Shown here one piece after another: positions 1 to 63,584 of a stretch of DNA of 63,584 nt (position 1 is its first letter; each line of letters starts with the position of its first letter). The DNA is taken from contig NZ_LT608315.1 of the NCBI RefSeq assembly GCF_900095825.1, positions 1,978,452-2,042,035 of the forward strand. The letters are read 5' to 3'. A program made the position numbers and the translations under genes. This stretch comes from Acidaminococcus massiliensis (GTDB taxonomy: Bacteria; Bacillota; Negativicutes; Acidaminococcales; Acidaminococcaceae). A model generated the notes under the pieces. That model searched no databases. It was not told where the DNA came from and saw only the letters and a program-made list of their open reading frames with translations.

Positions 1-605
1 CCCTGACCTTGGGGATCCCTGGGGAAAGCGTCACCGCCGTGCTCATGGGTGGCCTGATCATCCACGGGCTCCAGCCGGGACCGGAACTCTTTACAAAGTA
101 TGCTCCCATGACGTATACTTTCTTTGGCGGGTTCGTGGTGATCCAGTTCTTCATGCTGATCATCGGTCTCATCGGCTGCCGGCTGTTTGCCAAGATTGCC
201 AGGGTGTCCGATGCCATCCTGATCCCCAGCATCTTCGTATTGTGCGTGGTGGGCTCTTTTGCCATCAACAACAGTGCCTTTGATGTGAAGGTGATGTTCG
301 TGTTCGGGATTATCGGGTATCTCATGCGGAAATGCAATATGAACACCGCTGCCGTGGTCCTGGCCCTGATCCTGGGACCTCTGGGAGAAAAAGGACTGCG
401 CAGGAGCCTGAGCCTTTCCGGCGGGGATACCAGCATCCTCCTTTCCACCAACATCTGCAAGATCCTGCTGGCCCTGTGCCTCCTGTCTCTGCTTTCTCCT
501 TTTGTGATGAAGTTCTTCAAGAAGGAAAAGAAAGCGGATGAAGCAGTTTTGGCGGAAGAAGACAAAGAAATCGACGAAGCCAGTAAGAAAAACGAAATGA
601 AATAA
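1..605 (+). CDS. Tripartite tricarboxylate transporter permease TctA, C-terminal part
   Basis: The 5' end lies outside the window; the frame is open from base 3 and stops at 603-605. The visible part (about 200 residues) begins with the glycine-rich TLGIPGES segment typical of TctA, the large membrane subunit of TTT carboxylate importers, and has several hydrophobic helices. It ends in a charged, lysine/glutamate-rich cytoplasmic tail. TctA works with a small TctB subunit and a periplasmic TctC binding protein; neither is visible here. The substrate cannot be told from the sequence. Family assignment is good, specificity unknown. Confidence 0.85.
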   Translation, partial: LTLGIPGESVTAVLMGGLIIHGLQPGPELFTKYAPMTYTFFGGFVVIQFFMLIIGLIGCRLFAKIARVSDAILIPSIFVLCVVGSFAINNSAFDVKVMFVFGIIGYLMRKCNMNTAAVVLALILGPLGEKGLRRSLSLSGGDTSILLSTNICKILLALCLLSLLSPFVMKFFKKEKKADEAVLAEEDKEIDEASKKNEMK

Positions 606-662
606 TAAGCGCCTTCTCACATCAAAAGACCCCTTGCGATGGAAGACGGACGGAGATTTGAA

Positions 663-688
663 GGGGGTGCTGCCGCTGCAGCACCCCC
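663..688 (+). terminator. Perfect hairpin downstream of the TctA gene
   Basis: An 11-bp perfect stem (GGGGGTGCTGC at 663-673 pairing with 678-688) with a four-base loop follows the transporter gene. No clear T-run follows, so it may be a weak terminator or processing site. Confidence 0.5.
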
Positions 689-801
689 TGTCAATTGTCA
701 ATGGAAACGCCGCTGATGCGGCTAACCCACCACCAGCCTTACGGCTGGTCCCCCACCCTTGTCCACGGGACTAAGGCGGATATATGCGAGGAGGTTATTT
801 G

Positions 802-1077
802 ATGGAAGAAACACGTGTGGCGATCCTGGGCATCATCGTGGAGGACCCGGATGCTGTGGAAGAACTGAATGCCATCCTCCACGATTTCGGGCCCTATGTG
901 ATCGGCCGGATGGGCATCCCCTACCATGCCCGGAACATCCACATCATCAGCGTGGTGGTGGATGCACCCCAGGATATCATCAGCAATCTTTCCGGAAAGA
1001 TCGGCAAACTAAAAGGGGTCTCTTCCAAGACGGCCTATGCCAAGGTCACCCCGGGCCATGAGAACCATGAAGGGTAA
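802..1077 (+). CDS. TM1266-type small ACT-like regulator
   Basis: A 91-residue protein beginning MEETRVAILGIIV, then EDPDAVEELNAILHDFG, VIGRMGIPYH and a Ser-Lys-Thr-Ala-Tyr-Ala-Lys end. This is the pattern of the TM1266-like 'iron-only hydrogenase system regulator' family, which has a ferredoxin-like/ACT fold. I chose the ATG at 802 because AGGAGG (789-794) lies seven bases upstream; an in-frame ATG at 784 has no such site. Its stop overlaps the start of the ABC permease, so it is probably co-transcribed with an importer rather than with hydrogenase maturation genes, which are absent here. It may sense a ligand related to the transported compound; that is inference. Confidence 0.75.
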   Translation: MEETRVAILGIIVEDPDAVEELNAILHDFGPYVIGRMGIPYHARNIHIISVVVDAPQDIISNLSGKIGKLKGVSSKTAYAKVTPGHENHEG

Positions 1078-1810
1078 ACTGCATTTTTGCCTGCCCTTCC
1101 TGGCGGTCTTTCTCCTGTGGGACTATGCCGCTTCCCAGGGCTTCTGGAGCAGCTACATCCTGCCCTCTCCGGCTCGGGTCTGGGGCACCCTGCTCCACAT
1201 GCTGGAGAACGGGGAACTGTTCCGCCATATCCGGATCAGCCTCCAGCGGATCTTGTGGGGATTTTCCTGGGCCCTTTTGGCCAGCTGCCTGCTCAGCAGC
1301 CTGAACCTGCTCTTTCCCCGGCTCCGGAACTGCTACAGCGGCCTGTTGGAAGTGTTCCGCCACGTACCTCCCCTTTCCCTGATTCCCCTGCTGATCCTCT
1401 GGTTCGGTATCGGGGAACTGCCCAAGACCATCATCATCGTGCTGGCTTCCTTTTTCCCCATGTATCTCAATATGGATGACGGGTTCCGCCGCTGCGACCG
1501 GAAGCTGCTGGAAGTGGGCCAGATGCTGGGTTTTTCCCCTTGGAAATCCTTGTGGAAGATCCGTCTGCCTGCGGCTCTGCCAGGGATCCTCACGGGGCTC
1601 CGGATCGGTATGGGCTACAGTCTCCGGGCCATCATCGGAGCGGAAATGATTGCCGCCGACAGCGGACTGGGGTTCCTGATCTTGGACGCCCAGGCCATGA
1701 GCCGCAGCGATAAGGTCATCATCGGAATCCTGGCCATCGGTGCCCTGGGGCTGGTGCTGGACGGGATCTTCGCCCTTTTGGAAAGGAAGGTACTCTGTTG
1801 GATGCGCTGA
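1058..1810 (+). CDS. ABC transporter permease, SsuC/TauC-like
   Basis: About 250 residues with a hydrophobic N-terminal helix and five or six further membrane segments. The cytoplasmic loop seen as EVGQMLGFSPWKSLWKIRLPAALPGILTGLR is the EAA motif that docks on the ATPase (family knowledge of SsuC/TauC/ThiX-type permeases). ATG codons at 1058 and 1067 both overlap the end of the preceding gene and neither has a strong ribosome site, so the start is uncertain by three codons. Its end overlaps the TTG start of the ATPase at 1798, consistent with translational coupling. Substrate unknown: aliphatic sulfonates, nitrate-like anions or thiamine precursors are possible for this family. Confidence 0.85.
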   Translation: MRTMKGKLHFCLPFLAVFLLWDYAASQGFWSSYILPSPARVWGTLLHMLENGELFRHIRISLQRILWGFSWALLASCLLSSLNLLFPRLRNCYSGLLEVFRHVPPLSLIPLLILWFGIGELPKTIIIVLASFFPMYLNMDDGFRRCDRKLLEVGQMLGFSPWKSLWKIRLPAALPGILTGLRIGMGYSLRAIIGAEMIAADSGLGFLILDAQAMSRSDKVIIGILAIGALGLVLDGIFALLERKVLCWMR

Positions 1811-2484
1811 AACTGGACCACATCACCAAAACCTACGGCCCCCGAGTGGTGCTCCGGGACCTTTCCCTTACCCTCTCTCCCCAGGAATGTACGGTGATCC
1901 TGGGGAAAAGCGGCTGCGGGAAGACCACCCTGCTCCGGCTCCTGGCCGGCCTGGAACAGCCGGATACGGGAACCATCAGCCGTCCCGCCGGACTGAAGCT
2001 GGGCATGATGTTCCAGGAAGCCCGGCTCTTTCCCTGGCTCACCTGCCGGGAAAACATCGCCCTGGGCCTCCCCCAAGGCAGCATCCCCCAGGAAGTGGAC
2101 CACTGGCTCAGCCTGGTGCAGCTGACGGAAGCCGCGGATCAGTACCCAGCCCAGCTGTCCGGCGGGATGCAGCAGCGGGCGTCCCTGGCCCGGACCCTAG
2201 CCATGCACAGCGGACTGATCCTGATGGATGAGCCCTTTGCAGCCTTGGACTACTTCACCCGGGCCCAGCTCCAGCAGGAACTCCGGACCATGGTGGAACA
2301 GATGTCCATGGGGGTGGTGCTGGTGACCCACAATGTGGATGAAGCCCTGACCCTAGGGGACCGGCTGCTGATCCTAAGGAAAGGGACCATGGTCTGGGAA
2401 GAACGGCTTCCCCCAGGGAAACGGGACCTGCTCTCCCCCAGCCTGATTGCCGTCAAAAAGCGGCTGCTGGAGGAATTGGCATAA
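1798..2484 (+). CDS. ABC transporter ATP-binding protein, SsuB/TauB-like
   Basis: A 228-residue ATPase with Walker A GKSGCGKT (36-43), Q-loop Gln73, signature LSGGMQQ (120-126), Walker B LILMDEP (140-146) and H-loop His178, so all catalytic elements are present. The start is TTG at 1798: GAAAGGAAGG ends eight bases upstream and the frame has no ATG before the conserved LKLDHITKTYG. It overlaps the permease by 13 bases. It energises import of the ligand delivered by the lipoprotein encoded downstream. Confidence 0.88.
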   Translation: MDALKLDHITKTYGPRVVLRDLSLTLSPQECTVILGKSGCGKTTLLRLLAGLEQPDTGTISRPAGLKLGMMFQEARLFPWLTCRENIALGLPQGSIPQEVDHWLSLVQLTEAADQYPAQLSGGMQQRASLARTLAMHSGLILMDEPFAALDYFTRAQLQQELRTMVEQMSMGVVLVTHNVDEALTLGDRLLILRKGTMVWEERLPPGKRDLLSPSLIAVKKRLLEELA

Positions 2485-2504
2485 GGGCTGCTGCCTAGCA
2501 GCCC
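2485..2504 (+). terminator. Short hairpin between ATPase and binding-protein genes
   Basis: GGGCTGCT (2485-2492) pairs with AGCAGCCC (2497-2504) immediately after the ATPase stop. There is no T-run; an mRNA-end or stabilising hairpin that separates expression of the binding protein from the upstream genes is plausible. Confidence 0.35.
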
Positions 2505-2618
2505 GGTCAACGATTAGCAGTCGACGGCGTTTCCCTTCAAAAAATTTGCCTGCAAAGTTGATCAATCAGCAATTGCCTGCTGACAATCAATTTCTATCAC
2601 ATGAAAGGATCTGTTACC

Positions 2619-3593
2619 ATGTCTTTGAAGAAAAAACTTTCTGTACTCCTGGCCTGCTGCCTGGTGGCGGCAGGGACTCTGGCTGCTGGGTGCGGCAGTG
2701 ACAAATCTGCCCAGAAGGCAGCTGCCCCCAAAGTGGACAAAGTGAGCATCACCTATGTCCAGGCACCTCTCAACGTCCCCTCCATCGTGGAAAAAGCCAA
2801 TCAGAGCTTTGAAAAGAAATTCAAAGAAAAGAACATCACGGCTTCTTATTCCACCATCACTTCCGGAGCTGACCAGACCGCAGCCCTGGCCAGCGGGGAT
2901 ATCCAGTTCCTGAACTGCGTAGGCGGCTCTTCCGTGCTCCTGAGTGCAGCCAACGGCAACGACATCAAGATCATCAGCCTCTATTCCCAGGCTCCCAAGG
3001 CCTTCAAGCTGTTTTCCAAAGACGGCAGCATCCAAAGTGCCGCTGATCTGAAGGGCAAGACCATTGCCGGACCCAAAGGCACCATCCTCCACGAACTGCT
3101 GGCTGCCTACCTCCAGAAGGCCGGTCTTTCCATGAAGGATGTGAAATTCGTTTCCATGGGTCTGCCGGCTGCAGCCTCCGCCCTGGAAAACGGCAGCGCC
3201 GACTGTGCCCTCCTGGCCGGGCCCCTGGCTTACAACGTGGAAAAGAAGGGTATGCATGTGGTCACCACCGGGGACGGCCTGGTTTCTGGCTTGACCGTCA
3301 CCGCCGTCAGCGGCAAGTTCTATAAGGAACACAAAGACCTGGTGGATACCTTCCTGGCCGTCCAGAAAGAAACCTTGGACTTCATGAAGAAGAATCCGGA
3401 CAAGGCCCTGGAAATGACTGCCAAGGCCACGGAACTGAAACCGGAAGCCGTCAAAGAAATGTATCCGCTCTACGATTTCAGCATGACCATCACCCCGGAA
3501 GCCATCGCTTCCTTGAAGAAGACCCAGGATTTCCTGGTCGCCTCGGGCATGATGGAAAAGAAAGTAGATGTGGATGGATTGTTTGTGAAGTAA
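2619..3593 (+). CDS. ABC transporter substrate-binding lipoprotein, SsuA/NMT1-like
   Basis: A 324-residue lipoprotein. MSLKKKL is followed by a hydrophobic stretch and a lipobox ending at Cys25 (AAGC), so it should be anchored to a membrane with its ligand domain outside the cytoplasm. The mature part has the periplasmic-binding-protein class II pattern: ITYVQAPLNVPSIVEKA early, ASGDIQFLNCVGGSS, then LKGKTIAGPKGTILHELLAAYLQ and the second-lobe SMGLPAAASALENGSADCALL. I use the ATG at 2619, preceded by GAAAGGA at 2603-2609, rather than the ATG at 2601. It completes the importer with the two genes upstream. The ligand is not identifiable. Confidence 0.85.
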   Translation: MSLKKKLSVLLACCLVAAGTLAAGCGSDKSAQKAAAPKVDKVSITYVQAPLNVPSIVEKANQSFEKKFKEKNITASYSTITSGADQTAALASGDIQFLNCVGGSSVLLSAANGNDIKIISLYSQAPKAFKLFSKDGSIQSAADLKGKTIAGPKGTILHELLAAYLQKAGLSMKDVKFVSMGLPAAASALENGSADCALLAGPLAYNVEKKGMHVVTTGDGLVSGLTVTAVSGKFYKEHKDLVDTFLAVQKETLDFMKKNPDKALEMTAKATELKPEAVKEMYPLYDFSMTITPEAIASLKKTQDFLVASGMMEKKVDVDGLFVK

Positions 3594-3597
3594 AAAA

Positions 3598-3639
3598 GTA
3601 GGGGTGTTGCACGTTGCGTGCAACACCCCTACTTTTTTT
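3598..3639. terminator. Strong bidirectional terminator
   Basis: A 16-bp perfect stem (3598-3613 with 3617-3632) around a three-base loop, flanked by an A-run on the left and seven Ts on the right. It lies between convergent genes and can end transcription from both sides. Confidence 0.9.
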
Positions 3640-4312
3640 ACCATAAACTCAACTGTTCTTCTTCTCCCTTTCCTTGGACCTTCTTCCGCACCTCTTCCAA
3701 AAAGGCCTGGGCGGAGGGATACTGGCGCAGCACATCCTGTTTCAGCTTTTGGAAACAGGCTTCTGTGGTCTCCACATCGCTGAGGGCCCGATGGGCATCT
3801 TGGTTCACCACATGGTACCAGGCGGCCAGATTGTTCAGCCGATGATGGGGCCACAGGGGAAACAAGGTCTGGGCCATGGGCAGCAGATCCACCCAATCAT
3901 TGGCCAGGGGCCGGAACAGCTGTTCCTGGAACTGCTGCTGGAGGAACCCCATGTCAAAGCCTACATTGTAGCCCACCGCAACCCGGCTGCCCAGGAACTT
4001 CCCGAAGGCTTCCAGGGCTTGCCGGGGCTGGGGAGCAGCGGCCAGCATCTCATCGGTGATGCCGGTGAGCTGGGTGATGAAAGGAGAAACATAATGGCCG
4101 GACAAGGGAGTCCGGGGTTGGATCAGGGTAGAAAAAGTCCTCCCCCGCTTCCCCTGGACCACTTCCAGGGCCCCGATCTCGATGATCTGGTCCCGTTCCG
4201 GATCGAGCCCGGTGGTTTCCAGATCCACCACCACATAGGTTTCCGGGAAGGCCAGCTGACTCCTGCCAGTACCCGGCAGGGTACCGGCAAAAGATTTTTC
4301 CTGTTTTTTCAT
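3638..4312 (-). CDS. DnaQ/PolC-type 3'-5' exonuclease
   Basis: A 224-residue DEDDh exonuclease. Motif I is VVDLETTGLD near residue 30, motif II follows in VGYNVGFDMGFL, and motif III is HRALSDVE, with the His and Asp of the DEDDh active site. It resembles the stand-alone epsilon-like exonucleases of Firmicutes that remove nucleotides from DNA or RNA 3' ends, and is too short to be a polymerase. The downstream end is shared with the bidirectional terminator. The gene stands alone between the importer operon and a small metal-binding protein. The in vivo substrate is not evident. Confidence 0.85.
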   Translation of the reverse strand: MKKQEKSFAGTLPGTGRSQLAFPETYVVVDLETTGLDPERDQIIEIGALEVVQGKRGRTFSTLIQPRTPLSGHYVSPFITQLTGITDEMLAAAPQPRQALEAFGKFLGSRVAVGYNVGFDMGFLQQQFQEQLFRPLANDWVDLLPMAQTLFPLWPHHRLNNLAAWYHVVNQDAHRALSDVETTEACFQKLKQDVLRQYPSAQAFLEEVRKKVQGKGEEEQLSLW

Positions 4313-4329
4313 ATGATATCCTGCTGCTT

Positions 4330-4590
4330 TCAGCCAAACAAACGGGCAAAGAAGCCTTTCTTCTTTTCGTAAGGTTCCACTTTAAAACTGACTACCTGAT
4401 AGCCCGTCTGATCGATGACTTTCCGGATTTTTTCCTCTTCGATGGGTTTTTCCGCAATGATGTCCGTTTCCTTTTTGGAACGGGAAGAAGAAACCGAATC
4501 TACGGAAAACGCATTCCGGATCGCATCGTTGATATGGGATTCACACATGCCGCAGGCCATGCCTTCGACACCAACAATCATTTTGACCAT
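4330..4590 (-). CDS. Small heavy-metal-associated (HMA) domain protein
   Basis: An 86-residue protein with an HMA fold: GMACGMC (residues 10-16) supplies the two metal-binding cysteines, followed by helix-strand patterns ending VIDQTGYQVVSFKVEPY and a basic/aromatic C-terminal tail (KKKGFFARLFG). It lacks membrane helices and an ATPase domain, so it is a metallochaperone-like protein, probably for Cu(I) or a similar ion. It has a good ribosome site (AAGGAGG, minus strand 4599-4605) and its own promoter with an inverted repeat just upstream. No copper ATPase or CsoR gene is in the window. Confidence 0.8.
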   Translation of the reverse strand: MVKMIVGVEGMACGMCESHINDAIRNAFSVDSVSSSRSKKETDIIAEKPIEEEKIRKVIDQTGYQVVSFKVEPYEKKKGFFARLFG

Positions 4591-4610
4591 AGTCCATCCT
4601 CCTTGCTGGA

Positions 4611-4634
4611 ATACCCTATACCTCGTATGGGTAT
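4611..4634 (-). promoter_or_regulatory. Candidate metal-responsive operator upstream of the HMA gene
   Basis: ATACCC (4611-4616) and GGGTAT (4629-4634) form a perfect 6-bp inverted repeat separated by 12 bases, placed just after the expected transcription start. TACCC/GGGTA arms resemble CsoR-type copper operators, although their usual spacing is shorter. The position suits repression by a bound regulator; this is inference. Confidence 0.4.
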
Positions 4635-4647
4635 TTCCGTGCCCTTT

Positions 4648-4675
4648 ATTATAGAAGAATCCTAGGATTTGTCAA
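4648..4675 (-). promoter_or_regulatory. Sigma-70 type promoter of the HMA gene
   Basis: On the minus strand a consensus TTGACA (4670-4675) is followed by a 16-base spacer and a consensus TATAAT (4648-4653). The start point would fall near 4641, directly before the inverted repeat. Confidence 0.8.
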
Positions 4676-4689
4676 GGAGGAATCCTGTC

Positions 4690-5685
4690 TCACTCTTTTT
4701 TCAACAATTTTTCCAGTTCCGGCATCACATCGAACATATCCCCTACGATGCCGTAATGGGCGAATTGGAAAATGGGTGCCTCAGGGCTCTTGTTCACCGC
4801 CACGATGAGCCCGGCCTCCTGGATTCCCAGTTTGTGCTGGATGGCACCGGAAATCCCCAGGGCAATGTAGATTTTGGGAGCGATTTTCTTGCCGGTGACG
4901 CCCACCTGCCATTCATAAGGGGCCCAGCCTGCATCCACCAACGGTTTGGAAACTCCGAAGGCCGCTCCGATCCGTTTGGCAAAGGATTGGACTTCCCGCA
5001 TGCCCTCTTCGTTCTGGACGCCCCGCCCGGCGCCCACCACGATTTCCGCCGTATCCAGATCCAGCACCTCTTTGATCTGCTCCAGGGGCGTGAAATCCAG
5101 CACCTTTACAGCCGGTTTTGCTTCTGCCGTTTCCAATGGCACCGGGAAGATTTCCCCTTTTCGGGAAGCATCTTTGGGATTGCCGTGGAAGATCTTGTCG
5201 CTGACCGTGCCCAGCTGAGGCCGGGTAGTGGTCTGGATCTTTACGAACAGCTTACCGGTGTAGGCAGGACGGATCCAAGTGAGGGTATCGTCCTCCCCTT
5301 CGTACCGCACATCGATGCAGTCCGCCACCAGGCCCGCATCCAGGCGGGCGGACAGCCGGCCGCCCAGATCCCGGCCGTTGGGAGAAGCGCCGATGAAGAG
5401 GACGCTGGGAGTATACAGGCTCAGGGCTTTGGCCACGGCTTCCGTATAGGGCCCGGCGTCAAAAGATGCCAAACTGGGTGCCTGGAGCAGGGCCACCCCA
5501 TCGGCTCCGTAAGCAATGGCTTCTTGGGCAGCCCCTTCCAGATTTTCCCCGGCCAGGATGCCCAGCACCTGGTTGGGACGGGCAGCAGCCAGCTGACGGG
5601 CCTTGCCCAAAAGTTCCACACTGAGGGAAGTGAGCCTGCCGTCAGAGGTTTCCAGATAGACTCCGATATTGTTTTTCCATTCCAT
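4690..5685 (-). CDS. etfA: Electron transfer flavoprotein alpha subunit
   Basis: A 331-residue EtfA. The C-terminal FAD domain shows VGAGRGV (217-223), GWAPYEWQVGVTGKKIAP (253-270), ALGISGAIQHKLG (275-287), NKSPEAPIF (298-306) and YGIVGD (311-316). I start at the ATG at 5685, which has AAGGAGGA upstream; an in-frame extension to 5727 runs into the EtfB coding end. It pairs with EtfB directly upstream to make the flavoprotein that passes electrons between acyl-CoA dehydrogenases and NADH or ferredoxin. In glutamate-fermenting Negativicutes such Etf complexes can be electron-bifurcating (family knowledge); this copy's partner enzyme is not in the window. Confidence 0.92.
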   Translation of the reverse strand: MEWKNNIGVYLETSDGRLTSLSVELLGKARQLAAARPNQVLGILAGENLEGAAQEAIAYGADGVALLQAPSLASFDAGPYTEAVAKALSLYTPSVLFIGASPNGRDLGGRLSARLDAGLVADCIDVRYEGEDDTLTWIRPAYTGKLFVKIQTTTRPQLGTVSDKIFHGNPKDASRKGEIFPVPLETAEAKPAVKVLDFTPLEQIKEVLDLDTAEIVVGAGRGVQNEEGMREVQSFAKRIGAAFGVSKPLVDAGWAPYEWQVGVTGKKIAPKIYIALGISGAIQHKLGIQEAGLIVAVNKSPEAPIFQFAHYGIVGDMFDVMPELEKLLKKE

Positions 5686-5698
5686 GATTGCTTCCTCC

Positions 5699-6481
5699 TT
5701 ACAGCAGGTTTTTCTTCCGCAGTTCATCCACCAAGTTGGCGGCAGCTTCCGCCGGAGTGGACCCTTGGATCAGGGTGCCCACCGGCTGGGGTTCCGGTGC
5801 GAACAGTTCCGTTACCCGGGTGGCAGAACCGGCCTTCCCCGCTTTTTCCGGGGCCAGATCGATGTCCTCCAGACGCCACACAGGGAATACGGCCTTTTTG
5901 GCAGCCATTTTTCCCCGGATCCCGGGCGTCCGAGGATTCCCGCATTTTTCCGTGACTGAGATCACCGCTGGGAGGGCAGCCTGGAGGGTCTCTACGCCGC
6001 CCCGATTGAGCCGGCGGATGGTGGCCTGCCCCTCCTTTACTTCCAGTTCATCTGCATAAGAAAGCAGGGTCATGCCCAGCCGCTGGGCCAGGGCCGGAGG
6101 GATCTGACCAGTGTCCCCATCGGTGGACCGTTTGCCCGCCAGCACCAGATCCAGAGGCCCCAGTTTGGCCAGTGCCGCCGCCAGGATCTGTCCCGTAGCT
6201 AAAGTATCGGAGCCGGCCATCCGTTCATCGGAGAGCAGGATGCCCTTGTCCGCTCCCAGGGCGATCCCTTCCCGAAGGATATCGCTGGCCAGGGCAGTGC
6301 CCATGGTCAGGAGGGTCACCGTGCCCCCTTCCTGATCTTTCAGGGCCAGGGCTGCCTCCAGAGCATGGAGATCCACTGGGTTCAGCATGGAAGGCGCCCC
6401 CACCCGGACCAAGTTATTGTCCCCGGACAATTGGATATCGGAAACGGCCGGTACCTGTTTCACCAATACAGCAATATTCAT
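5699..6481 (-). CDS. etfB: Electron transfer flavoprotein beta subunit
   Basis: A 260-residue EtfB beginning MNIAVLVKQVPAVSD, with LNPVDLHALEAAL near residue 33 and the nucleotide-binding DGDTGQ at 121-126, which in bifurcating homologues holds the second FAD and in classical ones AMP. It ends 13 bases before etfA, so the two are one operon. A ribosome site (AAGGAGG) and a promoter lie upstream. Housekeeping versus bifurcating roles cannot be separated by eye. Confidence 0.92.
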   Translation of the reverse strand: MNIAVLVKQVPAVSDIQLSGDNNLVRVGAPSMLNPVDLHALEAALALKDQEGGTVTLLTMGTALASDILREGIALGADKGILLSDERMAGSDTLATGQILAAALAKLGPLDLVLAGKRSTDGDTGQIPPALAQRLGMTLLSYADELEVKEGQATIRRLNRGGVETLQAALPAVISVTEKCGNPRTPGIRGKMAAKKAVFPVWRLEDIDLAPEKAGKAGSATRVTELFAPEPQPVGTLIQGSTPAEAAANLVDELRKKNLL

Positions 6482-6529
6482 GATTGCAGCCTCCTTTATG
6501 GTAAAATACTGTTTTTTCTGTCTATAAAG

Positions 6530-6558
6530 ATTATACTATGGATTTGAAGTTTTCGCAA
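6530..6558 (-). promoter_or_regulatory. Promoter of etfBA
   Basis: Minus-strand TTGCGA (6553-6558), a 17-base spacer and TATAAT (6530-6535), about 45 bases before the etfB start. Confidence 0.65.
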
Positions 6559-6599
6559 CTGATAATTATTATTGATTTTTTATCCTGTCATAAGGGAAA

Positions 6600-6623
6600 G
6601 GGCTGTTGCCTGCGCAACAGCCC
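6600..6623 (-). terminator. Hairpin after the histidine phosphatase gene
   Basis: A 10-bp perfect stem (6600-6609 with 6614-6623) and four-base loop lie just past the phosphatase stop, followed on the minus strand by a pyrimidine-rich tract. Confidence 0.6.
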
Positions 6624-6628
6624 CTATT

Positions 6629-7288
6629 TTATTCCCCAAAGGGATACTTGAAGATCCCAATGGGTCCTTTTTTCCATTGATACGATGTGTCGTTGAGGGC
6701 GAAGATGGCCCGTTCACCCCATTTGTTGATCCCCAAGATGGTCAGGGACGCTGGGCGGATGTCGAAGGAAATCTTCTTTTCCGCCACTTCTTCGATGGAA
6801 AGGCCCAACCAGGCAAACAGGATGTTCTGGATGGTCCCCTTATGGGAGACGACGATCAGGTCCCGGTCTTGTTTTTCCAGTTCCCGGAAGCCCCGGAGAG
6901 TCCGTTCATAGAAGGTACGCCGGGTCTCGCCCCCATCATAATTCACATGGTCCAGCTCCCGGCCGGTTTCCGGCGGGTGGTAAAAGGCCAAGGCTTCTTT
7001 TTTGTTCAGCCCTGCAGCCTTCCCATTGTTCTTTTCCCGCAGGAAAGGAAAACACTCCACCTGATCCGCCCCCAGGGTCTGGGCGATGATCTCCGCTCCC
7101 GTCCGGGCCCGCTGGAGGTCGCTGGAAACGATCCGGGGCAGGCTCCGTCCGGAAAAATCCCAGGCCAGACAGTCCGCCAGCTGCTGGAACTGCCGTTTTC
7201 CCCGTACCGTCAGGGCTGAATCCGTCCAGCCTCCCGTCAGTTCTTTTACATGATGATCGGCTTCCCCATGTCGAATCAGCAAAATCAT
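6629..7288 (-). CDS. Histidine phosphatase family protein
   Basis: A 219-residue phosphoglycerate-mutase-like protein. The N-terminal RHGEADHH carries the phospho-accepting histidine; SSDLQRARTGAEI holds the second arginine, and VVSHKGTIQNIL carries the second catalytic histidine. A ribosome site AAGGAAGG precedes the ATG at 7288. It is the last gene of the string running from yfiH and may act on small phosphorylated metabolites; substrates in this family are diverse and not predictable here. Confidence 0.82.
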   Translation of the reverse strand: MILLIRHGEADHHVKELTGGWTDSALTVRGKRQFQQLADCLAWDFSGRSLPRIVSSDLQRARTGAEIIAQTLGADQVECFPFLREKNNGKAAGLNKKEALAFYHPPETGRELDHVNYDGGETRRTFYERTLRGFRELEKQDRDLIVVSHKGTIQNILFAWLGLSIEEVAEKKISFDIRPASLTILGINKWGERAIFALNDTSYQWKKGPIGIFKYPFGE

Positions 7289-7303
7289 GATGCCGTTCCT
7301 TCC

Positions 7304-8101
7304 TTATATATACCGTTTCAGGGTAATGGCATACCGTCCCTTTTTGGTGGTCCCCCGGACTTCCGCCAGTTCCACTCTCCCCCGGGAACGGAAAGAGATC
7401 ACATCCCCTTCCTTCACCGTCTGGGAAGGGCTCTTGGCATCTTGCCAGTTCAGCTTCACATTCTGCCCCTTGATCTCATCCGCCATCCGGCTCCGGGACA
7501 CCCCATAGCCGCTGGCCGCCACCGCATCCAGCCGCAGGGCCGCTACCGTCGCAGAAATCAGCTTGATTTTCTGTTCCTTTTCCTTCAGGTCCGTCAGGGG
7601 GATTTCCTTCACTTCCACCGTGGCCGCCCCGATCTTGGTCAGGTTGCTCAAGACGAAATCCACCATGGGGGTATCCACCACCAGCTGGGCCCCTTCGTCG
7701 ATGAACACGATATCCCCCAGGATCTCCCGTTTGCAGCCCAGGCCCATGAAGGCTCCCAGCACATCCCGATGACCGATGTCATAATACCGCTTGTCCCAGA
7801 GCACTTCCAGGGCCGTGATGGAAAAATCCGGCTGGCCATAGAAATCTTCTGCGATGAAAGCTGCCTTCTGCCGTTCCGCATTCTGGAAGCCGCCCCCCAT
7901 TTCGATCCGAACCTGGGGGAAGTTGGCTGCGACGATCTCCGCCACATTCTGGCCATGAGGGTCTAGGAATCCGGACACCTTGAACCGCCGGCTCTTCCGG
8001 GCCCCTTCCGCCAGATCCAGCAGCTGGGCCGCCAGTTCCGCATCTCCGCTGGCCTTGAAATACCGTAATACCGTTTCCCGTTGTTGCGTGGTGTTTGCCA
8101 T
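7304..8101 (-). CDS. ylmH: S4-domain RNA-binding protein YlmH
   Basis: A 265-residue protein matching YlmH: a central domain with DIGHRDVLGAFMGLGCKREILGDI and a C-terminal S4 RNA-binding domain starting around LRLDAVAASGYGVSRSRM and ending in VRGTTKKGRYAITLKR. YlmH-type proteins bind ribosomal particles and have a ribosome quality-control role in some Firmicutes (family knowledge). It follows proC with almost no gap, keeping the ylmD-ylmE-sepF-ylmH association seen near Firmicutes division loci. Confidence 0.88.
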   Translation of the reverse strand: MANTTQQRETVLRYFKASGDAELAAQLLDLAEGARKSRRFKVSGFLDPHGQNVAEIVAANFPQVRIEMGGGFQNAERQKAAFIAEDFYGQPDFSITALEVLWDKRYYDIGHRDVLGAFMGLGCKREILGDIVFIDEGAQLVVDTPMVDFVLSNLTKIGAATVEVKEIPLTDLKEKEQKIKLISATVAALRLDAVAASGYGVSRSRMADEIKGQNVKLNWQDAKSPSQTVKEGDVISFRSRGRVELAEVRGTTKKGRYAITLKRYI

Positions 8102-8102
8102 A

Positions 8103-8924
8103 TTATTTCTTCAATGCGGCGCTCCGGTCCAAGACCGCCTGTACCGCATCGTAAAACGCTCCTCTCACTCCATGATTTTCCAGGGCTTTGATCCCCGCGA
8201 TGGTGGTGCCGCCGGGGCTGGTCACCTGGTCCCGCAATTGGGCCGGATGGAGCCCGGTCTTCAGTCCCATGACGCCGCTGCCGGCCATGGTCTGGGCCGC
8301 CAGTTTGATGGCCAGGGCACGGGGCAGTCCCGCCATGACCCCTGCATCCGCCAAGGCATCCATCACCACGAAGAAATAGCCAGGGCCGCAGCCGCTGATG
8401 GCCGTAATGGCTTCCATGGCCTTTTCATCCACCCGTACCGTTTCCCCGCAGGATCGGAAGATGGTCTCGGCCAGTTCCAGGGTCTCTTCACTGACCTGGC
8501 TGTCCGCCGTCAGCGCCGTCATCCCCATCCCTACAGCCAGGGGAGTATTGGGCATGGAGCGGATCACCGGATGGCCCGGCACCAGAGCATGGAGCATGGC
8601 CAAGTCGTAGCTGCCCATGATGGAAAGGATATTGGCCTTTTCCGGCAGGGCGTCCACCAGAGCCTGGTCCACGGCGGTTTTTGCCATCTGGGGCTTTACT
8701 GCCAAGATCACCAGATCCGCCTCTTTCACCGCTGCGCTGTTGTCGCCGGTCACAGCGATCCCATAAGTTTCCTGCAGATAGGCCTGCCGTTTGGCCGTAG
8801 GCACAGCGGCGGTCACTTGTTCCTTCTTTACCAGGCCGCCTCCCAGCATGCCTTTCAGGATGGCTTCTCCCATCGCCCCGCAGCCGATGAAAACGATCTT
8901 ATACCCTTCGTTTATCTTTGCCAT
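8103..8924 (-). CDS. proC: Pyrroline-5-carboxylate reductase
   Basis: A 273-residue ProC, the last step of proline synthesis. It has the dinucleotide-binding IGCGAMGEAI near residue 13, MPNTPLAVGMG in the middle, and the C-terminal signature SPGGTTIAGIKALENHGVRGAF. Its start overlaps the end of sepF by 13 bases. It takes the place usually held by the small membrane gene ylmG between sepF and ylmH, an arrangement also known in some other clostridial relatives. Confidence 0.92.
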   Translation of the reverse strand: MAKINEGYKIVFIGCGAMGEAILKGMLGGGLVKKEQVTAAVPTAKRQAYLQETYGIAVTGDNSAAVKEADLVILAVKPQMAKTAVDQALVDALPEKANILSIMGSYDLAMLHALVPGHPVIRSMPNTPLAVGMGMTALTADSQVSEETLELAETIFRSCGETVRVDEKAMEAITAISGCGPGYFFVVMDALADAGVMAGLPRALAIKLAAQTMAGSGVMGLKTGLHPAQLRDQVTSPGGTTIAGIKALENHGVRGAFYDAVQAVLDRSAALKK

Positions 8925-9511
8925 GGATCATTGCTCCCTTCTGACCCGAAATTGGTGTTTTCCGTATCGATATCCACATTGGGAGGGGCGCACACCAGCA
9001 GATTCCGGCCGATTTTCCGCAGAGTCCCATCCAGGGCATAGATGGTCCCGCTGATGAAATCGATGATCCGCTTCCGCACGTCCGCATCCGTATCTTCGAA
9101 ATTGATCACCACCGGCTGGTTCTTGCACAAGTAGTCCGCCATCTTCTGGGAATCATTGAAATCGATGGGTTCGATGACCACCACGCTCACCGGGCTCCGG
9201 TTTACAGGCATGGAAAGCACCTTATCCCCGCTCCGGGTAGAAGTCGGATCCTCCCGCTTTTCCTCGGTGGAACTGGTATAATCCTTATCGAACACCTTAT
9301 CATAAGGTTTTTCGTAGGTTTTTTCGTACGGTTTGTCATAGGACTTATCATACTGGTCGTAGCTCTTTTCCCGCCAGGTACCGGAACCGCTGCCGAACAT
9401 AGGGACCACTTTCCCCTCTTCCTGGTTCGCCGTGGTCTCTTCTTCTTCCTGTTTGCCGGGATCCCCGTCGTATACCCCGATGTATTCCAAGATTTTTTTG
9501 AGTTTTTTCAT
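8912..9511 (-). CDS. sepF: Cell division protein SepF
   Basis: A 199-residue SepF. The N-terminus MKKLKKILEYIG is the amphipathic membrane-targeting helix, and the C-terminal half (VVVIEPIDFNDSQKMADYL, VVINFEDTDADVRKRIIDFISG) is the conserved domain that binds the FtsZ tail. The linker holds an unusual run of Tyr-Asp/Glu-Lys repeats (about residues 50-80). I use the ATG at 9511, with GGTGG upstream, rather than the ATG at 9523. It tethers the Z-ring to the membrane and stands between yggS and proC. Confidence 0.9.
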   Translation of the reverse strand: MKKLKKILEYIGVYDGDPGKQEEEETTANQEEGKVVPMFGSGSGTWREKSYDQYDKSYDKPYEKTYEKPYDKVFDKDYTSSTEEKREDPTSTRSGDKVLSMPVNRSPVSVVVIEPIDFNDSQKMADYLCKNQPVVINFEDTDADVRKRIIDFISGTIYALDGTLRKIGRNLLVCAPPNVDIDTENTNFGSEGSNDPWQR

Positions 9512-9529
9512 ACAATCCACCATTTCTGT

Positions 9530-10234
9530 TTAAAATTTGAGGGAGTAGTCCCGGGCCCCGAAGAGAGCGGAACCCACCCGGACTTCATTGGCCCCTTCTT
9601 CCACGGCGATCCAATAATCGTGGGTCATGCCCATGGAAAGGATATCCACTGCATCGCTGTGGAGGGCGTCCCGGAGGAACAGGAAATCCCGATACCCGGC
9701 AGCGAACACCGGCCGGGTCTCTTCCACATTGTCCGTCGCCTGGGCGATCACCATCACGCCCCGTACCCGGATATGGGGATACTGGGACAGTTCCGGCACC
9801 GCCGCCCGGAAATCTGCCGGTGCAAAGCCGCTTTTCTGCACTTCGCCCGCTTCGTTGATCTGCAGCAGCACATCCTGGACCTTATCCAGTTCCGCTGCGG
9901 CTTTTTCCAGATGGCCCAACAGCTTCAGACTGTCCACACTTTCGATCAAGTCGAAATGTTCCACCGCATGTTTGGCCTTATTGGTCTGCAGATGGCCGAT
10001 GAGATGCCAGTGGCCTCCCTTGGGCAGCACCGCCTGCTTGTGCATGGCCTCTTGGACCCGGTTTTCCCCGATCTCCGTGAGTCCGGCCGCCAGGGTTTCC
10101 GTAACGATTTCCGCCGGATGGTTCTTGGTCACCGCCAGGATGGTCACCTGGTCCCCCGTTACTTTCGGTTCTGTCCGTTTATCCAGTGCATCCTTGATCT
10201 TGGCTTCGACTTCTGCGATTTTATCCTGTAACAT
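9530..10234 (-). CDS. yggS: YggS family PLP homeostasis protein
   Basis: About 234 residues. It has VTKNHPAEIV with the PLP-lysine, IGENRVQEAM, WHLIGHLQTNKAKH, SVDSLKLLGHL and SMGMTHDYWIAVEEGANEVRVGSALFG, the full signature of the single-domain PLP-binding proteins that buffer free pyridoxal phosphate. The ATG at 10234 gives the usual N-terminus (MLQDKIAEVEAKI); an ATG at 10246 touches the ribosome site and is less likely. It sits between yfiH and sepF, as in many Firmicutes. Confidence 0.9.
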   Translation of the reverse strand: MLQDKIAEVEAKIKDALDKRTEPKVTGDQVTILAVTKNHPAEIVTETLAAGLTEIGENRVQEAMHKQAVLPKGGHWHLIGHLQTNKAKHAVEHFDLIESVDSLKLLGHLEKAAAELDKVQDVLLQINEAGEVQKSGFAPADFRAAVPELSQYPHIRVRGVMVIAQATDNVEETRPVFAAGYRDFLFLRDALHSDAVDILSMGMTHDYWIAVEEGANEVRVGSALFGARDYSLKF

Positions 10235-10252
10235 GGGAATTCCCATCTCCTT

Positions 10253-11056
10253 TTATTTTTTGTAAATGACTCCATAGAGCCGTCCTGTCTTTCCCTTTTC
10301 TGCCCGGTAGGAGAAGAACCGGTCCCGATGGCAGCTGGTGCAGCAGTCAGCCCGGAAGATCTGCTCCCGGGGGACCCCCGCTTCCATAAGCTCCAGGGTG
10401 TTCAGTTCCCACAGGTCCAACAAGTAATGGCCGATCCCATGGGGTTTCAGGCAGGAAGGATAAGCTGCTGCCCGGTCTGCCACCTCCTGGCTCACTTCAT
10501 AGCAGCAGGGGCCGATGGAAGGCCCGATGCCTGCCATCACATCCCGGGGGGCCGTCCCGAAGGCTTCCTCCATGACTTCCAGGGCCTGGGGGAGGATCTT
10601 CCCCACACTGCCCCGCCAGCCTGCATGGACCGCCCCGATGGCGCCCCTCTTGGGATCCACCAAAAGGATGGGGACACAGTCTGCAAAAGAAATCAACAGG
10701 GGCAGCTGGGGACAGTCCGTCACCATCCCATCGGTTTCCGGAATGGCATCCTCCAAAGAATAGATCCCTTTCCCTGCGTCTTTTTCCGTCACCACCGCTA
10801 CATGGGTCCCATGGACCTGCTGGCAGGCCACGGCCCGTTCCAGGGGAAAGCCCAGGGCTTCCGCCATTTTCTGCCGGTTGGCCAGCACATGGTCCCGGTC
10901 ATCCCCCACATTGTAGCTTAGGTTGAGCCCTCCCGGGAACAGCGTACTGCAGCCCCCAGTCCGGCAAAGGAACCCATGGACCACATCCCACTGGTCCCAG
11001 GCAGGGAAACAGCCCCATTCCACACCCTTTGCCCCTGCAAAGGAAAAATCAGCCAT
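10253..11056 (-). CDS. YfiH/PgeF family purine nucleoside phosphorylase-like protein
   Basis: A 267-residue member of the family once called multicopper polyphenol oxidase or laccase, now known to act on purine nucleosides and on misincorporated cell-wall precursors. The metal-binding triad is visible: His in CQQVHGTH, Cys in SFADCVPILL and His in AVHAGWRG. The C-terminal CTSCHRDRFFSYRAEKGKTGR is also typical. ATG 11056 with GAGGTGG upstream is preferred over a GTG at 11065. It is the first gene of the division-associated string. Confidence 0.88.
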   Translation of the reverse strand: MADFSFAGAKGVEWGCFPAWDQWDVVHGFLCRTGGCSTLFPGGLNLSYNVGDDRDHVLANRQKMAEALGFPLERAVACQQVHGTHVAVVTEKDAGKGIYSLEDAIPETDGMVTDCPQLPLLISFADCVPILLVDPKRGAIGAVHAGWRGSVGKILPQALEVMEEAFGTAPRDVMAGIGPSIGPCCYEVSQEVADRAAAYPSCLKPHGIGHYLLDLWELNTLELMEAGVPREQIFRADCCTSCHRDRFFSYRAEKGKTGRLYGVIYKK

Positions 11057-11155
11057 GCTCCCCACCTCATTTCATCTCATTTTCTGCTGGTCAAGCCTTG
11101 CCTGAAAACATTCCAGCAACTTTCATTGTACTGTTTTTTTCCTGTTTTGTAAACG

Positions 11156-12628
11156 TTATAACACGGCTTCCATCCGCCGGATCATGGTCTCCAGGACTTT
11201 CAGCCGGGCGTACAGTTTATTGTTGGCTTCCACCACCGTCCAAGGAGCCTCCCGGGTATCCGTCCGGTACAGCATCTCGTTCACCGCATCCACATAAGCA
11301 TCCCATTTATCCCGGTTCCGCCAGTCTTCCGGGGTGATCTTCCAGGTCTTGTTGGGGTCATTTTCCCGGTCCTGGAACCGTTTCAGCTGTTCTTCCCCAT
11401 CGATCTGCATCCAGAATTTCTGGACGATGATCCCCTGCTTCACCCACTGGGCTTCCATATCGTTGATCTCTTCATAGGCCCGGCGCCATTCACTGATCTT
11501 GGCAAAGCCTTCCACCCGTTCCACCAGTACCCGGCCGTACCAGGTCCGGTCGAAGATGGCGATTTCCCCCGGTTCCGGGAGCCGGGTCCAGAACCGCCAC
11601 AGATAATGGAACTGTTTCTCCCATTCATTGGGGGCACTCACCGGATTCACCCGATAGCCCAGAGGGTCGAAAGATTCCGACAGCCGCTTAATGGCGCCGC
11701 CCTTGCCCCCAGCATCCTGTCCTTCGAAAGCCACCACCGTGCTGATTTTCCGTTTGGCCAGTTCATACTGGAGCTCTCCCAGCCGTTTCTGGTATTTCTT
11801 CAGCTTCTTGTCGTATTCTTCTTGTTCCATAGGCTGCCAAGGGGTGTAGCGGCCGAGGATATCGGGGATGGAAAGGTCCTTGGCCGGCCCTTTTTCCGGA
11901 TCGACTGGCCGCTGCCGGTCCTTCAGGGCTTCTTCCAGGGCCGTGATCAGCACCCGGAAGACGGCCTCGGTGCCCGTCCGCTTGTCTTCCATAGGGACGA
12001 TGTGCCAGGGTGCCAGATCCGTATTGGTGGCCGCCAGCATGTCTTCGTAGACCTTCCGGTAGGCATTGTAATCGATTCCCTCGATGCCGCCGGGGGCCAG
12101 CTTCTCCCACCGGCTGCCCATGGTCTCCTGGCCCTTTTCCATGTTCTCCTTCTGTTTCTTCTTGGAAATATGGGTGAAGATCTTGATCAGGACGCAGCCT
12201 CCCTGGACCAGTTCCCGTTCAAAGGCATTGATCTCATCGAATTTCACATCGTACCATTCCGAGGCTTCATCCGGGTCTCCCACCGCATGTTCATTCCGCA
12301 GGAAATACCAGGCCCGGTGATGGATGCAGATCTGCCCCGCCGGAGGCAGCTCCTTCCAGAACTGGAGGAAAAATGGGCTCTCCTTTTCTTTCTCCGTAGT
12401 CTTGGAAGCAGAAAACACCCGGAAGCCCCGAGGGTCCAGGGCGTGGATCACCTTGTTGATCAGTTCGCTGCGCCAGGAAGCCCGGAACCCTTCGAATAGG
12501 ATGACCACCGGGATCTTGGCATCCCGGATGGAACGCTGGAGGAAGCCCAGACGGTTCTCTTCCTCCCCCATAAGTTCCGTGTATCTTTCTTTGGAAATCT
12601 TCGTTTTCAGATCGATTTTATCCAGCAT
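11156..12628 (-). CDS. Two-domain polyphosphate kinase 2 (polyphosphate:AMP phosphotransferase type)
   Basis: A 490-residue protein with two tandem PPK2 domains. The C-terminal domain has an intact P-loop FEGQDAGGKGG (301-311) and lid/Walker B FDRTWYGR (359-366). The N-terminal domain keeps the fold but its P-loop reads FEGFRASWRSE (45-55) and its Walker-B equivalent is IHHRAW, so it is probably not catalytic. This layout matches class II PPK2 enzymes (Pap), which phosphorylate AMP to ADP from polyphosphate. The gene appears monocistronic. Confidence 0.88.
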   Translation of the reverse strand: MLDKIDLKTKISKERYTELMGEEENRLGFLQRSIRDAKIPVVILFEGFRASWRSELINKVIHALDPRGFRVFSASKTTEKEKESPFFLQFWKELPPAGQICIHHRAWYFLRNEHAVGDPDEASEWYDVKFDEINAFERELVQGGCVLIKIFTHISKKKQKENMEKGQETMGSRWEKLAPGGIEGIDYNAYRKVYEDMLAATNTDLAPWHIVPMEDKRTGTEAVFRVLITALEEALKDRQRPVDPEKGPAKDLSIPDILGRYTPWQPMEQEEYDKKLKKYQKRLGELQYELAKRKISTVVAFEGQDAGGKGGAIKRLSESFDPLGYRVNPVSAPNEWEKQFHYLWRFWTRLPEPGEIAIFDRTWYGRVLVERVEGFAKISEWRRAYEEINDMEAQWVKQGIIVQKFWMQIDGEEQLKRFQDRENDPNKTWKITPEDWRNRDKWDAYVDAVNEMLYRTDTREAPWTVVEANNKLYARLKVLETMIRRMEAVL

Positions 12629-12679
12629 ATGACTGCCTTCTTTCCCACTTGCCTGTGATACCTTATTATAACACGAAAA

Positions 12680-12704
12680 GGGTGCTGCATCGGCTGCAGC
12701 ACCC
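12680..12704 (-). terminator. Terminator of hgdH
   Basis: A 9-bp perfect stem (12680-12688 with 12696-12704) lies past the hgdH stop and is followed on the minus strand by a TTTTC tract. Confidence 0.7.
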
Positions 12705-12720
12705 TAGAGAATACGCTCAA

Positions 12721-13716
12721 TTATTTGATTTTGTTCGGGCAATCTTTGTTTTCAGCCAGATCTTTCAGGTTTTCGAAGGAAATCTCTACCATATTCTTGA
12801 CGGCTTCGTCGGTATTGGAACCCAGATGGGGAGTGATCAGGACTTTGGGGTACAGGGCCACCAGCTTTTCGAACAGCGGGTTTTCCAGTTTCTGGCCTTC
12901 CAGATCCTTCCCAAAGATTTCGGCTTCGCCGTCTAGCACGTCGCAGCCGTAGCCATCCAGTTTGCCGCTTTCCACGGCTTCGATGACCGCTTCCGTATCC
13001 ACCAGCTGGCCCCGGGCGCAGTTGATCAGGATGGCGCCGTCTTTCATCTTCTTCAGGAAATCACGGGTGACCAGGGCACCGTTTTCTTTGATATAGGGAG
13101 CATGGATGGTGACGATATCGGATTTAGCCAGGACTTCATCCAGTTCCACCTGGGTGCAGAAGTCTTCGATCCCTTTGATCTGGAACACATCCTGCCCAAT
13201 GACCGTAGCACCCATGCCGTGAAAAATCTGTGCAGCCACGCGGCCGATCCGGCCCAGGCCCACCACACCCACGGTGCAGTTGCGGACTTCTTTGGAGAAC
13301 ATGACGGAATCCACTTCAAAATTCTTCTTGGCCGTACGGGAAGTGGAATAAGCGGTATGACGCAGCAGCATCATGGCTTGGGTCACAGCCATTTCCGCAA
13401 TGGCATTGGGGGAATAGCGAGGAACAAAAGCCATGGGGAAGCCCAGTTCCTTGGCATAGGCAACATCGATATGGTCCGTGCCGGCAGTACGGGTGAGGAC
13501 GTATTTCACGCCCAGTTCTTTATAGATATCCAGATTCTGTTTGTTGGCAAAGCAGTTGCCCCGCAGCAGCACGGCATCGAACCCTTTGGCCATTTCAGCA
13601 GATTCTTTCGTATTTAAATAATCGGGAACGAGTTTCAGGTCGTAGCCGAAGTTCTTGTTACAGGCCTCAAAAATGGGCACTTCCACGTCTCGTACACCAT
13701 AACACAAAACCTTCAT
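12721..13716 (-). CDS. hgdH: (R)-2-hydroxyglutarate dehydrogenase-like D-2-hydroxyacid dehydrogenase
   Basis: A 331-residue NAD-dependent D-2-hydroxyacid dehydrogenase. The Rossmann motif GLGRIG is at 153-158 and the catalytic Arg235, Glu264 and His297 are present (NCARGQL, DGE, TPHLGS). Length and sequence closely resemble, from memory, HgdH of Acidaminococcus fermentans, which reduces 2-oxoglutarate to (R)-2-hydroxyglutarate in the hydroxyglutarate pathway of glutamate fermentation. D-lactate dehydrogenase activity is the alternative. It has a strong ribosome site (AGGAGGG) and its own promoter and terminator, so it is expressed alone. Confidence 0.85.
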
Positions 13717-13750
13717 AGCAATACCCTCCTATATCATTGAGCACACAATT

Positions 13751-13783
13751 TGGGCAAGCCGGAGCCCCTCCAGGATTGCCCAT
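13751..13783 (-). other. Hairpin in the hgdH 5' untranslated region
   Basis: TGGGCAA (13751-13757) pairs with TTGCCCA (13776-13782) within the leader between the hgdH promoter and its start. It could affect mRNA stability; no known riboswitch is recognised. Confidence 0.4.
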
Positions 13784-13790
13784 TGCCTAT

Positions 13791-13819
13791 ATTGTAGCAT
13801 GGAACCTAAAAAATTCCAA
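13791..13819 (-). promoter_or_regulatory. Promoter of hgdH
   Basis: Minus-strand TTGGAA (13814-13819), a 17-base spacer and TACAAT (13791-13796). Confidence 0.7.
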
Positions 13820-13885
13820 TGTTTTTCGTATTTTGTATACAAATTGATGGAATATTTTGAGAAAAATTAAAAAAGGATATCATCT

Positions 13886-13928
13886 ACCCTCTGGGCGGCC
13901 GGGAGGGGCGGGCCTGCGGCCCGCCCCT
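13886..13928 (+). repeat. REP-like repeat, left part, interrupted by the IS110 element
   Basis: This stretch reads CTGGGCGGCCGGGA, then a long GC hairpin (GGGGCGGGCC with GGCCCGCCCC), and stops at CCCCT (13924-13928). The expected continuation ACGCCG...TCGG is found 1.5 kb away at 15451-15466. Other copies run GGCCGGGAxGGGC...CCCTACGCCGTCG. The IS therefore lies inside one copy, after CCCCT. Confidence 0.7.
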
Positions 13929-13930
13929 CG

Positions 13931-13936
13931 TATAAT
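13931..13936 (+). promoter_or_regulatory. -10 half of the IS110 circular-junction promoter
   Basis: TATAAT two bases inside the left end. Its partner TTGACT is at 15430-15435 in the right end. Only excision to a circle puts them 17 bases apart, so bridge RNA expression would rise in the donor circle. Confidence 0.75.
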
Positions 13937-13942
13937 AGAGTT

Positions 13943-14150
13943 GTACCAGATATTCTCTTTTATAGTGAATTACGGTACGATTAGAATGGAGCTGTGGATT
14001 GGTTGCGAACCCCTACCGCTTGACGGTTTTCGTAGAGTCCGACCACAGAATTCATTCAATTTGTTAATGAGTTGGATACCGCTCGACGGTTCATATCTAG
14101 CGAGGATACATTATGATGAAGTCTCTGTGGCTTTGATGCACAGCTGCCAA
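13943..14150 (+). ncRNA. Putative IS110 bridge RNA
   Basis: A 5' stem-loop (GTACC 13943-13947 with GGTAC 13974-13978) is followed by two similar domains. Domain 1 is closed by CTGTGG (13992-13997) and CCACAG (14043-14048) and capped by ACCGCTTGACGGT (14015-14027). Domain 2 is closed by TAATG (14065-14069) and CATTA (14109-14113) and capped by ACCGCTCGACGGT (14078-14090). In the first loop CCCCT (14010-14014) equals the left target plus core, and CGTAG (14031-14035) is complementary to core plus right target CTACG (15449-15453). In the second, AGTTGG (14070-14075) equals the right end before the core, and CGAG (14101-14104) is complementary to core plus left end CTCG (13927-13930). The 3' limit is uncertain. 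Confidence 0.72.
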
Positions 14151-14174
14151 TTCAAAAAAAGGAGGTTGATTTTT

Positions 14175-15344
14175 ATGCTTTGTATCGGAATTGACGTTGC
14201 AAAGCGGAAACATGACTGCTGTATCATTGACTCGGATGCATTGAAAACAGTTGAATCTTTTACATTTCCCAATTCACGGGAAGGCTTTGACATGCTCCTT
14301 TCCAAGATTTCTGAACTGGGCATTCCAAAAGATAAAATAAGAGTAGGATTGGAAGCAACCGGTCACTATTCCTCGAATCTCGCCCATTTCATCTCAGAAC
14401 ATGACCTTCCACTGCTCACTTTCAATCCGCTTCTCACGAATAGATACAAGCAAGGATTCAGCCTGCGTAAGACCAAGACTGATAAAGTCGATGCCTGCGC
14501 TATTGCACAGATGATTGTGTCAGGGAAAGGTTCCCAAACCTACTCTTCTTCATTGTACCATAACGAGGAAATGAAATCACTCTCTCGTTACAGATCTCAA
14601 ACCATGCAGAAGTGTTCCAAGCTAAAGATATCAGTTTCCCGTCTGGTTACGATTTTATTCCCAGAGCTGGAAGGGCTGACATCTTCCATCCATCTTGCTT
14701 CAATCTATGCGCTTCTAAAAGCCTATCCTGGCCATGAACAGATTGCTCATTGCAGCATGAAGCGGCTGACGCACCTGTTAAGTGATGCCTCCCAGGGGAG
14801 ATTTGACAAAAGCAAGGCTTTGGAAATCCACCAGGCAGCATGCCGTTCTATCGGTAAAGTCTCGCTTTCGGCTTCTATGGAACTCGTCCATACCATTACG
14901 GATATTGAAGTGTTGAAGCAGCATATCGTTGAAATCGATGAGAAGCTTAAGGAAATGGTGGACCAGGAAGAATCTTCGATTATTGACATACCAGGGATCG
15001 GTTATACCCTTTGTGCCAGCATTCTGGGCGAAGTTGGTGATTTCAAGCGTTTTCCGGATGTCGACAAGCTCCTGGCTTACGCAGGGATGTCACCTTCCAA
15101 ACATGACTCTGGAGACTACCATTCGAAGCATAACAAGATGGAAAAAAGAGGATCCCCCTATCTGCGAAAGACACTGTACCTTGCCGCCCGCCTGGTTGCA
15201 CAGAACGTACCGAGATTCAAAGAATACCTTGAAAAGAAACTGTCAGAACACAAGCCTTACAAAATCGCTTTGTCCCATGTAGCCAAGAAACTGATCCGAT
15301 TGATTTACCGGCTGGGTATTAGTGGCTGCCCTTATTTAGCCTGA
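14175..15344 (+). CDS. IS110-family transposase (bridge-RNA-guided recombinase)
   Basis: A 389-residue DEDD recombinase. The RuvC-like domain has GIDVAKRKHD (Asp7), VGLEATGHY (Glu60) and KTKTDKVDA (Asp103 and Asp106). The C-terminal Tnp20 domain has IPGIGYTLCASILGEVGDF and KRGSPYLRKTLY with the probable nucleophilic Ser327. I start at the ATG at 14175, preceded by AAAGGAGG; the frame is open upstream but that region looks like the structured RNA. No frameshift is seen, so the element may be active. Confidence 0.93.
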   Translation: MLCIGIDVAKRKHDCCIIDSDALKTVESFTFPNSREGFDMLLSKISELGIPKDKIRVGLEATGHYSSNLAHFISEHDLPLLTFNPLLTNRYKQGFSLRKTKTDKVDACAIAQMIVSGKGSQTYSSSLYHNEEMKSLSRYRSQTMQKCSKLKISVSRLVTILFPELEGLTSSIHLASIYALLKAYPGHEQIAHCSMKRLTHLLSDASQGRFDKSKALEIHQAACRSIGKVSLSASMELVHTITDIEVLKQHIVEIDEKLKEMVDQEESSIIDIPGIGYTLCASILGEVGDFKRFPDVDKLLAYAGMSPSKHDSGDYHSKHNKMEKRGSPYLRKTLYLAARLVAQNVPRFKEYLEKKLSEHKPYKIALSHVAKKLIRLIYRLGISGCPYLA

Positions 15345-15450
15345 TTTTTTTAAGCCCACAAGAGGGGGCTTGGGTAAGTGCGCCCTTTTGCCAAGATCCA
15401 TAGCAACTGAAATTTATTTTAAAATTGGCTTGACTTTATATAGTTGGTCT

Positions 15451-15466
15451 ACGCCGCTGCCATCGG
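15451..15466 (+). repeat. REP-like repeat, right part beyond the IS110 element
   Basis: ACGCCGCTGCCATCGG continues the repeat broken at 13928; other copies have ACGCCGTCG here. Confidence 0.6.
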
Positions 15467-15482
15467 ACATGCAATCCAATGG

Positions 15483-15528
15483 TCACAGAAATGGAGTCCT
15501 CGGACAATCCCGGTTCTGTGATTTTTTG
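15483..15528 (+). terminator. Plus-strand terminator downstream of the IS110 insertion
   Basis: TCACAGAA (15483-15490) pairs with TTCTGTGA (15514-15521) and is followed by a run of six Ts. It would stop transcripts leaving the IS before the convergent autotransporter gene. Confidence 0.7.
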
Positions 15529-15540
15529 TTATATCCCTGA

Positions 15541-15588
15541 CCCCGACGTGGTAGGGGCTACCCGGAGGGGAGCCCATCCCGGCCTGGA
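15541..15588 (-). repeat. REP-like repeat copy
   Basis: On the minus strand GGCCGGGATGGGCTCCCC, then GGGTAGCCCCTACCACGTCGG. It matches the copy at 23172-23226 closely and lies directly after the autotransporter stop. Confidence 0.65.
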
Positions 15589-15593
15589 GTTCA

Positions 15594-18500
15594 TCAGAAA
15601 TGATACCCTACCACCACATTGCCTCCGATTCCCTTGTGCTGGCCGGCATAGGCTCTGACGCTCAGGTTCACATCCCAAGGGCTGTCTTTGGTGGCTTCCA
15701 GCTTCCAGCCGGCTTCCGCCATCATGCTGCTGCCTCCGATGTCCGCCTTCCGGATATCTGCCTTCAGTCCGGCGGCAGAAACGGTCCCATTGCTTTCTCC
15801 GTCGAATTCGTAATCCCAAGCCAGGCCGCAGTAGTAGTTGTTCCGGCCGGACCGGTTGTTCAGCCGGGCCCCGATCCGCAGCAGGCTGCTGTTCAGGTCA
15901 TCCAGCTGGTAATCCGCATCCCCGGCACGGAAATTGTCTCCGCCCACATGGGTGTAGAAATACTTCCCGTACACATCCAGATCCCGGCTGGCCCGTTCGG
16001 TGCCGCCCGGCTGGTGCTGGCCACCTGGTCCGTCAGGTCGAAGATATGGCCGAAGCCCACATGGCCGCTCCAGTAATTGCTGTCCGTCTCATACCCATAG
16101 GCACCGCCGCTGCGGCTGTGGAGCACGGAATCCGCGTTGTTCTTCAGCTGGCCGAAGTGCAGGGACGCTTCCCCGTAGTTCTTATTCCGGGCTACGTATT
16201 TGGCCATGAGTCCGCCGCCGCTGTAGTGGGCATCTCCGCTGCCGGTGTAGCCGGCTCCGTCCACGTCATAATGGCCCTTGCCGTATTCGTAGAAGACCCC
16301 ATAAGAGAATTCCCCGTCCCGGGCGGCAACATCATTCCCCACCCCGGCCAGGCCGTTCCAGGTATAGGTGGAGCTTTGGCTGCCCGTATCGTATTTGTCC
16401 TTGCTGCCTCCGATGCTGGCAAAGGTGAACACTCCGCCTTCCTGGCCGTTAAAGGTATCCAACACCCCTTCCATCCGGTCCCGGCCGGCTGCCAGGGTGC
16501 CCAGGGCCGCTTCGTTGGCGATCAGGGCATTGTGGGTCTGTTTGGACGCATCCACTTTGATTTCCGGCTGTTCCTGGGGTTTTTCCACCGTATCCAGCTG
16601 GTACACCACATTCCCGTCCTTGTCCAGGGACGCTTCCCCGGTGCCTTCCAGGGCGTTCCCCACATTCCAGGTCCCCTTCTTGGTGGTCAGGTTCCCGGCA
16701 GAAAGGGTCTTGTTCCCCTGGGTGTCCAAGAGAGTCATAGCATAGTTCCCAGCCTTGGTGATGGTTTCCAGAGATTTCGCCGTAAAGCCGATGTCTTCCG
16801 TATGGACCTTGGTGTCAGCCAGATCGAACTTCTGGCTGTCCCCCAGGGTCAGCACCGTGCCGTCGGTCTTCCAGTCGATGGTCTTGTAGGTAATGGCGTC
16901 CAGGGAATGGAGGCCATAATACAGCTTGTTGTCATTGGATAAAGCCAGACCGTCCTTCCCGGTCACGGTGACTCCGCCGTTGGCATAGGTCCGGGTCACC
17001 GGCTGCTGGTATTTGTCCTTTCCAGATTCGTACAGTTTGTCCAGGCCTTTCACCGTCGAAGCTCCGGAAGCATCGATGAGCACATCGTCCTGGATCACGC
17101 TGTCTTCCGGGCTGCTGGACGGAGTGAAATGGTCCAGATCCAAGGCCACGTTATCCGGCAGGCTCACTGTATCTGTCACCGTCAGGGCCGGCTGGGAGTG
17201 GTCTACGTTGTAGAAAGCGATCTTATCGAAATTGTAGATGCCCTGGACCTTGCTCCCATGCCAATCAGCCCCTTTGCCGGTGATGGAAGCATTGCCGTCT
17301 TTATCCGTGGTCATCTCTGCCGTATAGCCCACATTCAGGGTGTTGCCGCTGTGTTCCACGGGAGTATCCAGATGCTGGCCCAGGAGTTCATCCAGTTTGG
17401 AAGGATCTTCCAGGATTTCCGGTCCGGTGATCCAGCCGTACAAATTGGCCTGGCTCAGATCCATGGTGCCGCTCAGGTTCACCGTATTATCCTGGGCCTT
17501 GCCCCCCACCAGCAGAGCACCCCCGGCCACGTGGATGGATTCTCCCGGTTTCTTTAGCAAGTCTATATATAGCTTGTAAGTTTCACTCTCTGCATAAGCT
17601 TTGATCAGTGGATCATCCAGCTTGATGGGGACCAGCTTGGTCCCGGCCAGATTCACCACATTGCCAGTCACATCCGCTCCTCCAGCCTCTGCAAAGTTAG
17701 CTGCATTATAGGCTCCGGCCCCTGCCAGCAGATAACTGTTGACCGTCCCTTTCAGATCCAGGAAGTTCTGGGCAGCATCCTGAGCTGCCCCCCCTCCGAT
17801 GACCACGGCCGTCGCTGCCGCCGGATTGTCGATGGAAACCCGATTTCCTCTTGCTTCTACCTTTACTTCTCCATCAGGATAGACAAAGCCACCGGCAATC
17901 CCCATGGAAGAAACGGAAGCCTCTCCTGTTAAAGAAACTGTATTGTTGTTGGCTTTAATCGCTGAATAAGCTCCCGTAAGATAAGAAGCATTGTTTACGT
18001 GACTGCCTTCTATGGAAAGAATATTCCCTGTAGCCACACGTTCGGAAGCTCCTCCAACTATACCTTCAATGCCCTCAAGAGATTTGCTGGTATTGATGGT
18101 AACCCTATTATCGTTCGCCCCTGCAGTATAGTAACCATCACCACCGATAATTGCGCTTCCATTTTCAATAGTACTAGCATGTATTTCCGCATCTCCTCCT
18201 ATCAGTACCGTGTTGTTGTTGGCTTCCACATCACTATCGCCTCCAATCATATATCCAACTTCAAGGGTACCGCTTGTAATGGAGATTTCATTCCCATTGG
18301 CACTTCCAGACGAAGCAGATCCTCCATACAGATAAGTGATTTTACTGTTTCCACTGCTCTTAAATTCCACCTGGTTGTTATCAGCATTGCCGTGGAAGCT
18401 TATGCCTCCATAAAACCTTGCATCGGATTCACTGACAACCGCCCCATCGCCGGATATTTCCAGCTTGTCGCCGGAAACCCCGTTGTTGCCCGATCCGCCA

Positions 18501-18736
18501 TAAATTCCCAGGCTATCATAGAAATTGTTTTTCTTTAAAGTCGTGGTCCCCCCCGTTATCGCTAACGTGGATCCCGACTCCCCTCCTCCGGAAAAACTGG
18601 TACCTACTATATCGCCGTCGATAGTCGTAGTTTTCGTATCCGGGTCATAATACACCGCCGCCCCGGCTGGCACCGTCCCTGCCAGGATAGCTGCCAGGAT
18701 GGTCAGTGTCAACGTCTTTCCACATGTTCTTTTCAT
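15594..18736 (-). pseudogene. Frameshifted type V autotransporter adhesin
   Basis: From the ATG at 18736 (MKRTCGKTLTL, a signal peptide ending AGAA) there is a long passenger rich in repeated Gly/Asn beta-helix strands (GNEISI, NNTVSL, GGA). A C-terminal autotransporter barrel starts near GVFTFASIGGSKDKYD. Around 15995-16020 the frame changes by one base: the upstream frame runs out to a stop at 15893, while the true barrel continues in another frame as TERASRDLDVYGKYFYTHVGGDNF to the terminal VVVGYHF, with the usual final phenylalanine, at 15597. Without the last strands the barrel should not insert. A sequencing error or reversible change cannot be excluded; the site is not a homopolymer. 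Confidence 0.75.
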
Positions 18737-18796
18737 AGCCGTTTCCTCCTGTATCTTCAATTCCTGCATCTTGCCGTCATTGTATCGTTTTTTCCA

Positions 18797-21700
18797 TCAG
18801 AACCGGCAGTTCACGCCGGCTTCCAGGGTCCAGGTCCGATCCACATGGGGCCCGAAGGACCGATCGAAGCTGGCATAGGCGTAAGAGTTCTTCCCTACCC
18901 GAGTGGTGAAGCCCAGGCCGGCATTGTACCAGCTGCCGTCGTTGTGACCGGTGACATCCATGCGCCCGGTCCGGTCCCAAGCACTCACATCCTGGTTCCC
19001 CAGGAATTCATGGAAGAAGTCCCCGGTGATATAGAAGTTGGTCCGGTCGCTGACATCTTTCCCCAGCCGGAATCCCAGCCGGCTGATCAGGCTGTCCGTA
19101 CCGGCCAGATCCACCTGGGTCCCCTGGCTGGTCCGGTAATCCGTACTTCCCAAGTAGGTGTACTGGAGCTGGGCTTGAGGTTCGATGAACCAGTTGGAAG
19201 CCAACGGCTTCTTCCGGCCGTATTCGAAGCTCAGGGACCAGTAATCATTGTGGTAGTCCCCCTTCACCGGGCCGCCCATTTCCGGATACAGGGTGTATTC
19301 ATTCTGCAGCCGGCCGTATTTGGCTACAATGTCCGTATAATGGCCCTTGTCCCCCAGGCGGGTATCGTAGAACCACAATCCGTACCGCTTGCTGTCGCTG
19401 CGTCCGGTGACTTCTTTGTAATCTGCAGAGCCATCCATATAGTCCAGGGCAGCCCCTTGGATGTGCCGTCCGAATTTCGTCCGGTCATTCCGCCAGTCGA
19501 AGCCCAGTTCCGTCATGGTGTTGTTGGCTTCGTAGAGGGAATCCCGGCCCACCCGGTCGTGACGGATCCGGGCCCACATGCCGTCCCCGTCTCCGCTGTA
19601 GCGGGCTTCGCCCAGCCGTTTTTCCAGGTTGTCCGTATAGACTCCGTAAATGGCGTTCATATAGTTCAGCTGCATGGATTTCTTGATGATTTTGGCATTG
19701 TTGGAAGGCGTGACCACCGCTTCATCCACGAACCAGTTGGTCCCTTCTTTCACCGGGTTTTCAATGGTTTCGGTCTTCAGGTATTCCGGCAGGAGATTCC
19801 CTGCATCATCGGTGGTCTGCTTCCCAGCCATGGCATCCGTCATGATCTTTTCCTGATCCGGGACTTCCTTGGTAAACCCTTTACCGGAAAAAGTCGCCGT
19901 TACATAGTCGTTGCCGGGCTTGTAGGTGCCCATACCATTTTTGCCCCCGTTGAATTTTTCATTGGCAGCGGTATCCTCCGGATTGAACTTCTCGTTCTTC
20001 ACTTTTAAGGTAACGTTGTTGATGCCCTGATCCTTGGCCAGGCTCACATCGAATTTGGCGGCCGGATCCCGTTTGTAATCATCCCCGCCGGTGGTGGCAA
20101 AGCGGATGCCCTTCAGTTCTTCCACTTTGGTATCCGGCTGGAGATAGGCCTGGATGTGCTGGACCCCGGACTGGCTCAAATCCCTTACATAGAGCATGTC
20201 GGATTTATCCGCATCTTTGGATAAGTCCATGAGGAAGGTGCCTCCCTCCCCAGTGAGCTTGCCGATGGAAACGGATACCCCGTGTCCCTTCCGGGTATCC
20301 ACCAGCCCCCCATGGTTGAAGTCCAGCGAGGTAATGAAGCTCTTGCCCCGGGTCTGCCATTTGCTGCCGGGGTCCATGGTCAGGTTGATGGTACCGGCAT
20401 TCAAGCGGGAGACGCCGTACCTGGCATAAGCCTCGTCTGCCTGATTTTTCCAACCGTACAGATGGCCCAGCGCGGATTTATTCAAATCAGAAGACACATC
20501 CACCTGGCGGGGAGTCAGCTGCCCGGCAGCGTCAAAGTCCGCATAATCATCAGCCTGGCCTTCAAAATAGCTGCCGTCCTGGAGATGGAGATTCACGGTG
20601 CCTCCATCTTTGGCATAGACATCCCCATACAGTTTCAGATGGCCAGCCAGGTTGATGCTCCCATATTGACGGTCTTTGATGGTTTGAATGGTTGTCTCCA
20701 ACCCTTTTAGATAAGCTTCTACATATTCTTTTTGACCCTCGTTTATGTCAGGATCATCCAATTGACTTTTATAATATTGATAGTATGCTTCATCAATATG
20801 CAGCTGATTCCCTGCGTCTGCGATCACATTGCCATTGATGGTATAATTCCCATCGGGATCATTGAAATTAATCTTTCCCAACATGGGTCCTGCAATGGCG
20901 AACTGGTGCAGGTCTGCCGCCTGGTAATCTGGGACAGAGGCGGTATAGGACCCAGCATACTCATTCTCTTTCCCCGTCATGTTGATATCTGCATTCTCTA
21001 CATTGACAATACCCACGCCCCCATAGAGACCTACGGACAGATCCCCGCCATGGATATCCGAGATTTCCAGATCATGGAAATCCGTGTGGCTGTCATCCAT
21101 GTCAAATCCAGAAACTCCATACAGGACAGCCCCCACAGCCGACCCTTTGGTGGAAGAAATGTTCCGGATCTGGGTTTTCCCGGTGACCACAAAGGGGAGA
21201 TCTTTGCTCTGTTCAGGATTGTCAAGGTTTATCATTCCCAGGACGTTTCCCAGGCCAAAAGCAAGTGTCCCATCCGGGCTGTCCGTGGTATTGGCAACGT
21301 TCTCAACGGTCACATTGGTCTTGCCGCCCTCTGTATAGGGAGTCAGGTTGACAGCCTGAAGCATAGCCCCATAGAGCGAAAGCGCCGTATCGGTGGTTAC
21401 GCCATCCACATGGAGCCAATCCGCTTTCAGATTATTTTGGACCATTTGGTGAGTGGCATAATCTTCCACCGGTTCCGAGAATAGGCCATAGAAAGAACGT
21501 GCCTGGCTGTCTTTACTGGAAGTAAGCCCGCTGATGGAAATAGTCGGGGCAGCCAAGGTGGAGCTTTGTAAATTGACGCCCTCGGTTGAAGCCAAGGAAG
21601 ATTTAACGGTAAGGTTGGAAATCTGGATGCCCTTTTCCCCTTCCAGAGAAGACTTAACGATCATTACGGGATCATTGGCTGCTGGGATACTGCTGCCATC

Positions 21701-21880
21701 CAGGGAAACCCGATCCGCTGTGATATGGCTCTTTTCCATGTAGAGTTCTTCTCCCAGCGTCCAGTCTCCTTTGGTCAGCGTCTTATCCTGGATATGCTCC
21801 GCCCACACCGGCACACTTCCCCCCAGTGCCAGAGTCAGGGCCAAGGCCAGAGTCAGCTGTTTCTTGCTTTTCATCCTCAT
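18797..21880 (-). CDS. Autotransporter outer-membrane protein
   Basis: About 1,027 residues. The signal peptide reads MKSKKQLTLALALTLALGGS..VWA. The passenger of roughly 700 residues consists of short repeated strands (SLDGSSI, NLTVKSSL, GTVNLHLQDGSYFEGQ, GTINLTMDPGSKW), typical of a beta-helix. The C-terminal autotransporter barrel begins near NAIYGVYTDNLEKRLGEARYSGDGDGMWARIRHDRVG and ends in GVNCRF with a terminal phenylalanine. It sits upstream of the frameshifted autotransporter on the same strand and has its own promoter. The function is probably adhesion or surface display; the ligand is unknown. The start could be six bases downstream at 21874. Confidence 0.85.
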   Translation of the reverse strand: MRMKSKKQLTLALALTLALGGSVPVWAEHIQDKTLTKGDWTLGEELYMEKSHITADRVSLDGSSIPAANDPVMIVKSSLEGEKGIQISNLTVKSSLASTEGVNLQSSTLAAPTISISGLTSSKDSQARSFYGLFSEPVEDYATHQMVQNNLKADWLHVDGVTTDTALSLYGAMLQAVNLTPYTEGGKTNVTVENVANTTDSPDGTLAFGLGNVLGMINLDNPEQSKDLPFVVTGKTQIRNISSTKGSAVGAVLYGVSGFDMDDSHTDFHDLEISDIHGGDLSVGLYGGVGIVNVENADINMTGKENEYAGSYTASVPDYQAADLHQFAIAGPMLGKINFNDPDGNYTINGNVIADAGNQLHIDEAYYQYYKSQLDDPDINEGQKEYVEAYLKGLETTIQTIKDRQYGSINLAGHLKLYGDVYAKDGGTVNLHLQDGSYFEGQADDYADFDAAGQLTPRQVDVSSDLNKSALGHLYGWKNQADEAYARYGVSRLNAGTINLTMDPGSKWQTRGKSFITSLDFNHGGLVDTRKGHGVSVSIGKLTGEGGTFLMDLSKDADKSDMLYVRDLSQSGVQHIQAYLQPDTKVEELKGIRFATTGGDDYKRDPAAKFDVSLAKDQGINNVTLKVKNEKFNPEDTAANEKFNGGKNGMGTYKPGNDYVTATFSGKGFTKEVPDQEKIMTDAMAGKQTTDDAGNLLPEYLKTETIENPVKEGTNWFVDEAVVTPSNNAKIIKKSMQLNYMNAIYGVYTDNLEKRLGEARYSGDGDGMWARIRHDRVGRDSLYEANNTMTELGFDWRNDRTKFGRHIQGAALDYMDGSADYKEVTGRSDSKRYGLWFYDTRLGDKGHYTDIVAKYGRLQNEYTLYPEMGGPVKGDYHNDYWSLSFEYGRKKPLASNWFIEPQAQLQYTYLGSTDYRTSQGTQVDLAGTDSLISRLGFRLGKDVSDRTNFYITGDFFHEFLGNQDVSAWDRTGRMDVTGHNDGSWYNAGLGFTTRVGKNSYAYASFDRSFGPHVDRTWTLEAGVNCRF

Positions 21881-22022
21881 CAAAACCTTTCTTTTTTATT
21901 TTTCTCCAAAACAAAAAGAAGCCGGCAGATGGCTTCCTTACAGCAAATCTTATACACTTATGTATTGAATCCAAGCTGGATAAGTGGCTGCATTTTTGTC
22001 TTGTATCCTTTCTTCGCGGACT

Positions 22023-22051
22023 ATTATATACTTATTTTTATCACAATGCAA
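22023..22051 (-). promoter_or_regulatory. Promoter of the autotransporter genes
   Basis: Minus-strand TTGCAT (22046-22051), a 17-base spacer and TATAAT (22023-22028), giving a leader of about 140 bases. Confidence 0.65.
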
Positions 22052-22306
22052 CGTGAAACATATAATTTGCATGATGTTTAAATGCATAGTCAATTTGTAT
22101 AAATTCATCTTGAGTGGACATTCCGTAAAAAAATTACGTATTCGTTACACCAAATAGTGTCTATATCCAATATAATCAAAATATATTGCCTAATTGTTAC
22201 ATTTGTATATTCTATGATAAGCATAAAATTTTTTCATAATTTTTTCTTAGCTTGTGCAGCAGTCCCGCCCAGTCGGCCCGGCTTCCAGATCTTGAACGTA
22301 AAAAAA
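22052..22306. other. AT-rich intergenic stretch
   Basis: Very AT-rich sequence between the autotransporter promoter and the superoxide reductase terminator. I see no gene, RNA or repeat in it; upstream activator sites are possible. Confidence 0.5.
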
Positions 22307-22351
22307 GCTGTGGCAAGCTGCCGGCAAACAACGCACAGCAGCTTCCACAGC
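22307..22351 (-). terminator. Terminator of the superoxide reductase gene
   Basis: A long stem with one bulge (22307-22321 with 22338-22351) is followed on the minus strand by seven Ts. Confidence 0.85.
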
Positions 22352-22436
22352 CTTTTCTTTTTTCTTTCAAGCAAAACCAGCTAGGCTGGCTTCCATCGGC
22401 CGCTGCCCATTGACAGCTGACCGTTGACCGCCTTTC

Positions 22437-22811
22437 TTACTTCTTCCACAGCCCGTGGAGGTTGCAGTAGGCATAGGCGGATTCCACTTCATCCCCATCC
22501 ACCAGGGCGAACACAGCCTTGGGAGCATCTCCCGGCTTCAGTTCCTTTCTCTGGTTCCCCTCTTTGGTGTGCAGGGAGATCCATTCAATGTAATGTTCCG
22601 GCTGCATAGGATGGAGCACGGAACCAACGGTCACCGTTACGATATTGCCAGAAACTTCAATCACCGGCACATGTTTTTCCTGGGCAGCATCCGTGGTGTT
22701 GGGCACCAGTTCATCCATCTTCTGCCCGCAGCACATCACCGGCACGCCGGTTTCCTTGACAACAGCAATGATCTTACCACAATGAGCACATTTGTAGAAT
22801 TTTTGTTCCAT
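22437..22811 (-). CDS. dfx: Desulfoferrodoxin / superoxide reductase
   Basis: A 124-residue two-iron superoxide reductase. Centre I is the desulforedoxin domain with Cys8, Cys11, Cys27 and Cys28 (CAHC, CC). Centre II has His47 (EKHVP), His67 (LHPM), His73 (EHYIEW), Cys116 and His119 (YCNLHG). It reduces superoxide to hydrogen peroxide without releasing oxygen, a typical defence of strict anaerobes. I start at MEQKFYK (22811) with GAGGAGG-like bases upstream; the open frame extends 18 codons further without conserved residues. Monocistronic. Confidence 0.93.
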   Translation of the reverse strand: MEQKFYKCAHCGKIIAVVKETGVPVMCCGQKMDELVPNTTDAAQEKHVPVIEVSGNIVTVTVGSVLHPMQPEHYIEWISLHTKEGNQRKELKPGDAPKAVFALVDGDEVESAYAYCNLHGLWKK

Positions 22812-22920
22812 GAATAAGCCTCCTCGCAGAAAAAAACACTTGTTGGTCAACCTTCTGTTCAACATTCTTTTCAGACAACTCCATCATATCATAAAAAAGA
22901 AGAATAAGGAAGAGGAGGAA

Positions 22921-22982
22921 GGATCCCGAACACTTCCGGCATGATCACATACCGCCCCAAAGCCACAAACCGGCTGGGCGCC
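22921..22982 (+). pseudogene. 62-base relic of galU
   Basis: This stretch matches the galU internal segment at 25005-25066 with three differences, in the same orientation. It has no open frame of use. It lies next to a relic of the antitoxin gene, so it marks an old local rearrangement. Confidence 0.75.
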
Positions 22983-23009
22983 ATCATTCTCCCCAATGGC
23001 CCGCTTAAT

Positions 23010-23165
23010 CGATCAAGCTCCCTATTTGCTCTTATACTGATTATAAGTCCGAAAAGAAATCATTCCGTCTGCAGCCTGCCAACTACAATTCCAATTCCTT
23101 GCCGATGCGCGAATTCTTTTATTTTCTTAATAGAAAAGAGGCGCTCACTATAAAACTGGCCAATT
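23010..23165 (-). pseudogene. Relic of a HigA/ImmA-type antitoxin 3' end
   Basis: About 155 bases align with the 3' end of the intact gene at 23306-23470, sharing stretches such as CTCTTATACTGATTATA and a common tail near AAACT..CCAATTG. It is diverged and has small gaps. It shows that a second copy of the antitoxin gene once stood here. Confidence 0.7.
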
Positions 23166-23171
23166 GCCGCT

Positions 23172-23226
23172 TACGGAGGCCGGGATGGGCTCCCCTGCGG
23201 GTAGCCCCTACTCCGTCTCCGTCGAA
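23172..23226 (+). repeat. REP-like repeat copy
   Basis: GGAGGCCGGGATGGGCTCCC, then TGCGGGTAGCCCCTACTCCGTC. It is the closest match to the copy at 15541-15588. Confidence 0.65.
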
Positions 23227-23268
23227 CAGATGATAACAACGATGTTCACCGCCTGGTCATCGTCCTGC

Positions 23269-23296
23269 AGAGTGCGGCCCGTGTGGGCCGCACTCT
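23269..23296. terminator. Perfect 12-bp hairpin after the antitoxin gene
   Basis: AGAGTGCGGCCC (23269-23280) pairs with GGGCCGCACTCT (23285-23296). It follows the antitoxin stop on the minus strand; no T-run is present. Confidence 0.5.
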
Positions 23297-23305
23297 CCTA
23301 TCCAA

Positions 23306-24358
23306 TTAAACTCCGTATTTACTCTTATACTGATTATACATGTGAAAAGGTATCATTCCGTCATGCTGCAACCTGCCAATTACAATTCCTGCTCCAATTC
23401 CCTGTTCCTCAGCAAATTTCTTTATTTTTTCAATAGAAAATAATCTTTCGTTATAAAACTTTCTAATTGACTCCCTCGGAATTAGTAAATCAGCGGCCAT
23501 GGCATTGGCACTGGCTTCATCCTCTTCAGAAATACCTTTTTCCTGATAAATATGGCCCAACAAAATATGGGCAATTTCATGAAAAAGACTGAACCAGAAA
23601 CGATCTGCATCTTTGCCCCGCAAACCAATCCCCAGGACGACTTTATGGTTTTCTCCCTCAAAAGTGATTCCATGAAGGAAGGAGCCGCTTACTTCTGGCA
23701 AAAAAAACAATGCCACACCACAGCCTCCAAACACATGAATAAGTTGTTCTTTAAAATCCAGACTTATCTTAGCTGTGAGTCTGCGAATTTCTGTTATAAC
23801 CTTTTCCATTTTTTCTTTGCAGAAAGCAGCCACGTCCATGTCCCGTGCTTGTCGTTTGGCCAACTGAGCCAAAGATAAAAGAATATAATGGCTTTTCTCC
23901 GTATCACCCATTTTTCGGCAGGCAATAGGTATTAGAGCCTGGTTCTCTAAAACCTGTAAACGACTTACTTCAAAGAAGCGGCAAAGGTCAATGACTTCCT
24001 GCTCTTTTTTACGGGAAGGTTCATGCCCCAGCCACCTGCAGATATCCTTATAAGGATATCTCTTTGCAACACTTTCTTCCTGCTCCAGCTCTGTGTCTCT
24101 TCTGACCTTTACCAGTTTCTCCTGATAAATAGCTTCCAGTCTATTCCAGAAAGAAGCAGGAATCCCCAGGACCAATTCCAGCCGTTCAGCCACGTCCGGA
24201 GTTAAATGCACGTCTCCATTGATTAGCTTGCTGATATGCTTTTCCGACATCCCCATCCGGATAGCAAACTCTTTTTGAGTCATTCCCCGATCCACAAGCT
24301 GTTCCTTGATTGTAGCTCCTGGTGGCGTTGCAATATAATGTCTGCTTTCCTCCAACAT
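23306..24358 (-). CDS. HigA-type antitoxin fused to an ImmA/IrrE metallopeptidase domain
   Basis: A 350-residue protein. Residues about 10-75 form a HigA/XRE helix-turn-helix (MTQKEFAIRMGMSEKHISKLINGDVHLTP). The C-terminal half has the ImmA/IrrE zinc-peptidase motif FHEIAHILLGH and downstream EDEASANAMAADLLIP with the third ligand. Long antitoxins of this fusion type are known in Firmicutes TA modules. It lies 15 bases after the HigB-like frame, giving the usual higB-higA order, and probably represses the pair. The peptidase may cleave a regulator, by analogy with ImmA. Confidence 0.85.
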   Translation of the reverse strand: MLEESRHYIATPPGATIKEQLVDRGMTQKEFAIRMGMSEKHISKLINGDVHLTPDVAERLELVLGIPASFWNRLEAIYQEKLVKVRRDTELEQEESVAKRYPYKDICRWLGHEPSRKKEQEVIDLCRFFEVSRLQVLENQALIPIACRKMGDTEKSHYILLSLAQLAKRQARDMDVAAFCKEKMEKVITEIRRLTAKISLDFKEQLIHVFGGCGVALFFLPEVSGSFLHGITFEGENHKVVLGIGLRGKDADRFWFSLFHEIAHILLGHIYQEKGISEEDEASANAMAADLLIPRESIRKFYNERLFSIEKIKKFAEEQGIGAGIVIGRLQHDGMIPFHMYNQYKSKYGV

Positions 24359-24373
24359 GATTTCCGCCCCCTT

Positions 24374-24679
24374 TCAGTGGTAATCCATAATTTCCAAGAC
24401 CATCACTATTTGAATCCCTGTTCCTAATTCTCTAAAAATCAATCGATATGGCTGCTGCAAATCCATGGCATATTCACCCTGCCGTTTTCCCTCCAACCGA
24501 TGACATCGTCCAATCCGTCCTGATATCAGTTTCTGTACCGACTCTGCTGCCTTCAGCTGATCGATTCTAAAATGGATTTGCCGCGCCATTTCCTTGCCAT
24601 AAGAAGCCCGAGCTGTCTCCGCATCTGTGCATATTTTCTGCAGTTCCTTGTTTTTATACCGGACATCAAACGCCTCACT
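24374..24679 (-). pseudogene. HigB-like toxin frame without an in-frame start codon
   Basis: The frame reads DVRYKNKELQKICTDAETAR, ASYGKEMARQIHFRIDQLKA, GRCHRLEGKRQGEYAMDL and QQPYRLIF, ending VLEIMDYH: a RelE-superfamily HigB-type ribonuclease of about 94 residues. The homology starts at GAT (24665-24667), but between the upstream in-frame TGA (24680-24682) and that codon there is no ATG, GTG or TTG. An ATG with a good GTGAGG site at 24662-24664 is in another frame. The first usable in-frame ATG (24587-24589) would give a 71-residue protein lacking the N-terminal strand and helix. A small indel at the start is likely; the toxin may be dead. Confidence 0.6.
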
Positions 24680-24732
24680 TCATTTACCTCTAAGGTTAAT
24701 TTTAACTCTATCATATTTTACCGTAATAAGCA

Positions 24733-24765
24733 AGAGGGGAAGCCATTTTCGATGGCTTCCCCTCT
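24733..24765 (-). terminator. Terminator of galU
   Basis: A 14-bp perfect stem (24733-24746 with 24752-24765) with a five-base loop just beyond the galU stop. Confidence 0.75.
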
Positions 24766-24782
24766 AACCGTCTAGATTCTCT

Positions 24783-25658
24783 TTACTCTTTTCCCAGCTT
24801 CTTCAAATACTCCCGGAACGCCGGGCCCAGGTCATCTCTCCGTAAGGCGAATTCCACCACCGCCTTCAGATATCCCAGCTTGTCCCCGGTATCATACCGC
24901 TTCCCCTGGAAATTGTAGGCATATACATTGCCCTGGTGAGCCATCACCCGCAGAGCATCGGTCAGCTGGATCTCCCCGCCTTTTCCCGGCCGGGTCTCTT
25001 CCAGGATCTCGAACACTTCCGGCGTGATCACATACCGCCCCAAAGCCGCAAACCGGCTGGGCGCCTCGCTGAGCTTGGGCTTTTCCACCATATCCTTCAC
25101 CTGGAGTAAGTTTTGATCCCCAGTAGGCTTCCCGTCGATGATCCCGTAGGCCGATACCTTTTCCGGAGCCACCACCTGGCAGCCGATCACCGTTCCCCCA
25201 GTCTTATCATACTGGTCCATCAGCTGCTTCAGAGCCGGTTCCTCCGTTCCCGTATAGACCACATCATCCCCCAGGATTACCCCGAAAGGCTCCCCATCGA
25301 TGAAATCCTTGGCACAGAGGATGGCATCCCCCAGCCCCCGCTGGTACGCCTGGCGGGTATAGTGGATCTTCACATCCGAGATCTTCCGGATCTGCTTCAG
25401 CTGCTCCAGCTTCCCTTGTTTCAGCAGATGCTGCTCCAGTTCCGGAGAAGAATCGAAATGATCCTCGATGGCCCGTTTGGCATGGCCGGAAATGATCAAG
25501 ATCTCCTCGATCCCGCTGTCAAGGATTTCTTCCACAATATACTGGATGGTGGGCTTGTCCACCAGAGGCAGCATTTCTTTAGGCATGGCCTTGGTCTCCG
25601 GCAGGAACCGGGTCCCAAACCCAGCAGCCGGGATCACAGCCTTACGTACTTTTTGCAT
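24783..25658 (-). CDS. galU: UTP-glucose-1-phosphate uridylyltransferase
   Basis: A 291-residue nucleotidyltransferase. The N-terminal VIPAAGFGTRFLPETKAMPKEMLPLVDKP is the UTP-binding signature; VEEILDSGIEEILIISG, VILGDDVVYTG and MVEKPKLSEAPSRFAALGRYVITPEVFEIL follow. It makes UDP-glucose for surface polysaccharides, which fits the locus beginning about 6 kb away. I start at the ATG at 25658 (MQKVRKA), with AAAGGAG upstream, instead of the in-frame codon at 25679. Confidence 0.92.
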   Translation of the reverse strand: MQKVRKAVIPAAGFGTRFLPETKAMPKEMLPLVDKPTIQYIVEEILDSGIEEILIISGHAKRAIEDHFDSSPELEQHLLKQGKLEQLKQIRKISDVKIHYTRQAYQRGLGDAILCAKDFIDGEPFGVILGDDVVYTGTEEPALKQLMDQYDKTGGTVIGCQVVAPEKVSAYGIIDGKPTGDQNLLQVKDMVEKPKLSEAPSRFAALGRYVITPEVFEILEETRPGKGGEIQLTDALRVMAHQGNVYAYNFQGKRYDTGDKLGYLKAVVEFALRRDDLGPAFREYLKKLGKE

Positions 25659-25679
25659 GAGGGTACTCCTTTTTGGCAA

Positions 25680-25978
25680 ATTTTATGTGATGTCATTTGC
25701 TTTGTTTATTGTAGCATATTTTGAGAACAAAAAGATACTTTTCATCTTATAACGTCCAATCAGATCACAGCGTCAGCTATAGTCAAGATTTCCATCTTTA
25801 TAGGGGCCATCCACCGGATAGCCCACTCCTGTCTCCAAGCCTCGGACCTGTTTTTCCTCAACCAGGGGACCAGCTGTCTGGTTCCAGTGACTACCTCTTT
25901 CGCTCTTTTCTCTTCACTCTACACTATTCATCACGCTGGTAATGACGTTTTTAACCAAGTTCTATTGCTTTTTGCCTT
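25680..25978. other. Intergenic stretch without a recognisable gene
   Basis: Between galU and the first acyltransferase relic. The galU promoter probably lies at the left edge (TACAAT on the minus strand). The rest contains only short open frames without a recognisable family; it may be decayed coding DNA. Confidence 0.45.
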
Positions 25979-27069
25979 TCATTTCATGAGAAACAAATAT
26001 TTTTTAACGATTCTATTCCGTGCCATAATTTTAGCTAGACATCCAATGAAGAAAACCGACAGCAATATGAACACTAAATAAAAAAACACATCCGCTTGCC
26101 AGGACAGAAACTGCGTGATTGGGTGTTTTAGAATGAATTTTTCAACCCCTTTGACAATTGCCCCGCAAACATATACATGCATCATATAAATAGCAAACGA
26201 TATTTCGCTGATTTTTTCTATCAAAGAATAGCCTACAGGGTGCTTTTGTAAAAATGTTTCAGTCCTTGTTAACAGCTCAAAAACAGAAATAGAGAGCACC
26301 ACTACCAAGACAAAATCATAATGCTGTACACTGTGCTTTGTCATTTCGATGAAGTACATTACACCAAATGGCACTCCCACACCCAGCAAACCAAGCTTCA
26401 TGCTACTGATTTTTTTAATCCGCTTTGAGAAATATAGTACCCTGCTAAAAGGTAAATCATCCATACACTTTCGCCCCAGACCGATGCTCCAAAGATGTTC
26501 ATACGGAGGACTGAATGGATTTCTAGCTTTTTCCCAAATAGTAAAAGAATCGGTGCAACTGAAGGAATCAACGTTCCACTGAAAAGCAGTGCAACAGCAA
26601 TAATTTTACGATAAGCAGATACATGGATTTGGTGAAATGCTATGGAAAGAATTGGCATACCCAAATATAATGCAATCGTCATTGGCAGATACCACAATGC
26701 AGACAAGGTATCTCCCATAAATAATGCCGCTTTCACAACAGCTGACCATTTTTGTGGTGGATCAAATACATAAGTATAGCGCAACAAATTCCATATAATA
26801 TTCCAGAACTGAAAAGCGATTAATAAAGGAAAAAAATTTCTGTATATATATCTTTTTAAGTAATCGGTATCCGAAAAATTTCTTTTGAACATCAGATACC
26901 CTGTTAACATGACAAAAAGCGGAACTCCTATTGTTCCAGCAACTTTCCATACAGAAAAGATAGGGAAATAGATAGTATTAGAAAAGAAGTATGATTTCGT
27001 ATGTACAATAATGACCAAAATCATTGCCAAAGTACGGATTAAATCTATCGAACACTGTCTATTTTTCAT
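25979..27069 (-). pseudogene. Acyltransferase-3 family membrane protein, frameshifted at a poly-A tract
   Basis: The N-terminal part from 27069 (MKNRQCSIDLIRTLAMILVIIVHTKSYF) has the acyltransferase-3 start with its histidine, then VPLFVMLTGYLMFKR and many helices. It ends prematurely in the frame ...SGLKKSVA at 26398. The rest continues in another frame (RIKKISSMKLGLLGV to FLFLMK) to 25979, with FAIYMMHVYV typical of the C-terminal helices. The frames join at a run of seven A residues on the coding strand near 26410-26416; one extra A restores a single protein of about 360 residues. It would O-acylate surface sugars. Confidence 0.75.
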
Positions 27070-28093
27070 CTCTACACCATCTTACTTTTATCTTTCTTAT
27101 CACTTTTTTGAAGATCATTTCTTTTAGCAAATAGACTATCAAGAAAATTCCCAGAACCATCAATATCCGATAAACACAGGCAATTTTCCAATGGGCATCA
27201 TAGATTCTATTCGGAAGTAAATATCTGTCCAGATAGTGAATTCCATAAATAATCATCGTATTCCGACCAATGAAGCTCAAAAATCTACAGACAGCAGCAT
27301 TCCCTTCCAGAGCCCGACTTACAGCCGCCACAGCAAAAGTTCCTGCAACTGCCTCTACTACTCCCACCCAGAGCAGAGGATATCTGCGGGCAGCCAATTC
27401 GATATACCATTGATTCTGGATACAGAAGCTCCAAAATACAGAACCTGCTGCAAAAATAAACCAGCAATATTTCTCCAGAAAGTCTTGATGTTTTTTCCAC
27501 AGCATTCCCAGATAGAGGAAAAATACGCAAACCAAAGTCACATCAAAATTTAGAGGCAGCCACTTCTGTGTCATACCAAGATACATTCCGATAAACACCA
27601 ATGAAGCATACAGATATCCTCTATATTCTCCATGGAACAGCAATCCTATACCATTAATAATCTGAAAGCCACAAAACATAGACACCATGAACCAGAGCAT
27701 CCCTAGACCCGGATGTCCTTTAAAGGTAACCCCAGAACTCCAGAAAAGTGCAGTTATGTTCCTTTTTATTATCTATATTGTGAAAATTTCCTTTCCCTGA
27801 AACATCGGCAACAATAAATTCAGGCACTATAAAAGAAACAAGGGTAACAATAAATGACGTACATTTTTCCAAAATCTTTCTCTGGCTTCGTCCCAATTCT
27901 GGGCAATCTTGAAATGATAGCCGGACAAAATAAAGAACAACGGCATATGGAAGGAGAAAATCATATTCCGTTCCAGTATATCAAAAGGCGCAGTATGACC
28001 AATGATGACGAAAAAAATGGTAATCCCTTTGGCAATATCAATCCATTGAATTCTTTGTAAAGTTATTGATTTTTCTAGCGATATATTTTTCAT
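27059..28093 (-). pseudogene. Second acyltransferase-3 family gene, degraded
   Basis: The N-terminal piece (28093-27827: MKNISLEKSITLQRIQWIDI, AKGITIFFVIIGHTAPFDIL, HMPLFFILSGYHFK) and the C-terminal piece (about 27715-27059: GHPGLGMLWFMVSMFCG to RNTMIIYGIHYLDRYL) belong to one acyltransferase-3/AcfB-like protein. They are separated by at least two frame changes and a stop between 27700 and 27840; the connecting frame IVPEFIVADVSGKGNFHN is still readable. Its end overlaps the next acyltransferase by 11 bases. Confidence 0.75.
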
Positions 28094-28116
28094 TTTTTAT
28101 ATTGATAGCCTATCCT

Positions 28117-28698
28117 CTAGGAATTTCTTTTGTCATTAGAAAGATAAATATGAATATAATATTGGTTGTTAATAGATTTTAAATCTATATCTGTCCCAAT
28201 AAAATTAGGTAAGTATTGTTTCGATATGACAAGAGTTTGGATTTTTTTATTTTCGTAATTTAAAAGCGTCGTATTAAAAACTCGATATCCTTTAATTTCA
28301 AAATATATATTAATCCAAAAAATATTATGCCGAATACTAAGAATCCCAATACTAATAAAGAAAATTAAAAATAAAACCACTTGTGACCATATTGTAAAAT
28401 CGAATGATATCATAGGTAATGCTGTTGATAATATAAATTCAACAGAGATATCCTTTTTCTCTTCAGCACGATCAATCTGATACGTTCTTAGTTGTGATTT
28501 TGTAGTACTCTTAATGAATCCACTAATAATTTTCCATGAAATAATAGTCAATAAAAGAATACATCCTAATGATATCCATTCAGTTGTTGTTGTAAGATTT
28601 TTATCAATGAAGATGCTTTTCAAGTCTATAAATATAACGCTTATCCAGACTATAAAATACGACAGAAAATAGATGCTTACCTTAAATAAAAAATTCAT
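28117..28698 (-). CDS. kwaA: Membrane protein, Kiwa KwaA-like
   Basis: A 193-residue protein with two hydrophobic helices in the first 65 residues, a third near residue 95-130, and a soluble C-terminal part (FEIKGYRVFNTTLLNYENKK, IQTLVISKQYL). KwaA of Kiwa is a small membrane protein with this layout (short helices, then a strand-rich tail with a GY-F/Y motif and LIS-K). The gene starts in the stop of the KwaB-like gene (TAATG), so the two are translationally coupled. It is very AT-rich compared with flanking housekeeping genes. The assignment rests on partner and layout more than on sequence. Confidence 0.65.
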   Translation of the reverse strand: MNFLFKVSIYFLSYFIVWISVIFIDLKSIFIDKNLTTTTEWISLGCILLLTIISWKIISGFIKSTTKSQLRTYQIDRAEEKKDISVEFILSTALPMISFDFTIWSQVVLFLIFFISIGILSIRHNIFWINIYFEIKGYRVFNTTLLNYENKKIQTLVISKQYLPNFIGTDIDLKSINNQYYIHIYLSNDKRNS

Positions 28699-29654
28699 TA
28701 TTTATTGTCCCATTTTTTAGCACTTGAAACTTCCATTGCATTTTCAGTAAAAGGATCTAGCATTCCTTTTCTACATAGTAGCTTAATTAGCTTTGTACAA
28801 TCATCATCGTTTTCAACCAAAAATTTATCATCTGATAATTTTATGTTAAATCTTTGTGCAATTTTTTTCCGTTTTTCCAAATTCTTGAGATTTTCAAGAG
28901 TTTCCTCATCAAATGACAAAAACCGTCTAGGATTATGGCCTTTCCTAGCACTTTCATGAAATAAATTAATATCCTTTATAATATTTGTCTCTTTAATTTT
29001 TTTGATACAATTCTCACAAGTTTTATGAAAGGACCTTTCTAAGCTAAAAAATTTTTCTCCATTTAAGTTTAAAAAATAAAGTATATTATCATAAATTAAA
29101 ATATCAAAGCTTATTGGTAAACTTACTACTTTATTTTTAATTGGTTCAAAGGTTGTTTCTTTGCCAATTTGGATATTCCTAGTATTAATTTTATACTTAT
29201 GTTTAAGTATAGTATATGGTTTTCTATAAGTTAACAATTTAACTAAATGACATTCATTATCATTATTCTGATTTATCAATTCACCTTGAACTATTAAAGC
29301 ATCTCCATTAAATATAATATCTTCATTTTCATGATCCGAAGATACAGTAGCATTTATTAGTTTCTCATATTCTTCTTGTATTAATGGACTTTTAATATCA
29401 AGAAAATAAATTGCATCTTCATTTTTATCACCTAAATAAGGTTCAACAGAAAGATACTCTTTTTTCCTATAGTTCTCCTTAATATCATTTAAATAATCTG
29501 TAATATGTTCAGTACTATCTAACATGATTTGTTCAGAAGCATAGTCTTTCCCCCTTCGTTTTGAACTATTAACTTTTATTGCTAAAATTAAAACATTCTC
29601 CAATTGTGATAATCTTGATATTAAATTTTCAATTTGTTTAACATCAAATACCAT
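28698..29654 (-). CDS. kwaB: DUF4868 protein, Kiwa KwaB-like
   Basis: A 318-residue protein recognised as DUF4868/KwaB mainly by its C-terminal half: a charged LNGEKFFSLERSFHKTCEN region, then ESARKGHNPRRFLSFDEETL, KKIAQRFNIKLSDDKFLVEN and KLLCRKGMLDPFTENAMEVS. KwaB is the DNA-binding effector of the Kiwa anti-phage system, which senses phage at the membrane through KwaA and blocks phage replication and late expression (established knowledge). Here it precedes the membrane gene, the reverse of the described kwaA-kwaB order. GC content is far below the neighbours, which suggests horizontal transfer. Confidence 0.75.
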   Translation of the reverse strand: MVFDVKQIENLISRLSQLENVLILAIKVNSSKRRGKDYASEQIMLDSTEHITDYLNDIKENYRKKEYLSVEPYLGDKNEDAIYFLDIKSPLIQEEYEKLINATVSSDHENEDIIFNGDALIVQGELINQNNDNECHLVKLLTYRKPYTILKHKYKINTRNIQIGKETTFEPIKNKVVSLPISFDILIYDNILYFLNLNGEKFFSLERSFHKTCENCIKKIKETNIIKDINLFHESARKGHNPRRFLSFDEETLENLKNLEKRKKIAQRFNIKLSDDKFLVENDDDCTKLIKLLCRKGMLDPFTENAMEVSSAKKWDNK

Positions 29655-29735
29655 AGTTTACTCCATCAAATTGAACAAGTAATGTGATTACATCATTAGT
29701 TATTATATCACATAGTCTAGTTTTAAACCTCCTAT

Positions 29736-29746
29736 AGATTATAAAT
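29736..29746. repeat. Direct repeat left of ISLre2 (target duplication)
   Basis: AGATTATAAAT, repeated at 31428-31438 on the other side of the element; a likely insertion duplication. Confidence 0.75.
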
Positions 29747-29828
29747 GTATGTGTCAACAAGTTCTCGGTGAAACCTTCATTGCCGTATAGTTATTCAGAA
29801 ATAGGGTCAAAAATTTTTTATCGTTGCT

Positions 29829-29890
29829 TCGAGGTCGACGACGTAGGGATTCGTCCCAGGCAAACCCGTCCCGGCCTCCCAAAGGGGAAA
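29829..29890 (-). repeat. REP-like repeat inside the ISLre2 left end
   Basis: On the minus strand GGGAGGCCGGGACGGGTTTGCC, then GGGACGAATCCCTACGTCGTCG. The relic at 47705-47770 carries the same arrangement, so the repeat travels with this IS. Confidence 0.6.
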
Positions 29891-30007
29891 AGTCCTCCTA
29901 TACCCGTACTGACTTGCACCTCACCCTTCCGCTGGGAGGGCAGACCCGTTCGTCCCTGGCGGGAGGCTCACAGCCTATCGCCTTGCCCTGACGGTCAAAG
30001 GCTGCGG

Positions 30008-31312
30008 CTACGGACCAGGAAGCCAAATGATCTCGCCCGCGTGCTCCACCCGTGGAACGACCACTGTCGATGTTATCCCGCCGACTCCTCCTGGGCCTGC
30101 CCTCCCAGCTCCCGGGGTATTGACGTATACTCGTACAAAAACCATTGCCAGGCCGCCTCTATAGCTCCAGCGCCGTCCCTGTTTCTTCATCCGATAGGTA
30201 TACGTCCGATGGTTGCTTTCACAAGTCCCCAGCCCTTTCCGACAGTCTTCCAGTCCCTCCCTCAGCGGCAAAGGAGTCAGGCATTCCCAGTTACGTTCCA
30301 AATAAGCCCACAGTTTCCTGACGTTCTCTTCCTCTTCGGCAGTGCTGGCTTCTCCTTCCAGCATGTCCAGGCAGCAGTGGACACCCTCCAGGTCGTGTTG
30401 CCAGACCTTGTGATGGAGACAGTCAACCATACCTCGCTTCCTGACCCACCCAAGCCGCTGACGGATTTTCTCGTTTACATGGTACCGGTCCCGGAAATGC
30501 TCGTGACGCTGGCTGCCTTCTGCCAGTTTATCGAACACATCCTTCGTATACCCACTGCCCCCGTCACTGTTGCTCAAGACGGTGCATCGAGACAGGTCGT
30601 AATGGTTATCCAGATAGGCCTCCAAAAGTTCCAGGACATGCTTCCGGTCGAAACCGGCAAAAACGTGAAACCCTGTCAGGATCCGCCTCTTGCCAATCTG
30701 CTTCACTCCAGTCGCCACCTGGAACCGGTGTACCTCCACGCTGCCCTTTGCCTGCCCTTTCATCAGGACACCATCTCCCTCGATGAACAGGTATTTTGGT
30801 TTATTCAATGGTTCATCACCGCAGAAGGCCGGGTTGGCTTGGGATTCCTCGTACTGGGCGTACTTGTCTCCCACCGTCCTGACTATCCTGCCTACTGTCT
30901 GATGGCTGATATCCAGCGGAGTCAGGGTATTCACTGCCTCAGCTGCAGCCCGATAGACGCTGCCGGCTGCCACTTTGGTTACTGAGTACAGGAGCAACGG
31001 AGAATACCGTTGATAAGGTGACAGACCCAGGATATTATCCAAAGGATAGAATGGCTTTCCGCCTTCGCGCCGGACCAGACGGCGGGAAAATGTGACCGTC
31101 CCGAACATGCAAAGCACAGTACGCTGGTCGATCCGCAGTACTTCCTGTTTTCCCGCATACTGCCTGGCCATCTCAGCATCGTAAATCTCCAGAGCCCGGG
31201 CGAAGGCCTGGGACTGGAGCTCGATTCCCCGCCGCCAGACCTCCTTCTCCAGTGCCAACCCGTTGGAACACCCCTTTATTAAGTTGATGGATTCTGATAC
31301 AATGAAATCCAT
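30008..31312 (-). CDS. ISLre2-family transposase
   Basis: A 434-residue UPF0236/ISLre2 transposase. Landmarks are FGTVTFSRRLVRR near residue 75, LDISHQTVGRIVR, YLFIEGDGVLMKGQ with an acidic residue, VLSNSDGGSGYTKDVFDKL, HFRDRYHVNEKIRQRLG and CESNHRTYTYRMKKQGRRWS. The frame is intact and its ribosome site is GGAGAGAAGG. It ends about 260 bases from the left TIR, the gap being filled by the REP-like palindrome. Confidence 0.9.
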   Translation of the reverse strand: MDFIVSESINLIKGCSNGLALEKEVWRRGIELQSQAFARALEIYDAEMARQYAGKQEVLRIDQRTVLCMFGTVTFSRRLVRREGGKPFYPLDNILGLSPYQRYSPLLLYSVTKVAAGSVYRAAAEAVNTLTPLDISHQTVGRIVRTVGDKYAQYEESQANPAFCGDEPLNKPKYLFIEGDGVLMKGQAKGSVEVHRFQVATGVKQIGKRRILTGFHVFAGFDRKHVLELLEAYLDNHYDLSRCTVLSNSDGGSGYTKDVFDKLAEGSQRHEHFRDRYHVNEKIRQRLGWVRKRGMVDCLHHKVWQHDLEGVHCCLDMLEGEASTAEEEENVRKLWAYLERNWECLTPLPLREGLEDCRKGLGTCESNHRTYTYRMKKQGRRWSYRGGLAMVFVRVYVNTPGAGRAGPGGVGGITSTVVVPRVEHAGEIIWLPGP

Positions 31313-31427
31313 GGAAGACCTTCTCTCCTATCTGTAGTGGTGTGGTAACTAATACTATAGGATGAAGGTCTTCCTTTTTGCAAGTTAATAAGGGATTATT
31401 CATTTCACCGAGAACTATTTTACACTA

Positions 31428-31438
31428 AGATTATAAAT
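31428..31438. repeat. Direct repeat right of ISLre2 (target duplication)
   Basis: AGATTATAAAT, the partner of 29736-29746. Confidence 0.75.
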
Positions 31439-31512
31439 TGATTGAATAGTTGGCTAATATACTGATAGTTTATCAAGCAAGAAACTACTAGCTTAATAGA
31501 TTCTAGGGGGAA

Positions 31513-33015
31513 TTACCCCAGTCTTCTCCCCATCCCTCGTATTTTCTCCTTCTCCTCCGGGCTCATGGCTGTAAAATACACCATCACCCCATAAAGTACC
31601 GTATACCCCAGAATTTTAAGAAGAAAGAGAAGTTTTCCGGTACCGGGAATTACATGATCCACACCATACCCCACAACTAGACACAACCCCACACTCAGAC
31701 TGACCCGTCCAATCTGTTTCCAGAATTGAGGAATATCCAGGCCGATGTATTTCTTATAGAAATAATTCATCACCACACCATTCCCCATAAGCATGGAAAA
31801 TCCGGTGGCAACGGCACACCCGATGCCGCCGTACTTCATCCCCAGAGGGATTGCCAGTACAAGGTTCAACACACCAGTAAGGAAATAGATCTTTGCTCTG
31901 AAGTCATACCGGTTCATAGCCTGGAGGATGGCCAGGCCGATGTTCTGGATCAGGTCGATGGTAAAAGGCAAGATGATCAAAATGGTGATCCAATAAGAAT
32001 CTTCAAATCCGCTTCCAGCCCACAACTGGATAAACTGCCGGCCGAAAATAATGAAGCCGGTGGCTACCAACGCCAGAAGATAATACTGCCACCGACCGAT
32101 CTGGATAAACAAAGCCGATAGTTCTTCCATGGGCTTTCTCTGTGCTACCATCTCCGTAATATGGGGCAGATAGACCCCGGAAATGGCTGTGGACAGAGCC
32201 ATGTAGTTCATGTAAATCAGGGAAGCAATGGAATAAACCGCCACAGCCCCTGTCCCCTGGACAATCCCTAGGATAATCTGGTTGGTCTTCCAGAATACCT
32301 GATCAATCAATGTTACCACAAAAACACTTAACGCCAACTTCTTGAAATCACGGAACAGCTCCTGGTTCCAGTAATGGAACTGAATGGTAATGTGCAGCCG
32401 AGCAAAGCTGTAATAAATCCGTGCCAGGATCAGCCCCACATTCAGCACCGTCTGGGCCACCGCTACTGCCATAGCCGTAGGATACTTCTGGAGAATCAAA
32501 ATCACCAGCGCCGGCTGCAGAATCAGCTGTACCGTTTCCAGGCCTTTCAGGAACAGAAACTTTTCATGGGCATTGATCACCGACCGGAACACCATGGTGG
32601 AAAGGCTCACTGCAATGTTGAACAGCAACAAAAGGAACATATGCCGGGCTTCCAGCAGTTCCCCTGCAGTCATACTGGCCCCGAAGATGCTGTCCAGGTT
32701 CCAGTAGCAGATACCTCCAACCAAAAGAGAAAGTCCCGTGGCCCCTCCATACCCATACAGAGAAATGGCCAGGATGTTCTCCATCCCCACCCTGTCCTTC
32801 AAAGTCTTGTATTTGGTATAAAACCGGGTAACCGCAGCCGTCAGACCAAAATCCATGATGCTGAAATAAGCAATCAGGGACCCGATCAGTTGATACAAGC
32901 CGTATTCCGATTTTCCAATATAGTGCAGGAGAATAGGGACGTAGAGGAAGCCTACAATGGCATGGAAAGCGATATTCAGATAGCTGAGTAAGATTCCTAT
33001 TTTACGTTCGTTCAT
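31513..33015 (-). CDS. Oligosaccharide flippase (Wzx-like)
   Basis: A 500-residue polytopic protein of the polysaccharide-export/MATE-like group. The start ILLSYLNIAFHAIVGFLYVPILLHYIGKSEYGLYQLIGSL is typical; a dozen or more helices follow, with FGLTAAVTRFYTKYK and a basic C-terminus. It would move undecaprenyl-linked repeat units across the inner membrane. Its start overlaps the upstream polymerase/ligase-like gene by 14 bases, so they are coupled. It is the last gene of the polysaccharide locus, next to the ISLre2 element. Confidence 0.85.
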   Translation of the reverse strand: MNERKIGILLSYLNIAFHAIVGFLYVPILLHYIGKSEYGLYQLIGSLIAYFSIMDFGLTAAVTRFYTKYKTLKDRVGMENILAISLYGYGGATGLSLLVGGICYWNLDSIFGASMTAGELLEARHMFLLLLFNIAVSLSTMVFRSVINAHEKFLFLKGLETVQLILQPALVILILQKYPTAMAVAVAQTVLNVGLILARIYYSFARLHITIQFHYWNQELFRDFKKLALSVFVVTLIDQVFWKTNQIILGIVQGTGAVAVYSIASLIYMNYMALSTAISGVYLPHITEMVAQRKPMEELSALFIQIGRWQYYLLALVATGFIIFGRQFIQLWAGSGFEDSYWITILIILPFTIDLIQNIGLAILQAMNRYDFRAKIYFLTGVLNLVLAIPLGMKYGGIGCAVATGFSMLMGNGVVMNYFYKKYIGLDIPQFWKQIGRVSLSVGLCLVVGYGVDHVIPGTGKLLFLLKILGYTVLYGVMVYFTAMSPEEKEKIRGMGRRLG

Positions 33016-34588
33016 GATTTTCCTTTTTATATGGGGATAAAATCAATGCATAGCCAAGTCCCATGAGAATCCAGTAAGAACAAGTAATATTCAACGTATC
33101 TCCCAATCCAGAAGCCATAATCCCTGCCAAAGAAATAAAGAAAAAGATACATCGTTCTTTCTCTTGTTGTTCCTTCGCTAATTTAATTCGTTTTAACAGC
33201 ATCATTATCAAATAAAAAGAAGGGAATAAATAAACTGCTAGGCCAAGAATCCCAGTTTCTGCAAACCGTGAAGAATATTCACCTAATGCTGGAAACCCTG
33301 ATTTCATGATTCCCTTTTCTTTTTGGTTTTTCATCCAATATTGTACTTCAGAGTTTGCTTTCCCTTCTTCTGATAAATAATCGGGTATATATGCATTCCT
33401 TAAAGACTTTCCAACGCCCAATAGCGGATATGCTTTTCCTATGGCAATATTCGCTTCAAGGATAGAGAACCGAGCCCCATTGCTTCTCTTACTTCTTGCT
33501 GCTAAAGAGCCCAAATTATCTTCCAAGTATGAAACCATCTCCAAGTTACCTTTATTGCTATATCCCATGGATTTGCCTTTAGGACTTCCAGGCATAAAAC
33601 TTAACGAAAGCGTTGCAATAATAAAAGTTATAATAGAACATATAACAATAAGGATTGTCTGCTTAAAAAACGTTTTTTTTCTATTCCATATGGAAAACAG
33701 AATCAAAAGAATCTGCTCGCCTACTAAAAGAACATTTGCCGTTCTTGCCTTTGTTAAAAAGAGCCCATATGTAAATATAAAGATAAGAAAGATAAATCCA
33801 ATTTTGCTTTTTGCATTTTTACTTTGTATTAATTTATACCATAGAAATGGCATAGCAAATGCTGAATAAATACCATAATAAGAAGGCTCTGCAAAAAGTG
33901 ATCTCAACTGTCCCTTCCATAAGAGTGGAGGCCACCATGTTCCATTGGACTTTATATCGTGAACAATTGGGTTTAATATGAGTAAGACATTCTCTGCAAT
34001 ATCGCTTCCACATAAATAAAAAAAATCAATTATACCATAGCCGCAGACAAGTACTGTAGCCGCAAAAACTGCTTTCGTTAAAATTGAATACCCTTCCTGT
34101 CCTTTATTTTTATACCAAGAAAAAATCAGATAAGGTAATGTAAAATACCAAAATATCTCTAGAATTAAACCTTTAATAGGACGGACAATCATCCAAATCT
34201 TTAATAATGATTTAGCTTCTATTATTATCCCAAGTTTATTTAAGTAATTGTGCAACATTGGTAATTTTTCGACCTGATTTACCGGTCCAGATAGAATAGC
34301 TTCATAGTAAGGATAAACTGCTAATCCATGTAAAAAAGAAACTATTAGTATTGTCATATAAACAAAAATATAGAGAAAAAGCACTTTTTCTTCCATATGA
34401 ATTAGAATTTTTTTCCCTTTATATAACGTATAGACGGAATAAAGTACCCCTACTAAAATAGGGTAAAAACTCAAGTCCTTTCCCAAGAAAGCACCAATAA
34501 AATTGGCTTGCAACAGATGTGGTACATTGGGAAAAATAACAAAAAAAACTATAACAAAGAACAATTTATTTCGTAATACTATGGGCAT
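33002..34588 (-). CDS. O-antigen polymerase/ligase-like membrane protein
   Basis: A 528-residue protein with about a dozen membrane helices and a large external loop (about residues 340-430, charged, with LEDNLGSLAARSKRSNGARF and GKAYPLLGVGKSLRNAYIPD). A big periplasmic loop and the GxGxG-S-like segment are typical of the Wzy/WaaL O-antigen polymerase-ligase superfamily. It is strongly AT-rich. Its position directly before the flippase favours a polymerase; a ligase is possible. Confidence 0.7.
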   Translation of the reverse strand: MPIVLRNKLFFVIVFFVIFPNVPHLLQANFIGAFLGKDLSFYPILVGVLYSVYTLYKGKKILIHMEEKVLFLYIFVYMTILIVSFLHGLAVYPYYEAILSGPVNQVEKLPMLHNYLNKLGIIIEAKSLLKIWMIVRPIKGLILEIFWYFTLPYLIFSWYKNKGQEGYSILTKAVFAATVLVCGYGIIDFFYLCGSDIAENVLLILNPIVHDIKSNGTWWPPLLWKGQLRSLFAEPSYYGIYSAFAMPFLWYKLIQSKNAKSKIGFIFLIFIFTYGLFLTKARTANVLLVGEQILLILFSIWNRKKTFFKQTILIVICSIITFIIATLSLSFMPGSPKGKSMGYSNKGNLEMVSYLEDNLGSLAARSKRSNGARFSILEANIAIGKAYPLLGVGKSLRNAYIPDYLSEEGKANSEVQYWMKNQKEKGIMKSGFPALGEYSSRFAETGILGLAVYLFPSFYLIMMLLKRIKLAKEQQEKERCIFFFISLAGIMASGLGDTLNITCSYWILMGLGYALILSPYKKENHERT

Positions 34589-34724
34589 GGTATCCTCTTT
34601 CTTTTAATTCACTTATCATTTTTCTCCAAGTCTATCAAAGCACAATTAAAAATACATGTTTACTTTTTATAAATTTACTCTATGTTTTTATCAAGGAATT
34701 GTAATATTACTCTACTTGTAACAG

Positions 34725-35708
34725 TTATTTATTTTTAATGAATAATTTTAACGTATGATATCCTTGCCGGAGATTTTTTACAATTGATTGAGGAAAGAAA
34801 CAGATAGTCAATTTTAATTTTAAAAACAAACAAAGCTGATTTTCTCTATAAAAACACCATATCTTTTGTCGAATCTTATTTTGTAATTTTTTTGTAATTT
34901 TTTTATTTCGATAATCATTACTATGAATTCCTAAAAAGTAATCCTTCAGTAATCTGGGGACGTACTCATTACAAAGCAACAATTGTCTCGTTCTCTTATC
35001 TGTTGTAGACATAACCTGCTCGAGTACTTTTAAGTCATCGACTTTTTTATAAATTGGATAGCTGTGCACAGCACTATCTATTCTCTTATAATAGTGATAC
35101 TTCGGCAAGTATTGATAAATATAAATTCCTTCATTTACCTGTGTAAATTGAAAACGAAACAGCAAATCTTCCCCAAAAACAATATTAGAATCGAACTTTA
35201 CCTTTTTACACGCATTTGCTTCATAAAATGAAGCAACAGGTTCCCATCCAAAATGGATTCCCTTCACCATTTCAAAAAATGCATCTGATGCATAGAAGTG
35301 CAAAAAAGGCGATGGTGAAAATTTACAAAATATATGCCCCTCTCCATCGTCTTTTACATAATTATTTATTAAAAGTATTGGATGTTCTTTTTTTAAAACC
35401 CATACTGCTTTTTCAAAGTAATCCTCATCCAACCAATCATCACCATCTACAAAACAGATATATTCACCTGAGGCCTGTTCAATTCCCAAATTTCTAGCAC
35501 TGCTGACGCCTCCATTTTCTTTATGAAATACCCGAATACGTTTATCTCTGAGCGCTAAGGCATCACAAATCCGATTACTTCCATCCGTGCTTCCATCATC
35601 CACAAGTAGAATTTCTATTTTTTTGTATGTCTGCGATCTAATAGATTCCACACATCTCCGTAGGTAGTATTCTACATTATATACTGGAACAATCACACTT
35701 ATCAGCAT
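34725..35708 (-). CDS. Family 2 glycosyltransferase
   Basis: A 327-residue GT-A enzyme. MLISVIVPVYNVEYYLRRCVESIRSQTYKKIEILLVDDGSTDGSN is the classic GT2 start; ENGGVSSARNLGIEQASGEYICFVDGDDWLDEDY has the DxD-like metal site. The C-terminal part is specific and of unknown acceptor. It stands alone between two AT-rich gaps of about 140-160 bases inside the polysaccharide locus. Confidence 0.88.
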   Translation of the reverse strand: MLISVIVPVYNVEYYLRRCVESIRSQTYKKIEILLVDDGSTDGSNRICDALALRDKRIRVFHKENGGVSSARNLGIEQASGEYICFVDGDDWLDEDYFEKAVWVLKKEHPILLINNYVKDDGEGHIFCKFSPSPFLHFYASDAFFEMVKGIHFGWEPVASFYEANACKKVKFDSNIVFGEDLLFRFQFTQVNEGIYIYQYLPKYHYYKRIDSAVHSYPIYKKVDDLKVLEQVMSTTDKRTRQLLLCNEYVPRLLKDYFLGIHSNDYRNKKITKKLQNKIRQKIWCFYRENQLCLFLKLKLTICFFPQSIVKNLRQGYHTLKLFIKNK

Positions 35709-35872
35709 ATTAATACCCTTTCACTGCTTAATCCCACGTACATAGACTAAATAATATATCATAAGTTTAACATTTTCCCTTCCCTCACACTAAAGGCATA
35801 TGAAACTAATTTCTTCATAATTTTATGCATAATCTAATATTAAATCTTACCTTAAATTGCAAGTAGTGCGTC

Positions 35873-36925
35873 TTAAATTTTAAAAGGATAAATATAGTTC
35901 AACTTGACACGTTCTCTTAAAAGCCACAAACTTCTTTGAACTTTTTTATAAATTTCACCGCTAAAAATCAAAGAAAAGAGGCATAATATCTTAATAATTT
36001 TATTACTAGGCTCTGTTCTACCCATAAGTGCATGTTTTAAATCGTATTTCATATGAAAGTTATAACTAATTGTAGACATTGCAGTGTTCATATCATCAAT
36101 CGTATTAACATACGCGGTTTGTGCCATTACCGCATAATAATATCTTATAACTTGGGTATTCGCACAGTTCCAAGGTTTTAAATATCCAGAAAAGTGTAAT
36201 ATGCCTTTTTTATCCAATTCATTTGGATGAATATCGGAAGCAATTAGGTCAATCTGATAGTTATACATATTATCCATCAAGACTATTTTACCTTTAAATA
36301 ATATGTTTAATATATCTTGATCAGCAAAAGGAAGAAATGGCATCACATTTAAAATTTCTAATCCCTTATCTACTAAATTCATTTCCTTGCGGATAAGAAC
36401 ACAGTTAAATACCATGACTCCAGCATTAAAATATATGTCTTTGTTAACTCCTAATTTTTTATATAATTTAGTATTAATGTAATCTCTTCTAGTCTTATAT
36501 ACGTCTAAAACAACACCCGCATAGCTATCATTCAAATCATATTGTAACATTCTCGAAATATCACATTGGATAAGAGTATCTGCATCTAAATAAATTACAC
36601 GATCTATATTTTCACATACTTCAGGAATAAACAGCCGGAATAAAGTCCCTATAGTTATATTTTTAATAGAATCAAGAGTCTGAAAATATGTTGGAAGTTC
36701 TATTCTATGATATATTATTTTAGCCCCGTAGCATTCCACTGTTTGATTAATTTTATCAATATTTTCATCAGAAATTGAATCATCACAAAGAATATGGATA
36801 ATAATAGTTTCTTGTGTATGGAGCAAAATTGAAGCTATTGCTGTTGCAACATATTTACTATACTGACCAGATTCGTCACTTAACCCAAATGCAACATGAA
36901 TAGCTCTATTTTGACTGTTGTTCAT
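35873..36925 (-). CDS. Family 8 glycosyltransferase (LPS-type)
   Basis: A 350-residue GT8 enzyme: IHVAFGLSDESGQYSKYVATAIASIL at the start, RVIYLDADTLIQCD with the DxD site near residue 105, YFNAGVMVFN, FADQDILNILF and GILHFSGYLKPWN. GT8 proteins such as LgtC/RfaJ add galactose or glucose from the UDP-sugar in LPS outer-core synthesis. This suits an outer-membrane organism and the neighbouring heptose genes. Confidence 0.87.
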   Translation of the reverse strand: MNNSQNRAIHVAFGLSDESGQYSKYVATAIASILLHTQETIIIHILCDDSISDENIDKINQTVECYGAKIIYHRIELPTYFQTLDSIKNITIGTLFRLFIPEVCENIDRVIYLDADTLIQCDISRMLQYDLNDSYAGVVLDVYKTRRDYINTKLYKKLGVNKDIYFNAGVMVFNCVLIRKEMNLVDKGLEILNVMPFLPFADQDILNILFKGKIVLMDNMYNYQIDLIASDIHPNELDKKGILHFSGYLKPWNCANTQVIRYYYAVMAQTAYVNTIDDMNTAMSTISYNFHMKYDLKHALMGRTEPSNKIIKILCLFSLIFSGEIYKKVQRSLWLLRERVKLNYIYPFKI

Positions 36926-36948
36926 AGCCTTTAGCCTTTCTTAAATAT

Positions 36949-37503
36949 TCAATACATCTCATCGACAGCATTACAAATAATATGTCCTACCAAGATATGA
37001 CATTCCTGAATTCTGGCAGTGACAGTGGAAGGAATTTTCAATGTCACATCTGCCATTCGTTCAGATTGACTGGATTTATTTCCAGTAAATGCTATTGTCT
37101 TCATGTCCTTTGCCTTTGCTTCTTCAAAAGCAGCAATTACGTTTTTACTATTCCCAGAAGTAGAAATCCCAATTAATACATCGCCTGGATTACCTAAAGC
37201 CTCAACCTGTCTGCTGAACACTTTATCAAAGCCATAATCATTTCCCACAGCAGTAAGAATAGACGTATCTGTTGTCAAAGCTATTGCCGGCAAACTTTTC
37301 CGTTCCTTAAGAAAACGGCCTACAAATTCTGCAGCAATGTGTTGACTATCAGCTGCACTTCCGCCATTACCACACAACATAATCTTATGTCCGGAACTAA
37401 TGGCCTCTTTGCAAACCATGGCGATCTCTTCAATACAAGGAATACATTGATCAAGAAGAGCTTTTACAACTTGCTGATGTTCGTTAATCTGTTCGGTTAT
37501 CAT
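36949..37503 (-). CDS. gmhA: Sedoheptulose-7-phosphate isomerase
   Basis: A 184-residue SIS-domain protein with [53 protein letters not shown] and the C-terminal [17 protein letters not shown], the full GmhA pattern with its metal-binding His and Glu. It starts the ADP-heptose pathway for LPS inner core or glycan heptose. The ATG at 37503 has GGAG upstream. It overlaps the end of the GT9 gene, supporting a joint heptose function; gmhB and hldE-type genes are not in the window. Confidence 0.9.
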
Positions 37504-38551
37504 ATTTTTCTCTCCGTCCATCTTTTAACTTTTTTAGAATTTCATTATACACCATTTGCGCCGGAATCTCATTTAGACATTTGCGGTCCGGACAAGTATA
37601 ATATATGTCATGGTCAAAACAAAATTGACAATCCAACTTTGGATTGCACAAAACAAATGTGGCTTTCTTCGAGAATGCTCCATGAGTTTTTGGATTTGTA
37701 GGTCCAAAAATAGAGACTGTCGGCACTTCTAAAGCATCGGCAATATGTTGCATTCCCGTGTCAACACCAACCGCCAGTTGGCAAAGACTCAACAAATAGA
37801 TTGACTCTCCAATATTCGTTTGATTTACAAAATTAAATATATTATTGCGTCCTAGCAAATCTACATAGTCCCCTATCAGACTTTCTTCGAGCTTACCTCC
37901 TAATAAAAATATGTCATATTCCTGATTTCTGGATAAAAGATCTACTAACGTATGCATATATTCTTTTTTCCAGTTCCTGGTAAACACATAATTACCCTTA
38001 TAATAATTTTTATCAGCCCCGCCAATACTAACAGCGATTTTTATATGCTTTGATTTTTTGAGATCCTGGAATTTTACCCCATCTTCCGTCTTTGGATACA
38101 ATAGAGGCTGCTGATTTTTAAGGTTAGGACAAAAATTGCTAACAATGTTTAGATTACGATGCACGAAATGAAGACTATCATCTAAGTCAAGGAAATTCAA
38201 GCCATCATATTGCTCACCAAAGCATCGCTTAACCCCCAAAAGTTTAAAAAGACCCATGCCCTTTTTTGGGGGAGTCATTGTAGCCAAGACACCAATATCA
38301 AAGTGTTTGAAAAACAACTTAACTAAGGTTTCCACTGTATACCCTATACTTCGGTTTTTCAAGCTGAAATAAAAATAATCGTCAATAGAAATATGACTAT
38401 GTTCAAATATTTCCTGATTTGCCCGCCCATTCACAAGCAATGCAATATAAGCATCCGGATAATTTTCCCGAATGGCAGAAAGAGCTGGAAGCATACAAAC
38501 ACAGTCTCCGAGACCGTGTTTCATTTCGACCAATATCTTTAATCTTTTCAC
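37484..38551 (-). CDS. Family 9 glycosyltransferase (heptosyltransferase-like)
   Basis: A 355-residue GT-B enzyme of family 9: [24 protein letters not shown] at the N-terminus, LLGGKLEES in the middle and [31 protein letters not shown], the donor-binding signature. A cysteine-rich tail ([20 protein letters not shown]) is like that seen in many GT9 enzymes. It overlaps both the GT4 gene upstream and gmhA downstream. It probably transfers heptose from an ADP-heptose. Confidence 0.87.
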
Positions 38552-39717
38552 TTTTTCTCCAGTTTTGTAGTATAATCCAATTTCTTGTTTATCACTTTGT
38601 TTGTATAATATTTTTCTATACTCTTAATCTCAGTAAAAATATCATAACCATTTTGCGCTAACAAATCAGATTGCTTTTCTCTTTTATAAAATACAGATGA
38701 TAGCATTAATTCATAAGTCCATTTTTCCCTTTTCAATGGTAAAAATTTTACTGACCCTGAAACATTTAATTCTCTAGGGACCGAATTTGATACAATACAT
38801 GGCAATCCCGAAGCCTGCGCTTCAATCCCTACGATTCCTAATCCTTCAAATCGAGAAGGCAGTACAAAACAGTCCATTGCCTGCAGCAACTCTGGAACAT
38901 CTTTACGAACGCCCAGAAAACAAACTGAGTCTTCCAGATGAAATTGCTTTACCATTTTCCTTGCTTCCGTATAATATTCGTCTCCATTCATATGGCCGCC
39001 AATAAGAAGTAGACAGGAATCCGGTTGCTTTTTATGGACTTCCGCAAATACCTGGATTAAAAAACTGTGATTCTTTTGATAGGAAAAACGCCCTATATGA
39101 CCAATGCAAAATGTTTTCTCGCCAATCCTCAACTCTTTTCTAACTGCATTACGGATTACAGGATTAAAACGATATTTCTCCAAATTGATAGCATTTTTTG
39201 CCAGATGATATTTTCCTCCATGAAGAACAGAAGCAGGATACATCCATTCTCCAGCAAGCTGGGAACAGGCAAGGAAATCCGTCCCCAAAACCGGCATCAG
39301 CATCTTGCCAACATAATGGATGCATTTTTTCATGCCTCTGACCAGTTTTCTTTTATCATCGATTTCTGTACTGTGGGAATGCACAATAATCCGTTTAAAG
39401 CCAGCCCATTTAGCAGCCAGCAAAGGAAGAAAATTGGCATAAGAAATGTTAAAATGAACGGCTCCATATTCAGACTGTTTACAGATCTGCTTCAAAGCCT
39501 TCATGTATGCAAAAAAATGAGAAGGTTTGGGCACAACATAGAATCGTGCACCCATCTTCTCGAATTCTTTCTGAAAATCCAGCTGTGTTTCATAAGTGAG
39601 AAAATCAAACTGTACCTTGGATTTATCAATATATCGGTAGTTCTGGCAAATATATCCAGTCAGCCCACCTTTGTCGTTACTGACCGTAGCCTGTAATATA
39701 CGAATTGGAGATGCCAT
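38548..39717 (-). CDS. Family 4-type glycosyltransferase
   Basis: A 389-residue GT-B enzyme. It has RILQATVSNDKGGLTGYICQ at the start, FCIGHIGRFSYQKNHSFLIQVFAEV for the C-domain start, LLLIGGHMNGDEYY, and DCFVLPSRFEGLGIVGIEAQASGLPCIVSN, the E-x7-E donor motif. ATG 39717 is taken; a GTG at 39732 is the alternative. It overlaps the GT9 gene by four bases (ATGA), so the sugar-transfer genes 39.7 to 36.9 kb form a coupled set. Confidence 0.87.
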   Translation of the reverse strand: MASPIRILQATVSNDKGGLTGYICQNYRYIDKSKVQFDFLTYETQLDFQKEFEKMGARFYVVPKPSHFFAYMKALKQICKQSEYGAVHFNISYANFLPLLAAKWAGFKRIIVHSHSTEIDDKRKLVRGMKKCIHYVGKMLMPVLGTDFLACSQLAGEWMYPASVLHGGKYHLAKNAINLEKYRFNPVIRNAVRKELRIGEKTFCIGHIGRFSYQKNHSFLIQVFAEVHKKQPDSCLLLIGGHMNGDEYYTEARKMVKQFHLEDSVCFLGVRKDVPELLQAMDCFVLPSRFEGLGIVGIEAQASGLPCIVSNSVPRELNVSGSVKFLPLKREKWTYELMLSSVFYKREKQSDLLAQNGYDIFTEIKSIEKYYTNKVINKKLDYTTKLEKK

Positions 39718-39916
39718 AAAATTTATACTCACCTACTGAAAATGGAAATCACTTGGTTATGTAAGTCTATAAGTATTATTGTAGAATAAGCCAGGAGAAA
39801 AGGCAACCAAAAAAGAAAAATCACAATAAATGAACTGTAACAGAAGCCCTTGTATCAGTTTCTTCAAAGAAAATCCTTATTGCACTTGGATTATACAATC
39901 TCCACGTATGAATTGT

Positions 39917-41020
39917 TCAGTCGTCATCAATACCATTTCTCACTTTTCTATAAAACGCAGCAATATCTTTATCTTCCAATATATAGGAGACTTGATGGTT
40001 TGCTTCCCCAATACGGATAATCCTTTTTTTCTCATCTGGTGACCAATTTTGAATTCGATTCATTTTCTCAATAATTTTATGAGTTTGGGCAAATGAACCG
40101 CTTTCCTCCAGCATATTAAGCAAATTTATCTTATATTGCTGTTCGTCTGGCTGGCTGGCAAATTCCTGATTCATCTCAGCTTCACATTGGTAATGGATTG
40201 TTTCAAGGATTTCATTTTCCTTCGTCCTTTTGATGATATTCTGGACCAATTGTTCCAAAGGTTGATTTTTGCTATAATCTGCTGGCGCAAAATAACGTAT
40301 TCTGTTTTCTCTCAGCATTTTATAGACTTTGCTTTTATCCTTTGTATCGCTATTGTACACACCAATGGAATAGCCTCCATAGGAATTGACCAGCTTCATG
40401 CAGGGAATATCTGTATCGCTGTCCCCGATGTAGATGATATTCCTAAAAGGAATCTTGATTTTATCTGGAGGATAAAAATCGTTGACTGCTGCGTCATTCA
40501 CGTCAAGGACACCCTTTTCGATTCTAAAAAGAAACTGTGTCTTATTGGTATAGTTAACCACTTGTGCCGGCCAGACCGCTATCCCATCCTGATCATAATA
40601 AAAAGAACTAGCATAAATCTTTTTAAATTGGTCAGCGATTTTGCTTCCTTCAATCATTTCTTTCAATCCGGATGAGATAATATAATGTTCAACTTCGACC
40701 TCTTGTTCAATACCAAAAGTATTAATTCGGTCAAACCAGGAATCAACTCCAGGAAAGAGGCTCAACTTTGAGCCATATTCCATGATTTTCTCTTTATTGA
40801 ATACCATCGCTCCGCGGGATTTCTTGGTCATCATGTACATATAAGCTAAATTCTGATCCATATCATTATCCGCAGCCAGGCCATTTGATTCTTGCCAAAA
40901 ATCTTTTACATCGTAACCGAGTGATTGGATGAATCCCTGTGCCTGCATATCATCAGGAGACAGCGTTTTATCGAAGTCATAGCAGATGGCAATTACGGGC
41001 TTTTTATAACCTTCATCCAT
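39917..41020 (-). CDS. HAD-superfamily phosphatase with a long helical tail
   Basis: A 367-residue protein. AICYDFDKTLSPDD is HAD motif I with both aspartates, HYIISSGLKEMIEGSK is motif II, and IIYIGDSDTDIPCMKLVNSYGG is motif III/IV, so phosphatase activity is likely. The last 130 residues, rich in Glu/Gln/Lys, are an extra helical domain with no family I can name. The ATG at 41020 has AAAGGGGTG upstream. It stands between the polysaccharide genes and the AbiE pair. A role in nucleotide, sugar-phosphate or nucleic-acid end processing is all that can be suggested. Confidence 0.75.
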   Translation of the reverse strand: MDEGYKKPVIAICYDFDKTLSPDDMQAQGFIQSLGYDVKDFWQESNGLAADNDMDQNLAYMYMMTKKSRGAMVFNKEKIMEYGSKLSLFPGVDSWFDRINTFGIEQEVEVEHYIISSGLKEMIEGSKIADQFKKIYASSFYYDQDGIAVWPAQVVNYTNKTQFLFRIEKGVLDVNDAAVNDFYPPDKIKIPFRNIIYIGDSDTDIPCMKLVNSYGGYSIGVYNSDTKDKSKVYKMLRENRIRYFAPADYSKNQPLEQLVQNIIKRTKENEILETIHYQCEAEMNQEFASQPDEQQYKINLLNMLEESGSFAQTHKIIEKMNRIQNWSPDEKKRIIRIGEANHQVSYILEDKDIAAFYRKVRNGIDDD

Positions 41021-41193
41021 ATCAATCACCCCTTTACGATTTCTTCCATTATAGCAGAGTTAACATAAATCTACAAAAAATATACGGAGAAACTATTATA
41101 CAGAATATGAGCCCCTGGTTTTGCATTTTTTCCTCCGTATCGCATTAGATTGGCTGATTCCCGCCGTCCTGCTCTTCCCTCTGCACTGAAATT

Positions 41194-41260
41194 ATTCCCT
41201 CTGGGCGGCCGGCCGGAAAGGGCTCTCCTTCGGCGATTCCCTACGCCGTCGCTGTCGGGT
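41194..41260 (+). repeat. REP-like repeat copy
   Basis: CTGGGCGGCCGGCCGGAAAG, then CGGCGATTCCCTACGCCGTCG. It is preceded by a short CTGCACTGAA element also found before the 42990 copy. Confidence 0.65.
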
Positions 41261-41320
41261 GGACGAGAACAAAGGATGGCAATGAATCAGCAATCCCCAG
41301 GACTGCGTTTCCAATCAAAA

Positions 41321-41380
41321 GCATCTGCCCGGGTAGATGATATCCGACTGCGTGAGACATTGAGCGTGAGACGCTTGAGG
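41321..41380 (+). repeat. Composite intergenic repeat: CATCT hairpin plus GTGAGAC core
   Basis: A hairpin CATCT...AGATG followed by ATATCC (41322-41346), then GCGTGAGACATTGAGC and GTGAGACGC (41351-41373). The same order recurs at 43041-43102. Confidence 0.6.
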
Positions 41381-41441
41381 CCGTGCAGCAATCGATCCCT
41401 ACGGATTCGCAATGGATTGACCGATATCTGCCTGTACTAAT

Positions 41442-42284
41442 TTAGTCGCATATACTCCTATACAAGCTTTTAACTGTTTCCATCACTTCTTCCCATGGTA
41501 AACATCCTATATAGGAATTTTTCTCAAGATATAGTTCCCACTGTTCCTTCATATCTTTATTTGCGCTGATTCTTTTCAGAATCTCTTCTCCCTTATCTTT
41601 GTCCACAAGGGACTTTCGTTTCATAGCCGTTGCCTGATAGGCTTCCTCTAATATTTTCTTATGAATTTGATTCCCATAGGTCGTTGATAGTTGGCAGATA
41701 TCATAAAAATCTCTCATTCGAGTATTCGCAATGTCTCTGGCAAGAATCGTTTCCAACTTTTCTGCTAATACGCTTTCCAGATTGTAACTCATGATATTGA
41801 TGTTTCTTTTTTCAAACATCAACGGATATTGATAAGAAACAGCAGCCGGAGTTATGATGTCTCCCGTTGAGATATCGATTTTTACTGACTGTCGGAGCTT
41901 ATCCATATAGGCATTCAACATAAAACGCAACCCAGGATATTCGTGTTCTTCCATAATCTCTCTGGCACTTTGCAAAGAAAATTCAACTTGATCCGGCAAC
42001 CTTATTCCGGCGATTTCTTCTATCATTTCTTTGGCCTTTTGTAGTGTCAGAGGATAATTTCTAATAGTAGCATCAATGTCCATTGTCGCTCGCATATTTA
42101 GCCCAATCATAGAAGCAACTAACATTCCACCTTTTAAGATAAATTTATCTTGATAAGGTGAAACAGAACATCTTTCTAAAAACCGTTCCATCATATAGTT
42201 GCGAATCAGTGTTTGTGCCTTCCAACTATCTCCCTTGGACAAGTTTCTAATTTTATCTTTTAGTTGACCAGAAGATTGGATCAT
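41442..42284 (-). CDS. AbiEii/AbiGii-type nucleotidyltransferase toxin
   Basis: A 280-residue protein. FILKGGMLVASMIGLNMRATMDIDATIRN holds the G-G and D-x-D nucleotidyltransferase motifs near residues 48-75; VKIDISTGD follows, with SYNLESVLAEKLETILARDIANTRMRDFYDI, the Lys-rich AbiEii signature. Type IV AbiE toxins modify tRNA ends and cause abortive phage infection (established knowledge). Its start overlaps the antitoxin stop (ATGA), as in known abiE operons. Confidence 0.9.
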   Translation of the reverse strand: MIQSSGQLKDKIRNLSKGDSWKAQTLIRNYMMERFLERCSVSPYQDKFILKGGMLVASMIGLNMRATMDIDATIRNYPLTLQKAKEMIEEIAGIRLPDQVEFSLQSAREIMEEHEYPGLRFMLNAYMDKLRQSVKIDISTGDIITPAAVSYQYPLMFEKRNINIMSYNLESVLAEKLETILARDIANTRMRDFYDICQLSTTYGNQIHKKILEEAYQATAMKRKSLVDKDKGEEILKRISANKDMKEQWELYLEKNSYIGCLPWEEVMETVKSLYRSICD

Positions 42285-42874
42285 AGCAAAACCTCCGTAT
42301 AATGCCGGATTTTCTGTTCCATATTTAGTTTCGATGCATACTTCATCAATTGATGAATGTTTTTTGAAGGACTATGAAAATATTCTTTCAACGCTGTTTG
42401 GAAGTCTTGGATATCAAAGTCATTTTTATGCTGGATCAGATCACAGATGGAACGATCCATATCATAAACATTCACGTAATGACAAAAAGGCGTTTCCATA
42501 GAAATCATACCCAAAGATAGCAGTTGGGGATCCGTATAGTAGGTTTTAATCTTTTTTTTATGTAAAGATAAAGTATTATATCCTTTTTTAACGGTAACGG
42601 TAATTATGCTGGGTTCCCGGTCTAAAAGCCCATGAAAATAAAGTGCAGTAGCCCCAGAAAAGACAGTTTCCTGATATTGACTCTGCAATACAAACCAGAT
42701 ATCATCCCAAGCCTCTTCTGTCTTATAGATGCCGGAAGCAATCTTCTGCATAGATTTTTTTTTAATGAATGATGCGATAGTTGGCCGAGAAATACCCAGT
42801 GAAACTGCTTCCCGCACAAGCAGATACCCACTGGTTTCTTCTGTTAATTGATAAAGGATATTTTGCTTGTCCAC
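42281..42874 (-). CDS. AbiEi-type antitoxin/transcriptional repressor
   Basis: A 197-residue protein with an N-terminal winged-helix domain (LLVREAVSLGISRPTIASFIKKKSMQKIASGIYK), then TVFSGATALYFHGLLDREPSIITVTVKKGYN and ETPFCHYVNVYDMDRSICDLI, the AbiEi_4 pattern. It represses the operon and counteracts the toxin. The pair is complete and its frames are intact. It is located between the HAD gene and the DUF4422 glycosyltransferase. Confidence 0.88.
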   Translation of the reverse strand: MDKQNILYQLTEETSGYLLVREAVSLGISRPTIASFIKKKSMQKIASGIYKTEEAWDDIWFVLQSQYQETVFSGATALYFHGLLDREPSIITVTVKKGYNTLSLHKKKIKTYYTDPQLLSLGMISMETPFCHYVNVYDMDRSICDLIQHKNDFDIQDFQTALKEYFHSPSKNIHQLMKYASKLNMEQKIRHYTEVLL

Positions 42875-42987
42875 AGTTTTTCCTTTCTATACGCGCTTAT
42901 ATTTTAAAATTTATGAGCATGAATGTTAAATATATTATAATATATTTTTGAACCGGTTTCCACCATCCCTGCTTTGCACTGAATTTC

Positions 42988-43022
42988 TTCCCTTAAGGTG
43001 GCCGGGAAGGGCGAGCCTGCAG
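42988..43022 (+). repeat. Truncated REP-like repeat copy
   Basis: CTTAAGGTGGCCGGGAAGGG, then CGAGCCTGCAG, which lacks the CCCTACGCCG half. Confidence 0.5.
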
Positions 43023-43040
43023 TTTTTTTATGTTCAAGAG

Positions 43041-43122
43041 CATCTACCCCCGGCAGATGGTATCCTTTGGCATGAGACGTGAGACGTTGGGCGTGAGACT
43101 TGAAAAGTGGCTTGCCACTTTT
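43041..43122 (+). repeat. Composite intergenic repeat: CATCT hairpin, GTGAGAC core, terminator-like hairpin
   Basis: CATCT...AGATGGTATCC at 43041-43065, the core CATGAGACGTGAGACG, TTGGGCGTGAGACT at 43071-43101, then the hairpin AAAAGTGG..CCACTTTT at 43103-43122 next to the DUF4422 gene end. Confidence 0.65.
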
Positions 43123-43895
43123 CAACGCCCTTTTCTCCCCAAAAACTTCCGTGCCAGGAACTCCCGGATTTTCTTAGGCCAGTCCACCCGTTCCAGGAAG
43201 ATTACCGGAACTTCCACTTCTTTCAGGTGCTGTTTTTCCAGCCATACGTTGAAGAGGCGTTCGGAGAGGAAGCCATAGATCCGTGCTTCGTAAGGACTGT
43301 AGCTGCTGATATCGATGCGGCTTTCCAGCGTAAAAAGGATGTCGAACAGCCAGCTGCAGTATTGATCGAACAGAGTCTTTTTCATGGCGAACATGTTCAG
43401 GATGTGGAGCTTCCGCCGATTCATGACGGTGGTGAAGGCCTGGCTGTATTCTGGGTATTTTTCGGCGATGATTTTTTCCACTTCATCCAGATCTTTTTTG
43501 TAATGGGCGTGTTCGTACTGGCTTCGGACTGTTTCGATGTAGTAGTTCCGCTTCACGGGCAGAATCACATCGTACTGGCCAAGGAGTCTGTCGTAGTCGG
43601 CCTGGGTGAAGATGGCTTTCTTTTTGTCTTCCAGGTTATTGGACCGGACCCGGTGGCCAAAATACCGCCGATAATGGCACAGGCCGATGCAGTCACAGTC
43701 CAGATTCTTCCAGGCCCAATACAGCCCGGTGAGTTCACAGTAGTTGGGATTTTTGGAAGAGATGTTATCTCCCGTATTGTCCCCTGCAAACCCCAGCGAA
43801 GCCTTCCCCTCCGCCCCAACCTGGAGAGGGAAGTAAACAGGGTCCGATGGGATCCAGTAGGGTTTGTGGATGGCGATGAGGATTTTGGTGTCCAT
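43122..43895 (-). CDS. DUF4422 glycosyltransferase
   Basis: A 257-residue DUF4422 protein: ILIAIHKPYWIPSDPVYFPLQVG, NPNYCELTGLYWAWKN, IGLCHYRRYFGHR, then DVILPVKRNYYIETVRSQYEHAHYKKDLD and FLSERLFNVWLEKQ at the end. The family transfers sugars (often galactofuranose or glucose) in capsule and LPS loci; glf upstream on the same strand makes UDP-galactofuranose, so a galactofuranosyltransferase is reasonable. The GC content is higher than the AT-rich block to its left. Confidence 0.85.
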   Translation of the reverse strand: MDTKILIAIHKPYWIPSDPVYFPLQVGAEGKASLGFAGDNTGDNISSKNPNYCELTGLYWAWKNLDCDCIGLCHYRRYFGHRVRSNNLEDKKKAIFTQADYDRLLGQYDVILPVKRNYYIETVRSQYEHAHYKKDLDEVEKIIAEKYPEYSQAFTTVMNRRKLHILNMFAMKKTLFDQYCSWLFDILFTLESRIDISSYSPYEARIYGFLSERLFNVWLEKQHLKEVEVPVIFLERVDWPKKIREFLARKFLGRKGR

Positions 43896-43967
43896 GACGG
43901 CTATTGTCCTTTCATTTTAATTTTTATTTAAAGTCGACAGTTACACACGCATCTTTTGTCGGTGCAA

Positions 43968-44030
43968 GCGCCTCACGCTTAATGTCTCACGTCTCACGCC
44001 GATGGAGGCAAACCACATTTGCCGGTTTGC
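43968..44030 (-). repeat. Composite intergenic repeat (GTGAGAC core plus hairpin)
   Basis: On the minus strand a GGCGTGAGACGTGAGAC unit and ATTAAGCGTGAGG, with the hairpin GCAAACC (44008-44014) / GGTTTGC (44024-44030) beside it. Confidence 0.6.
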
Positions 44031-44105
44031 TCCTGAATCAATAAAGAATGAATTTTTTATTGCTCCCTCTAGTGAAGCTCCCGGCATCTACAATTTTTTA
44101 TTTAA

Positions 44106-44190
44106 CCAAATGCTTTAAAAGCATTTGGCCTCCTTCGGCATGAGACGTTTAGCATGAGACGTGAGGCTAAAATGCGTTTCTCGCATTTTA
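44106..44190 (+). repeat. Composite intergenic repeat with hairpins on both sides
   Basis: Hairpin CCAAATGC...GCATTTGG (44106-44128), core GCATGAGACGTTTAGC, ATGAGACGTGAGGCT (44138-44168), hairpin TAAAATGCG...CGCATTTTA (44168-44190), which overlaps the stop of the next gene. Confidence 0.65.
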
Positions 44191-44547
44191 CTTTGCTTTA
44201 ATTGACATAATCAGTTTAGTCAGTCTCCTGTTAACTTCATCACAGAGTTCACAGGCTTTTTCAAAGTTCTCCTGATTAATGTAGTTTCGTTTTTTACAAA
44301 TCAGAAGTTGGGTATCTAGTTCGCAGACGGATCCTCTGGCAATTAACAAAAAGTGAATAAAATCTTTATCACTTCCCCTAGCCCTACCTTCTGCGATATT
44401 GCTGGGTATAGAAACTGCTGCTCGCTGCATTTGGCTTACCAGATTAAATATTTCTTTTTGAGGAAATTTATCCGTTATATCATAAATCAAATCAACAAGC
44501 CGAATGGAACGCTGCCATACAATAAGTTTTTGGTGCGTATAGTACAT
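44188..44547 (-). CDS. Four-helix-bundle protein (23S rRNA IVP / S23 family)
   Basis: A 119-residue all-helical protein: HQKLIVWQRSIRLVDLIYDIT, QMQRAAVSIPSNIAEGRARGSDKDFIHFL and ARGSVCELDTQLLI are the family signature. Members are often found in rRNA intervening sequences or between accessory genes; their molecular function is not established. It lies between two copies of the GTGAGAC composite repeat, which raises the possibility that gene and repeats move together. Confidence 0.88.
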   Translation of the reverse strand: MYYTHQKLIVWQRSIRLVDLIYDITDKFPQKEIFNLVSQMQRAAVSIPSNIAEGRARGSDKDFIHFLLIARGSVCELDTQLLICKKRNYINQENFEKACELCDEVNRRLTKLIMSIKAK

Positions 44548-44592
44548 GTCTAATCTGCATCCTTTCTATGAATATTGCCTATATATTTTTCA

Positions 44593-44678
44593 ATCAAATG
44601 CCTAAAGCATTTGATTTCCATCAGCGTGAGACGTTAAGCGTAAGACGTGAGACTGAAAAAGCAGCTAGATGCTTTTTC
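44593..44678 (+). repeat. Composite intergenic repeat with hairpins on both sides
   Basis: Hairpin ATCAAATGC...GCATTTGAT (44593-44615), core GCGTGAGACGTTAAGC, GTAAGACGTGAGACT (44624-44654), hairpin GAAAAAGCA...TGCTTTTTC (44655-44678). A partial core GGGCGTGAGACTGAAGAG follows at 44704-44721. Confidence 0.68.
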
Positions 44679-44725
44679 ACTGCTGTCTCCTAGTGACTGC
44701 CCCGGGCGTGAGACTGAAGAGCGGT

Positions 44726-45847
44726 TTACAGCTTTTCCCTATCCGCCACTTCCAAGGCACGGGCGATCACCGCATCCATATCATAATACTTGTATTCTCC
44801 CAAACGGCCTCCAAAGATGACGTTGTTTTCCTGATCGGCCAGGGCTTTGTATTCTTGATACCGGGCGCTGTTTTTGGCATCGTTCACCGGGTAGTAGGGT
44901 TCGTCCCCTACTTTCCATTCAGAGCTGTATTCCCGGCTGATGACGGTCTTGGGCAGGTCATCGCCTGCATCATCTTTGCCGAACTGGAACCATTTGTGTT
45001 CGATGATCCGGGTCCAAGGTGTCTCCCGGTCAGTGTAGTTCATGGCAGCCACGCCTTGGTAATTGGGTTTGTCCAGGAGTTCCGTTTCAAACCGGACGCT
45101 GCGGTATTCCAGGGGCCCCAATTTGTAGCCAAAATAGGCATCGATGGGCCCGGTATAGACGACTTTCTCGGCCAGGGCATCTAGTTCTGCCTGATTGGCC
45201 AGATAATCTGTGTTCAGCCGCACTTCGATGCCGTCCAGCAGATTGGCCACCAGCTTGGTATAGCCTCCCACAGGGATTCCCTGATACAGGGCGTTGAAGT
45301 AGTTATTGTCGAAAGTAAGGCGCACGGGAAGGCGTTTGATGATAAAAGCTGGCAGCTCGGTGCAGGGGCGCCCCCACTGTTTTTCCGTATATCCCTTGAT
45401 GAGTTTTTCATAGATATCCGTCCCCACTAGGGAAATGGCCTGTTCTTCCAAATTCCGGGGATTGGAGATACAGGCCGCTTTTTTCTGTTCTTCGATTTTG
45501 GCTGCCGCTTCTTCCGGTGTCACTACCCCCCACATTTTGTTGAAAGTGTACATATTGAAGGGCAGGGAAAACAGTTCTCCATGGTAATTGGCCACCGGGG
45601 AATTGGTGAAACGGTTGAAGGCAGTGAACTGGTTCACATAGTCCCATACAGTCTGGTTGTTGGTATGGAAGATGTGGGCGCCGTACTGGTGCACATGGAT
45701 GCCTTCTACCGTTTTGGTATAAATGTTCCCGGCGATGTGATCCCGTTTATCGATGACCAGGACTTTTTTTCCAGCAGCTTTGGCTTTTTGGGCAAAAACG
45801 GCACCGTACAGACCGGCACCAACGATCAAGTAATTGTATTGAGTCAT
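44726..45847 (-). CDS. glf: UDP-galactopyranose mutase
   Basis: A 373-residue FAD enzyme: YLIVGAGLYGAVFAQKAKAAGKKVLVIDKRDHIAGNIYT at the start, VHQYGAHIFHTNNQTVWDYV, KGYTEKQWGRPC, LPVRLTFDNNYFNALYQGIPVGGYT and the C-terminal GDEPYYPVNDAKN. It converts UDP-galactopyranose to UDP-galactofuranose for surface glycans. ATG 45847 follows AAGGAGC; the longer frame to 45907 runs into repeat DNA. It is flanked on both sides by GTGAGAC composite repeats. Confidence 0.93.
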   Translation of the reverse strand: MTQYNYLIVGAGLYGAVFAQKAKAAGKKVLVIDKRDHIAGNIYTKTVEGIHVHQYGAHIFHTNNQTVWDYVNQFTAFNRFTNSPVANYHGELFSLPFNMYTFNKMWGVVTPEEAAAKIEEQKKAACISNPRNLEEQAISLVGTDIYEKLIKGYTEKQWGRPCTELPAFIIKRLPVRLTFDNNYFNALYQGIPVGGYTKLVANLLDGIEVRLNTDYLANQAELDALAEKVVYTGPIDAYFGYKLGPLEYRSVRFETELLDKPNYQGVAAMNYTDRETPWTRIIEHKWFQFGKDDAGDDLPKTVISREYSSEWKVGDEPYYPVNDAKNSARYQEYKALADQENNVIFGGRLGEYKYYDMDAVIARALEVADREKL

Positions 45848-45870
45848 GGTTTTAAGCTCCTTTTCGATTG

Positions 45871-45928
45871 CCGGCTGCGCCGGTCTTGGTAACGCCTCTC
45901 GTCTCACGCTTAATGTCTCTCGCCTTAA
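45871..45928 (-). repeat. Composite intergenic repeat (GTGAGAC core, reverse orientation)
   Basis: Hairpin CCGGC..GCCGG (45871-45883) and, on the minus strand, GGCGAGAGACATTAAGC, GTGAGACGAGAGGC (45894-45925). Two related GTCAGAC-type pieces follow at 45953-46030. Confidence 0.55.
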
Positions 45929-46077
45929 GACCGATCCTTCGGGCCTTTCAGATGTCAGACGTCAGCTTGTTGGCTATAAGCAAATCGGTCCTTCATCTAA
46001 ACCCGTACAAAACTGGCATCTGACGTCTCAAGGCCCCGTTAAGGGGCTGTGTCTGACTTCTTCCTAACCGCCGCCCC

Positions 46078-47529
46078 TCAGTACGCCCCTTTATGCTGGA
46101 GGACCACTCCGATGGTCCTCCATAGCAGCATGATATCCAGCCAGACGCCCCAGTTGCGGACGTACCAGGAATCCATCTGGACCCGTTCGTCGTAGGTGGT
46201 GTCGCTGCGGCCATTCACCTGCCACATGCCGGTGATGCCAGGATGGACCATGTAGAAATCTTTGATATACGGGCCGTATTTGGGGATTTCGGCGGTGACA
46301 ATGGGCCGAGGCCCCACTAGGCTCATCTGGCCGATGAGCACATTGAACAGCTGGGGCAGTTCGTCCAGGCTGGTCTTCCGCAGCACCCGCCCCACTCGGG
46401 TCACCCGGGGATCATCTTTCAGCTTGAATTCTGCTTCCCACTCTTTCTGGGCTTCCGGATTTTCCGCCAGATATTCTTTCAGCTTCTTGTCCGCATCCAC
46501 GCACATGGTCCGGAACTTCAGACAGGGAAATAGTTTTCCATCCTTGCCGATCCGCTGATGGGCAAAAATGATGGGCCCCCGGGAATCTAGTTTAATTAGG
46601 AGTGCCAGCAGCAGAAAGATAGGGCTCAAGACGATGACACCGATAGTGGTCAGCACCAGGTCGAACACCCGCTTGATGAACCGGTTGTAAGGCCGAGCCA
46701 GGTTGTTCTTCAGGCTCATGAACATCAGCCGTTCGTTGAACAGGGATTCCACTTCGATGCCGTTCACCGGCAGACCGATCAGATCGGGTACAAAGGCCAG
46801 GTTCCGCACATGGGGCTGGATGGTATGGATCAGCCGGTTCAATTTTTCCGGGGAAAGGCCGGGGGCTGCGATGCAGACATCTTGGACCTGGGTCTTTTCG
46901 ATCACGTCCACTGCCTGGGCAAAGGTCCCCAGATAGGGCAGATTCCCCACGTTTTCTTCCTGAGGCCCGGCATCATCCACATAGCCTATGATATTGAAGT
47001 TCAAGCCCACATCGTCCCGGATACCCTGGAGCACAAGATTGGCTGTTTTTCCAGCTCCCACCAGAAGGACGGGTACACTCCCCACCCCGGCCCAGTTCAG
47101 GATATGGGCGATGATATACCGGGAAAGGGTCACCAAGACAAGGGCAAAGATCCATAACAGGCCCACAAAGAGCCGGGAAGTGCTGGCGGAAATGTGGGAC
47201 AGATAGACAAAGACCACTATGGCGCCGATGGCATAGGTACAGCCCCGGCAGATGCATTCCATGAGCTTCCAATAGCCCATGTGTTTCGTATAGATACCTC
47301 CCTGCCGGAAAAACAACAGAAAAAGCAGAGGGAATGCCACCCACAGGTTGAGCCAGGGCATGTGGAAATGGGCATTCCCGGTTAGAGCTCCCCGCAGATG
47401 GTACGCAAAGAATTCCGCAAGCAGGATCATCAGCCAGTCCGTAATGGTATAGATGGTGGGCAGAAAATAGTTCAGATGATGATGGATAAAGGAATCGGGA
47501 TGGTTTTCCGAAAAGGCAGTATGAGACAT
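46078..47529 (-). CDS. Polyprenyl glycosylphosphotransferase (WbaP/EPS initiating enzyme)
   Basis: A 483-residue protein. Several N-terminal helices come first, then a CoA-binding-like Rossmann region (VPVLLVGAGKTANLVLQGI). The C-terminal catalytic domain has RFIKRVFDLVLTTIGVIVLSPIF, LKFRTMCVDADKKLKEYL, RKTSLDELPQLFNVLIGQMSLVGPRP and the final NGRSDTTYDERVQMDSWYVRNWG. It loads the first sugar phosphate on undecaprenyl phosphate. ATG 47529 follows AAGGAGCG. It is the first gene of the polysaccharide locus on the minus strand. Confidence 0.92.
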   Translation of the reverse strand: MSHTAFSENHPDSFIHHHLNYFLPTIYTITDWLMILLAEFFAYHLRGALTGNAHFHMPWLNLWVAFPLLFLLFFRQGGIYTKHMGYWKLMECICRGCTYAIGAIVVFVYLSHISASTSRLFVGLLWIFALVLVTLSRYIIAHILNWAGVGSVPVLLVGAGKTANLVLQGIRDDVGLNFNIIGYVDDAGPQEENVGNLPYLGTFAQAVDVIEKTQVQDVCIAAPGLSPEKLNRLIHTIQPHVRNLAFVPDLIGLPVNGIEVESLFNERLMFMSLKNNLARPYNRFIKRVFDLVLTTIGVIVLSPIFLLLALLIKLDSRGPIIFAHQRIGKDGKLFPCLKFRTMCVDADKKLKEYLAENPEAQKEWEAEFKLKDDPRVTRVGRVLRKTSLDELPQLFNVLIGQMSLVGPRPIVTAEIPKYGPYIKDFYMVHPGITGMWQVNGRSDTTYDERVQMDSWYVRNWGVWLDIMLLWRTIGVVLQHKGAY

Positions 47530-47628
47530 AAATGCGCTCCTTTTACACAGCAAATTGCGTATTTTATATATAATTTTTATTTTACCATATAAATAGAGGA
47601 AGATGAAGAAAAAAGGGGGAATTGGTAG

Positions 47629-47900
47629 GTGTCAACAAGTTCTCGGTGAAATCTTCATCACGGTATAGTTATTCAGAAATGGGGTCAAAAATTTTTCATC
47701 GCTGCTTCGAGGTCGACGGCGTGGGGGTTCGCCGCTGGCAAACCCGTCCCGGCCTCCCAGATGGGAAAAGTCCTCCTATACCCGTATTGACCTGACCCCC
47801 GCACCTCCTGGCTCCCGGGGTATCGACGTATATCCGCAAAGTGTACCAGCATAGCCAGAGGCCAATTCCGCCCTGCAGGGGTGTAAGCAGAGAGCATCCA
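47629..47900 (-). mobile_element. Truncated ISLre2 relic
   Basis: It begins with the same 23-base end as the intact IS (GTGTCAACA then AGTTCTCGGTGAAA at 47629-47651) and runs parallel to 29751-29930 with point differences, including the REP-like palindrome (47705-47770). It still encodes a fragment like the transposase C-terminus (IYVDTPGA). The rest is missing, so it cannot move by itself. Confidence 0.8.
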
Positions 47901-48104
47901 CTTCAAGCGGATAGCGAGGTCGCTTATACCGTAGCTAAGGACCGAGCTTGCCCGGTGGTGGAGGTATGAGTTCCTAAAAGGACCAAATATCTTGACGAAG
48001 GTACGGGAACTATCCACCTGAGATACAGCAATGGATACTGCAATCATCATATTCCTACTTCTGCCGAACACTCCATCGTTTTCGGCCGGTCCTGCAAAAT
48101 ATCG
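47901..48104. other. Structured non-coding stretch beside the CRISPR trailer
   Basis: No gene is recognised. GGTGG (47954-47958) with CCACC (48014-48018) and AGTTCC (47969-47974) with GGAACT (48006-48011) can form one nested long stem. It may be part of another mobile element or an RNA; no family is recognised. Confidence 0.35.
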
Positions 48105-51100
48105 GCTGACGCCGATGCCCCCATGCGGGGGCGACACCAAGCAGGCCGTCCAGGCCCAGATGGGCCTGATATTTCAATCCACGTCCCCATGTGGGGGCGA
48201 CCAAATCGGCGTTGTACGGTTGTCCAGGGTGGCAATATTTCAATCCACGCCCCCTCACGGGGGCGACAGTCAACCCCAGCAGGTGGTGTATCGCCCCCTA
48301 TTATTTCAATCCACGCCCCCATGCGGGGGCGACCCCATGCTGGGATATGCAGCAGCGGGCGCGCCCCTGATTTCAATCCACGCCCCCATACGGGGGCGAC
48401 CCCGGATGGTCGGACGGCTATCGCCGTGAGGATGATTTCAATCCACGCCCCCTCACGGGGGCGACCAGTGGCATTTTTTGACCGGCAGCAAGTGGCCATC
48501 ATTTCAATCCACGCCCCCTCACGGGGGCGACGTGCGGACATGAGCAAAGGATTTGTAATCAGGATATTTCAATCCACGCCCCTTCACGGGGGCGACTCGG
48601 CAGTATAAGGCACCTCGTCTCTGATCCGGAATTTCAATCCACGCCCCCATGCGGGGGCGACGGTCATGCAATCCATCTTCTTAACCGGAATACCGGAATT
48701 TCAATCCACGCCCCCATGCGGGGGCGACGATTTTTTACGCTGCTGAATTTCATGAGGACATGATTTCAATCCACGCCCCCATGCGGGGGCGACTGCGATG
48801 TGGCGGGTTTTTGCCATATTTGCAATATTTCAATCCACGCCCCCATGCGGGGGCGACGGTGAGGAAGCCCTGGACACCTGGCTAGGGATTACAATTTCAA
48901 TCCACGCCCCCATGCGGGGGCGACTGCCGTTTGGGGCTGGTGGAAAAATGGTTTGGCTTATTTCAATCCACGCCCCCATGCGGGGGCGACGGCGGTCTTT
49001 TTGGCTCTGCCGGATCTACGGCAGCAATTTCAATCCACGCCCCCATGCGGGGGCGACCTGTGCTCTTTGATGGCTGCAACGTCTTTTGCCGATTTCAATC
49101 CACGCCCCCATGCGGGGGCGACGCGGTCTTTTTGGCTCTGCCGGATCTACGGCAGCAATTTCAATCCACGCCCCCATGCGGGGGCGACGCGGTCTTTTTG
49201 GCTCTGCCGGATCTACGGCAGCAATTTCAATCCACGCCCCCATGCGGGGGCGACAAGTCGTGTCTACGGCTCCCCACTCCCGGGCTGTAATTTCAATCCA
49301 CGCCCCCATGCGGGGGCGACGTGGCCTCCGGGATCTACAGCCCCAACGAGGCCAATTTCAATCCACGCCCCCATGCGGGGGCGACCATCGGCAAAATGCC
49401 CATCTACCTCATGGACCAATTTCAATCCACGCCCCCATGCGGGGGCGACGGCAGGACCGCTGATGTCCGGAGATTTGTAGTTATTTCAATCCACGCCCCC
49501 ATGCGGGGGCGACCTATCCACGGTGTTCAGCTTCTTGCGAGGGGCAATTTCAATCCACGCCCCCATGCGGGGGCGACGTCACTGCCTGTATTGTCGCAAT
49601 AGTAGATTCTCATTTCAATCCACGCCCCCATGCGGGGGCGACGATTGCTAGTACGCAAATGATAATTGTTATCAACAATTTCAATCCACGCCCCCTCGCG
49701 GGGGCGACCAGGTTCCCATGATTTGATTATTTTCGTTCCGGATTTCAATCCACGCCCCCTCGCGGGGGCGACGGACCTCCCCCGCCGGGTCCCGGCCCTG
49801 GTCCACATTTCAATCCACGCCCCCTCGCGGGGGCGACCTCGGCCCATCTGAGCAGCTTTCGCCAGTCATATTTCAATCCACGCCCCCTCGCGGGGGCGAC
49901 TTGCCGTGCAGTAGATCTTCCCCTCACGGTAGCCTATTTCAATCCACGCCCCCTCGCGGGGGCGACCAGATTGTTTTAACACGGGCAGGCCCAAACAGCG
50001 ATTTCAATCCACGCCCCCTCGCGGGGGCGACTTGCTTATGAGCAGATTCCATCTTGTCCAAAGGATTTCAATCCACGCCCCCTCGCGGGGGCGACCTGAC
50101 TGGTATTTTAGGATGTTGGACGAGCTACATTTCAATCCACGCCCCCTCGCGGGGGCGACCAGGAGAGCGCTCCCCATGGTCACAGCCAAGGAAATTTCAA
50201 TCCACGCCCCCTCGCGGGGGCGACGTTGGAGTAACATTGTGTTGCTGCTACCAGGCAGATTTCAATCCACGCCCCCTCGCGGGGGCGACCCCCTCCGCTC
50301 CGGAAGGCGCTCCCATCAAGAGTATTTCAATCCACGCCCCCTCGCGGGGGCGACCGAATCTGGCTTTGACTGGCCGGACAACATCCGATTTCAATCCACG
50401 CCCCCTCGCGGGGGCGACAATCTCCGAAGTAACCACCGGGGCATAAGGAGTAATTTCAATCCACGCCCCCTCGCGGGGGCGACCCAAGGTGTGCTCAATG
50501 CGACTACAAAACCGGCAATTTCAATCCACGCCCCCTCGCGGGGGCGACTTTGCCAGCGGCGGCCTGGTGAGCGGCTCCGGCGATTTCAATCCACGCCCCC
50601 TCGCGGGGGCGACTTTTTATTTACCTCTTTTCTTTTTTTGTAACTGATTTCAATCCACGCCCCCTCGCGGGGGCGACTCCCTCAATAAATTTTTCCGTGT
50701 CAGCATATCCAATTTCAATCCACGCCCCCTCGCGGGGGCGACTATTGACGTTTTGGACGTATACAGTTACATTGAATTTCAATCCACGCCCCCTCGCGGG
50801 GGCGACCGTACGAATCATTGTCATACAGTTCTTCATAATACATTTCAATCCACGCCCCCTCGCGGGGGCGACCCTTCATCATCTTCCGGATCCCGATGCT
50901 CCTCGGCATTTCAATCCACGCCCCCTCGCGGGGGCGACCTTCCTTTTGGGACCTATAGAGTATTCGCCGGAAATTTCAATCCACGCCCCCTCGCGGGGGC
51001 GACTTCAGGGGGAGGCGAGTATTACAGTGGATGTAGGCATTTCAATCCACGCCCCCTCGCGGGGGCGACCTAGGATTTAAGACTTCGGCTCCTTATTGTA

Positions 51101-52373
51101 AAATTATTTCAATCCACGCCCCCTCGCGGGGGCGACCAATCTCATTCTGTGCATATTCAATGACCTGCATAATTTCAATCCACGCCCCCTCGCGGGGGCG
51201 ACCGGGATTCCTGGCTACCAGCACCAACACGGGGGCGATTTCAATCCACGCCCCCTCGCGGGGGCGACCCGCCTCGGCCAGTAGTGACGCGTGGGTGTGC
51301 CGATTTCAATCCACGCCCCCTCGCGGGGGCGACCGTCAGTCCCAAATTACAGAGCTGATGGTGTAAATTTCAATCCACGCCCCCTCGCGGGGGCGACTGC
51401 ACTTGACAAAATGCTAAGTATAGTATATGATATTTCAATCCACGCCCCCTCGCGGGGGCGACGGTTAAGACTCCAACTGCAATCAATACTTTTATATTTC
51501 AATCCACGCCCCCTCGCGGGGGCGACATTGATCTTGCGCTTTTTGCTTACGAACAAATTCATTTCAATCCACGCCCCCTCGCGGGGGCGACTATTGCGCT
51601 TCCAGGTATGATTCAGTGTTTCGCTATTTCAATCCACGCCCCCTCGCGGGGGCGACCTACCGCATAGGGCGTCAGGATCAAGAAAACTATATTTCAATCC
51701 ACGCCCCCTCGCGGGGGCGACTGAAGAATGGATGGCAAGATGTAAGGCAGAGGGATTTCAATCCACGCCCCCTCGCGGGGGCGACTATCACTTGCTGTGC
51801 TTTTTCCAGGTTAAGTTCTCATTTCAATCCACGCCCCCTCGCGGGGGCGACCTGCAGCATCTTATTGGTCACGATATTATCATCATTTCAATCCACGCCC
51901 CCTCGCGGGGGCGACCTTGGCATCCTGGAGGTTGGTAGAGTCCGGAGTATTTCAATCCACGCCCCCTCGCGGGGGCGACGGGCATGGTTTCCAGCTGGCG
52001 GAACACCCGGGGTAATTTCAATCCACGCCCCCTCGCGGGGGCGACAATACAAAAACAATATTAAGCAAAAACAAACCAAAATTTCAATCCACGCCCCCTC
52101 GCGGGGGCGACGGATTGAAATGTGGACCAGGGCCGGGACCCGGCGATTTCAATCCACGCCCCCTCGCGGGGGCGACGGATCCGGTTGTCGCTTTTGTCAT
52201 CGGGCAGGGAATTTCAATCCACGCCCCCTCGCGGGGGCGACCAGTACGGCACGGCCCTTGAAACCGACCGGGCTAATTTCAATCCACGCCCCCTCGCGGG
52301 GGCGACTTATCTTTTTCAGGAAGAGATCCAAGATCATCGGGTATTTCAATCCACGCCCCCTCGCGGGGGCGAC
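48105..52373 (-). CRISPR. Type I-C CRISPR array, about 65 spacers
   Basis: 31-base repeats (minus strand GTCGCCCCC, four variable bases, GGGGGCGTGGATTGAAAT) alternate with 32-36-base spacers. The leader and the cas genes are on the right, so new spacers enter at the right end. The left-most repeat (48105-48135) is degenerate in its ATTTCAATCC half, as expected for the trailer. The variable tetraloop is ATGC in most left-hand repeats (with TCAC, ATAC and ATGT variants) and TCGC (plus strand) in all repeats from 49678 to the leader. One spacer occurs three times (48991, 49123 and 49189 regions) and one (52112-52145) copies another part of the array. Confidence 0.98.
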
Positions 52374-52495
52374 TGTCAGACGAGGCAGTCAGATTCCATC
52401 TGACGTTCCCGTCTTTTTTTCGCGAAGGTCAGTTTTCAGATTTCCTAAGCCCCGTTATCCGGTGCTTTTTCTTTCTGTTTGCTTCCCCTTCGCGC
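52374..52495 (-). promoter_or_regulatory. CRISPR leader
   Basis: A 122-base AT-richer gap between the cas2 stop and the first repeat, transcribed leftwards into the array. A GTCAGA...TCTGAC hairpin (52388-52404) lies close to the first repeat, where leader motifs for spacer integration are expected; an A-run (minus strand) near 52416-52422 is also present. Confidence 0.75.
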
Positions 52496-52786
52496 TTACA
52501 GCACCATGGGGGCTTCAGGGTCGTAAGTCCTTTTGGCTCCCAGGTGCTGGATTTTGTTCTGATAGGTGTTGCCCAGGTTGTAGAACCGCAGGCTGTCGTG
52601 GTCTTTGTCGATGAGGGCTTCCAGTTCTCCTTTCAACAGGACGAACTGGGCCTGGTCCAACAGGCATTCGAATACGGAATTCTGCACCCGCTGTCCGTGG
52701 GCCACACAGCATTTGGCCACTTTCCGCAGCCGGGCTCTCCCGGCCGGGGTTTCGGTGTTTACATCGTAGGTTACCAAGATCAACAT
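52496..52786 (-). CDS. cas2: CRISPR-associated endoribonuclease-like Cas2
   Basis: A 96-residue Cas2: MLILVTYDVNTETPAGRARLRKVAKCC, VQNSVFECLLDQAQFVLLKGEL and YNLGN, the ferredoxin-fold pattern with the N-terminal Asp. It forms the Cas1-Cas2 integrase. It follows cas1 by four bases and is the last gene before the leader. The longer open frame (to 52819) has no conserved N-terminal residues. Confidence 0.95.
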   Translation of the reverse strand: MLILVTYDVNTETPAGRARLRKVAKCCVAHGQRVQNSVFECLLDQAQFVLLKGELEALIDKDHDSLRFYNLGNTYQNKIQHLGAKRTYDPEAPMVL

Positions 52787-52790
52787 TGCT

Positions 52791-53822
52791 TCACTTCCCC
52801 AAAAATGCCGGATACCCATCCAGATCCTCTCTCAGCCATTTGGCCAGGAGCAGGGCCTGGACGTAGGGGAAAAGTCCCCAGGGTATCTTTTCTTTCAAAA
52901 AGGGATGTTCCAGTTTTTCCTGCTTCCGTTCCTGCCACCGGGTGAGGAAGATCTTCCTTCCCTCTTCGTTCATCAGAACGGCACCGGTTTCCGTCTTTTT
53001 GAAGTGTTTCCCAGTAAGGCTCCGGGTGTTGACCAGGGAAAGGACGAACCGATCGGCAGCCAGAGAACGGAACTCTTCCATCAGGTCCAGGGCCAGGGAT
53101 TTTCTCCCGGGCCGGTCCCGGTGGAGGAATCCCACGCTGGCATCCAGTCCCACTGCTTCCAGGGCATGGGCGCAGTCAGCAGCCAGCAGGGTGTAGGCAA
53201 AGGACAGCAGCGCGTTCATGGGGTCCAGGGGCGGCCTCTTGTTCCGTTCCCGGAAGAAAAAGGTCTTTTTATCCCCCAGGATCAGCTGGTCGAACAGGGA
53301 GAAATACACATGGGCGGCATTCCCTTCTATCCCCCGCAGCTGGTCTCCGTCCCTGGCCTGCTGCAGATCACGGAGTGCCCCTTTCAAAGTCTGGATGGCT
53401 TCCCTGAACTGTTCCTCCTTCACCGACAGAGGATGGTCCCGGAGGAACCGCATCAAGGTGACCCGTGCATTCCAGATTTTCCCTGTCAGGAACCACCGGC
53501 CAAGCTGGAGACTTTCCTCCTCCCTGTCGCTTTTCCGATACTGGGCCTTCCGCAGCAGCACATTTCCCAGCCCGGTTCCGCTGATCCGGGCCAGGAATTT
53601 TCCCTGGGGTGTCAGAAAAGTAAAGCCGATGTTCTGTTCCGCACAGGCCCCCAGAAGAGCCGGTGACGCCCCTTTGTATCCGAAATAAAAGATGCTCTCC
53701 AGGTTCAACAGGGGAATCCTCTGGACCACATTTCCATCCTTCCATGCCGTCAGATTCTGGTTCTCCAGGGACAGATAGAGGTCTTCCGACAGGATGAACA
53801 GGGTATTCAGCAGTCGTCTCAT
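52791..53822 (-). CDS. cas1: CRISPR-associated integrase Cas1 (type I-C)
   Basis: A 343-residue Cas1: MRRLLNTLFILSEDLYLSLENQ at the start, catalytic Glu166 (GIEGNAAHVYF), His234 (GFLHRDRPGR) and Asp246 (ALDLMEEFR). All metal ligands are present, so spacer acquisition should be active, in line with the long array. ATG 53822 overlaps the cas4 stop (ATGA) and has GGAGGAGG upstream. Confidence 0.96.
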   Translation of the reverse strand: MRRLLNTLFILSEDLYLSLENQNLTAWKDGNVVQRIPLLNLESIFYFGYKGASPALLGACAEQNIGFTFLTPQGKFLARISGTGLGNVLLRKAQYRKSDREEESLQLGRWFLTGKIWNARVTLMRFLRDHPLSVKEEQFREAIQTLKGALRDLQQARDGDQLRGIEGNAAHVYFSLFDQLILGDKKTFFFRERNKRPPLDPMNALLSFAYTLLAADCAHALEAVGLDASVGFLHRDRPGRKSLALDLMEEFRSLAADRFVLSLVNTRSLTGKHFKKTETGAVLMNEEGRKIFLTRWQERKQEKLEHPFLKEKIPWGLFPYVQALLLAKWLREDLDGYPAFLGK

Positions 53823-54493
53823 AGCCCCTCCTCCTGGAACCGTCCGGCATAATAATCGGCCACCAGCCCATCCTTCTGCAGTTTGGGCAGACACAGGTCC
53901 TTCAAAGAACAGCTGGTGCAGGTCTGGCTGGGCTTCACCCGGGGAATGTAGCGCCGCTCATAATACTGGTGCATCTCGGCAAACATATCCCGGACCCGCT
54001 GCCGCAGTTCTTCCGTCATGGGGATTTCCCGCCGGTGCCGCAGAGCATGGTAGTACAGACAGCCCCGGGGGATGGCACAGCCCAGCATTTCTTCCAGACA
54101 GATCACCTGGGCAGCCAGCTGGAGGATGTCACAGTCATCGGATTTATCCTTTCCCCGCTTGTACTCCACCGGCAGCACCTTCCACAACCCCCGGTGCCCT
54201 GCCAGATGAGCCCCTTCTTCTCCGGCATCTGCCTGGGTGAATTCCACCACATCGCAGATTCCCGAAGCCCCCAGGGTGGGAGAACTGATCCGCAGACCCC
54301 GCACCGTCATCACCCCGGCCCGTTTTTCCACGAACCGATCGTTGTGGGCATTCTGGTGGATCAGCTGCCCCTCTGCCGTCAGGCGGTTCTCCTCCCACTG
54401 CTGGTCAATGTGGATCAGGGCCCACTGGCGCCGGCAAAAGACGAAATGCTGGATTCCTGAGATCATCAGGTAATCCTCTTCCCGCCAGGTCAT
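53819..54493 (-). CDS. cas4: CRISPR-associated Cas4 nuclease
   Basis: A 224-residue RecB-like nuclease with an iron-sulfur cluster: Cys20 and the C-terminal triad Cys192, Cys195, Cys201; nuclease residues Asp81 (GICDVVEF), Glu110 and Lys112 (VEYKRGK). In type I-C, Cas4 joins Cas1-Cas2 to trim prespacers and choose the PAM end. The gene overlaps cas7 by four bases. All key residues are intact, which matters for the array-derived spacer. Confidence 0.95.
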   Translation of the reverse strand: MTWREEDYLMISGIQHFVFCRRQWALIHIDQQWEENRLTAEGQLIHQNAHNDRFVEKRAGVMTVRGLRISSPTLGASGICDVVEFTQADAGEEGAHLAGHRGLWKVLPVEYKRGKDKSDDCDILQLAAQVICLEEMLGCAIPRGCLYYHALRHRREIPMTEELRQRVRDMFAEMHQYYERRYIPRVKPSQTCTSCSLKDLCLPKLQKDGLVADYYAGRFQEEGL

Positions 54494-55386
54494 ACCATTC
54501 TCTGGCAGGTGACCCCTTCCGGCAGGTTTTCCGTATCCACAGTCACCTGGTAATCATGGTAGGACCGAGGCGCCTTCCGGGGATCCTTTTTCTCCACCTG
54601 CACCCGTTCAAACAGTTTGTAGGACGGCGCATTGCCCAGTTCTGATTCATGTTTGAACACAATCAGTTCCCGCACAGCCATATTCCCCCGGGCGGCAGAA
54701 TGGTCATTTTCGAACATGTTGATGATGGCCTTCCACAACAGCTGCAGGTCTTCGTCGGAAAAGCCCGTGGATTTCCGAGCCAGGTTGGCGGACACATACC
54801 CTTCCACCCGGTACAGACCGTAGGGAACGATGTACTTCCGGCCCATTTCCGTGTTCCGGCCTTCTTCCTGCCGTTTGGCAGTGGTAATGGCCACCCGAGT
54901 GATGGTGATTTCCTGAGGCATAATGGGGTCGATGCTGTGGGCGAATCCCAATTGGACCGGTCCCCGGACCTGTCCGCAGCTGAGAGCCCCTTTCACGAAG
55001 GTGGTCATCACAGCCCCGAAAGTACGGATATCATAGAAATTGCTGCACATAAAGTCCCGGATCTTCCGGTCCGCATCGGGATCTTTCTTTTTGTCGATTT
55101 TCTTCACATCATCCACACCCAGATACTCCAGCGCCTTCTTGTCGTTGGCTTCCAGGGGGACCGTTTCCCGGACATAGATCTGATACCCGGGCTGGTCTTC
55201 CTTGGCAGCTTCCACATAATTGCGGATCTTCCGTTTCAGGCACACATCCGTCACCAGGCCCAGGCCGGTTTCCGGGTCCACCCGGGGCATGTTCCCTGCA
55301 TCTGGATCCCCGTTGGGGTTGCCGTTTTCCACATCAAAAAGCACCACGAAATCGTACCGGTTGCGAATTGCCTTGTTTTCTTCCAT
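54490..55386 (-). CDS. cas7c: Type I-C Cascade backbone Cas7 (Csd2)
   Basis: A 298-residue Cas7: RYDFVVLFDVENGNPNGDPDAGNMPRVDPETGLGLVTDVCLKRKIRNYV is the family start; TFVKGALSCGQVRGPVQLGFAHSIDPIMPQEITITRVAITT follows. Multiple copies bind the crRNA spacer. It starts inside the cas8c stop (TAATG) and ends overlapping cas4. Confidence 0.95.
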   Translation of the reverse strand: MEENKAIRNRYDFVVLFDVENGNPNGDPDAGNMPRVDPETGLGLVTDVCLKRKIRNYVEAAKEDQPGYQIYVRETVPLEANDKKALEYLGVDDVKKIDKKKDPDADRKIRDFMCSNFYDIRTFGAVMTTFVKGALSCGQVRGPVQLGFAHSIDPIMPQEITITRVAITTAKRQEEGRNTEMGRKYIVPYGLYRVEGYVSANLARKSTGFSDEDLQLLWKAIINMFENDHSAARGNMAVRELIVFKHESELGNAPSYKLFERVQVEKKDPRKAPRSYHDYQVTVDTENLPEGVTCQRMV

Positions 55387-57167
55387 TATGCCTGTTCCTC
55401 CTTCTTGGTATAGCGAGCCTGGGTTTCCTGATAATAGCCCAGGATGAACATTCCCTGTTCGTCCAAAGTCAGCCGGCCGGGAATGGGGTTCCCTTCATCG
55501 GGCATGGTAATCTTTTCCATCAGGCTGCCCAGCTTCTTCTGGGTATTCACCGCCAGTCCCTTGTTGGTCCGGCCCAATTTATTCAGATGGGCATTGGCCA
55601 GTTTCAGCAGCACCGGGAATACCGCCCCCGGCGTGGCGCAAGCCGCATTGAAATACCGGTCTTTGATGGTTGCACTGACTTCGCTGGAATCTTGCTGCAG
55701 TCCCTCCAGCACCGCAAACAGCCGGCCCAGCACATAAGGAACTGCCTTGCAGTTTTCATTGACGTTCATGGTAATTTCTCCACCCCACTTTTCCTGATGA
55801 TTCTTCAACAGATAGGCCTTCACAAAGGCCGCTCTGGGATAACTGATTTTTGCATCCCCGGATTCTGCCTTGATCCGCAGCAGGAACTGCCGATACATGG
55901 CTTCCGGATAAGGGGCATCCTGGAGGATGCTCCGGAGCAGGCTCCCGGCCAAAAGGGGCAGTGCCTGCTTTTTGGTGGCATTGGGATTCACCGATTCCTT
56001 CAAGAGACGCCATAAAGGCAGATAATCACCTCGTTCTTTTTCCCAGGAGGGACGGACAATCTCCAACCGTTTCTGGTGATTCTGCAGATGCTGCAAGGTG
56101 ACCCCGAAGGTATTCTGCCAGAAGAAACGGACGGACAGCCGGGCCGCATTGGGTGCCAGCCCCAGCACATAGAACGGTTCATCCGGTGAAAGGGTGATGC
56201 CATCCACATCAGCAGCCACGCCCTGGAGGATTTTTTCCAGCACGGCTTTTACGGTTTGTTCTCTGTTTTCCCCGGTTCCTGACGGGTTTAGGAAGTTCAT
56301 GTACACCTGCTGATACAGCGGTTCGGCCGATTGGGCCCAGAACACCACCGTGGTATCTCCGCAGAAAATGCTGTTTCCGTCCCGGAGCAGCTGATTCAGG
56401 GCCGTGGTATAAGCAAAGGCCGCATATTCACTGACTGGGGCATTCAGCCCCTGTTCTCCGTCATGACCAAAGGATTCTACGGATTTGGCATTAAAAGAGA
56501 CTAGTGCTGCTCCCATAGACTGGGCATCCCGTACTCCTTTGATGTTGGGATGGGTCAGGGCGATTTCCGCCACCTTTCCAGTCACCAGGCACTGGCCTTT
56601 TTCGCTGTTCTCTCCCCCGCCTTCTTTCTTGTAATCCATCCAGCGCCGACGGATTTCCGGATCCTGCTGGGCTTCCTGGCCGTTGACGGCAAACACCAGT
56701 CCCGAAGCCCCCACAATCGCATCCCGGTTCTGCTGGAATACCGGATTTTCCTCCGCCTTATCCGGCTGCCAGCTGTCAAAGAACTTCAGGACTCCCTGAG
56801 CAACCGGAGAATCACACCCATCCAGCAGCTGGTGGTGAAAAGTCCGGGCCGCCTCAAAACACTGGATGGACCGTTTGGGTTTCCCTTTACTGTCCACACC
56901 GAAAAAATAGGATGAGCCGTCATAGAGAAAATTGGGCCGCACTCCGCTGGACCGTTTGAACACTTCCGGCACCTGGAGCAGGGGATCCGTCAGGACGGTT
57001 TTCTTCCCCCGCTGGACTTCATTCCGCAGGGACAGGATGCCCAACAGCTTCCCTTCCTCGTCCAGCTGGATTTCCGCCGATACCTTGGCCGCGCTCCAGC
57101 CTGGTTCCTCCACCTTTCCCTGTTTCAGCAGGGTTTCATAATACTTCACCAGTGCCTGCAGGATCAT
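55386..57167 (-). CDS. cas8c: Type I-C Cascade large subunit Cas8c (Csd1)
   Basis: A 593-residue Cas8c: MILQALVKYYETLLKQGKVEEPGWS at the start, VRPNFLYDGSSYFFGVD, CLVTGKVAEIALTHPNIKGV, SFNAKSVESFGHDGEQGLNAPVSEYAAFAYTTALN and FYVLGLAPNAARLSVRFFW. It reads the PAM and starts R-loop formation; in I-C the gene also yields an internal Cas11-like small subunit (family knowledge), which is plausible here from internal Met codons in the last third. Full length. Confidence 0.95.
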   Translation of the reverse strand: MILQALVKYYETLLKQGKVEEPGWSAAKVSAEIQLDEEGKLLGILSLRNEVQRGKKTVLTDPLLQVPEVFKRSSGVRPNFLYDGSSYFFGVDSKGKPKRSIQCFEAARTFHHQLLDGCDSPVAQGVLKFFDSWQPDKAEENPVFQQNRDAIVGASGLVFAVNGQEAQQDPEIRRRWMDYKKEGGGENSEKGQCLVTGKVAEIALTHPNIKGVRDAQSMGAALVSFNAKSVESFGHDGEQGLNAPVSEYAAFAYTTALNQLLRDGNSIFCGDTTVVFWAQSAEPLYQQVYMNFLNPSGTGENREQTVKAVLEKILQGVAADVDGITLSPDEPFYVLGLAPNAARLSVRFFWQNTFGVTLQHLQNHQKRLEIVRPSWEKERGDYLPLWRLLKESVNPNATKKQALPLLAGSLLRSILQDAPYPEAMYRQFLLRIKAESGDAKISYPRAAFVKAYLLKNHQEKWGGEITMNVNENCKAVPYVLGRLFAVLEGLQQDSSEVSATIKDRYFNAACATPGAVFPVLLKLANAHLNKLGRTNKGLAVNTQKKLGSLMEKITMPDEGNPIPGRLTLDEQGMFILGYYQETQARYTKKEEQA

Positions 57168-57817
57168 TGGTGCACCTCGCAGTTCCGGAGATCAAGGACT
57201 CCATTGACCAGTTTCGCCCGGAAAAACCGGGGCATGATGTTTTGCAGATTCCGATAATCCATGTCGTAGAGCATCAGTCCCAGATCCTGGGTAAGGGGAT
57301 AGGGCTGGATTTCCTCGTCATCCTCCACCAACCGGAAAGAAGCCGGAAATTCCCGGGTTCCGAAATAAGGCTGATGGTAGCACTGCCCCTTCCGGGCCCG
57401 GCGGGTGAGCATTTCCCGGAATTTCCCCGGATTATCCGAAGAATTGGCCTTTTCTGTCATTTCAAAATGAAGGGTGATGCAGTAATGGACATTTTTCAGC
57501 ACCGTGGAAGCCCGCTGCATAATATCCTCATGGGTTGCCTGGGCCAGCAGCTTGCCACCCCGGGCACCGGCCAGGACCGTAGTCCCGGAAATTTTGCTTT
57601 TCAGTTCATTCCGCCGGATATTGGTGAACTGGATGGGGCTCAGCACATCGATTTCATCGATCACATACCGCAGCCCCGGATGCCAGAATATGGCCTCCAC
57701 CAGTCCCCGGGCCGCGGAAGGCGTCATCACATCGTAGCTCATCCGCTCCCCCTTCAGTTCCGGCCGGGTAAAGCAGGCATACTTCCCCCAGCAGTCGATT
57801 CGTACTCCATAACTCAT
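57164..57817 (-). CDS. cas5c: Type I-C crRNA endonuclease Cas5 (Cas5d)
   Basis: A 217-residue RAMP protein: MSYGVRIDCWGKYACFTRPELKGERMSYDVMTPSAARGLVEAIFWHPG is the Cas5d start; ending NLQNIMPRFFRAKLVNGVLDL. In I-C there is no Cas6, so this protein cuts the pre-crRNA at the repeat hairpin. The ATG at 57817 has AGAGGTGG upstream. Its stop overlaps the cas8c start (ATGA). Confidence 0.95.
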   Translation of the reverse strand: MSYGVRIDCWGKYACFTRPELKGERMSYDVMTPSAARGLVEAIFWHPGLRYVIDEIDVLSPIQFTNIRRNELKSKISGTTVLAGARGGKLLAQATHEDIMQRASTVLKNVHYCITLHFEMTEKANSSDNPGKFREMLTRRARKGQCYHQPYFGTREFPASFRLVEDDEEIQPYPLTQDLGLMLYDMDYRNLQNIMPRFFRAKLVNGVLDLRNCEVHQ

Positions 57818-57848
57818 GGAACCACCTCTGTTTCTCGTTGATATCGCT

Positions 57849-60044
57849 TCAGGCAAACAGCCCCCGTCCTTCTTCCTGTTGATAAGTAAGGCCGGTTTCT
57901 TCCTTATATACGGACAGATCTTTCAGCACTGCCATCTGTTCGTCCAGAGCCTCCGTCACCCCGTCCGCCAGCATCTGTTCATACAGCCCTGGCCGGGGGC
58001 CGGTCTGGGACCATACGCTGACCATATAACGGCCGGCTTTCCGCAGCAGCTTCCGGGTCCGGATGCCGCACTGGAGCTGGCGGACAATCTCCTGGGCTTC
58101 CTCATTCCAGGGGATCAGCACATTCCTGGTATGGTCTTCGATCAGTTGGAACTGTTGACCGATGGTGGCATAGGCTCCCTTGCCAGATAAATCGACAATT
58201 CCTTTTTCATCCAGTATACCGTTTTTTGCCCGATAAAGCCAGTCAAAGTAATTGGCAATGGCTTCCGGCGCTGCCAGGTCCTGGAACTTCTGTGCCACCA
58301 GCTGGGTGCTCTGCCGTTCCTGTTCCAGGAAGCGGGACTTCTGGCTGTTTTCCGTGGCGAAGACATAGACCAGGCTGTCCTCCGCTTTGCGCTTCCCTTC
58401 CCGGTTGCACCGGCCGGCCCCCTGGATCAGGGCATCCACCCCGTTTTCTTCCACATACACCACCGGGAAATCGATATCCACCCCTACAGAAATGATGCTG
58501 GTAGAGACCACCCGGCAGGGTTCTCCTTTTTTCAGCTTCTCCTTCATGGTGCGGATCACCTGCTGCCGATGGGCCGGGCAAAGATTGGTGGAAAGATAAA
58601 GGTGCTCTCCCTGGATCCGGCTGCTGATTTCCCGGGCCTCCCCTTTGGTCAGGCAGATGCACAGGCTCTGGGGCTGCCCTTCCATGGCTTCTGCCACCTG
58701 GTCATAGGACAGCACCCCCTCATTGACCAGCCGGGTCCGTTTGAAGAAGCGGTAAAGGCCGGGGATATCTTCCATCAATTCCTGGGGCTTTTCCTGGAGG
58801 AACCGTTCCAGCCGGGGCTGGGTGGCACTGCACAAAAGAGCCGAAGAGGAAAAATGCCGGACCAGGGCCTCCAGGCTCCGGAGCACCGGAGTCATATAGT
58901 TCACCGGGAACATCTGGGCCTCGTCAAACAGCAGCACACTGTTGGCCATGTTGTGGAGCTTCCGGCACCGGGAAGACCGGTTGGCAAAAAGGGATTCGAA
59001 GAACTGGACATTGGTGGTGACGATCACCGGTGCGTCCCAGTTTTCCGTGGCCAGCCGACGGGTGTCCATCTTTTCGTCCGTGTCCTCATATTCCACCTGG
59101 CTGTGGTGTTCAATGACATTTTCCTCTCCCAGGTAGGACCGGAGGATGTCCGCCGTCTGTTCGATAATGGAAGTATAGGGAATCACATAAATGATGTGTT
59201 TTTTTCCGCAGGTCCTGGCCTTTTCCAGCGCCCAGGCAAAGGCGGAAATGGTCTTGCCTCCGCCGGTGGGAACGGTCAGGGTATAGATCCGGTCTTCCTG
59301 ATTCTTCCCCATCTGGATGCAACGCTGGAGGATCTCATATCGCTTCCGGTTCAGATCATTTTGCGGATGGAAGAACCCCTTTTCCTGCAAGGCAGAAAAG
59401 AACCGGTCATGGAGCTGTTCCAGGGAGGCAAAACCGCTCCGTTTCACCGCTCCCTCCTGCATATAGTCTTCCGTATCCAGAAAATCCCCATCCACCAGAC
59501 AGGAATACAGCATCCGCAGCCAAAGACTGCACCCAATGAAATCCATCTTCCCCTGGATCTGGAAATCCTGGATGACTTGTTCGATTCCCTGGACTTGAAC
59601 CGGCACTTTCAATTCCTGCCGCCAGGAAGAGCAATCCGGAACCGCTTTTTTCAGCCGGGCTGCAAAAGTGTTTTCTCCAGGCAAATCAGCATTTGTTCCC
59701 AAATCCGGCAACCCCGCATGGTGCCCGGCGATACAGAAAGCTTCCATAGTAGAAGTGAGATTTCCATTTTTTGCCAAAAGCTGGGCCCCCGCCGTAGAAT
59801 GATCCACCCGGCCATGTTTCTGCCCCAAAAGATACTTCTGGAAATCCCCAGAGTACTTCCCAATATCGTGGAGCAGCCCGCACTGCCGGGCCGCCTCCTT
59901 CATTTCCGGAGTGGGAGCAAACTTCTCCGCCAGCCGGGCCACCTGCCGGAGATGGTCCAGCAGGAGCTGAGGCGGCCGTTTCCCCGCTGGATCCAGATGG
60001 GCCAAATATGGTTTTCCATTCACCATCACTTGTTGCAACTTCAT
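57849..60044 (-). CDS. cas3: CRISPR helicase-nuclease Cas3
   Basis: A 731-residue Cas3 with an N-terminal HD nuclease (LLHDIGKYSGDF with His59-Asp60, DHSTAGAQLL with His82, AGHHAG at 107-111) and an SF2 helicase: Walker A PTGGGKT (259-265), DEAQ (374-377) and later SVGVDIDFPVVYVEENGVDALIQGAGRCNREG with motif VI. It degrades DNA after Cascade binding. It is the first gene of the cas operon. Confidence 0.95.
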   Translation of the reverse strand: MKLQQVMVNGKPYLAHLDPAGKRPPQLLLDHLRQVARLAEKFAPTPEMKEAARQCGLLHDIGKYSGDFQKYLLGQKHGRVDHSTAGAQLLAKNGNLTSTMEAFCIAGHHAGLPDLGTNADLPGENTFAARLKKAVPDCSSWRQELKVPVQVQGIEQVIQDFQIQGKMDFIGCSLWLRMLYSCLVDGDFLDTEDYMQEGAVKRSGFASLEQLHDRFFSALQEKGFFHPQNDLNRKRYEILQRCIQMGKNQEDRIYTLTVPTGGGKTISAFAWALEKARTCGKKHIIYVIPYTSIIEQTADILRSYLGEENVIEHHSQVEYEDTDEKMDTRRLATENWDAPVIVTTNVQFFESLFANRSSRCRKLHNMANSVLLFDEAQMFPVNYMTPVLRSLEALVRHFSSSALLCSATQPRLERFLQEKPQELMEDIPGLYRFFKRTRLVNEGVLSYDQVAEAMEGQPQSLCICLTKGEAREISSRIQGEHLYLSTNLCPAHRQQVIRTMKEKLKKGEPCRVVSTSIISVGVDIDFPVVYVEENGVDALIQGAGRCNREGKRKAEDSLVYVFATENSQKSRFLEQERQSTQLVAQKFQDLAAPEAIANYFDWLYRAKNGILDEKGIVDLSGKGAYATIGQQFQLIEDHTRNVLIPWNEEAQEIVRQLQCGIRTRKLLRKAGRYMVSVWSQTGPRPGLYEQMLADGVTEALDEQMAVLKDLSVYKEETGLTYQQEEGRGLFA

Positions 60045-60153
60045 CCCCTCCTTCTGTTCCTTTTACTATATCATATCTCGTGGGTAAAAAAACTCCCCGA
60101 TGCACACCTTCCTGCAAATGATGTACCCTCCGTTCTTTTCCCCTTGCAAAAAA

Positions 60154-60199
60154 GCTGCGTCCCCACCGTTCCTTTCCAGGACGGCATGGTCCGCAGCTC
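60154..60199 (-). terminator. Terminator of smpB
   Basis: An imperfect stem (GCTGCG at 60154-60159 pairing with CGCAGC at 60192-60197 plus inner pairs) is followed on the minus strand by six Ts. It separates the smpB operon from cas3. Confidence 0.7.
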
Positions 60200-60212
60200 A
60201 TTTTGTTCCAGT

Positions 60213-60677
60213 TTACCGGTTCCGCTCTTTCATGGCCCGGTCGATATCCCGTTTGGCAGCCCGGTCCGCCATGGCCTGGCGCTTGTCGTAGAGTTTTTTC
60301 CCGGTGGCCAGGGCCAGTTTGCATTTCACCAGTCCGTGGCTGAAATACAGCTGGAGGGGGACCAGGGTGAACCCTTTTTCTTTGGTCTTCCCGATCAGCT
60401 TCTGGATTTCCCTTTTGTGCATCAACAGCTTCCGGTCCCGGAGGGGATCCACATTGAACCGATTCCCCTGTTCATAGGGGCTGATATGGAGATTGTAGAT
60501 ATACACTTCGCTGCTCTTGGTCACCGCTGCATAGGAATCCTTCAGGTTGGCCTTCCCCTGGCGGAGGGATTTCACTTCCGTCCCGGTGAGGACCATGCCG
60601 GTTTCATAGGTTTCATGGATGAAATAGTCATGCCTTGCTTTCCTGTTTTCTGCGATTACCTTCACTGGCTTTTCCAT
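60213..60677 (-). CDS. smpB: SsrA-binding protein SmpB
   Basis: A 154-residue Smp[73 protein letters not shown] and the basic tail [26 protein letters not shown]. It delivers tmRNA to stalled ribosomes. The start lies 50 bases inside the rnr coding end. The ssrA gene itself is not seen in the window. Confidence 0.96.
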
Positions 60678-63087
60678 GTTTCCGATCCCTTCTTCTCCGC
60701 CGCCGGCGGTTGTTTTTCTTCTTTCCGGTGTTTTCTGCCGCCGTCCCCTGGGGCACCAGCTGGCTCAGAGCTGCTCCTTCCGCTTTTTGGGGCGTGTTTT
60801 TCTTCTTTTTTCGACGGCTGCTGTTCTTTTTGCCAGATGCCTTCCGGTCCCCGGACTTCCGGCCGGTGGTCTCGTTCCGCAGTTTCCCGGTGGCGATGCC
60901 GGTCTTGGTCTTTTTCTGCCGTCCCAGTTCCCGGCGCATCTGGTCCGCTGCCTCCGGAGTCAATCCAGCCAGGACGAAATCGATTTTCCGTTCGGAGACA
61001 TCCACCTGGAGCACCTGGATCTCCACCTGGTCGCCCAGACGGTACCGATGGCCCAGATGCTGGCCGATCAGGGCATACTGGCCGTCCACATAATCATAAT
61101 AATCGTCGGTGAGGCTGGAGATATGGACCAGCCCTTCCACCCCATTTTCCAGCTCCACGAAGAAGCCGAAGGAGGACACTCCGGAAATGGTCCCGGCAAA
61201 TTCCTTCCCCACGAACTGGAGCATGTATTCGGCCATCTTCAGGTCCACGGTCTGCCGTTCCGCATCGATGGCTCCCCGTTCCCGGATGGAACAATGGGAA
61301 GCGATCAGGCTCAGGCGCTGGGTCCGCTCTTCTGCCTGCTGCCGGGTCAGCCGTTCTCCATCCAGCTGCCGGCGCAGGAGCCGATGCACCATCAGGTCCG
61401 GATACCGGCGGATGGGAGACGTGAAATGGGTGTAAAAATGGGCAGCCAGGCCGAAATGGCCGATGTTCTCTGTCTGGTAGACTGCTTGACGCATGCTCCG
61501 GAGGGCCACCGTAGAGATCAATTTTTCCTCCGGCTTTCCAGCCACTTTATCCAAAGCTCGCTGGAGATCTTTGGGACGCATCTTTTCTTCCACTTTCAGC
61601 GTGACCCCGAAGAGGGCCATCAGCTTGGCCAAGTTCTGGATCTTTTCCGGATCCGGCAGATCGTGGACCCGGTAGATGAAGGGCCGTTTGTGCCGGGCCA
61701 TATAGCCTGCCACCGTTTCATTGGCAGCCAGCATGAATTCTTCGATGAGCATCTCGGCCACGGAACGTTCCCGCTTCACAATGGCCACTGGATGTTTCTG
61801 TTCATCCAGGAGCACCTTCTGTTCCGGCAGTTCGAAATTGATGGCGCCTCGGCGTTCCCGCTTTTTGTGGAGCACCTTCTGGAGCTGGGCCATGTTTTCC
61901 AGCATGGGGACGATATCTGCATATTTTTTCCGCAGGGCTTCGTCCTGGTCCACCAGGATGGCCCGCACATCGGGATAGTTCATCCGATGATGGTTGTTGA
62001 TCACGCTGGGGGAAAGGGTAAAGGAGATGGTCCGGCCGGTCTTTCCGTCGATGAGCATCTCACAGCCCATGGTCAGCCGGTCTTCCCCTTCGTTCAGGCT
62101 GCAGATGCCGTTGCTCAGTTCCACCGGCAGCATAGGCAGGACCCGGTCCACCAGATATACGCTGGTGCCTCGTTCATAGGCTTCCTGGTCCAGCAGGGAA
62201 TGGGGCTGGACGTAATAGCTCACATCGGCGATGTAGACCCCCAGGAAATAATTGTCTCCTTGTTTTTCCACATAGACCGCATCGTCCAAGTCTTTGGAAT
62301 CCACCCCGTCGATGGTGATGATGTTCCATTTCCGCCGGTCCAGCCGGTTCTGGAGCTCCTTCTTTTTGATTTTCTGCTCTACTTTTTCCGCAGCTGCCTG
62401 GACCGGTTCCGGGAATTTGGTGGGCAAATCGTTATCTTTGATGATGGAAAGGATTTCCAGGCCGATATCCCCAGGTTTCCCAAGGATCTCCACGATCTTT
62501 CCTTCTGCATTCCGCCGTTCGTCCGGCCAGGTGGTGATTTCCACCACCACTTTTTCCTTATCCCGTGCTCCGTTGAAATCTTTCCGACGCACGTAGATGT
62601 CCCGGCCCACTCGTTTGTTGTCCGGGATCACAAAGCCGAACTCGCCTGATTTGCTGAAGGTCCCCACCAATTTGTGATGGGCCCGGTTCAGGATCCGGAT
62701 GATCTTCCCTTCCTGCCGGTCGTCGAAACCGCTTTTCATCACCCGGGCCATGACCGTATCTCCATCCATGGCGCCGCTGAGGCTGCTGGCCGGGATAAAG
62801 AGATCTCCATCGGCGGTCTTCTCTTCCGGGATCACAAAGGCAAAGCCCTTGCTGGTCACCTGGCAGCGCCCCACCACCAAGCCCATAGCCGCGGGGAGCC
62901 CGTAGGTATTGAACCGGGTCTTCACCACCTGGCCCCGGTCTTCCAGATCTTTCAGCACCTGCCAGAACAGCTTCAGGTCACTGCCTTCCAGCGCCAGGGC
63001 CTTCAGCAGTTCTTCCGCCCCCAAGGGAGCTACCGGATGTTCCTTCATATACCCCAGGAGCTGGTTTTCCAATTCCGTGTTTGTCAT
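60628..63087 (-). CDS. rnr: Ribonuclease R
   Basis: An 819-residue RNase R: N-terminal winged-helix and cold-shock domains ([28 protein letters not shown]), RNB domain with catalytic DSKDLDDA at 263-270, then an S1 domain ([28 protein letters not shown]). A very basic Lys/Arg-rich tail of about 90 residues extends into smpB. It degrades structured RNA 3' to 5' and cooperates with tmRNA-SmpB on faulty mRNAs, which suits the overlap. GAGGAGA precedes the start. Confidence 0.95.
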
Positions 63088-63485
63088 GATCTCTCCTCAT
63101 ACATCAGCTTGCCGTCCGCTTCCGCGGCAATGGTCCCGTCCTCCCGGACCACCTGCCCGGTCATTTCCAGCAGCTGTCCTTTCCTCCGCTTCACTTTGGT
63201 GATCACTTCGATCCGTTCCCCGATCCGCACCGGCTGCCGGAAGCGGACCTCCAGCCGGGCCGTGTAGGCAACTTTGTGTTCATACATATAGGGGTAATTC
63301 CCCATGGTTTCGTCCAGCAGGGTGGAAATCAAGCCTCCGTGCATCCGGCCGTCATAGCTCTGATGGACGGGCTGGGGCACAAAGCTGGTATAGCAGCCTT
63401 CCGCATCGGTACGGAAATGGAGATGGAGCCCCATAGGGTTGTCCTTCCCGCAGCCGAAGCACATGGTATCTCTGGTTCTTTCCAT
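63084..63485 (-). CDS. PaaI-type hotdog thioesterase
   Basis: A 133-residue hotdog-fold protein. CFGCGKDNPMGLHLHF is typical of the subfamily with an N-terminal cysteine pair; MHGGLISTLLDETMG holds the catalytic His-Gly-Gly and Asp/Glu; then YTARLEVRFRQPVRIGERI and GQVVREDGTIAAEADGKLMY. It probably hydrolyses an acyl-CoA. Its stop overlaps the rnr start (ATGA). Confidence 0.88.
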   Translation of the reverse strand: MERTRDTMCFGCGKDNPMGLHLHFRTDAEGCYTSFVPQPVHQSYDGRMHGGLISTLLDETMGNYPYMYEHKVAYTARLEVRFRQPVRIGERIEVITKVKRRKGQLLEMTGQVVREDGTIAAEADGKLMYEERS

Positions 63486-63490
63486 ATTCC

Positions 63491-63584
63491 TTATTCCTCC
63501 AAAAAGGCCTCAATGGCAGCATAAATGGCCTGCCGGCCCTTATATAATGTCATCACATGGCGGGCCTGAGGGATCCACAGCAGG
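63491..63584 (-). CDS. Esterase/lipase (alpha/beta hydrolase), C-terminal fragment
   Basis: The window ends inside this gene. The visible 30 residues (LLWIPQARHVMTLYKGRQAI then YAAIEAFLEE) carry the catalytic-histidine segment (P-x-ARH-V) of Est30-like carboxylesterases. Such an esterase commonly precedes rnr-smpB after secG in Firmicutes. It ends five bases before the thioesterase start. Confidence 0.7.
   Translation of the reverse strand, partial: LLWIPQARHVMTLYKGRQAIYAAIEAFLEE

Follow-up and report, generated by a model that had tools for sequence, protein, structure and literature searches.

The fourth spacer from the leader of a type I-C CRISPR array in Acidaminococcus massiliensis is an inverted piece of the array itself, and its capture belongs to a recent, PAM-less run of self-derived spacers. 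That the adaptation machinery took this spacer from array DNA is well supported, and we consider it quite likely that spacer 4 as a whole represents a genuine Cas1-Cas2 integration of array DNA within such a run. Read in order, the spacers of this single array, whose cas genes are open, pass from phage DNA flanked by a PAM to self DNA that lacks one. Positions given without a contig name are those of the window, the whole stretch of 63,584 nucleotides that was analysed.

Organization of the type I-C locus

The array is adjoined by a cas3-cas5c-cas8c-cas7c-cas4-cas1-cas2 operon on the minus strand, which places the system in type I-C. The components of the locus are as follows:

48171-52373, minus strand: type I-C CRISPR array, 65 repeats of 31 nt and 64 spacers
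52374-52495, minus strand: leader interval, from cas2 to the first repeat
52496-52819, minus strand: cas2 (TIGR01573)
52791-53894, minus strand: cas1, type I-C (TIGR03640)
53819-54493, minus strand: cas4
54490-55386, minus strand: cas7c (TIGR02589)
55386-57167, minus strand: cas8c (TIGR01863)
57164-57856, minus strand: cas5c (TIGR01876)
57849-60044, minus strand: cas3 (TIGR01587 and TIGR01596)

All seven cas genes are open and each scores above a family cut-off, with interference genes that look intact. The cas4 protein is 91% identical to the Cas4 of genome G007 and is free of obvious damage, and a PF01930 search of the own genome returns the cas4 of this locus as the sole gene found. The 64 spacers parsed from the array measure 32-36 nt. 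The high-coordinate side was set as the leader side, as cas2 adjoins the array there and variant repeats lie at the opposite end; a consensus scan of the leader interval found neither a sigma-70-type promoter nor a terminator.

The older part of the array carries one 35-nt spacer sequence in three copies, at 48992, 49123 and 49189 (spacers 49, 50 and 52 from the leader), and within positions 48991-49223 a different spacer separates the copies at 48992 and 49123. This triplication is a rearrangement and shows that the array also rearranges. Within positions 49612-49742 the repeat loop switches a single time, from CATGC on the older side to CTCGC on the newer side, and the CTCGC form is identical in all 42 newer repeats. 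Elsewhere in the window, positions 41442-42874 hold an adjacent gene pair, which we take to resemble an AbiEii-like toxin with an AbiEi-like antitoxin.

Spacer 4 is an inverted copy of a spacer-repeat junction

The array-derived spacer and its source comprise four elements:

52112-52145, minus strand (the crRNA sense): spacer 4 from the leader, array-derived, inverted
49783-49816, plus strand: protospacer within the array, joining 24 nt of spacer 40 to 10 nt of repeat; CCC as 5' flank when read in the crRNA sense
49773-49806, minus strand: spacer 40, older, donor of the 24 nt
49807-49837, minus strand: repeat, donor of the 10 nt

The initial annotation had described spacer 4 as the exact reverse complement of 49783-49816, covering 24 nt of an older spacer and 10 nt of repeat, and the alignment confirms this at 34 of 34 positions, forming a 34-nt inverted repeat of 100% complementarity. 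Homology between spacer 4 and its source ends at both spacer borders: the adjoining bases differ at either end, so the match spans precisely one spacer unit. In addition, the repeats flanking spacer 4 are intact on both sides, and the normal length and leader-proximal place that had been noted for it hold (34 nt among spacers of 32-36 nt, fourth from the leader). Length, intact repeats and homology ending at the borders together mark spacer 4 as a Cas1-Cas2 product, while the exact match across a spacer-repeat junction marks its origin as array DNA. A given 34-mer is expected to find 1.8e-14 chance matches in 2.67 Mb, and in the own genome, which comprises 2.67 Mb in 4 contigs, searches place the source of spacer 4 solely in this array. 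The observation is not chance, and the interpretation as array capture holds.

An inverted copy could also have been produced without Cas1-Cas2, by recombination or template switching within the array, where the two copies lie 2.3 kb apart and the triplicated spacer documents rearrangement; homology that stops at both borders between intact adjoining repeats, together with four neighbouring spacers self-derived from elsewhere, nevertheless renders this origin hardly credible. Supply of spacer 4 by a foreign array or mobile element with the same junction is improbable as well. Uptake of conspecific DNA would be compatible with the sequence, but the external phage or plasmid that the initial annotation had named as the competing source did not appear: the 24-nt part of spacer 40 has no exact match in viral contigs, and the junction is not covered at high identity in 7 phage records or in 21 plasmid records (for 6 of these, among the matches listed). 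Moreover, an array with the old spacer is absent from 99 other genomes at E 1e-10, a threshold that could drop a lone protospacer and at which 4 of the 99 gave repeat-driven matches, and in 8 other genomes of the genus searched at E 0.001 matches to the old spacer are absent beyond array-to-array alignments.

The spacer at 51203-51237, whose end resembles the repeat end, was considered as a second capture within the array and rejected, as a TTC-flanked site in a phage stretch matches it at all but 1 position.

The PAM of the array measured from phage matches

TTC is the usual I-C PAM in the accounts consulted (PMC8482600, PMC6546366), and excerpts of PMC8482600 describe other I-C PAMs in some genera, including CCN in Porphyromonas; because the I-C PAM varies by genus in this way, measuring it here mattered. 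Five stretches were selected for their matches to the array: L058-L060 from genome G004, L061 from genome G008 and L052 from the own genome. Each of the 64 spacers was aligned to them with a tolerance of 7 mismatches. All five carry phage genes, which PHROGs identifies as tail and tape-measure proteins in L058, primase/helicase and integrase in L059, major head, portal and terminase in L060, terminase, helicases and dUTPase in L061, and an integrase and a Sak4-like protein in L052. The comparison yields 24 spacer matches, whose 5' flanks are TTC (15), CTC (5), TTT (2), TGC (1) and ATT (1), while 20 sets of shuffled spacers give 0 matches to the same five stretches. Spacers 17, 18, 37 and 62 have targets in L052, the prophage stretch of the own genome, from which they differ at 4 to 7 positions. 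In addition, an IMG/VR contig with terminase and portal genes matches spacers 7, 19 and 22, each with a TTC flank. With the triplicated spacer counted once, 21 distinct older spacers, spacer 7 included, match phage DNA, and their flanks are TTC or CTC for 17, TTT for 2 and neither for the remaining 2. A TTC-type PAM lies 5' of the protospacer, as is characteristic of type I-C.

Many spacers of the G007 and G008 arrays have matches in two intervals of the own genome on contig C4, 2421000-2456000 and 806000-820000; both intervals look like prophages, since L052, which is part of the former, has an integrase.

A self-derived run occupies the newest end of the array

The newest spacers surrounding spacer 4, and the phage-derived spacer that precedes them, are arranged as follows:

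52307-52342, minus strand: spacer 1 (newest), exact self match at C4:1706232-1706267 in an ispH-rpsA fusion gene, flank AAC
52242-52275, minus strand: spacer 2, exact self match at C4:1338835-1338868 in a fabK-like gene, flank AGA
52177-52210, minus strand: spacer 3, exact self match at C3:2046-2079 in a phoH-like gene, flank GAA
52046-52080, minus strand: spacer 5
51980-52014, minus strand: spacer 6, exact self match at C4:1723840-1723874 at the 3' end of an acyl-CoA ligase gene, flank AAG
51916-51948, minus strand: spacer 7, exact match to the IMG/VR contig, flank TTC, preceding the self run

The whole array was searched against the own genome, with all 21 candidates scored and matches aligned in the crRNA sense; the filters of this search may hide very simple spacers, and spacer 5 alone was rechecked by exact pattern. 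Outside the array, spacers 1, 2, 3 and 6 find exact matches over 36, 34, 34 and 35 bases, respectively, and with spacer 4 the self-derived spacers, defined by an exact match elsewhere in the own genome, make up five of the six newest, all of normal length (34-36 nt). In the whole-array search the remaining 58 spacers have no exact self match, the pair of spacer 40 and spacer 4 aside, and by chance all five self spacers would occupy places among the six newest of 64 with a probability of 7.9e-7. Spacer 5 has no second copy in the own genome by exact pattern and no exact match in viral contigs. Because spacer 7 is phage-derived with TTC and stands directly before the run, the change to self spacers is sharp; scans of viral contigs with spacers 8, 9 and 10 found nothing, and no viral-contig source was found for spacers 2 and 3.

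The target of spacer 1 scores above its family cut-off as an ispH-rpsA fusion, and the targets of spacers 2, 3 and 6 are recognised below curated cut-offs as fabK-like, phoH2-like and acyl-CoA ligase genes. Other species of the genus carry sequences related to these targets (80-96% identity), which is what chromosomal genes would show. The acyl-CoA ligase gene, near tyrS (L051 7700-9285), has an in-frame stop before its last part, and its start also looks split; the match of spacer 6 lies in that last part, 3' of the stop. At the spacer 1 protospacer (spacer 1 within positions 52305-52350), the PAM-side flank ATCGAAAC is close to the repeat's own end ATTGAAAT. The protospacers of spacers 1 and 6, looked at for primed adaptation, are 17.6 kb apart and both without a PAM.

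None of the five self protospacers has a functional PAM, their flanks being AAC, AGA, GAA, CCC and AAG for spacers 1, 2, 3, 4 and 6. TTC or CTC flanks 17 of the 21 phage-matching spacers versus 0 of the 5 self spacers (p 0.0019), a comparison in which the self spacers are few and 2 of the 21 phage-matching spacers are likewise without TTC, CTC or TTT. The CCC flank of spacer 4, which the initial annotation had set apart from TTC by reference to the usual I-C PAM, is thereby borne out against the PAM measured in this array. The reverse orientation, which would put the PAM at the opposite end, was rejected, as GAA stands directly 3' of 0 of the 5 self protospacers; the 3' flank of the spacer 4 protospacer is ACG, and at the spacer 3 protospacer a GAA lies one base further along on the 3' side.

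The self origin of spacers 1, 2, 3 and 6 had not been included when spacer 4 was first described, and it alters how that spacer is to be read: because its neighbours are also self-derived and without a PAM, the array capture is one event in a recent, PAM-less self-sampling run, and spacer 4 is not a special array-targeting device. Of the original proposal that Cas1, Cas2 and Cas4 captured array DNA, the part concerning the adaptation machinery stands, on the length, intact repeats, borders and leader-proximal place of spacer 4. The part concerning Cas4 is not supported, since PAM-less self spacers, here five without a TTC-like PAM, are the opposite of what Cas4-guided processing produces (PMC6519985); selection after acquisition could, however, give the same picture.

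Uptake and persistence of PAM-less self spacers

In the explanation that we favour, Cas1-Cas2 would integrate a fragment of the cell's own array, or of a clone-mate's, cut at a spacer-repeat junction, and this fragment would go in inverted at the leader end. Spacers 1, 2, 3, 4 and 6 would constitute a recent run in which the own chromosome was taken up without a PAM. Naive adaptation would have sampled this self DNA, perhaps where the chromosome breaks close to the terminus and to the array, and the resulting spacers would have been kept because, for want of a PAM, no interference results from them. Within this explanation, the exact matches, the spacer order, the flanks and the contrast with the older, mostly TTC-flanked phage spacers are direct observations.

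Two versions of this explanation account differently for the missing PAM. According to the first, which we put forward tentatively, Cas4-guided uptake of self DNA is constant, self spacers flanked by TTC are lethal to the cell, and those that persist are rare, mis-trimmed ones; the recency of the run would then mean merely that no phage spacer has swept lately, for example in culture. Interference genes that look intact and five self flanks that are all non-TTC agree with this version, and excerpts of PMC10011333 and PMC6990116 present self spacers with an altered PAM as a recognised route of survival. It nevertheless demands that five separate rare events fix consecutively, with at most one other spacer between them, and the sister array of G008 has one exact self match in 150 spacers. 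According to the second version, possible but on the whole doubtful, the adaptation module, most simply through Cas4 or its supply, stopped choosing TTC ends, so that any DNA was taken, mostly self. The absence of TTC and CTC from all five self flanks against their presence at 17 of 21 older spacers is what this version would produce, and deletion of cas4 is reported in the portions of PMC6519985 consulted to yield spacers from regions without a correct PAM, but the cas4 gene here is open and free of obvious damage and the self spacers are of normal length. Because cas4 is open and 91% identical to its counterpart, a second Cas4 was not found and the lengths are normal, we lean slightly towards survival over loss of PAM selection.

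A phage-encoded Cas4 or similar factor may instead have driven the uptake of host DNA, as has been proposed for Campylobacter. There is a reported precedent in excerpts of PMC6990116, and spacer 7, which precedes the run, records a phage; the PF01930 search, in contrast, finds the cas4 of the locus alone in the genome. A transient phage would be compatible with that result, and we regard this route as having little probability.

Chromosomal source of the self DNA

As far as sequence can distinguish them, the self matches would fit this chromosome and that of a sibling equally. Position C4:1945816 carries what we take to be a dif-like site, the sole match, with 3 mismatches to the consensus. 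It lies about opposite two adjacent DnaA-family genes at 586-589 kb. The array source is ~82 kb from the dif-like site, the sources of spacers 6 and 1 are ~222 and 240 kb from it and that of spacer 2 is 607 kb away, the source of spacer 3 being on an unplaced contig. Self sources tend only weakly towards the terminus (p 0.023; with the array left out, p 0.085). Were sampling uniform, the array would be represented in 0.8% of self-spacer sets of five, a post hoc figure given that the finding was picked for spacer 4; uniform sampling therefore fits poorly unless the array is a hotspot. This result hints at the array as a prespacer hotspot, and the CRISPR locus is described as a hotspot for self spacers in E. 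coli in the available portions of PMC12539621 and PMC10011333.

Predicted folding and activity of crRNA 4

The crRNAs were modelled with an assumed 11-nt handle and 20-nt tail. The inverted repeat piece of spacer 4, AUUUCAAUCC, can pair with GGAUUGAAAU of its own handle, and crRNA 4 ranks first of 64 both in predicted handle pairing (0.94) and in predicted fold energy (-35.3 kcal/mol). By this fold prediction, the crRNA of spacer 4 would be close to dead, its inverted repeat piece occupying its own 5' handle. The initial annotation had suggested that this crRNA is antisense to array transcripts. With the spacer 40 region of the pre-crRNA, the model gives a duplex of -127.5 kcal/mol, the next being -83.0, so such pairing is possible; the predicted self-fold onto the handle could compete with it, and antisense control would be no more than a possibility. 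A regulatory role, in which crRNA 4 would have been kept since its binding to the pre-crRNA tunes the array, could draw on the same strong duplex; with a handle predicted to be hidden, and with spacer 4 being one of a set of self spacers that share no target, we judge it very improbable.

CCC is absent from the flanks of the 27 phage matches, so interference at the spacer 4 target appears unlikely on the flank sequence, in keeping with the earlier suggestion that a non-TTC flank may spare the array. Spacer 4 is probably silent, its target lacking a PAM and its crRNA being predicted to fold on its own handle. The model further predicts that repeat-derived inverted spacers are disarmed by folding: any inverted spacer that keeps the handle-side end of the repeat must self-pair, which is a general and testable prediction. 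A more sweeping reading, in which adaptation was recently uncoupled from the PAM and records terminus-side chromosome and its own array, while captured inverted repeats are disarmed by handle pairing, seems to us unlikely in this full form. If true, the array would have turned naturally from remembering phages (spacer 7 and older) to remembering self (spacers 6 to 1), with array capture made harmless by the repeat's own make-up.

Control arrays and rarity of array capture

The G008 array has 151 repeats, and its 150 spacers include one exact self match (12 of 12 candidates scored) besides inexact self matches of 94% and 83%. The matching spacer is a 36-nt sequence (L055:4738-14800, query 2176-2211) found exactly in all four genomes searched, and from its sequence it may be another self-type spacer, from a highly conserved site. 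Beside this array, at L055 4111-4458, the ORF list contains a 115-aa piece named by eye as cas7-like, in view of which the G008 cas operon may be truncated or moved. The G007 array (61 repeats) serves as a partial control, with no spacer self match among the 40 of 97 candidates scored; its search returned matches to a second small repeat locus and to a repetitive element at the far end of the array. Run-like self capture is absent from these one complete and one partial control arrays.

The rarity of array capture was surveyed in one genome per species by scanning for spacers that contain at least 9 nt of the inverted start of a repeat, a lower bound because one repeat motif and one repeat end were used; records closely related to this genome may also be left out. 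The scan of genome contigs yielded 14 loci, 12 of which were set aside as chance: 11 have 9-12 nt, and L015 has 16 nt, of which 6 fall within a spacer. At L010 (5806-5884) in an Ignavibacteriae MAG, 20 nt of inverted repeat lie within a spacer that is likely array-derived, its source spacer being absent from the 6.1-kb contig, and array derivation is possible for a spacer with 16 nt of repeat at L013. The source spacer is visible at 1 of the 14 loci, which is the window's own case. In a phylum sample, arrays of the scanned kind occur in 66 of 398 genomes, and the pattern of capture in direct orientation occurs in 0 of the 398. Furthermore, 32 array stretches not chosen by the pattern, with 673 spacers, contain no junction or repeat match of at least 14 nt. 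The literature searched, which covers the subject in part, returned no account of a natural spacer originating at a junction of its own array.

Comparison with known systems

An array that shows when and how its adaptation system began taking self DNA is useful, as it opens two questions to testing: by what means self spacers survive, and whether prespacers come preferentially from the array outside induced E. coli. In the available accounts of naive adaptation by the E. coli type I-E system (PMC12539621, PMC10011333), oriC, the terminus and the CRISPR locus are hotspots, and here the CRISPR locus and the terminus region are likewise sources. Those accounts concern laboratory profiles, whereas the present case is a natural type I-C array; moreover, the E. 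coli hotspot described in excerpts of PMC10011333 lies upstream of the array, whereas here the source is inside it. Cas4-independent uptake, as cited in the consulted part of PMC6519985, likewise gives spacers from sites without a correct PAM, but unlike that situation cas4 is present and open here. Phage-Cas4 uptake in Campylobacter, in the portion of PMC6990116 consulted, similarly draws new spacers from the host chromosome, whereas here a second Cas4 was not found in the genome. A further resemblance is to the self-targeting spacers with missing or altered PAM described in the same excerpts of PMC6990116, which likewise match the chromosome exactly, lack a PAM and are tolerated with open cas genes; in the present array, by comparison, such spacers make up five of the six newest, and one of them comes from the array's own spacer-repeat junction.
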